The position numbers and the translations under genes were made by a program. From a virus, in the IMG/VR virus record IMGVR_UViG_3300048583_000202, positions 1 through 24,908 of that record: DNA of 24,908 nucleotides, one strand, 5' to 3'. Of this stretch, positions 1-24,908 are shown one piece after another. The notes under the pieces are model-generated. The model saw only the letters and a program-made list of their open reading frames with translations, was not told where the DNA came from and did not search any database. The stretch's first letter is position 1. Each line of letters starts with the position of its first letter.

Positions 1-2
1 CA

Positions 3-1034
3 GGCATAGGCGATGCGGCTGCATATATTGGTGTGGATGGGTCAGGATTAGTTCCAATCGCTCAAAACGTCGCTAAGTCGTTGGAAGCATTCAAGAATGT
101 AAACTCAACCAGTGTATTTGGTGCCTCTGCGGCAATGTTTGCTTTAACACCTGCCCTTATAGCCATGTTCGGTGCACAGGGTATTGCTACAGTTCTTGAC
201 TCAATGACTAAGTTTGTTCAATTTATTTCTGGAACAGATGATCCTATAACACAAACTGTGGAAAATCTCAAGAAATTTGAGCAAATTGACTATCGCAAGT
301 TCACCACAGCTGGGGGAAAAGCAGTAGGAGATGTTCTTTCAAATCTAGGAAAGGGAATTTCAAGTTTCTCCTCCGCAAACTTGGGAGCAGTAGTTGATGG
401 AGTTCTTTCATCATTCCTTAGCCTGTTTACACGAGACGATCACCCATTTGATGCGATCATTGAATTTGGGAAAGAAGCCGATACAGTTGACAAAGCAGCA
501 AAGTCCCTAGAAAGATTGGCTGCAGCGCTAGAAAAATTCTCTACTGTCCGCTATGCTGGGACGGAAGTCGATTTTAAAGCTCTAGCCGATAACTTGTCAA
601 TGGCAGTACCGGTTCTTGATGCGGTTCTTAACGGAGGGGTGATACAACGTGATTGGGCATATGATCGAGAAATAACTAGAGGTCTCTTGGCTCCAGAATT
701 CAGATTGCAAGAAGGAATAGATGCTATAGCGCAGTTCAGAAAGGCAATGACTGAACTGAATATGTCCTCATATATGACATTGCCCAATACTGGATCACCT
801 GCGCCTGAAGGTCTTATGATGACTCCATCTGCCCAAGCTTCGACTAATGCTTCCAGAGTGGGGGCTATCGAACGAGCAGCCGGAATGGCGGAAATACAAC
901 GCTATTTGGGGACTGTTGTGAACTCTCCGACGAGTATTGTAAATGGAGGAAGCACGAATACATCAAGCACGACAATTAATCAAGTTATTACACCCCATCG
1001 AAGCTTGGACCGCCCTGCATATCTTCTAGACTAA
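3..1034 (+). CDS. Virion structural protein, tape-measure-like, C-terminal part (5' end outside window)
   Basis: The reading frame is open from base 3, so the window starts inside the gene. The first in-frame GTG at 33 is not a convincing start because codons upstream remain open and it has no ribosome binding site. The visible 340 or so residues are rich in Ala, Ser and Gly. Hydrophobic stretches near the N-terminal side of the visible part (around ALTPALIAMFG) are followed by long amphipathic helical segments, and the tail is Ser/Thr/Asn-rich. This composition is typical of the C-terminal part of phage tail tape-measure or other large virion proteins. I do not recognise a specific family. 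It is on the plus strand, opposite to the replication genes, and ends at a strong terminator, which fits a late structural operon entering from the left. Confidence 0.6.
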   Translation, partial: GIGDAAAYIGVDGSGLVPIAQNVAKSLEAFKNVNSTSVFGASAAMFALTPALIAMFGAQGIATVLDSMTKFVQFISGTDDPITQTVENLKKFEQIDYRKFTTAGGKAVGDVLSNLGKGISSFSSANLGAVVDGVLSSFLSLFTRDDHPFDAIIEFGKEADTVDKAAKSLERLAAALEKFSTVRYAGTEVDFKALADNLSMAVPVLDAVLNGGVIQRDWAYDREITRGLLAPEFRLQEGIDAIAQFRKAMTELNMSSYMTLPNTGSPAPEGLMMTPSAQASTNASRVGAIERAAGMAEIQRYLGTVVNSPTSIVNGGSTNTSSTTINQVITPHRSLDRPAYLLD

Positions 1035-1055
1035 AAAGGCCCGTGAGGGCCTTTT
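1034..1055. terminator. Bidirectional rho-independent terminator
   Basis: The sequence AAAAGGCCC-GTGA-GGGCCTTTT forms a perfect 9-bp stem with a GNRA-type tetraloop. It has T-runs in both directions and sits exactly between the convergent structural gene (stop TAA at 1032-1034) and gene 32 (stop at 1058). It should end transcripts from both strands. Confidence 0.9.
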
Positions 1056-1057
1056 CC

Positions 1058-1990
1058 TTAGTCGATAGATTGTGCCAATTTTTTGAAGTATTCCATTGAC
1101 GCATCATCATCGTCATCTTCATCCTCAAGAGCAGGAGGACTTTCCTTGAGTTTGGCTGGAGCAGTTTCCTTGATCTTAGTTGGAGTACTAAAGTCAATTG
1201 AATCCTCATCATCGGAAGGTACAGTTTCCGTAGAAGTGACACCAAGCGCTCGATTTAGTCTTGCTTGAAGTTCCTCGTATGTCTTGAATGTGGATGGATC
1301 AAGAAGTGCTTGTAGAGAATGGCACTGATTGCAAATTTCTTCCATTTCATCATCAGACAATTTTTCACCATTTGGTCCGACCATGGAGGCAGGGGGAGCA
1401 AACTCAGATTTGTCATAGTTCGGCCAACCGCCGTCACCTTGACGAATCTTAAGTCGGAAGTCAGCACCTTCCCAAAGGTCAAATGGATTCACGCGAACAT
1501 CGGTTTCGAACTGAGGATTCATGGCTTCCTTGAGTTTTTCCATGATTTTGGGCCCAAACTTATACAGGAAAACTTTTCCCTCGTTGGAAGGATTACCTTT
1601 GTCTTGAACGACATAGATATTTGCATAGAAATTTTTACGAAGTTTCTGTTTTCTAGCTAGGTCCTTATTGGCTTCAATTCCAGAATTCCAAAGCTTGGAA
1701 TTGTATTCCCCACATGGGTCGGGGAGATCTAAGGTACGAAGAGACTTCTCGATGTACCACCCGCCTGGGCCCTGAAAGCCGTGGTCTAGAACTTTGACGA
1801 ATGGATATTCCTCATTAGCGGGAGCTGGGAGAAAGCGGATAACAGCATATCCGACCCCTGCTTTATCTGTTGTGGGTTTCCAGATCTTGTCATCTGACCC
1901 ACCTTTTGCTCCGGCAAGTTTCTGGAGCTGGCTATTTAGTTTATCAAACTGAGTTGAACGATTTTTCTTTAGTTCAGCGAATGATGGCAT
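1058..1990 (-). CDS. 32: Single-stranded DNA-binding protein, T4 gp32 family
   Basis: The 310-residue protein aligns along its length with T4 gp32. It has a basic N-terminal cooperativity region (KKNRSTQFDKLNSQLQKL), then KAGVGYAVIRFLPA, DHGFQGPGGWYIE, NEGKVFLYKFG and NPFDLWEGADFRLKI, and an acidic tail (LEDEDDDDD). gp32 coats single-stranded DNA at the fork and recruits replication and recombination proteins. Of the four T4 zinc ligands (His64, Cys77, Cys87, Cys90), only the equivalents of His64 (H70) and Cys87 (C93) remain; the other two align with Ser83 and Tyr96. A separate C-x-x-C-H lies near residues 219-223. It is directly downstream of gene 59 and has its own promoter and a structured leader. 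The start ATG at 1990 is preceded by AAGGA. Confidence 0.95.
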   Translation of the reverse strand: MPSFAELKKNRSTQFDKLNSQLQKLAGAKGGSDDKIWKPTTDKAGVGYAVIRFLPAPANEEYPFVKVLDHGFQGPGGWYIEKSLRTLDLPDPCGEYNSKLWNSGIEANKDLARKQKLRKNFYANIYVVQDKGNPSNEGKVFLYKFGPKIMEKLKEAMNPQFETDVRVNPFDLWEGADFRLKIRQGDGGWPNYDKSEFAPPASMVGPNGEKLSDDEMEEICNQCHSLQALLDPSTFKTYEELQARLNRALGVTSTETVPSDDEDSIDFSTPTKIKETAPAKLKESPPALEDEDDDDDASMEYFKKLAQSID

Positions 1991-1993
1991 GTT

Positions 1994-2046
1994 ACGATTC
2001 CTTACGATTAGGGACGATATTTTAACGATCGAAGCACTATTGCTTC
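1994..2046 (-). promoter_or_regulatory. Gene 32 mRNA leader: hairpin plus four ATCGT repeats (candidate operator)
   Basis: On the minus strand the leader contains a hairpin GAAGCA-ATAG-TGCTTC (2046-2031) followed by four direct copies of ATCGT. On the plus strand these are ACGAT starting at 1994, 2004, 2014 and 2025, a 10-11 nt period. The last copy overlaps the spacer between the ribosome binding site and the ATG. T4 gene 32 is known to be translationally autoregulated through a leader pseudoknot followed by an unstructured gp32-binding tract. The similar layout suggests the same role here, which is inference. Confidence 0.5.
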
Positions 2047-2052
2047 AATGTT

Positions 2053-2060
2053 TATTTATG
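2053..2060 (-). promoter_or_regulatory. Late-promoter-like box CATAAATA upstream of gene 32
   Basis: The minus strand reads CATAAATA, matching the T4 late promoter core TATAAATA at 7 of 8 positions, about 60 nt before the gene 32 start. The phage encodes gp33, a late-transcription coactivator, so late promoters of this kind are expected. A single 8-mer in AT-rich DNA is weak evidence. Confidence 0.35.
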
Positions 2061-2071
2061 GGGAAGATTTA

Positions 2072-2100
2072 GTTATACCACTAAACCCGATACAAGTCAA
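2072..2100 (-). promoter_or_regulatory. Sigma70-like promoter for gene 32
   Basis: The minus strand has -35 TTGACT (2100-2095), a 17-nt spacer, and extended -10 TGG-TATAAC (TATAAC at 2077-2072). The -35 box lies in the last codons of gene 59. The predicted start near 2065 gives gene 32 a leader of about 75 nt holding the hairpin and repeats. Confidence 0.6.
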
Positions 2101-2686
2101 TTAATAAGTTCTTCATTTTGGGTTTGTTTATTTGAACAAATGGAGTATACTTAGAAATAAGTCTTTCGATATCTAGATAAAGAGGATGAGAGGAATAAAG
2201 TTTATTCCAAGTCGGGCAAGGATCGATCAATGTATTCAGAACGGCTAAGGATTCCAGTGAAACGTTTCCTTTGATGTATTCCTTGAGAATACCGGCTATT
2301 GGTGTTCCTCTAATTAGTTCTTCGAAAGTATCGAACCTAGAAAAATCTTGTTTTACAACTTGACTTAATGCTTGAAGTCTTTGTTTTCTTGCCAAATGGA
2401 TTTTATCTGCCTGAGATCCTTTAAGCTGTGAAATTCCATATGAGTTTGACACAAGAAAATTTGAAAGCATATGATCTTCGGCTTCTTTATTCAGACGATA
2501 GCTATAGAAAAAACTCCGCATGGGAGAAGACCTAAATGACGATATTGATGTGGCTACTTTTCCGTGATATTTGAAGAAATCATAGTCGGACGTAAAATGT
2601 AGTTTCAGAGCAATGTATCTACAATACAAATTGTATGCTTCTTGCTCTGAAACATAACCAAGATTAGCCGCCAGCGTCTGCTGCAT
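2081..2686 (-). CDS. 59: Replicative DNA helicase loader, T4 gp59 family
   Basis: This 201-residue protein resembles T4 gp59 (217 residues), the factor that loads the gp41 helicase onto gp32-coated forks. Shared features are the N-terminal A-Y-N-L-Y segment, the YDFFKYHGKV signature (T4 YDVIKYNWCMRV), a helical all-alpha composition and the middle F..LV.N region (LSNFLVSNSYG). Its position between genes 33 and 32 is the conserved T4 order. The start ATG at 2686 overlaps the end of gene 33 by 23 bp, suggesting translational coupling. Residue identity with T4 is low, so the assignment rests on the motif plus synteny. Confidence 0.85.
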   Translation of the reverse strand: MQQTLAANLGYVSEQEAYNLYCRYIALKLHFTSDYDFFKYHGKVATSISSFRSSPMRSFFYSYRLNKEAEDHMLSNFLVSNSYGISQLKGSQADKIHLARKQRLQALSQVVKQDFSRFDTFEELIRGTPIAGILKEYIKGNVSLESLAVLNTLIDPCPTWNKLYSSHPLYLDIERLISKYTPFVQINKPKMKNLLIDLYRV

Positions 2687-2882
2687 TAAGTAATTTCAAC
2701 CTCATTGCGTCTTCTGTGAACTTTGCTTTCATAATATGACTTCGCCGAATAATACTGCCAAGTACCTCAAGCTCTATGTTGTGCTTTTCACAATACATGA
2801 CCGCGGATTCAATAAATGAAACCTCCTCATTTACATGTTCTGCTATAGCACGAAAAAGCTCTTCGTTTGTCTTATCAATCAT
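2664..2882 (-). CDS. 33: Late promoter transcription accessory protein, gp33 family
   Basis: The 72-residue product (starting MIDKTNEELF) has the short core of gp33-type coactivators: an E-x-A-V-x-Y-C-E-x-x-x-I-E-x-E segment (residues about 26-41), then SIIRRSHIMKAKFTEDAMRLKLLN. In T4, gp33 binds the RNA polymerase beta-flap and links it to the sliding clamp for late transcription. It immediately precedes gene 59, as in T4 and its relatives. An in-frame GTG/ATG upstream would add ten residues. I prefer the ATG at 2882 because it forms an ATGA overlap with the upstream gene's stop. The family is short and divergent, so synteny carries part of the weight. Confidence 0.75.
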   Translation of the reverse strand: MIDKTNEELFRAIAEHVNEEVSFIESAVMYCEKHNIELEVLGSIIRRSHIMKAKFTEDAMRLKLLNAADAGG

Positions 2883-3079
2883 GAGTTCAATTGACCAATA
2901 CTCTTGGCCCAAAGTTGTATTTCTTCGATTACAGATTCAAGGGGCCGGTCACCGTGAACTACGCTTCGAACATAATTTCCCCCAATATCATAATAATCAG
3001 ACTTCAACGAAGTTCCATTTGGGCTAGATTTCAGTATTTCAACTCTACCGGTTGATGTGTTTTCGGTGTAAAGTATCAT
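2879..3079 (-). CDS. Small protein of unknown function (66 aa)
   Basis: I do not recognise this protein. It is 66 residues, with a predicted beta-rich first half (YTENTSTGRVEILK, SDYYDIGGNYVRSVV) and an amphipathic C-terminal helix (ESVIEEIQLWAKSIGQL). There are no cysteines and no membrane segment. It overlaps the VWA gene upstream and gene 33 downstream, each by 4 bp (ATGA), so it is translated within the same operon. The tight coupling on both sides is the main evidence that it is real. Confidence 0.7.
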   Translation of the reverse strand: MILYTENTSTGRVEILKSSPNGTSLKSDYYDIGGNYVRSVVHGDRPLESVIEEIQLWAKSIGQLNS

Positions 3080-3876
3080 AGTGACTCCTTGCGCTCATTC
3101 TCAGTGAATGCTCCCGCCGCACGAGCTTCAGTTGCACTCAACCCCGAACTGTAAGCCATTTTCATGGAAAGAGTTGACCGCCCGACAGCATTAATTGCCT
3201 CTGACATGTTCGCGGTATCATACGCAAGAGTGTTATGCGCGTTGAAGCCATATGCAGAAGATTGTGCAAATGCGTCGAGTCCTACACCAAGAAAAATAAA
3301 CGACCAATCTTTTTCTTCGGCGGCTTTCACCATAGCTTTAATTGTTGCAGTATCATAAGCTCGAGAAGTATTTTCTTCACCGTCGGTGAGAATTGTTATG
3401 ATAACAGTCTCGCGGTATTTCTTTTTCTTTTCAGAAAGGATAGAGTTTACAGCCTGCAAAGAAGATCCAATTGCGTCATTGAGATCTGTTGATCCATTTG
3501 CAAAGTAATTTTTAGTCGTGAGTTTTTCCATTTGTTCAATGGGTTTTCTAGAAACCACTACTTGATTTCTACCTGATCCGCAAAATGTTTCGATGGTCAC
3601 AACGGTTTGTGTTGTGGAAGTTTTATCACTTTCGCGATGTTTATCCAATAGCTCATTTACCGCTGATATAGTTTTCTCCACATGGGGAGACATAGACGAT
3701 GAAGCATCCAAAACGAATACTAGATGGCAAAGATTAGGATTCCCCCCTGCGCGCTTTGGTTTGAACTCGGGTGGTGCTACTCTAGAAAGAGTCGGCGAAG
3801 GCTGAAGGGGGATAGGTTGAGGTTGAGTTGGCATAGTAGGCATCAGATTAAGTGGATTGAACGGGATTAGTGTCAT
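3076..3876 (-). CDS. von Willebrand factor A domain protein
   Basis: This 266-residue protein has a proline-rich N-terminal 45 residues followed by a VWA domain. It begins LCHLVFVLDASSSM, with the metal-binding MIDAS residues in D-x-S-x-S (DASSS, about residues 57-61), a Thr in the NGSTDLNDAIG loop, and the Asp of ILTDGEE. VWA domains bind partner proteins through a divalent metal, and no enzymatic role is expected. A clear AGGAG precedes the ATG at 3876. It lies just downstream of the tmRNA and in the same operon direction as the AAA+ ATPase and metallopeptidase-VWA pair at 4931-7907, so it could be a third member of that module. This link is inference. Confidence 0.85.
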   Translation of the reverse strand: MTLIPFNPLNLMPTMPTQPQPIPLQPSPTLSRVAPPEFKPKRAGGNPNLCHLVFVLDASSSMSPHVEKTISAVNELLDKHRESDKTSTTQTVVTIETFCGSGRNQVVVSRKPIEQMEKLTTKNYFANGSTDLNDAIGSSLQAVNSILSEKKKKYRETVIITILTDGEENTSRAYDTATIKAMVKAAEEKDWSFIFLGVGLDAFAQSSAYGFNAHNTLAYDTANMSEAINAVGRSTLSMKMAYSSGLSATEARAAGAFTENERKESL

Positions 3877-3940
3877 TTGCTCTCCTGAATATGTTGAAAG
3901 CCCCCGTTATGTTTCGCGGTGGAAGGCGTACCGATGAGCA

Positions 3941-3982
3941 TCAAGCCGCTAGGCGGACCTCAGGTGCAAAGTTGTTGTTTGC
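3941..3982 (-). other. tmRNA tag reading frame
   Basis: Starting at a GCA resume codon at 3982, the frame reads ANNNFAPEVRLAA and ends at TGA (3943-3941). An A lies at position -4 before the resume codon. The Leu-Ala-Ala end is the typical ClpXP degron, and the start resembles alphaproteobacterial tags such as Caulobacter's ANDNFAEEFAVAA. The frame is too short to be a conventional gene. Confidence 0.88.
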
Positions 3983-4064
3983 ATTTGTAGTTTTATTGCA
4001 GTAACGGCGCTTTCGCCCGGCATCTCGTTTATCTTCCGATCATCGTCGAAACCCTATCAGCCCC

Positions 4065-4129
4065 ATCAGGTATGAGAAGTGAAAACTTATTAATTCCTGC
4101 CCTCTTCACAGTTTAGGCCTTCTCATACT
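4065..4129 (-). other. tmRNA intervening segment with 10-bp closing hairpin
   Basis: Between the encoded CCA (4130) and the coding-piece 5' end (4064) lie 65 nt. GTATGAGAAG (4128-4119) is a perfect inverted copy of CTTCTCATAC (4079-4070), one nucleotide after the CCA and five before GGGG. The hairpin would hold the two halves together in the precursor and mark the region removed during maturation. Confidence 0.8.
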
Positions 4130-4298
4130 TGGTGGAGCTGCCGGCATCGAAGCCGGGTCCGATCATCTTCCGCATCACTTACTTTCTATGGGCAATGCTG
4201 ACCCATTCAAAATCTCTTTGGGGGATAACTTCGGATCCTCGGCCAAGGCGTTCTGGTAGTTATCAACGTACCCGTCCCCAAAGAGAAACTCTATGCCT

Positions 4299-4574
4299 TT
4301 ATTTATGCTCTTTGTAAAAAATTGCTCGACCATCAGAAGCTAAAGACAAAAAATTCCAGTCTCTATCATATCCAGAGCCATCACTGAAAACCTGAAACTC
4401 AATCTCTGCTGGATTTATGAAATCAATTGCAGCTTCATAAACTAGATTGAAATGATGAGAATAAACATCTAAATCTGTTGCACCAAAGAACTTTATCACA
4501 CCTTTCGGTGTTGCAAGTTTTATTTTTTCGCCAACATAGACAAGTTGGTTTTTGATGTATTTTGAGTTGGTCAT
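4299..4574 (-). CDS. Unknown small protein (91 aa)
   Basis: I do not recognise this protein. It is rich in aromatic residues and predicted mostly beta, with no cysteines or membrane segment. The frame can start at 4586 (ATG overlapping the upstream stop as ATGA) or at the fifth codon, ATG 4574. I choose 4574 because GGAGG lies five bases before it, whereas nothing resembling a ribosome binding site precedes 4586. Its stop codon abuts the tmRNA region, and a late-promoter-like box is embedded in its 3' end. Confidence 0.7.
   Translation of the reverse strand: MTNSKYIKNQLVYVGEKIKLATPKGVIKFFGATDLDVYSHHFNLVYEAAIDFINPAEIEFQVFSDGSGYDRDWNFLSLASDGRAIFYKEHK
4300..4307 (-). promoter_or_regulatory. Late-promoter-like box CATAAATA before the tmRNA
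   Basis: The minus strand reads CATAAATA in the last codons of the upstream gene. A transcript starting 5-8 nt downstream would begin near 4293, just before the first helix of the acceptor piece (4285). The same box, followed by AA, precedes gene 32. It could give the tmRNA its own late transcription, but the match is only 7 of 8 in AT-rich sequence. Confidence 0.35.
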
Positions 4575-4585
4575 GTTGTCCTCCA

Positions 4586-4924
4586 TCAGCGGAATTCTAT
4601 AAACCCTTTGTTTAATGCCCAGGAAATGATCAAGATAAAGAACAGCATAACAATATATGGAAGGGCAAACCCAATCGCAAAGATATAACCTGCTAAATAT
4701 GTCAGATATGTGACGAAACTGTATACTACAAATTCAATAGTGATTGATTTTAGAGGTTTTTCTGGAGCTGGTTCGACCTCATATAATCCAACAAGAACGA
4801 AAAGAAGAATTGCATAGAATCGTATGGCAGAAAGAATAAAGAAAGCCACTGGCAATAAGATATACTCTGGGTACCAGAATGCCGGTGTAAATAAAGCCAT
4901 TATGATTGTGAATTGAGATGGCAT
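4586..4924 (-). CDS. Small integral membrane protein (112 aa)
   Basis: The protein is strongly hydrophobic, with about four predicted membrane segments: YILLPVAFFILSAI, FYAILLFVLVGLY, the FVVYSFVTYLTYLAGYIFAIGF stretch, and PYIVMLFFILIISWAL. A short charged loop (EVEPAPEKPLKS) lies in the middle. It probably sits in the host inner membrane. No family recognised. It follows the MoxR-type ATPase by 6 bp and is cotranscribed with the VWA/metallopeptidase module, so a membrane partner role for that module is possible but unproven. The start ATG at 4924 has no clear ribosome binding site, suggesting coupling to the upstream gene. Confidence 0.75.
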   Translation of the reverse strand: MPSQFTIIMALFTPAFWYPEYILLPVAFFILSAIRFYAILLFVLVGLYEVEPAPEKPLKSITIEFVVYSFVTYLTYLAGYIFAIGFALPYIVMLFFILIISWALNKGFIEFR

Positions 4925-4930
4925 GTGTTA

Positions 4931-6061
4931 TCAGAACGGGGTGTTGTCATAGTCAGATGATTGTTTAGTCTTAGAGGTTTCTGGTTTTGACTCCCCTTCG
5001 TGCTTCGAATAGAACTCTAAAAATGCAATCTTAGTATCTTCGTCAAATTTATTCATGCAAAGGGTCAGAGCTTTTTTACGGTCCATGAAAATAGAGTATG
5101 TTTCGGCAATATGGCAAAGCCTACGAGTCGTGATAACTTCATTAAGCCCACCATTATCAAACGCCTTACGGATGGACCCTGCCCATTTGAGCAAAGTATC
5201 CACAAATTCTGTATCCTTAACACCTACGTGACTAAAATGGTTGACCAGAATTTTGCGTTCGGTTCTCATATCCGGATACTTCTGTTCAATTGTTACCGTG
5301 AACCGCTCAAGAAAAGCGTCGTCAATGATCTGGGCGGCAATAAATCGGCCGTCGTTTGATCCCTTTCCCTTTGTATTTGCTGTAGCGATAACATTGAAGC
5401 CTGGGGCAGGAGAAATAAGTTCTCCAGTTTTCTTGAGCAAGACTGGTTTACCTTCAAGCACACCCTGCAAGCAGAACAGTTTATTTGTCCCTCGGTCGAT
5501 TTCATCAATCAGCAGAATTGCACCGGCTTCCATTGCTTTTACAACTGGGCCTTTCTCAAAGACCGTATCACCATTCACGAGTCGGAAGCCTCCTAGCAAA
5601 TCTTCTTCGTCTGTAGCTGGATTGATTTGAATGCGCATCATTGATCTTCCCAAATTTGCACAAGCTTGTTCGACCATCATGGTTTTTCCATTGCCGGACA
5701 AGCCGGTTATGAATGTCGGGAAGAAAAGCTTGGAGCTAATGATGCTCTCGATATCAGAATAATTACCCCAAGGCACATATCTTTCATCGGAGGAAGGAAC
5801 ATAGATGTTATCTGTCGGCTTAGAGCTAACATTCTGTTCTTTCCGCCGCACAAATGTCGCAGACGAATCAGAGGAAAACTCTTTCAAAGAAGAGGCATCA
5901 TAAACACCAAACCGAACTTTTCGGAGAGTTTGAATCACATGGGAAATTTCCTTTGGGGTCAATCCATGTGTGGACAGATGATCTATAATACTTGCTCTGG
6001 GCCATTCGGTCTTGCCGGCCTTATTGCAAAGTTCCTCTAGGAGGAGTTTAGCTTTATCCAT
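4931..6061 (-). CDS. MoxR/CobS-type AAA+ ATPase
   Basis: The 376-residue protein has an N-terminal helical region of about 55 residues (possible winged-helix or CobS-like N domain), a linker, then an AAA+ domain. Walker A is GLSGNGKT (120-127), Walker B LLIDEID (183-189), sensor 1 ATANT (226-230), and an arginine-finger region DDAFLERF (248-255). This is the AAA_5/CobS-MoxR branch, which remodels partner proteins together with VWA-domain proteins. Phage copies are often annotated as cobaltochelatase CobS, but nothing here indicates cobalamin synthesis. It is 10 bp downstream of a large VWA protein with a metallopeptidase motif, the usual pairing. AAGGA precedes the ATG. The C-terminal tail is polar (SKPETSKTKQSSD). 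Confidence 0.9.
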   Translation of the reverse strand: MDKAKLLLEELCNKAGKTEWPRASIIDHLSTHGLTPKEISHVIQTLRKVRFGVYDASSLKEFSSDSSATFVRRKEQNVSSKPTDNIYVPSSDERYVPWGNYSDIESIISSKLFFPTFITGLSGNGKTMMVEQACANLGRSMMRIQINPATDEEDLLGGFRLVNGDTVFEKGPVVKAMEAGAILLIDEIDRGTNKLFCLQGVLEGKPVLLKKTGELISPAPGFNVIATANTKGKGSNDGRFIAAQIIDDAFLERFTVTIEQKYPDMRTERKILVNHFSHVGVKDTEFVDTLLKWAGSIRKAFDNGGLNEVITTRRLCHIAETYSIFMDRKKALTLCMNKFDEDTKIAFLEFYSKHEGESKPETSKTKQSSDYDNTPF

Positions 6062-6071
6062 AATGTAATCC

Positions 6072-7907
6072 TTAACAGAAAAGTTTCATGAGTTCGCGTG
6101 AAATTTCACGCCCCAATCTGATTCTACTAGAAGAATCCTTTAGTCGTTTTGCGCCGAATACAAATTCTATATCATAACCCCTTGTTCTAGTCAACTCTTT
6201 TTTTAATTCACCAGGGCCGGTGTTGATGAAAAAATTTAACGTCTTGATTCCGTTGGCTGACATATTTTTTAGTAAAGATTGATCAAACTTGTCGGCCGAT
6301 GTGTTAATGTTTGTGTTAGTTTCTTTTGACATCATGGTATATTTAGTTGCCTTGATGCTTCCACTACCGCCTCTATTTCTGAAGTGAGGTCTGTGTCCAT
6401 CTCCGTCAGTGATCGAAATGAATGATACTTTATCAAGCTTGTGTTTCCGTTTAAAACGAAACACGTGCTCGTGCATCAGATACAAACTTTCGCTCAATGG
6501 AGTTCCCCCAAGATGAGAATGTTTGCTCTCCCCATGCAACAGGTCATTCCGAGCAACGTCATACTTCTCTTTTTTCATTGACGATGAAAGAAGCAGAATG
6601 TGCTTCATACCTCGAACATCGAGTGATGCTGCTTTGGCGTGTAAAGTCAAAGCAGAACTCGTGGGTCTACCGGGAAATTGTGCATTAACGCTTGAAAAAG
6701 CATAGGCTTCAAATGGGATGTTTACTCGGCGGCAAAATTCTGCTAAAATCAATAGTTGGGCCCGTGTTTCGGATATTACAGGGCCCATAGAACCTGAATA
6801 GTCAACTAGAAAAATTGCCCCATGATTTTTGTCATCGAGATATGATGTGTGCTGTTTAAAGATTTCATCAGTCAATTTGTAACGATGAAGCTTTGATGTA
6901 TCAAGCGACCCCAAGGTTGATTCTTCTCCCCTGGCCAATCTCTCAGCTGCTTTTTTCATGTTGAATTCTTGAACGAGAGATTCGATGAAAGGATTCCAAG
7001 TAGACATAAAACTATCGTAAATGGTCGGTGGACCAGCTTGATACTGTGGTGTTTCCACCACATCTAATGTATTTTTTTCACTCAGAAAATCCACAAATAC
7101 ATGAGAAGTATCAACTTTTGCAGATTGTTCCAATTTGTTATCAAACATCTCTTGCGTAATGATAATGTCAAATCTCATATTAGATTCAATCGGCCGCAAT
7201 CCGTTCTTATCTGACTTACCATCAGATGTGTTGCTCGAAGAATTTCCTTTTAGAGAATTACTGTCAGAATTGCTTTCTGATCCTTCTCCTTCGGCACCGC
7301 CACTTATGACTAAATTGCCATTAAACTCTATATCAGATGTGTTACCTTTACTTTTTTCCTCTTTGAGCCACTTATAGATAATATCAGTTACTTTTTTTAC
7401 ATCAGCCCAAGTTTTAACTCCCATCGCCATATCCAGATAAGGCTTTTCTTTCACCGAAAAAGGAGTTTTAATATAGCCTCGGGTCTTCGCATGTATATTG
7501 AGTCTGTCCATAAAACCAAGATGGGAAATTTTCTTGTTTCCTGCTGTCAAGCCAAAAAAATCCCTGTCAATTAGATCCTTGTAACCATTAATGTAATCAA
7601 CATATAGCCCTGGATATTCCTCAAGAATATTTTTCTCAATTCGAATATCTTCGATGCAGTTGAGGAAAGAAAGAGGAAACGGCCAATTCTTGTTTTCCCA
7701 CCACTCGTGGGGAGTCCACAGAGCATGAGCCGCTTCATGTGATACAAGAAGGTTGTATGTATAGTTAGTCAAATTCTCCCAGTTGGGGAGAATTAGAATA
7801 CGGTCTTTAATATCAAACCCGGCGGTTTTTGCTTGAGGTGAAATGTGTACTTGCAGATTTTCTTTTGCAAACAGTCTTGCAAGAATGCTTTTTTGGTCAA
7901 AAATCAT
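6072..7907 (-). CDS. Metallopeptidase-like VWA protein (CobT/NorD type), partner of the AAA+ ATPase
   Basis: The 611-residue protein combines two modules. Near the N-terminus is a zinc-metallopeptidase-like signature, HEAAH (57-61), followed by NCIEDIRIE (83-91), the N-x-x-E-D-x-R-x-E motif also seen in NorD/CobT-type proteins, where Glu could be the third ligand. A Ser/Gly/Asn-rich linker (about 202-235) follows. The C-terminal VWA domain has a complete MIDAS: DYSGS (369-373), T469 in GGTPLSE, and D501 in ITDGDG. MoxR-type ATPases act on such VWA proteins. Whether HEAAH is catalytic is unknown. GAGG lies five bases before the ATG, and a sigma70-like promoter lies just upstream, so it heads a transcription unit running through the ATPase. 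Confidence 0.85.
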   Translation of the reverse strand: MIFDQKSILARLFAKENLQVHISPQAKTAGFDIKDRILILPNWENLTNYTYNLLVSHEAAHALWTPHEWWENKNWPFPLSFLNCIEDIRIEKNILEEYPGLYVDYINGYKDLIDRDFFGLTAGNKKISHLGFMDRLNIHAKTRGYIKTPFSVKEKPYLDMAMGVKTWADVKKVTDIIYKWLKEEKSKGNTSDIEFNGNLVISGGAEGEGSESNSDSNSLKGNSSSNTSDGKSDKNGLRPIESNMRFDIIITQEMFDNKLEQSAKVDTSHVFVDFLSEKNTLDVVETPQYQAGPPTIYDSFMSTWNPFIESLVQEFNMKKAAERLARGEESTLGSLDTSKLHRYKLTDEIFKQHTSYLDDKNHGAIFLVDYSGSMGPVISETRAQLLILAEFCRRVNIPFEAYAFSSVNAQFPGRPTSSALTLHAKAASLDVRGMKHILLLSSSMKKEKYDVARNDLLHGESKHSHLGGTPLSESLYLMHEHVFRFKRKHKLDKVSFISITDGDGHRPHFRNRGGSGSIKATKYTMMSKETNTNINTSADKFDQSLLKNMSANGIKTLNFFINTGPGELKKELTRTRGYDIEFVFGAKRLKDSSSRIRLGREISRELMKLFC

Positions 7908-7935
7908 AATGGCCTCGGGAAATGGAATAAAGCAT

Positions 7936-7963
7936 ACTATAATTCAAACTTGACTAAAGTCAA
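7936..7963 (-). promoter_or_regulatory. Sigma70-like promoter for the metallopeptidase-VWA/AAA+ operon
   Basis: The minus strand has TTGACT (7963-7958), a 16-nt spacer and TATAGT (7941-7936). The -35 is part of the palindrome TTGACT-TT-AGTCAA, and a second TTGACT copy lies at 7976-7971. The predicted start near 7929 gives a short leader to the ATG at 7907. Confidence 0.55.
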
Positions 7964-8156
7964 TCGGTAAAGTCAAGCCCAACAATTTGAGCCCCAGTTG
8001 AGTGAGCTCATATTTGGCAGCCAATAAAGGATATTCATGAGAAGTTGTTTTGTACTCTTCAAGATGAACATCAATCTCTTGAATACGTTCTTGTATCAAT
8101 TCAAGAACTTTTACCCGAAACAGCTGTTGTTCAAGTTGTGAACCAGGAAGGGACAT
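7944..8156 (-). CDS. Small helical protein of unknown function (70 aa)
   Basis: Not recognised. It is mostly predicted helix, with a heptad-like central stretch (VLELIQERIQEIDVHLEEYK) that could form a coiled coil. It begins inside the end of the upstream gene (26-bp overlap). Two start codons are adjacent, GTG 8159 and ATG 8156. I take the ATG; the ribosome binding site (GGA) is weak, so coupling is likely. The promoter of the next operon lies over its final codons. Confidence 0.6.
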   Translation of the reverse strand: MSLPGSQLEQQLFRVKVLELIQERIQEIDVHLEEYKTTSHEYPLLAAKYELTQLGLKLLGLTLPIDFSQV

Positions 8157-8643
8157 CACGATTTTTCCATGTCATGTTGAATCGGGCTTGCTTGGTTTTG
8201 TAATAGCACCGATATGATTTTACTGGTTCCCCAGGAAAAATACACTCTGGGTTCGTTCCCATGGCGAGGGCGGGCTCAGTCATCGGGCCGAGGGGCAAAT
8301 TTTTCGGAGGAAAGGATAAAATGTCGTTTAGCTTTGTAAAACTGGCATGAACTTTTCCATACCGAAAGGTGTATTCTTTACAAAGAGCAACAAAATGGAG
8401 ATAGTGCCAAGCATAGTTGGCCGTTGTTTCCATTGTCCATTTTGTGCAAGGATGGTTCTTGTGCACAACGTTGTAGAGAAGTTCATTGGAATGGACCCAC
8501 CGCTTCCCGTCTGGTTCACCGTCCAACATCCGATGTGCAGTGGATAGCATCTGAGCTGATTCACAACTCATTTTTACGATGTGTTTATCACACTGCATCT
8601 GAGCAGCTTCTGTAGGGTCCATACTTAGAAAGAAGATATTAAT
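8131..8643 (-). CDS. Conserved phage protein (CDKHxVKM...AQMLSTAHR family), apparent ATT start
   Basis: This protein belongs to a family common in phages but of unknown function, as far as I can recall. Its signature here is AAQMQCDKHIVKM, AQMLSTAHRMLDG, KNHPCTKW, EYTFRYGKVH and a C-terminal WKNRDVPSWF. Conserved His, Cys and Lys residues suggest an enzyme or metal binder. The first ATG is at 8622, but codons upstream of it encode NIFFLS, which I recall from the family N-terminus. A TAGGAG lies six bases before an ATT at 8643, with a stop codon just before that. I therefore place the start at ATT 8643 (170 aa). The ATG at 8622 would be 27 nt from the ribosome binding site. Confidence 0.8.
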   Translation of the reverse strand: MNIFFLSMDPTEAAQMQCDKHIVKMSCESAQMLSTAHRMLDGEPDGKRWVHSNELLYNVVHKNHPCTKWTMETTANYAWHYLHFVALCKEYTFRYGKVHASFTKLNDILSFPPKNLPLGPMTEPALAMGTNPECIFPGEPVKSYRCYYKTKQARFNMTWKNRDVPSWFTT

Positions 8644-8652
8644 TGGAGTCTC

Positions 8653-8856
8653 CTATTTGTAATACTTCTGCCCGACACCAAGTAAACCTAGTTCAACTGA
8701 CTGAATGTGATAACACTTATCTTTTTTGCCACAAGAACACACAAATCCAAGTTCTGTCAATTCAACCGAACAACCGCGAAAAGACCAAACAAACCCCAAA
8801 AGATGGTGATTGGCAAAATTGATCAATCTATGCGCGTGTACTTTTCCTAGTGCCAT
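8653..8856 (-). CDS. Small SWIM-type zinc-finger protein
   Basis: The product contains FVCSCGKKDKCYHIQSVELG, matching the SWIM zinc-binding pattern C-x-C-x(n)-C-x-H with n of 5. SWIM domains mediate DNA or protein binding and usually occur in larger proteins; here the finger makes up most of a 67-residue protein. An in-frame ATG at 8910 would add 18 residues but would overlap the upstream gene by 83 bp. I use ATG 8856, whose overlap is 29 bp, although neither start has a strong ribosome binding site. The stop codon TAG forms part of the TAGGAG used by the next gene. Confidence 0.65.
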   Translation of the reverse strand: MALGKVHAHRLINFANHHLLGFVWSFRGCSVELTELGFVCSCGKKDKCYHIQSVELGLLGVGQKYYK

Positions 8857-9085
8857 TCGGTGCTCGTGTTCTCCGAGGTTTCTTGGGGAGTTCAATATTT
8901 TTTTGTGCATGGTAATACCGAACTAGACTTTTATCCAACTCGGTGAGATTTGTCAACCCTGATCTATAAAGTTTATCGGACAACCTTGCCATCGCGTTTG
9001 AAATTTGATCATTCTGGCATCTGGCCGCATAAACGGAAATGTTGTTGGCAAGAATATCCACATTAGCTGCTAACATTTCAGTCAA
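8828..9085 (-). CDS. Unknown small basic-tailed protein (85 aa), TTG start
   Basis: Not recognised. The first 60 residues are predicted helical (ANVDILANNISVYAARCQND, NAMARLSDKLYRSGL), and the last 20 are strongly basic (PKKPRRTRAPNGTRKSTRA), suggesting nucleic-acid contact. The best start is TTG at 9085: it overlaps the upstream stop as TTGA and has GGAG eight bases upstream inside the preceding gene. An ATG at 9076 is possible but lies too far from that site. Confidence 0.6.
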   Translation of the reverse strand: MTEMLAANVDILANNISVYAARCQNDQISNAMARLSDKLYRSGLTNLTELDKSLVRYYHAQKNIELPKKPRRTRAPNGTRKSTRA

Positions 9086-9447
9086 TATTTGAACTCCAGA
9101 TTATGACGCTTTGCAAGTTTTTTCATTTGATGAAGATACTCTTCCATAAATTCATGTGGGTGATGGGTATTAACTGCGACCCTATCATGACTTAGCCGAA
9201 TGTCATTGATGAACTCTCTGTGCTGAAAAAGTTCTGGGTAGGATTCAAAAAGAAGTGTGTTAAAAGGCTCCGGAGCAGCTTCCCATTGTTGGGCTAGTTG
9301 GTCAGGAATCAACTGACCAACTGCACATTTTGCTCCATCACGTGTATAAAAAGAACAGACTCCTCGGCTGTAATCAAACCCAGGTTTGCCTTGTTTTACA
9401 ATACCGCCGACCGCTTTATCAAAGATTTCTTGGGGTGTCATACTCAT
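9082..9447 (-). CDS. Conserved phage protein of unknown function (121 aa)
   Basis: This resembles a family of small phage proteins with a GVCSFYTRDGAKCAVGQLIPD core (residues about 29-49). Two cysteines flank a predicted beta hairpin, followed by helices with several His residues (THHPHEFMEEYLHQMKK). The function is unknown to me. The ATG at 9447 is preceded by TAGGAT with good spacing. It is coupled to the next gene through a TTGA overlap, and the upstream 42-residue membrane peptide ends directly before it. Confidence 0.75.
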   Translation of the reverse strand: MSMTPQEIFDKAVGGIVKQGKPGFDYSRGVCSFYTRDGAKCAVGQLIPDQLAQQWEAAPEPFNTLLFESYPELFQHREFINDIRLSHDRVAVNTHHPHEFMEEYLHQMKKLAKRHNLEFKY

Positions 9448-9576
9448 TTATCCTACTAGATCGATGGCAGAAATGACAAGAAACGTAATGGTTGGCAGAA
9501 CAATTGTCAGCCAGAATACTGCCAAACCTGGATTGTTCTTGAATACTTTCAGGAATTCTTCCACTTTACACTCCAT
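9448..9576 (-). CDS. Small single-pass membrane peptide (42 aa)
   Basis: The frame starts at ATG 9576 and ends at TAA 9450-9448, adjacent to the next start at 9447. It encodes a charged N-terminus (MECKVEEFLKVFKNN) and one membrane segment (LAVFWLTIVLPTITFLVISA). Without it there would be a 100-bp hole in an otherwise gap-free operon. It overlaps the preceding gene by 28 bp and has no clear ribosome binding site, so it would depend on translational coupling. Function unknown. Confidence 0.55.
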   Translation of the reverse strand: MECKVEEFLKVFKNNPGLAVFWLTIVLPTITFLVISAIDLVG

Positions 9577-9737
9577 GTGTCTGAACCAAACCATCCAGTT
9601 AGAAAAGGTTGAATGGCTTCTTTTATTGTCCGAAAAGGATAAACATCCCGACGAGCAATTTTCTTACCTCGGTGATAAAGAGTCACCGATCCGTCTTTAT
9701 TAACTCGAGCGACAAGATGAAGGGTCATGTCAGACAT
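9549..9737 (-). CDS. Unknown small protein (62 aa)
   Basis: Not recognised. The product starting MSDMTLHLVARVNKDG is a small, probably beta-rich protein with a basic strand (GKKIARRDVYPFRTIKEAI) and several Trp/Phe residues near the C-terminus. Upstream in-frame extension is possible but would run deep into the membrane-protein gene. ATG 9737 overlaps that gene by 8 bp, and ATG 9728 is an alternative. Composition and spacing suggest it is real; no function can be assigned. Confidence 0.6.
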   Translation of the reverse strand: MSDMTLHLVARVNKDGSVTLYHRGKKIARRDVYPFRTIKEAIQPFLTGWFGSDTWSVKWKNS

Positions 9738-9918
9738 ACCCGAGGATAGCGCCGAGGGGAGCAAAGAAAATTCCGATGACGCGAAGAACAAACATCACGG
9801 TCATGTCGGAAACAAGAAATGAAGGATCTACGGCCGCGCTGATTACAGCAATGACATTCAGAACCCAACCGATGAAAACAACAATCCAGATGGGCACGAG
9901 AAGAAGAAAGATTTTCAT
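9730..9918 (-). CDS. Small two-pass membrane protein
   Basis: From ATG 9918 the 62-residue product has two membrane segments, IFLLLVPIWIVVFIGWVLNVIAVIS and TVMFVLRVIGIFFAPLGAI, joined by a short loop with two Asp. The overall plan, two hydrophobic helices and under 90 residues, resembles phage superinfection-immunity proteins (T4 Imm), but I cannot confirm homology. An upstream GTG at 9951 would overlap the promoter and is unlikely. It is the first gene after the promoter at 9952-9978. Confidence 0.65.
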   Translation of the reverse strand: MKIFLLLVPIWIVVFIGWVLNVIAVISAAVDPSFLVSDMTVMFVLRVIGIFFAPLGAILGYV

Positions 9919-9951
9919 TGCTTTTCTTTCATAGGTGGTTACAAGAATCAC

Positions 9952-9978
9952 TCTATACCATTCTTAGGTGTCAGTCAA
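9952..9978 (-). promoter_or_regulatory. Sigma70-like promoter, minus strand
   Basis: The minus strand has TTGACT (9978-9973), a 15-nt spacer, and extended -10 TGG-TATAGA (TATAGA at 9957-9952). It would start transcription about 30 nt before the membrane protein gene. Its -35 is back to back with the -35 of the plus-strand promoter, giving a GTCAACC/GGTTGAC inverted repeat (9974-9980 and 9990-9996). Confidence 0.55.
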
Positions 9979-9991
9979 CCCCCAAAAAAGG

Positions 9992-10019
9992 TTGACACGG
10001 TTTCAGGCAGGCGTATAAT
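9992..10019 (+). promoter_or_regulatory. Perfect-consensus sigma70 promoter, plus strand
   Basis: TTGACA (9992-9997) and TATAAT (10014-10019) are separated by 16 bp. Both hexamers match the consensus exactly. It points to the right, opposite to every gene for over 12 kb in that direction, so it cannot serve the neighbouring coding genes as mRNA. Confidence 0.7.
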
Positions 10020-10025
10020 AGCGGT

Positions 10026-10081
10026 ATCGCTTAAAAATTAGTAGTATATCAATTACCGAATCAAATACCTTTGATTCTTTT
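10026..10081 (+). ncRNA. Candidate small antisense RNA
   Basis: From the predicted start near 10026, a transcript would reach the hairpin GAATCAAA-TACC-TTTGATTC (10058-10077) followed by TTTT, giving about 55 nt. Its 3' end is antisense to the last codons of the PD-(D/E)XK nuclease gene. The stem is AT-rich and the U-run short, so termination may be weak and the transcript could run further. No plus-strand coding frame is present. Confidence 0.4.
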
Positions 10082-10732
10082 GTATTGGTTTCTAATAGAG
10101 ATGAAGTTAGGTAGCCATTCTAAAGGATTCTCAATAAAGATTTGAGGTTTGGAATCATCTACTGCAATAATGGTCACAATCTGTTTTATGTTCATTCGGA
10201 ACAGTTCTGTTGCACAAGCCCAATAGAATGATTCTTGCATAAAGTATGATGTAATATCGGACCTTGATTTTGGTCGTTTACTGGTCTTAAAGTCAATGAT
10301 TGCCGGCTTAGAATCAAAATCTGCTATCAAGTCACATCGGCCGGCAGTCTTTAGTTTGTCTGACCAAAGCACTGTTTCCTGTGCATAGATGTTGTCTAGG
10401 CGGGTATCAAGTATCGGCTTGATACTTTGAAAAGTCATGAGATTAATCGGCATGGTCCCGGTCTTATAGTCTTTATTGTTGATGTAATTTTCTGCTATAA
10501 GGTGAACTTCAGATCCTCGAGTGGCGGCTTGGCCACGAATTTTTTCTGCTTCTTCTTTTCCTACACGTTCTTCCCAAGCTTTTAGCTCGGGTTTCTCAAT
10601 AACACTAAGAACAGTTGTTACTGATGGATAAACTGAACCTGATGGATGTGTGTAGAATCTGCCTGTTGGGGTTGTATCTACTTGAAAGTCTGGAAGTTTT
10701 ACTTCAATTGGCACATGCCTAAACGTCTTCAA
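10061..10732 (-). CDS. PD-(D/E)XK nuclease (phage exonuclease, RecB/Cas4-like), TTG start
   Basis: The protein has the RecB-family nuclease motifs: a G-S-E-V-H-x-x-A-E-N-Y motif (RGSEVHLIAENYI), then AGRCDLIADF with the Asp, IIDFKTSK as the D-x-K core, and the QESFYWAC helix. These bind metal and cut DNA. Phage members are often called exonucleases. I recall the family N-terminus F-x-H-V-P-I-E as being close to the start. Here TTG at 10732 begins MKTFRHVPIEV and has ATAGGA six bases upstream, overlapping the previous gene by 14 bp. A further-upstream TTG (10759) lacks a ribosome binding site. It likely processes phage or host DNA in replication or recombination. Confidence 0.85.
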   Translation of the reverse strand: MKTFRHVPIEVKLPDFQVDTTPTGRFYTHPSGSVYPSVTTVLSVIEKPELKAWEERVGKEEAEKIRGQAATRGSEVHLIAENYINNKDYKTGTMPINLMTFQSIKPILDTRLDNIYAQETVLWSDKLKTAGRCDLIADFDSKPAIIDFKTSKRPKSRSDITSYFMQESFYWACATELFRMNIKQIVTIIAVDDSKPQIFIENPLEWLPNFISIRNQYKRIKGI

Positions 10733-11186
10733 TGCGTATCCTATCGTAGTTAAATTCAAACGGCGGAAGTTCTAGTTTTGATAAGTCGTACTTTTGCTTT
10801 TTATATGAAAGTGAAACGTGTGGTCTGTAGGTCGGCCAGGAATCTTTTAGCCCTAGTTGTTCAACTGTTTTTCTTGCAAGTTCTAATTCGGTAGACTTTA
10901 CAAGAATCACTGGTATGTCTTTGTCCTCTCCGAACAATTCAAACCTAATAGGTGTACTTGTCAATCTTTTTATAACGAGTCCGTTCTTTAGATCGACATA
11001 GTTATTGCTGTAAATAATTGTCGTGTGAAACTTAAACTTTGATGGGTCCCTAGTCTTTCCGTCATATGTCAATGATAGATCAAACCCGTGTTGAGTTGCC
11101 CAGTCAATCATTTTTTTGTTTGTGTTGCTATCGAAATACGCCGAGACATATTTTCCAGTCTTTATATGTTCACTGAATCGTTTCAT
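10719..11186 (-). CDS. 2H phosphoesterase, Acb1-like (candidate anti-CBASS protein)
   Basis: The 155-residue protein carries the two 2H motifs, FHTTIIYS (H54-x-T56) and RPHVSLSYK (H123-x-S125). Each is followed by a hydrophobic strand and Tyr-Ser or Ser-Tyr, as in T4 gp57B/Acb1 (about 152 residues), which has the same motif pair. Acb1 degrades the cyclic oligonucleotide signals of CBASS defence. The N-terminal TGKYVSAYFDSN segment also fits the Acb1 layout as I recall it. 2H enzymes also include 2'-5' RNA ligase and cyclic phosphodiesterase relatives, so the substrate is an inference. The ATG at 11186 overlaps the PAAR gene stop by ATGA. Confidence 0.7.
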   Translation of the reverse strand: MKRFSEHIKTGKYVSAYFDSNTNKKMIDWATQHGFDLSLTYDGKTRDPSKFKFHTTIIYSNNYVDLKNGLVIKRLTSTPIRFELFGEDKDIPVILVKSTELELARKTVEQLGLKDSWPTYRPHVSLSYKKQKYDLSKLELPPFEFNYDRIRIEDV

Positions 11187-11476
11187 CCTACAAATACCGT
11201 TGTAGAGCCAGATGTGATTGATCCTAGGTCACACGAATCACCTTTTCTAGCTATTTGTGATCCTCCAATGAACACTGTAGAACTACCAGAGCTTATGGCA
11301 GCTGTATGAGGAACACACGATCCGACTAGATGATTGTGAACTACGGTTGAATCGCCGACTGTTGCCACCAACTGTCCTCCGATGAATACTGATGATTGGG
11401 ACGGGGTGTCTAATTCCGTAGTCACATCACATGGGTGCCCAGTATTGACAGTAGAGCCTCTAGTTGCAGTTTCCAT
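11183..11476 (-). CDS. PAAR-repeat protein, tail spike tip
   Basis: The 97-residue product, from ATG 11476, has the PAAR pattern of repeated short strands: ATRGSTVNTGHPCD, SVFIGGQLVATVGDS, SSTVFIGGSQIARKGDSCD and STTVFVG. PAAR proteins form the pointed metal-binding tip of contractile-tail spikes (T4 gp5.4) and type VI secretion. Size and repeat spacing match. The start has GGGAG seven bases upstream; an upstream ATG-like extension lies outside the domain. It is a virion component encoded within the early-gene strand, between a small unknown gene and the Acb1-like gene. Confidence 0.88.
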   Translation of the reverse strand: METATRGSTVNTGHPCDVTTELDTPSQSSVFIGGQLVATVGDSTVVHNHLVGSCVPHTAAISSGSSTVFIGGSQIARKGDSCDLGSITSGSTTVFVG

Positions 11477-11636
11477 TGTCCATCTCCCGAATAACAATCA
11501 TATCATTTATTTGTTCCCATTCGAGATATGTATTATCGTCCCAGCCCATTTGCTTTAGACATTCCGGGTTTAGATTTACATAGGACTCTCCCGAATCCGT
11601 TTTGTGGACCCGGGAGAGTAGTATTAAATCACTCAT
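11460..11636 (-). CDS. Unknown small protein (58 aa)
   Basis: The frame from ATG 11636 to TAG 11462-11460 encodes 58 residues. The C-terminal half, NPECLKQMGWDDNTYLEWEQ then NDMIVIRE, looks like a swapped-hairpin AbrB-type strand pattern (LGW..GD.LEW......V.R), seen in other small phage proteins, but the match is by eye. It overlaps PhoH by ATGA and PAAR by 17 bp and carries the PAAR ribosome binding site. Without it there would be a gap of about 150 bp. Confidence 0.65.
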   Translation of the reverse strand: MSDLILLSRVHKTDSGESYVNLNPECLKQMGWDDNTYLEWEQINDMIVIREMDNGNCN

Positions 11637-12361
11637 AGATTAAGCTCTTCTTTTGTGATGATATATGATTTTACTAGTTGACTTCGAACTATGTCATCAA
11701 TATCAAATTCAACACTTTTGAACTCAGGCATTCTTCGAAGTATCTTCATGAAATCACCAAGACCAGAATATTCTTTCTTTCGTTCTGATGTCAAATCATC
11801 CTGCTTAATGTCTCCGGCAAAAAGAACTCGGCAGTTTTCCCCGATTCTAGTCATGATAGTGTGCAGTTCCTGTGAGCTCATGTTCTGAACTTCGTCCACA
11901 AGAAGAATGCAATCTTCAAATGTTTCGCCCCGAAGATATGATGTGGTAACAAACTCAATCATGCCCTTCCCTTTTAGGACATCGTATGCATCACCTCGCC
12001 CAAATAATTTTGTGCAAATGGGAACATATGGACTTTCAAACACTCTAGCTTTCTCTTTGAGTGAACCTGGCAAAAATCCTTGGTCACGGGTAGATACAGT
12101 AGAACGAATGATGTAAACCTTTTTGTAGCATTTTTCGGCCATGAGTTCTTCTAAAGCAAAATAGAGGGCCATGAATGTTTTGCCTGTCCCGGCGACACCG
12201 TGTAGAAATAAGTGGTTATTTTCCTTCCAGTATGTAAAAGCTTTTCGTTGATTTTCTGTTATTGGTTTTATTGTGTCAAGCGTCAAGACCGGCTGGATTG
12301 TGCCAGCTACTATATTGAGATGCTGATGCCGCTTTTGTTTTCTACTGGTTGAAAGACCCAT
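11633..12361 (-). CDS. phoH: PhoH-like ATPase
   Basis: This 242-residue protein is a typical phage PhoH: ITENQRKAFTYW before Walker A GVAGTGKT (55-62), the VYIIRSTVSTRDQGFLPGSLKEK segment (about 82-104), Walker B LLVDEVQN (153-160) and the R-V-L-F-A-G-D-I-K-Q-D motif. PhoH proteins are P-loop ATPases of the helicase-like fold, proposed to act on RNA; the role in phage is not settled. The N-terminus is basic. It is followed directly by the 58-residue gene through an ATGA overlap. Confidence 0.93.
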   Translation of the reverse strand: MGLSTSRKQKRHQHLNIVAGTIQPVLTLDTIKPITENQRKAFTYWKENNHLFLHGVAGTGKTFMALYFALEELMAEKCYKKVYIIRSTVSTRDQGFLPGSLKEKARVFESPYVPICTKLFGRGDAYDVLKGKGMIEFVTTSYLRGETFEDCILLVDEVQNMSSQELHTIMTRIGENCRVLFAGDIKQDDLTSERKKEYSGLGDFMKILRRMPEFKSVEFDIDDIVRSQLVKSYIITKEELNL

Positions 12362-12372
12362 GTTATCTCCTG

Positions 12373-12609
12373 TTATTTTTGTAGTTTTACTGTTGACCCC
12401 GCATGTGCTTGTTTGGCTTTCTGAAGCACGTCATTAAAGGCAGAATCGACCTTCCGAATACCTAGGCGAACGGAATCGCCTATTGCCGGACAGGCCAATG
12501 ATTGCTTGACGTGAGGGTTTTCCTTCAAAAATTCTTCTTTTTGTGAGATGGACATATAGTCAGAGAACGACTCAGATGTTTTGGTGTTCTCAAAGTTGTA
12601 TAGCGGCAA
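12373..12609 (-). CDS. FmdB-like conserved T4-type phage protein, TTG start
   Basis: The N-terminus MPLYNFENTKTSESFSDYMS and the F-L-K-E-N-P-H-V-K segment match a small protein found in many T4-like phages and related to FmdB-type proteins, but lacking their zinc-binding cysteines. Function unknown. The start codon is TTG at 12609, with GGAG seven bases upstream; the family N-terminus begins exactly there. It follows a strong terminator, so transcription must come from read-through or from a promoter I did not identify. Confidence 0.75.
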   Translation of the reverse strand: MPLYNFENTKTSESFSDYMSISQKEEFLKENPHVKQSLACPAIGDSVRLGIRKVDSAFNDVLQKAKQAHAGSTVKLQK

Positions 12610-12623
12610 AGTTTTGCTCCATG

Positions 12624-12646
12624 AAAAAGGGGACCGATAGGTCCCC
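12624..12646 (-). terminator. Rho-independent terminator
   Basis: On the minus strand GGGGACC-TATC-GGTCCCC forms a perfect 7-bp stem followed by five T. It sits 26 bp after the stop of the HAD phosphatase gene and ends that transcript. Confidence 0.88.
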
Positions 12647-12671
12647 TGAACTATCTACATTTATTTATTTG

Positions 12672-13247
12672 CTACAGACTTACGAGAAGTTTGTCCTGTA
12701 GTTCATCCCATGATGAAACCTGATCATACGGGACATTCTTTTTCTCTCCGGTTCGGTTCATAAGAATGGTTTTAAACCCCAATTTGTGCCCTATATCTGC
12801 GTTAGAAATAGTATCTTCTATCCAGAAATATGTTTCAGGGTTTGAGTATCTAGATAAAATCTTCTCCTTTGAAACAGAGAAATCAAGGGAAAAGATTTTC
12901 TTAAATGTTCCTCTTCCAAATGCGGAAGAAAGATTATCTTTTCTGTTGTGGTATTCCTTATGTGATGATCCAAATGAAGTGATCGCGTGAAAAGAACATC
13001 CAGCTTCACGAAGAGTTTTTACACCTTTTTTTGCGCCTTCTATTGGGGGAATTGCCGACCCATATGATGATTCATTGAACTCACTTATGTGTCGACTCAA
13101 TTCACTTAATGCGAGTTTACCATAACGTTGGTGGAATCGCTCCTCGTGATTTATTTCAATTCCTTTTTCAATAATCATCCACCCCGTGAATGCCAATTCC
13201 CAGTTCAGAAATACACCATCTATATCCGTTAGGATGAGCTTATTCAT
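12672..13247 (-). CDS. HAD-superfamily phosphatase
   Basis: The 191-residue product begins MNKLILTDIDGVFLNWE, with the HAD motif I D-x-D (D8 nucleophile, D10). It continues with an ITSFGSS motif II segment, a Lys (SVSKEKIL) and motif IV FWIEDTISNADIGHKLG. HAD enzymes remove phosphate through an aspartyl intermediate; phage members are often 5'(3')-deoxyribonucleotidase-like or polynucleotide-kinase-like phosphatases. The substrate cannot be fixed here. ATG 13247 overlaps the previous small gene by 8 bp; an upstream TTG adds five residues but is less likely. It ends at a terminator. Confidence 0.8.
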   Translation of the reverse strand: MNKLILTDIDGVFLNWELAFTGWMIIEKGIEINHEERFHQRYGKLALSELSRHISEFNESSYGSAIPPIEGAKKGVKTLREAGCSFHAITSFGSSHKEYHNRKDNLSSAFGRGTFKKIFSLDFSVSKEKILSRYSNPETYFWIEDTISNADIGHKLGFKTILMNRTGEKKNVPYDQVSSWDELQDKLLVSL

Positions 13248-13401
13248 CGGGCTCTGGTTCAAAAAACTTATCCTTTACACCGCTTTTTGCAAGTCGTGCA
13301 TCACGAACTTCTTGCCGAGAAGCTTTTATACGCTTCCCATCTCGTTTTTTGTAATCATCGTCGTAGTCGTCTTCATCGTGAAATTTATGCTTTCTTGACA
13401 T
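13240..13401 (-). CDS. Small highly charged protein (53 aa)
   Basis: The frame from ATG 13401 to TAA 13242-13240 encodes a 53-residue protein. It has a Lys/His start (MSRKHKFHDE), an Asp/Tyr cluster (DDYDDDYKKR), a basic helix (KRIKASRQEVRDARLAKSG) and an acidic end. I recall similar charged peptides in other T4-like genomes but know no function. It fills an otherwise empty 140 bp and overlaps its neighbours by 17 and 8 bp. Confidence 0.65.
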   Translation of the reverse strand: MSRKHKFHDEDDYDDDYKKRDGKRIKASRQEVRDARLAKSGVKDKFFEPEPDE

Positions 13402-13855
13402 TTGTCTTTCGTCCAGGCTTCTTTTCTTCAGTTACAGCAAATTTTAGTCCAAGGGCTTTGGTCGCCAGATCTTTTGTGAGGCTTGGAAATGGTTTTCGCA
13501 TTAGAACATGATCAACCATAAATTGTGCATCTCCGGCATCAATGGACTCTAATAGTTCAATGAATAATGCTTCTCGGCGATACTGGGTAAGATTATCACC
13601 TGTGTAGCCTTTAAAGAAATACGGAAGTTTTCTTGATTGTTTGTACAACATACCCTGGGAGTCTGGAAATGTTGATTTCTTAAATGCAGGCCCACTTTCG
13701 GTGGGTAAATTCCATACAAATGTTTGAGGGTCGAGCATGATTGAAACCACAGTCCGCAGTGATGTGGTATTGTTGCGTTTCAGCCATTCTACTTTTTTCT
13801 CATCGGAATCAAGCTTGTTCAGATTCATGAGAATTTCAGATATTGATAGTATCAT
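13385..13855 (-). CDS. Conserved T4-type phage protein of unknown function
   Basis: This 156-residue protein belongs to a family widespread in T4-like phages. Its recognisable elements are DEKKVEWLKRNNTTSLRTVVSIM, the Y-K-Q-S-R-K-L-P-Y-F-F-K-G motif, YRREALFIELLESIDAGDA and RKPFPSLTKD. The function is unknown. It is mostly helical and ends in a basic tail (EEKKPGRKTNVKKA). It follows RNase H by 9 bp, an association common in these phages. Confidence 0.8.
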   Translation of the reverse strand: MILSISEILMNLNKLDSDEKKVEWLKRNNTTSLRTVVSIMLDPQTFVWNLPTESGPAFKKSTFPDSQGMLYKQSRKLPYFFKGYTGDNLTQYRREALFIELLESIDAGDAQFMVDHVLMRKPFPSLTKDLATKALGLKFAVTEEKKPGRKTNVKKA

Positions 13856-13864
13856 TATTGTTCC

Positions 13865-14716
13865 TTAAAAATCGGCAAGATGATCAATCAGCATCTTCAG
13901 CCGGTTGTCAATCAGATAAGGGAGAATTTTTGCTCTTGTTTTAGTATTAGGTTCTTCCCAAGAAGCCAAAATCTTTTCCTTGATGGTTTGGGGAATTTGA
14001 GTCAGATCAATCAGGGCTTTATTGCGCTCATAATTGCGTTTGTGTTCTGAACTCAAGTTATTTATATCCCTGAATTCCTTCAGTTTCTTATCTGTAATCG
14101 GCTTCTGTCGCTGTTTTAACACGAGTGAATTATCTGCCATGAGAACATTGGGAACACCATCACCCTTGTCACCGCGCAGAATATGTTCATAGAGAAATTC
14201 CTCGGGGTTGTCCACGGTCACCCAAGTCTTTTTTGTTGGGTTATACTGCCGAATGTTTGGGTAAACATGCAGCTGAGCATAATCTTTATCACCCGACAAA
14301 ATTAGGTGGTTTTCCGCCCCGGCCTCATATGACCCGAGCTTATGAATCATGACCCCGATAATGTCATCGGCTTCTGTTGATTCTACCTGCATGACTCGAT
14401 AGGGAAATGTATCCTTGAGCTCTTGCTTGATTTTGTTTAGGGCAGTAAAAATTGAATCCCAGTCGAGCTCTGACTCTTCTCGACTCTCTGTCCGATTGGC
14501 CTTGTAGTATGGAAATAGTTGTTTCCGCCAATATTTTTGATCATCAGCGCAAATTACCAGTTCACCAAAGTCAGTCTTGAATTTTGTTCGGTTATACCGA
14601 ATCGAATTCAGAATCATATGCCTTAGCATACCTTCGTCGACTTCAGCATTTTTGTGATTGCCAAGTTGAACTAGCAAATTCGCCAGCATCACTTGACTGA
14701 GATCCATGAAAATCAT
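13865..14716 (-). CDS. rnh: RNase H / 5'-3' exonuclease, T4 Rnh family
   Basis: The 283-residue protein matches T4 RNase H (305 residues), the flap-endonuclease-like enzyme that removes RNA primers from lagging-strand fragments. Acidic metal ligands are visible: D5 in IFMDLSQ, D58-D59 in CADDQ, E115/D117/D118 in EADD, D143/D145 in SGDKD, and D183/D186 in GDKGDGVPN. The arch region YRKQLFPYYKANR-like segment (about 62-76) is also present. The ATG at 14716 overlaps the previous stop as ATGA. Starting at M4 instead would leave the first catalytic Asp at residue 2, so M1 is preferred. Confidence 0.95.
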   Translation of the reverse strand: MIFMDLSQVMLANLLVQLGNHKNAEVDEGMLRHMILNSIRYNRTKFKTDFGELVICADDQKYWRKQLFPYYKANRTESREESELDWDSIFTALNKIKQELKDTFPYRVMQVESTEADDIIGVMIHKLGSYEAGAENHLILSGDKDYAQLHVYPNIRQYNPTKKTWVTVDNPEEFLYEHILRGDKGDGVPNVLMADNSLVLKQRQKPITDKKLKEFRDINNLSSEHKRNYERNKALIDLTQIPQTIKEKILASWEEPNTKTRAKILPYLIDNRLKMLIDHLADF

Positions 14717-15066
14717 TCTTCATCCTCTGAGATAAACTCTTCGATTCTAGCTATTTCGGCCTCAGCATTGAAATCATCGTCAAATAAGATTGAATCAAAT
14801 GTCTGAGCCATGGGATGGTCTTGTTTGTGCATTCTGTGGACAAGACCAGAGAAAAGTGAAACCAGAGCAACAAATGTTTTTACTGATTGAGGATTCTTGT
14901 CTAGCCAGATGTCATAGTTTTTCAATAACATACAGAGCTCATAAACAAAATCTTCCTGTATGTCAACAACTAGATCATCAAATGGATATTCGTTTTTATT
15001 TGCTGTATCTGCGCGGTCTTCTTTTTTTGCTTTTGCCGCACGGAAATCAATTACATTTGATGTCAT
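14713..15066 (-). CDS. Unknown acidic protein (117 aa)
   Basis: Not assigned. It has a basic N-terminus (DFRAAKAKKEDRAD), a helical core (EDFVYELCMLLKNYDIWL, TFVALVSLFSGLVHRMHKQDHP) and a strongly acidic C-terminus (FDDDFNAEAEIARIEEFISEDEE). Similar small acidic proteins adjoin RNase H in T4-like phages. AAGG precedes the ATG at 15066, which overlaps the previous stop by ATGA. A replication accessory role would be a guess. Confidence 0.7.
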   Translation of the reverse strand: MTSNVIDFRAAKAKKEDRADTANKNEYPFDDLVVDIQEDFVYELCMLLKNYDIWLDKNPQSVKTFVALVSLFSGLVHRMHKQDHPMAQTFDSILFDDDFNAEAEIARIEEFISEDEE

Positions 15067-16211
15067 GTGTACACCTTAAGTATCATGGTATCGGCATTGC
15101 ACCGGCCAACTGCCTGACTTTGTGCCGTTTTGATATTTCCAAACCACTTAGTTAACTGGAGCTTATTTGTTTTTGCAAGTTCCAGAAGTTGCTTATCTGG
15201 CCATCTCAGTCTTTTCTTAACTGATTCAGTTTCATTCAGATTTAGAATGGTGGAACCCCGAATGTCAAATCCCTCGTCGGACGTAAGAACACTCAATACT
15301 CGAGTCTTTGTATTGAACAGAACAGCAATTTTTGCCTTCAGAATAGTTTCTGGCAAAACCGACTTACATTTGTATTCTAGACTTTCGGGCTGATATTGAA
15401 ATGTGGCAAGTTTCTTTTCAACAGGAACTTTCTTTGGAACTCTTGGTTTACGAACCGCAATTTTTCCAGTTTCATATCGTTCAAGATCTTGCAGAATTGA
15501 TGTAACGAACGCCGCACGGCGTTTCTGTTCTACAATCGGAACATTTCTGTAGCCTTCGACCAAATCCTTATCTGTTTTCTTCAGCAACAATTCATATTCT
15601 TTAGCAATAGGAACATAATACGACTTGATACTAGGGAGTTTTGCTCTAGGAACTACTCTACTTGAAAGGAAATTGTAGTAGGAAAAATCCTCGGGCAGCT
15701 CATTTCGCAGATGCTGATCCAAAAGTTCTTCAGTTTCCGCTATGAAGTCGACTTGATTCTTGGTCGCCGATGGTTTCTGTTCTTCTTTTTGAGAATCATC
15801 ATCAAGACTTGGGGCAACTGTTCTTTTATTGAGTTCTTTGATAAGAGTTCGAATTCTAGTTTTGTGAACCGGTGTCAGTTCACCGCCTTCAAGTTCAACT
15901 TTACAGAGAGATGCACCAGCAGAAATGAACCAACATTCATCTATGTTAGCCAGAGATTTCACATCTGTCGGCGAAAACTTTTTTGCCCACTCAAGAACAA
16001 CTGCTTTAAATTGTTTGCGGTCCCAAAAATATCGATGATGAGCCATGGCTTCTGTCAATAGAGCCATGTACTTTGGATTACTTGGAGTGACCTCTGACCA
16101 TTCTGGTTCAGACCCGACATGCTTCTCATCCAGAAGCATCGAAGCCTTACTTTTACGCGGAAGCTTTACTTTCGCCTTTTTAGTGGCAATTTTCTTTAGT
16201 GCCCGTGCCAT
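15063..16211 (-). CDS. Conserved large phage protein of unknown function (382 aa)
   Basis: The N-terminus is very basic (ALKKIATKKAKVKLPRKSKAS), with a low-complexity charged stretch near residues 137-150. The C-terminal 110 residues, with AKIAVLFNTKTRVLSVL, DIRGSTILNLNETESVKKRLRWPD and KLQLTKWFGNIKTA, resemble a domain I recall from hypothetical proteins of T4-like cyanophages. No catalytic motif is evident. The basic tail suggests DNA or RNA binding. It begins inside the glycosyltransferase gene end (16-bp overlap) and lies upstream of RNase H, among replication genes. Confidence 0.75.
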   Translation of the reverse strand: MARALKKIATKKAKVKLPRKSKASMLLDEKHVGSEPEWSEVTPSNPKYMALLTEAMAHHRYFWDRKQFKAVVLEWAKKFSPTDVKSLANIDECWFISAGASLCKVELEGGELTPVHKTRIRTLIKELNKRTVAPSLDDDSQKEEQKPSATKNQVDFIAETEELLDQHLRNELPEDFSYYNFLSSRVVPRAKLPSIKSYYVPIAKEYELLLKKTDKDLVEGYRNVPIVEQKRRAAFVTSILQDLERYETGKIAVRKPRVPKKVPVEKKLATFQYQPESLEYKCKSVLPETILKAKIAVLFNTKTRVLSVLTSDEGFDIRGSTILNLNETESVKKRLRWPDKQLLELAKTNKLQLTKWFGNIKTAQSQAVGRCNADTMILKVYT

Positions 16212-17110
16212 ATATTATCCAACAAAGTTGTCCATTGTTTAGATCTTGCCTCCCAGGAATACAGATCATTTGCTATCTGCATTGTGTACGGGGGAATAGA
16301 TTTACCTTCTAAATGATTATACACTACACTTCGCATAGAGTCAACAAACACCTTGAGATGTACTTGAGGCCTCTCGTCATACGTATAGATATTGGTCAGC
16401 CCAAGTGATGTTTCTGGAAGGGCAGCTAATGAACTATGAACACATTTTAAACCGTGACACATGGACTCGATCAAAACTAAACATGATGTTTCCGGCCATA
16501 TTGAAGGATATGCAAGAACATCATGATTTAGAAGTTCACTCCGGATTCGCGAGTTTGAAACAGATTTAGAGTAAGTAACACCTTTTGTAGAAGTGAGTTC
16601 GCGAAACAGATCGCCAAATGGTTTGTCTCGTTCTTCCCAGCCATATAGATCAAATGAAGAAAATACACTCAACTCTATACGCTGCCCAAATTCTTTTCGG
16701 AGCTCTTTGAATGCTGCTGATAGAATGTTTAATCCTCGGTGCGGAGTTGAAAAATAGATCAATCTACACACATCGGATGATTCTTTTCTTGAAGCTATAC
16801 AAGGATCAATTGCGTTTTGCAAAACAGTCCCGGCCGAATATGGGACACCAAGAATCAGGTTATACATCTGCTGCTGCCAGTGTGATACAAAAACTAGCTT
16901 ATCAAATTTTTGCCATCCTCCATTTCGAAGATGTTCTACTTCAGGATCCCCCGGCAGATCGTGGAGTAAATAGATCTGTTTCTTAGTTTTGTCGAGTCCC
17001 CTGACCCTGGAATGTGTAATCTGGAATTTTGAAAGCAATTCTGGCGGCAAAGAATTTATCCTTGCCGCCATAAGCTCAGTCCCGCCTCGAGCTACTTTAT
17101 TCGTATTCAT
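16196..17110 (-). CDS. Glycosyltransferase, GT-B fold (GT4-like)
   Basis: The 304-residue protein has features of GT4-type retaining glycosyltransferases: an N-terminal ARGGTELMA segment, LVFVSHWQQQMY, a linker with LIYFSTPHRGLNIL, and the E-x7-E donor-binding motif in PETSCLVLIESMCHG (about residues 219-233). It transfers a sugar from a nucleotide donor. The acceptor could be phage DNA, a virion protein or cell surface; the sequence does not decide. It starts within the end of the deoxyribosyltransferase-like gene (14-bp overlap). Confidence 0.85.
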   Translation of the reverse strand: MNTNKVARGGTELMAARINSLPPELLSKFQITHSRVRGLDKTKKQIYLLHDLPGDPEVEHLRNGGWQKFDKLVFVSHWQQQMYNLILGVPYSAGTVLQNAIDPCIASRKESSDVCRLIYFSTPHRGLNILSAAFKELRKEFGQRIELSVFSSFDLYGWEERDKPFGDLFRELTSTKGVTYSKSVSNSRIRSELLNHDVLAYPSIWPETSCLVLIESMCHGLKCVHSSLAALPETSLGLTNIYTYDERPQVHLKVFVDSMRSVVYNHLEGKSIPPYTMQIANDLYSWEARSKQWTTLLDNIWHGH

Positions 17111-17579
17111 TACTTATTGTTTCCTTAAGAAGGGCTAGAAACCCCGCCTTTGTTTCCCTGAGCTCTACACCATCATAACGATCACAAACGACTTTCACAT
17201 TCCCATAGCGGTAAAATTTTGGAGAACAGTAAACTATTGTTTTACCCCAGCCGTAAACTGAAAGTCCCAACTCCATAAGCGTGATGGGCGATCTCGAGTC
17301 ATCTGCAAAATAGTAGACTCTGATTCCTGACCATTCCTGTGCTTCAAGCTCCCAAGTCACTTGCTCATGAAATTTGGTTCCAGGTGTAGGGTCCTGCTCC
17401 CAGGAAGAATCCCAATCGTCCCGTCGTGGATTTAGAATTACTATGGGATAGATAAGTGCTGAAAGTTCTTTGGTTAACCAATCTTGCCAAGGCTCTGCTT
17501 GGCCCATATCAATTGATCCTCCAAGAAAAATTAGACGGGAATCCTTGTCGAAATACTCAGGTGCCTTAATTACTTTCAT
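17097..17579 (-). CDS. Nucleoside 2-deoxyribosyltransferase-like protein
   Basis: The 160-residue protein has the fold signature RLIFLGGSIDMGQAEPWQDWL, ILNPRRDDWDSSW, EQVTWELEAQEWSG and SPITLMELGLSVYGW. The G-G-S-I, N-P-R-R and M-E-L-G segments match the Nuc_deoxyrib_tr_2 type family. These proteins exchange bases on deoxynucleosides or cleave N-glycosidic bonds. The Glu of the MELG segment would be in the active site. It is coupled to glutaredoxin (14-bp overlap) and to the glycosyltransferase, consistent with nucleotide metabolism. Substrate unknown. Confidence 0.82.
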   Translation of the reverse strand: MKVIKAPEYFDKDSRLIFLGGSIDMGQAEPWQDWLTKELSALIYPIVILNPRRDDWDSSWEQDPTPGTKFHEQVTWELEAQEWSGIRVYYFADDSRSPITLMELGLSVYGWGKTIVYCSPKFYRYGNVKVVCDRYDGVELRETKAGFLALLKETISNEYE

Positions 17580-17805
17580 TTAAATGTCCCAGCAAATCAG
17601 TGTAACCCCCGATATAAGTAGAATCCACCCAAATTTGAGGAATCGTGGTTGAAGTTGCGCCTGCGAGCCTCATGTTTTCTTGAAGATATGAGAAATTTAC
17701 ACCTTCTTCGATGTCGACCCATTTATATGGGAGCTTTTTTTCTTCTGCCAGAGCTTTTGCTTTGTGGCAAAAGACACACCAAGAAGCGCCATAAATTGTG
17801 ATCAT
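17566..17805 (-). CDS. Glutaredoxin
   Basis: The 79-residue protein has the thioredoxin-fold glutaredoxin pattern: MITIYGASWCVFCHKAKALA with the dithiol C10-V-F-C13, the cis-Pro in TIPQIWVD, and IGGYTDLLGH for glutathione binding. It would recycle ribonucleotide reductase or other thiol enzymes. Length is typical of phage glutaredoxins. The ATG at 17805 overlaps the upstream stop as ATGA. Confidence 0.93.
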   Translation of the reverse strand: MITIYGASWCVFCHKAKALAEEKKLPYKWVDIEEGVNFSYLQENMRLAGATSTTIPQIWVDSTYIGGYTDLLGHLNESN

Positions 17806-18074
17806 TCTGATGCTGCCTTAAAGCCGCCTTTGATTGCAGCGATATATTGTTTCCCATTGATTTTCAAGACAGTGTTTGGGTGCCGCTTTCCGTCTTTCCC
17901 GATATTGATGAGAGATAGCCGAACATTTTTGCCTTGCTTGAGTGCTTTCAGCTGGTTAATGAGCTGCTCTCCCGACCCAACGTATTCCCGCCGCGCGGCT
18001 TTTGTTACCGAAGGCGAAACCGACTTTCGTTCACCCTTTGATGTGTATGTCTTCCCAGAACCTTTGTTAGCCAT
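17802..18074 (-). CDS. Unknown small basic protein (90 aa)
   Basis: Not recognised. It is strongly basic (ANKGSGKTYTSKGERKSVSP, TKAARREYVG, KALKQGKNVRL), with a predicted beta-hairpin C-terminus (NTVLKINGKQYIAAIKGG). This suggests nucleic-acid binding, but no motif confirms it. It overlaps its upstream gene by 8 bp and glutaredoxin by 4 bp, so it is cotranslated in the nucleotide-metabolism operon. Confidence 0.7.
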   Translation of the reverse strand: MANKGSGKTYTSKGERKSVSPSVTKAARREYVGSGEQLINQLKALKQGKNVRLSLINIGKDGKRHPNTVLKINGKQYIAAIKGGFKAASE

Positions 18075-18378
18075 CTACTTTCCAATTCTCCATAAAAGCA
18101 ACGATTCGTTCATCCGTGGAATTTTTCCATGCGGGGTTCAATTCTTTAAAATGTACAACTGCAGAAGCTTCATTAGCAAACTCGGAAGAAAGAATAGTTT
18201 CTCCTATCCATTCCTGCCCAACTTCTTTGGCTTCTTCACATGTGATTATATCCTGGGCCCATTCTCGTTCAAAACCAGAAATTGGTGTCTCGGGATTCAG
18301 TTTCTGTAGTTCAGAGACTGGTAAATAGTATGTATGTAAAAACTGTGATATTGTTGTGACTTTGACGTATTGTTTCAT
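18067..18378 (-). CDS. Unknown protein (103 aa)
   Basis: Not recognised. The product MKQYVKVTTISQFLHTYYLP is a small mixed alpha/beta protein rich in Trp and Glu (GFEREWAQDIITCEEAKEVG, AFMENWKVDG). The frame extends further upstream, but that part is the membrane gene read in another frame. ATG 18378 has a GGGGG purine run upstream and an ATGA overlap with the membrane gene stop. No functional motif is visible. Confidence 0.7.
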   Translation of the reverse strand: MKQYVKVTTISQFLHTYYLPVSELQKLNPETPISGFEREWAQDIITCEEAKEVGQEWIGETILSSEFANEASAVVHFKELNPAWKNSTDERIVAFMENWKVDG

Positions 18379-18536
18379 TGCGCCCCCATGATAAGCAAAA
18401 GAAAACCCCCAATTGCGACTAGCCCCACCGAAAACCCATACCAAAAACCGAGGCCGAACAATTTTGATAAGACCCCCAGAAAAACCGGGGGTCCGAGAAG
18501 CATGAAAAGAATAACAAAGAAAAGTTCACCAGTCAT
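18375..18536 (-). CDS. Small two-pass membrane protein (53 aa)
   Basis: The frame from ATG 18536 to TGA 18377-18375 encodes two hydrophobic segments: LFFVILFMLLGPPVFLGVL, then FWYGFSVGLVAIGGFLLLIM, with only a short SKLFGLG between them. It overlaps the CCA-adding enzyme stop (ATGA) and the next start (ATGA). This double coupling in an otherwise empty 154-bp interval is strong evidence that it is real. Function unknown. Confidence 0.7.
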   Translation of the reverse strand: MTGELFFVILFMLLGPPVFLGVLSKLFGLGFWYGFSVGLVAIGGFLLLIMGAQ

Positions 18537-19768
18537 TGAACCATACTCACCGCTTTGATTCTTGCTGCTGTCATCTTTTCCTGGATTTGGGCAGCGGTTG
18601 GATTTTGGAGCTTGAGATCATCAAATTTAACTGACATATATGCATCGGCCATTTTTTGAACCTTGATTTTATCAGAAACATCAATCTCCTCAAACCCGAG
18701 CCGACCCCGCGCATCTGCCATCATCACATTCACAAGAACTTCAACCGAGTCTGGATCACGACGAATGTCCATGTCATCAAACATCTTCACCCATGTCTTC
18801 GGCCGAAACTCATTGAGTTTGTGCCCGGCCATATGCCACCGTGTTGCTTTCTTTGCCCACTGGGTGTATTTTGTGGGAACATTCATCCTTGAGCAAAAAG
18901 CTTCAGTGACTGCAACTCCATTGACATCATGATCATAGTGCTTGGGCATTTTTTCGCGCGGGGTCAGTCCTTTACCCAAATCATGACACAGTGCCGCAAC
19001 ACGAGAGGGAAGATCTTGAGCCATATTTGCTGAAGCTTTCAGAACCAGCATCGTGTGAGCAAACGAGTCACCTTCTGGGTGCCACCTGTAAGACTCCAGT
19101 GAACTTTTCAGAACATAGAGTTCAGGAAAAACTGGTTTCAAGCAGTCAATCTCCAGCAGAGTCTCAAAGAACAGATGGGGATTGGGTTCCATCAGAGCTC
19201 GAGAAACTTCCTTCCACACTCTGTCGGGCTGGAGTTCACCGAGAACACCTTTCTTTGCCATATTGTATGCAAGATCACGGGTTTCCGCAGCGACAGTCCA
19301 ATCACCACCAAACCTTGCCCGCAGACGAGCAAGACGAAGAATACGAACCGGGTCTTCTGCAAAAGCATCAGAAGTATGCCGCAGAACTTTTTCATGCGCA
19401 TCTTTTTTGCCGCCGAAAGGATCAATCACATGAACAAATCGAGTCTTCATATCATCAAAAACTTCGATTGCCATTGAATTGATGGAAAGATCTCTTCTTT
19501 TGAGGTCTTCTTCAAGCGTCACATTTTCAGTTTCAAAGGAGAAACCAACATAACCTTCGCCGGTCTTGCGCTCTTTTCTTGCTAGGGCATGTTCATCGCC
19601 TGTCACCGGATGAAGAAAGACGGGAAAATCTTTCCCGACCTGTTCATAGCCGGAATCCAGCATATCTTGGACTGTATATCCGACATGAACAAAATCTTTG
19701 TCCATCGACCTACGGCCGAGAACAAAATCGCGGACAAAGCCGCCAACTATGAAGATTTGTTTTTCCAT
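18533..19768 (-). CDS. cca: CCA-adding enzyme (tRNA nucleotidyltransferase) with HD domain
   Basis: The 411-residue protein matches E. coli Cca (412 residues) throughout. The nucleotidyltransferase has IVGGFVRDFVLG with catalytic D23-x-D25 (MDKDFVHVG), the ARKERKTGEGYVGF segment, LKRRDLSINSMA, and the AEDPVRILRLAR nucleotide-recognition motif (about 137-148). The C-terminal HD phosphohydrolase domain has CHDLGKGLTP (261-270). It repairs or builds the 3' CCA of tRNAs; the HD domain in bacteria has phosphatase activity. It is bacterial-type rather than a trimmed phage form, suggesting acquisition from a host. No ribosome binding site precedes the ATG, and the -10 box ends 6 nt before it, so the mRNA may be leaderless. 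Confidence 0.95.
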   Translation of the reverse strand: MEKQIFIVGGFVRDFVLGRRSMDKDFVHVGYTVQDMLDSGYEQVGKDFPVFLHPVTGDEHALARKERKTGEGYVGFSFETENVTLEEDLKRRDLSINSMAIEVFDDMKTRFVHVIDPFGGKKDAHEKVLRHTSDAFAEDPVRILRLARLRARFGGDWTVAAETRDLAYNMAKKGVLGELQPDRVWKEVSRALMEPNPHLFFETLLEIDCLKPVFPELYVLKSSLESYRWHPEGDSFAHTMLVLKASANMAQDLPSRVAALCHDLGKGLTPREKMPKHYDHDVNGVAVTEAFCSRMNVPTKYTQWAKKATRWHMAGHKLNEFRPKTWVKMFDDMDIRRDPDSVEVLVNVMMADARGRLGFEEIDVSDKIKVQKMADAYMSVKFDDLKLQNPTAAQIQEKMTAARIKAVSMVQ

Positions 19769-19774
19769 GAGAAA

Positions 19775-19803
19775 TTTATATCACATCAAATGTGATCAGT
19801 CAA
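19775..19803 (-). promoter_or_regulatory. Sigma70-like promoter of cca with palindrome in spacer
   Basis: The minus strand has TTGACT (19803-19798), a 17-nt spacer and extended -10 TGA-TATAAA (TATAAA at 19780-19775). The spacer holds ATCACAT-TTG-ATGTGAT, a perfect 7-bp inverted repeat that could be an operator. The expected start coincides with the A of the cca ATG. Confidence 0.6.
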
Positions 19804-20215
19804 CAACAGTTACCTTAATAACTCTAGTATAGTCAAGACTTTCAAAATACCCATGCCACGGAAGATACAAAATTTCTCCTTCATACTCAATAGTATAATC
19901 ATTGGATGCGGCTACTACTTTTTCTAATTTTTCCGCGGACTCCTTATCTGGATAAGCTTTTACAATAATAAAACCATGTCCAGAATCACAACCAAAACTA
20001 TATACCGCGGCCACGATCCAAAACTCTTTTGCGTCAAAATCCGTCACAAAAGATTCCCAACTATTTTCTTTTACTGCTTCATAGGTTGTATACACATTTT
20101 GGGACAAATAATTTTCGGTATCTGTATCAGCTCTTTCATATTCAGAACCATGTGAATCAAAATCAAGTTCACGTGTTACTCGGTCATAGCCATAGTAGAA
20201 AGTTTTTGCCATCAT
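19796..20215 (-). CDS. Unknown protein (139 aa)
   Basis: Not recognised. It is acidic and aromatic-rich, with a KTFYYGYDRVTRELDFDSHG start, a central FWIVAAVYSFGCDSGHGFIIVKAYPD strand pair, and a beta-rich end (EGEILYLPWHGYFESLDYTR). No membrane segment. It overlaps the peptidyl-tRNA hydrolase gene by ATGA; two ATGs are adjacent (20215 and 20212). Its last codons contain the -35 box of the cca promoter. Confidence 0.7.
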   Translation of the reverse strand: MMAKTFYYGYDRVTRELDFDSHGSEYERADTDTENYLSQNVYTTYEAVKENSWESFVTDFDAKEFWIVAAVYSFGCDSGHGFIIVKAYPDKESAEKLEKVVAASNDYTIEYEGEILYLPWHGYFESLDYTRVIKVTVVD

Positions 20216-20607
20216 CGATGCAGCCTAATTGATTTCAGTTTTTCTCTGTTTGGATCATTCTCAACCGAAAAATACCACATAGAAGTGATTTCTCGGCTTG
20301 TATAAACATCACCAAAATAATTGCGGTATGGATATGTGGGATCCACCACAAAATTTTTCTTGTTAAGCCCGAGGGAAAAACACAGCGAATTCATGTACTC
20401 GAGCTCTGCTTCTAGAACAATTGTCGTACCGAACCCATCGGCCTGAGCTGCCCACTCAGCCCAAGCTGATCCTTCTTCGACATAACGAGTATTTGCAAAA
20501 TATCGAGACGCTAGTGCTTGGGCATGTGCCGCTTGTGCGCCAAGTTTACCCGGATTCATATCCGGAATATCCTTGCGCATAATGATGTAGAGAATATGAT
20601 TTTTCAT
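20212..20607 (-). CDS. Peptidyl-tRNA hydrolase, Pth2 family
   Basis: The 131-residue protein begins NHILYIIMRKDIPDMNPG and continues GKLGAQAAHA, the Pth2 signature (M-R-x-D-L...G-K-x-A-A-Q-x-x-H-A; residues about 10-29). The W-A-x-x-A-D-G-F-G-T-T-I-V-L segment and D-P-T-Y-P-Y loop also fit. Pth2 enzymes release peptides from peptidyl-tRNA that has dropped off stalled ribosomes. AAGG precedes the ATG. Located between an L7/L12-motif protein and the cca region, it strengthens a tRNA/translation theme. Some phage Pth2-like proteins may have other uses, and activity is not shown. Confidence 0.78.
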   Translation of the reverse strand: MKNHILYIIMRKDIPDMNPGKLGAQAAHAQALASRYFANTRYVEEGSAWAEWAAQADGFGTTIVLEAELEYMNSLCFSLGLNKKNFVVDPTYPYRNYFGDVYTSREITSMWYFSVENDPNREKLKSIRLHR

Positions 20608-20608
20608 C

Positions 20609-20911
20609 TTAGCCTTTATATGAGGTATATTTTCTTAGTACATCAATGGCTTCTTTTAGGCCGTACCCGGACACCGCCCGAATTTCTTTTACCGCATCAA
20701 CGAGTCGATTGTTGTTGACCAAATACTGAAGAGAATTAATAAACTTTTCATCAAAGTCTGGTCTCTCAAATTTTTCCTCAGTCAGGGGCAATTTTGCCGA
20801 CGGTTCTTCTGCGAAGAATTTGCTTAGATTACTCGTATATGTGACTACACCAGAATTGACATCTGTCACTAGCCAACCGTTTGAGATTTGCGCAATTGTA
20901 AATTTTTCCAT
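20609..20911 (-). CDS. Protein with ribosomal L7/L12 C-terminal-like motif (100 aa)
   Basis: Residues about 69-93 (NRLVDAVKEIRAVSGYGLKE, then AIDVL) resemble the helix-loop-helix of bL12 C-terminal domains (K-I-x-V-I-K-x-V-R-E-x-T-G-L-G-L-K-E-A-K-x-L-V), which recruits translation GTPases. The first 60 residues are unrelated and beta-rich. So it is not a full L12 but could mimic its factor-binding face. It starts at 20911, sharing one base with the previous stop (TAATG), and is one base from the peptidyl-tRNA hydrolase start. Functional assignment is tentative. Confidence 0.65.
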   Translation of the reverse strand: MEKFTIAQISNGWLVTDVNSGVVTYTSNLSKFFAEEPSAKLPLTEEKFERPDFDEKFINSLQYLVNNNRLVDAVKEIRAVSGYGLKEAIDVLRKYTSYKG

Positions 20912-21096
20912 TAGATAATTTTCTCCAGTGCTGATGGCTTATGAGCCGATGAAATATAACCGCCGCTCCCGGTCTTTAGATGTACGGTATAAACAGGGGT
21001 ATTGGGGAAGAATTCGACTCGTTTCACAACAGCAAGTCGCCCAAAGTAAAAATTGGCTTCATCAACGATCCGAACCGTGTCACCTGGGTTTAGCAT
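20911..21096 (-). CDS. Small KOW/SH3-like protein (61 aa)
   Basis: The product starting MLNPGDTVRIVDEANFYFGR looks like a small beta-barrel: PGDTVRIV, then RLAVVKRVEFF and VYTVHLKTG, as in KOW or SH3-type nucleic-acid or protein binding domains. The frame is open further upstream, but GGAGG followed by five bases precedes ATG 21096, and this start leaves the upstream gene's 3' end free. An ATG 12 bases earlier (21108) is less likely. Function unknown. Confidence 0.65.
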   Translation of the reverse strand: MLNPGDTVRIVDEANFYFGRLAVVKRVEFFPNTPVYTVHLKTGSGGYISSAHKPSALEKII

Positions 21097-21121
21097 TTCT
21101 ACCTCCATTGAGAATTTCACC

Positions 21122-21598
21122 CTATCCAACTTTTGGTTCTGAGTCAACAAAAGTTTGTCGATAAATGTGCAACGCTTTCCAACCAGCAGATTTCCCTTCA
21201 TAGGGTGTCTGAAATTTGTAGTATTCTTCTGCTTCACATTTATCACATGAACAAGCCACGGCTGTGCAATCACCACAGTGGTGCCCATGCAGATGTTCAC
21301 GTTTTATGGCTTTCCATCCATGATTGTCAGCAAGTTCCTCTAGTTTTTCTAGTGTAGTTCTATTACCTATTGACCCAAATTTTTTCTCTCCATAAAGAAG
21401 TTGATGAATTTCATTTCTCATTTCATCTGCGGTTTGAAATCTGTGAGATGAGAATTTAAGATTTACCAATTCATCTCGCAGCTTAGTGTAGAGAAACCGC
21501 AACGCTGCGATTTCATGATCTTTGTCATCGTACTCTGGAAGATCAGGCTTGACGAGTTTTCTTGCCCACTCTTTTTCTTCTTCGGTGAACTTATGCAT
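21122..21598 (-). CDS. Unknown protein with Cys/His cluster (158 aa)
   Basis: Not recognised. The helical N-terminal two thirds (FTEEEKEWARKLVKPDLPEY; RFLYTKLRDELVNLKF) is followed by a dense metal-binding candidate, REHLHGHHCGDCTAVACSCDKC (three His and six Cys within about 25 residues, near position 103-124). It could hold one or two zinc ions. The C-terminus is Trp/Tyr-rich. A GTG start at 21631 is possible, but ATG 21598 overlaps the upstream gene by only 8 bp; neither has a clear ribosome binding site. Confidence 0.65.
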   Translation of the reverse strand: MHKFTEEEKEWARKLVKPDLPEYDDKDHEIAALRFLYTKLRDELVNLKFSSHRFQTADEMRNEIHQLLYGEKKFGSIGNRTTLEKLEELADNHGWKAIKREHLHGHHCGDCTAVACSCDKCEAEEYYKFQTPYEGKSAGWKALHIYRQTFVDSEPKVG

Positions 21599-21803
21599 CA
21601 GTTGTTGATATACGTCGATCTGCCAATTCACGACACACTGACCAAAAAATTGTGTTTGCAGCCCAATGGAGATAAAGTGTTTTCCCCATTGGGCTAACGG
21701 GTTGCTTTTTCAATTCGGGTTCCATAATTGTTTTCTGATGGAACTCGTGATATAGGTTCCAGAGTTCTTTATTTGTCAGTTTTTCTAGTTTCTTTTCAAT
21801 CAT
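21591..21803 (-). CDS. Unknown small helical protein (70 aa)
   Basis: Not recognised. The product has a Lys/Glu-rich N-terminal helix (MIEKKLEKLTNKELWNLYHE) and a second helix with Trp and Cys (LHWAANTIFWSVCRELADRR). The ATG at 21803 overlaps the metallophosphoesterase stop as ATGA, so translation is coupled. No motif suggests a function. Confidence 0.65.
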   Translation of the reverse strand: MIEKKLEKLTNKELWNLYHEFHQKTIMEPELKKQPVSPMGKTLYLHWAANTIFWSVCRELADRRISTTDA

Positions 21804-22450
21804 AGTTCAATGTCCTCGTATGTGTCTTGCCCTACACAGATAAAATTTGTGCCCCGGAAATTGAGTTTCTGAGTAATGTGCCAATGTCCATAAATCCAGT
21901 ATTCCGGTTTATGATACTCAAACATTTCTTGAAGAGCCACGTTTGTTTCATTTGGAATCTGCTTAGCTTCTCGTCCGCCCATGGCCAACCCGGTCTTGAT
22001 GAACATTTCGTATGAAACATCAATTGGGGCATCATGGGTCACCATGATTCTGGGCTTGGTCACTTTGTAGATATCAATAATTGTTTCCCATTCCCGAGCT
22101 GACAGTTGCTCAGTATCCCACCAGTCATATCCTGGGGTCCGATAGGCGTGATCAATAGACCAAGCTCCTCCGACATACATGATGTCATTTTCGACTGTTC
22201 CGTCTTTGATCCACCCAAAGATTTCCTTGACTTTGTCGGGGTTATCGTGATTTCCCCGGATAAAGCCGGCCTTGGGTGTTTTTTGATGAAAATCTGAGAT
22301 GCGGTTGTGCCAGTAATCACTTTGGCCGAATCCAACGCCATAATCTCCCACCTGAATTACCCGGTCAGCGCCGTTTTTAAGGGCTTCCTCGGCGTATTCG
22401 TAATACAGCAGAGATTTACCGTGAATGTCGCCAACAAATCTTAGTTTCAT
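21800..22450 (-). CDS. Calcineurin-like metallophosphoesterase
   Basis: The 216-residue protein carries all motifs of the family in order: FVGDIHG (D8, H10), VQVGDYG-type VIQVGDYG (D36), IRGNHD (N67, H68), MVTHDAP, and YGHWH near the C-terminus. These bind a two-metal centre that hydrolyses phosphoesters. In T4-like phages such enzymes are common, with substrates mostly unknown (nucleotides, phosphoproteins or nucleic-acid ends). AGGA precedes the ATG. It is the first gene of the long minus-strand run and sits directly behind a strong sigma70-like promoter. Confidence 0.9.
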   Translation of the reverse strand: MKLRFVGDIHGKSLLYYEYAEEALKNGADRVIQVGDYGVGFGQSDYWHNRISDFHQKTPKAGFIRGNHDNPDKVKEIFGWIKDGTVENDIMYVGGAWSIDHAYRTPGYDWWDTEQLSAREWETIIDIYKVTKPRIMVTHDAPIDVSYEMFIKTGLAMGGREAKQIPNETNVALQEMFEYHKPEYWIYGHWHITQKLNFRGTNFICVGQDTYEDIEL

Positions 22451-22471
22451 GGTTAGTCCTATTCTAGAATC

Positions 22472-22479
22472 GATAAATA
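22472..22479 (+). promoter_or_regulatory. Late-promoter-like box GATAAATA for the receptor-binding gene
   Basis: The plus strand reads GATAAATA, 7 of 8 to the T4 late core TATAAATA, about 40 nt before the ATG at 22519. Position and gene type (tail structural) fit late transcription. It lies face to face with the early minus-strand promoter in a 68-bp divergent region. Confidence 0.5.
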
Positions 22480-22480
22480 C

Positions 22481-22508
22481 ATCATATCACATCCCAGGCA
22501 AAAGTCAA
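22481..22508 (-). promoter_or_regulatory. Sigma70-like early promoter at the head of the minus-strand run
   Basis: The minus strand has TTGACT (22508-22503), a 16-nt spacer, and extended -10 TGA-TATGAT (TATGAT at 22486-22481). The stretch GATGTGATAT is identical to that in the cca promoter. Start predicted near 22474, 24 nt before the metallophosphoesterase ATG. Confidence 0.65.
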
Positions 22509-22518
22509 TAGGAAACTC

Positions 22519-24111
22519 ATGTACAAAACACTCTATGATTTAGTAGAATCAACAGCTACCTTTACTCAGGGCAGTATAGTTCAAGCTGGCGCGTACCAAT
22601 ATGAAGTAACTAGAAAGAAAACAAATCTTTCTGATCCTACTCCGGCAGCTAGAGTGTCAACAAAAAGTGGTTGGCTTCTAAAACCTCTGCTGAATGCTCT
22701 AGGATCAATGACCGCTTCGGCGTTTGGGGGTGACAATTTTTCACACTTGCCATTTTCTGAAAAATATTCTTCATCATCTGCTGCTGACGATTTGCTTGCT
22801 TATGTGAAAGAAGTTGGCTGCCCAGGTGTATTTGATGTTCGTATTTCTAGAAGAGAAGCATTAGTTTTGCCGGATAGCGATCAGAATTATTACTTTCTAG
22901 ATTTGTTGGTGCCGCTCCCCAAGTTAAATTCGTCGGTTTGGGGAGCGGATGAATACATGATTAATGTCACAGGTCGTAACGTTACATTACATGGCCCAAA
23001 ATTAGAATGCATGCACAGAGCCAATGGAATTAGAATTTCGTCTGGAAGCGTGTATATTGATCACGCAAAAATAAAATCATTCACAAACGTCGGAGTTCTG
23101 TTTGCTGGGTCGGCAGGCAACAATGTTTTGTTTGAGCCCGAGATTACGCAAATTGATTCGACCGATCTTCCGAGATTTAATGTTGACTCTAATTATACCG
23201 GAACCTGTATCAAATTTACCAGACCAGATGACATTGTGATAGGAGGAATATCTCGATGGGCTGGCATTTGTGTTCACTTCACTGACACAGCGACAACTTG
23301 CCAACTGATTCGGCATCACCCATATAACGGCCGGCCTTCGATACCAAACGAAGTTTTGCCGAGAAAAAATCCAAAACTCATTCGAGTAGACCGTGGGGCA
23401 AGTAATATCAACATTTTTGATTGCTACTTGGATAATGGACAGATAGATCTATACACAGACAGTACACGATTGAGAAACAACATGTTTCTTTGTAACACAA
23501 AGGCGGTTGAATATACTGAAAAATATGTAATCGGAATACACCCATCCGTTGCTAATCAGGGTATGCCGACCAGACTCGACATTGACACTTATGCGGTTTC
23601 AAATCTTCCAGCAGACTTTAAATTTTTAGATTTTAGATCGAGTGCATCTGCTTGGTGGGCAGTTTCGATGACCCCGGCTGATATAGTGGGGTTGACGAGC
23701 GGCGTAGTAAGAGTGAACGGGCCAGAACATAGCGTTATAACTAGTCCGAATACTGCTGATGGTAATGTTGTAAGCAGAACATACAAACCTGTTGGAACAA
23801 TGCAGTATATAAAACAACTGGGATCCGGCCAAGAATATACGGAGACATATGGTTCGTCATATCAACTCGAAATAAATGGAGTCAATAGATTTCGAGTAAA
23901 TCCAAGCAAAGGTGTTTCGATTGGGCCCGCCGCCCCGCATTCATCCGCGGCACTTGATATACAAAGTTCTGATGGGTTCTTAATTGTTCCTCGGATTACA
24001 TCCGCAGCAAGAGATAATCAAACACCAATTGCAGGCGCAATAATTTACAATACGACAATCAATAAATTTCAGGGCAGAATTGCCGGCGCTTGGGTTGATT
24101 TAAATACATGA
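22519..24111 (+). CDS. Receptor-binding tail protein / tail spike, beta-helix type
   Basis: The 530-residue protein has an N-terminal attachment-like region (MYKTLYDLVESTATFTQGSI), then a repeated parallel beta-helix pattern (INVTGRNVTLHGPKLEC; GIRISSGSVYIDHAKIKSF; GVLFAGSAGNNVLFEPEI; NINIFDCYLDNGQIDLYT). The end is a classic tail-fibre C-terminus: ALDIQSSDGFLIVPRITSAA, then PIAGAIIYNTTINKFQGRIA and a final WVDL. Such proteins bind the cell surface, and some cut polysaccharide; no clear catalytic residues can be named. AATAGG lies upstream of the ATG, with a late-promoter-like box before it. It is followed 22 bp later by another tail protein gene. Confidence 0.85.
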   Translation: MYKTLYDLVESTATFTQGSIVQAGAYQYEVTRKKTNLSDPTPAARVSTKSGWLLKPLLNALGSMTASAFGGDNFSHLPFSEKYSSSSAADDLLAYVKEVGCPGVFDVRISRREALVLPDSDQNYYFLDLLVPLPKLNSSVWGADEYMINVTGRNVTLHGPKLECMHRANGIRISSGSVYIDHAKIKSFTNVGVLFAGSAGNNVLFEPEITQIDSTDLPRFNVDSNYTGTCIKFTRPDDIVIGGISRWAGICVHFTDTATTCQLIRHHPYNGRPSIPNEVLPRKNPKLIRVDRGASNINIFDCYLDNGQIDLYTDSTRLRNNMFLCNTKAVEYTEKYVIGIHPSVANQGMPTRLDIDTYAVSNLPADFKFLDFRSSASAWWAVSMTPADIVGLTSGVVRVNGPEHSVITSPNTADGNVVSRTYKPVGTMQYIKQLGSGQEYTETYGSSYQLEINGVNRFRVNPSKGVSIGPAAPHSSAALDIQSSDGFLIVPRITSAARDNQTPIAGAIIYNTTINKFQGRIAGAWVDLNT

Positions 24112-24133
24112 CAAATCAGATAAGGATTCCCGG

Positions 24134-24908
24134 ATGCCAATCGCCGAAACGACAATCAATAGTACTTCATGGGCCCTAATTGGGGATTTTGTTTCAGAAA
24201 TAACTTTTCAAAACAAAAGCCAATTCCCAATTCAGATAGCAGTAACTTCTACTATCTCCCCTCCGACTGGTGCCGCTGGTCTTCTGTATGAAACATTTCA
24301 AGGTGAAATAAAAACTCAACTTCAGACATTGACAAAAGAAACATTGGTCAATGGAGTGGGATATGTGTGGGCCCGAGCCTCACGAACCCAGCAAATCATA
24401 CAAGATATTTTGTCATATGTTCCGACTGCAGTCGAGTTCGACGGAACGAATGATTGGCTATTCACCGAAAGTGGGTTTTCTGCTCCAGGCGGAAAACAAG
24501 CACTTTTTAGATTTGGATTTTATGTTCCCACTACCTGGCCAGCCTCTGGCACACTTCTTTCTTTTGCAAATTCATCAGATGTAACGCAATTGGAAGTTGT
24601 ATATTCCGCCAACCGAACTTTTACGTTTACTGTCCGAAATTCAGCTGGCAGCACAATTGGTTCATATCAGACCCAAACAAATGGAGTCACATTGGATTCT
24701 TGGTGGACAATCATGGCGGAATTTGATACAAATGTCGGAAAGGGTTGGAGAGTTTATAAGAGAACTCCAGGCGGAACCCTAGCTCCCGACACCGTGACAG
24801 CACAGTCGTTCACTGTAGACGGTATCATTGATACTTGTACACGGGCTCGGGTTGGGGCCACTACAAGTACTGGTACCTCCAGAGTTCCTTTGTCTTATTA
24901 CTCAGACA
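24134..24908 (+). CDS. Tail protein with concanavalin/laminin-G-like domain (3' end outside window)
   Basis: From ATG 24134, with AAGGA seven bases upstream, the frame stays open to the window end (258 codons). The N-terminal part, MPIAETTINSTSWALIGDFV and FQNKSQFPIQIAVTSTISPP, resembles small phage virion adaptor proteins. After about residue 98, TAVEFDGTNDWLFTESGFSA, FRFGFYVPTTWPASGTLLSF, FTFTVRNSAGSTIGSYQTQT and LDSWWTIMAEFDTN follow the jelly-roll pattern of LamG/concanavalin-like lectin domains that bind sugars. It is in the late operon with the receptor-binding protein and probably contributes to host recognition. Confidence 0.78.
   Translation, partial: MPIAETTINSTSWALIGDFVSEITFQNKSQFPIQIAVTSTISPPTGAAGLLYETFQGEIKTQLQTLTKETLVNGVGYVWARASRTQQIIQDILSYVPTAVEFDGTNDWLFTESGFSAPGGKQALFRFGFYVPTTWPASGTLLSFANSSDVTQLEVVYSANRTFTFTVRNSAGSTIGSYQTQTNGVTLDSWWTIMAEFDTNVGKGWRVYKRTPGGTLAPDTVTAQSFTVDGIIDTCTRARVGATTSTGTSRVPLSYYSD

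Follow-up and report, generated by a model that had tools for sequence, protein, structure and literature searches.

The window analysed here, a virus record of 24,908 bases taken as a whole, carries T4-like replication genes (gp32, a gp59-like helicase loader, T4 RNase H, PhoH and a CobS-like ATPase). On its minus strand a run of genes reads in one direction from about position 22450 to beyond 15063, and within this run the genes for a predicted CCA-adding enzyme and a predicted Pth2-type peptidyl-tRNA hydrolase lie less than 0.5 kb apart. The features that bear on these two genes are the following.

3941..4184, minus strand: permuted two-piece tmRNA (Rfam RF04321)
17097..17579, minus strand: nucleoside 2-deoxyribosyltransferase-like protein, in conserved order downstream of CCA
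17566..17805, minus strand: glutaredoxin, in the conserved gene order
17802..18074, minus strand: putative 90-aa protein (ORF90), conserved in the relatives L223 and L228
18533..19768, minus strand: predicted CCA-adding enzyme, E. coli type with HD domain, 411 aa (Pfam, PHROG, NCBIfam)
19796..20215, minus strand: orphan ORF of 139 aa between Pth2 and CCA, its start overlapping the Pth2 stop (ATGA)
20212..20607, minus strand: predicted Pth2-type peptidyl-tRNA hydrolase, phage subfamily, 131 aa (Pfam, profile, predicted fold)
20609..20911, minus strand: L12-motif protein of 100 aa; beta strands at the N-terminus, an L7/L12-like alpha4-alpha5 hairpin at the C-terminus (residues ~69-94)
21800..22450, minus strand: calcineurin-like phosphoesterase, a conserved upstream neighbour of Pth2 in L224, L228, L217, L232 and L234

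An earlier note on this DNA had described three neighbouring or near-neighbouring translation genes at 18533-20911. These coordinates hold and the genes are close to one another, but they are not all adjacent, as the 139-aa orphan ORF separates Pth2 from CCA. For this ORF (19796-20215) neither a family (Pfam, PHROG) nor a relative was found, syntenic loci included. Scans for promoters and terminators did no better than shuffles. Neither an RNA ligase nor a PNKP phosphatase turned up in the 25-kb window, where just a 2H-family protein of the Acb1 type was found; this weighs against the salvage set proposed below.

The call of a CCA-adding enzyme was right, and sequence comparison confirms 18533-19768 as the predicted gene for a class II CCA-adding tRNA nucleotidyltransferase of the E. 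coli multifunctional type. The product carries head, RNA-binding and C-terminal HD domains, with Pfam matches over the cut-off to PolyA_pol (PF01743, 3.2e-16), HD (PF01966, 2.4e-8) and the RNA-binding family PF12627 (6.8e-6). It matches the tRNA nucleotidyltransferase family PHROG 2244 at 1e-107 across positions 3-408, and against NCBIfam NF008137 (multifunctional CCA addition/repair protein) it scores 444.6 bits over its full length, about 6 bits short of the cut-off of 451. CCA models outscore the PcnB and A-adding models by far for this protein. The motifs GG-x-VRD...DxD and RRD-x-x-IN, the neck EDPVR (EDxxR) and the HD motif are all kept in the translation. In the phage collection, the closest proteins share 42-46% identity with it, those of the Sinorhizobium phiM12 group 46%.

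The assignment of 20212-20607 to the Pth2 family, also made earlier, is likewise confirmed from sequence profiles and a predicted fold. The Pfam PTH2 match to the 131-aa protein is barely over the cut-off (4e-5). When the protein was aligned with eight phage relatives, the resulting profile matched the Pth2 structures 1rlk (4e-7) and 1xty (3e-6), and a 50-sequence alignment returned Pth2 structures only at E<0.01. The AlphaFold model has a mean pLDDT of 94.5, and in a Foldseek search of the PDB with this model Pth2 entries, among them 2zv3, 1rlk, 3erj, 1q7s, 1xty and 1wn2, fill ranks 1-12 with TM-scores of 0.47-0.67. All 50 sequences share K20, H27, D88 and T107, and the N-terminal R-x-D...GK-x-x-AQ-x-x-H motif, which includes the active-site lysine, is likewise invariant in them. 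Cellular Pth2 enzymes frequently have D-x-G-R-T after the active-site aspartate, a motif that is not known to be essential; here D-P-T-Y-P stands in that place, with the aspartate itself and the later threonine invariant.

Relatives of this Pth2 were found in 17 phage records, all of them phages of alphaproteobacteria. A direct search of viral contigs with the single protein gave no matches. The pattern search, for which the pattern came from the 4-sequence alignment A2, the 9-sequence alignment A1 being without a sufficiently conserved stretch, gave 111 relatives in viral contigs. With slightly longer patterns a single match was found in 84,980 prokaryote genomes, and the contig on which it lies looks like phage because it also has genes for an Rnl1 ligase, a CCA enzyme and a macro domain. 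Given the 111 matches in viral contigs against one in the prokaryote genomes, the protein belongs to a phage subfamily of Pth2. Pth2 was absent from the 16 relatives chosen on the basis of gp32, which are mostly short contigs.

The gene order around Pth2 and CCA is shared with two relatives. L228 has the order of the window (phosphoesterase, Pth2, CCA, deoxyribosyltransferase, ORF90, glutaredoxin, glycosyltransferase, ORF382), and L223 matches it from Pth2 to ORF382. CCA lies at most 4 kb from Pth2 in L192, L195, L210, L223 and L228, and the two genes share a strand in all six close pairs. L490 reads macro domain, RNase H, Pth2, HD, Rnl1 RNA ligase, CCA; here CCA stands about 3.3 kb downstream of Pth2 with an Rnl1-type RNA ligase between them. 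The two closest relatives by Pth2, L224 and L232, have a PNKP-type HAD phosphatase just downstream of Pth2 and RNA ligases about 2-4 kb from it. As a separate observation, the CCA protein of L192 has a different tail domain, and no HD domain was seen in it.

Among 80 Pth2 neighbourhoods, an RNA ligase was present in 9 and CCA in 11, against none of 240 control loci, a contrast that is inflated because the queries came from Pth2 loci and the controls from smaller phages. CCA was found in 22 of 35 Pth2 contigs and in 7 of 38 controls; among contigs of at least 99 kb, after dereplication, the excess is marginal (15/18 with Pth2, 6/13 neutral, p = 0.05). Most phages with both genes have them tens of kilobases apart. 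However, closeness of CCA and Pth2 recurs in several lineages beyond chance expectation, the two being at most 6 kb apart in 4 of the 18 dereplicated long contigs with both, where 1.4 would be expected (p = 0.04).

A tmRNA about 14 kb away had also been reported, and it exists. The Rfam model RF04321 (tmRNA_permuted) matches 3941-4184 (-) with 91.5 bits (cut-off 47, E 1e-16, model positions 1-213), 14.3 kb from the CCA gene; ARAGORN found no tmRNA in the window. The acceptor piece, with an encoded CCA, comes before the coding piece. The tag, read by hand from the Rfam alignment, would be ANNNFAPEVRLAA followed by UGA, an open frame with a small hydrophobic C-terminus, and the tags of relatives would be ANDNVAPVAYALAA and ANEERFLAAA. 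The contig of the syntenic relative L223 has a permuted tmRNA as well (L245).

The earlier note had joined this tmRNA to the three genes as parts of one strategy. An initial count found tmRNA in 6 of 8 Pth2 phages, and permuted tmRNA was present in 19 of 35 Pth2 contigs of at least 49 kb against 7 of 38 neutral control contigs, which were picked by a random 14-mer or a tRNA arm (p = 0.002). This early excess vanished in contigs of at least 99 kb (12/22 with Pth2, 5/13 neutral, p = 0.49). With duplicates removed, co-occurrence with Pth2 is not above the size-matched background (11/18, 5/13, p = 0.29), and a coupling of tmRNA to Pth2 was rejected. Starting from tmRNA, phage-subfamily Pth2 was found in none of 47 tmRNA contigs of at least 15 kb, and 80 tmRNA neighbourhoods had no CCA and no RNA ligase, the queries being biased towards Pth2 loci. 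Large phages commonly have a tmRNA, and a tie to Pth2 or CCA is not shown. On the reading favoured below, the tmRNA of the window is a ribosome-rescue gene in its own right. The tmRNA of a large phage should be counted in a salvage set only where size-matched controls support this.

Given that both families are confirmed, that the gene order is conserved, that CCA lies near Pth2 more often than expected and that RNA ligases and PNKP phosphatases are found beside Pth2 genes of other phages, a role in tRNA salvage is supported for Pth2 and CCA at the level of sequence and structure prediction, and tRNA salvage during infection is their most likely function. We consider it probable that the two genes form a tRNA-salvage set in an RNA-repair neighbourhood of a large T4-like phage. 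Under this scenario, the CCA enzyme would rebuild missing 3' CCA ends of tRNAs, and its HD domain may also strip phosphates from damaged ends. Pth2 would cut the ester bond of peptidyl-tRNAs dropped from stalled ribosomes, making the tRNA reusable. The two enzymes may in this way keep the usable tRNA pool high in infection, even where tRNAs have been cleaved or trimmed by host nucleases; the two activities, their timing and any role against host defence are what we infer. If true, this would favour the view that large phages guard their tRNA pool beyond the ligation of cut tRNAs, with 3' ends rebuilt and tRNAs freed from unfinished peptides. Phages in which Pth2 recurs beside CCA, an RNA ligase and a PNKP-type phosphatase are specific candidates for testing salvage.

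It is less likely, though to be taken seriously, that CCA and Pth2 are general cargo of a large phage, gained singly for a small gain in translation each, and that they are close by accident, packed into a long run of genes that all read one way. All genes of the stretch are indeed co-directional and tightly packed, unrelated ones included, relatives have neither the L12-motif gene nor the 139-aa gene, and both permuted tmRNA (5/13) and CCA (6/13) are common in neutral contigs of at least 99 kb. The wide separation of CCA and Pth2 in most phages that have both would also fit such piecemeal gain. However, incidental packing does not readily account for a closeness that exceeds chance in several lineages, with the same strand kept in the six close pairs, or for the clustering of RNA-repair genes near Pth2, and we regard it as rather unlikely.

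Much less probable is a use of Pth2 as a counter-toxin, in which it would not recycle drop-off products but strip the acyl groups from tRNAs that host GNAT toxins have blocked by acetylating aminoacyl-tRNA. A bacterial Pth reverses the acetylation of glycyl-tRNA by TacT (PMC9241777), and the fact that this Pth2 belongs to a phage subfamily could be taken in favour of such a use. The activity in that study is, however, that of Pth1 and not of Pth2, neither the window nor the relatives give any sign that a GNAT toxin is targeted, and the neighbours of Pth2 are RNA-repair genes.

The 100-aa protein at 20609-20911 had been described as an L7/L12-motif protein. An alpha4-alpha5 hairpin with G-x-G-L-K-E-A is present, but the call was overstated, as the domain is incomplete: the protein has no sequence beyond the second helix of the motif, the remainder of the L7/L12 C-terminal domain is absent, and the Pfam L12 match (PF00542) reaches 14.9 bits where the cut-off is 25.9 and spans profile positions 13-33 of 67. 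The label "L7/L12 protein" is not justified by the sequence, and "carries an L12-like hairpin" is justified. The five best PDB sequence matches are all L7/L12 (E 0.025-0.54 across about 26 residues). In an alignment that serves as a lead only, the hairpin keeps positions that we take to be equivalent to V66, K70 and R73 of E. coli L7/L12 and has V where that protein has I69. A single-sequence model of the protein has N-terminal strands and three helices without the strands of the L12 domain, and the similarity to L12 that the earlier note expected did not appear in structure searches, as Foldseek with this model against the PDB gave no L7/L12 and no meaningful match. This failure is weak evidence against the similarity, because the model was made from a single sequence and has a pTM of 0.45.

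No homologue of the L12-motif protein was found in 80 Pth2 loci, syntenic loci included, and neither tblastn of phages nor a direct search of viral contigs gave anything. It resembles one weaker L12 match, L488, across 42 residues. Pfam L12 matches over the cut-off occur in 5 of the 38 contigs searched, none of them adjoining Pth2. As a companion of the Pth2 and CCA set, the protein is unproven. Very unlikely, too, is the reading that it forms one unit with Pth2, the hairpin attaching to the stalk of the ribosome or to elongation factors and so delivering Pth2 to stalled ribosomes: the stop codon of its gene is 1 nt from the Pth2 start and phages do carry functional-looking L12 domains (PMC6375957), but the lack of homologues at the Pth2 loci, the location of the other L12 matches away from Pth2, the incomplete domain and the failed fold search all argue against it. 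Similarly, it is highly improbable that the hairpin protein and Pth2, as a ribosome-targeted unit cleaving peptidyl-tRNA, make up together with tmRNA and CCA a phage-owned system for ribosome and tRNA rescue. What stands of the proposed coordinated module is the linkage of CCA with Pth2; tmRNA is at background and the L12-motif gene is not conserved, and one coordinated strategy that includes them is not supported.

The idea of tRNA salvage by phages is already published (PMC7824862; PMC11242549), and the window is a further instance of it. In a survey of 224 jumbo phages, CCA, Thg1, RNA ligases and Pth2 were proposed as repair or rescue functions against host RNases (PMC7824862). The same two families were thus given the same role, the restoration of tRNA 3' ends and the release of tRNAs from incomplete peptides after RNase attack; tmRNA and L12 occur zero times in that paper. 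In comparison, the two genes of the window are less than 0.5 kb apart in a T4-like fragment, in an order conserved in relatives, and the evidence presented here that links Pth2 with genes of RNA repair is better than what we found stated in the literature.

Related gene sets are known from other phages. The Sinorhizobium jumbo phage AP-J-162, with a 471.5-kb genome and 66 tRNA genes by tRNAscan, has tmRNA, a tRNA nucleotidyltransferase, peptidyl-tRNA hydrolases and L7/L12, for which a similar reading in terms of translation was given (PMC11242549), and RaK2 has CCA and Pth2 (PMC3622015). Phage bL12 domains have been described (PMC6375957), and the protein of the window shares with them the G-x-G-L-K-E-A hairpin of the factor-binding face; unlike them, it has the hairpin only and stays under the Pfam cut-off. 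Phage tmRNAs have also been described (PMC9004378; PMC7162821). The marine phage Melnitz, a different phage, and others have a permuted two-piece tmRNA gene as in the window; no glutamine riboswitch was found in the window at the Rfam threshold used, for comparison with Melnitz (PMC9004378).

Homologues of the Pth2 with 29-35% identity are encoded by the Sinorhizobium phages phiM12, phiN3, phiM7 and phiM19 and by Rhizobium phage RHph_I1_18. In phiM12, unlike the window, about 21 kb separate CCA from Pth2. Both phiM12 and phiN3 are without a permuted tmRNA, and RHph_I1_18 has one. As in the window, a metallophosphoesterase gene lies near Pth2 in phiM12 and in RHph_I1_18.

The permuted tmRNA of the window occupies the gap between the gene for a VWA protein and the genes upstream of that gene, with the following features in its neighborhood:

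3076-3876, minus strand: VWA protein, near the tmRNA
3941-4184, minus strand: permuted tmRNA, clear in Rfam
4931-6061, minus strand: CobS-like AAA ATPase, near the tmRNA
6072-7907, minus strand: protein of the PHROG 459 peptidase family, near the tmRNA

Run on the window, ARAGORN missed this permuted tmRNA, although its Rfam match is clear, and tmRNA counts in ARAGORN-based surveys may be too low. Among the neutral control viral contigs of at least 99 kb, five of 13 have a permuted tmRNA that scores above the Rfam cut-off; for cultured phages the reported share with any tmRNA is lower, at 2.3% (PMC9004378). The neutral control record that contains locus L294 (G128; 518,643 bases) encodes a permuted tmRNA along with two matches to the CCA-adding enzyme, one of them with internal stop codons, and two to the peptidyl-tRNA hydrolase Pth2.

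A phage-type Pth2 is also found at L490, a locus from the search of prokaryote genomes, where genes for a macro domain, RNase H, Pth2, HD, an Rnl1 RNA ligase and a CCA-adding enzyme span about 6.5 kb. The locus comes from a 283-kb contig of a binned bacterial genome; the contig is probably that of a phage inside the bacterial bin.

Two further proteins of the window were compared with known families:

10719-11186, minus strand: 2H-family protein, Pfam Acb1 match over the cut-off (7e-18)
22519-24111, plus (opposite) strand: 530-aa ORF whose only match, to a tail fibre, is weak and confined to the C-terminus

Acb1 is an anti-CBASS protein; the PHROG name for the family of the 2H protein is RNA ligase.
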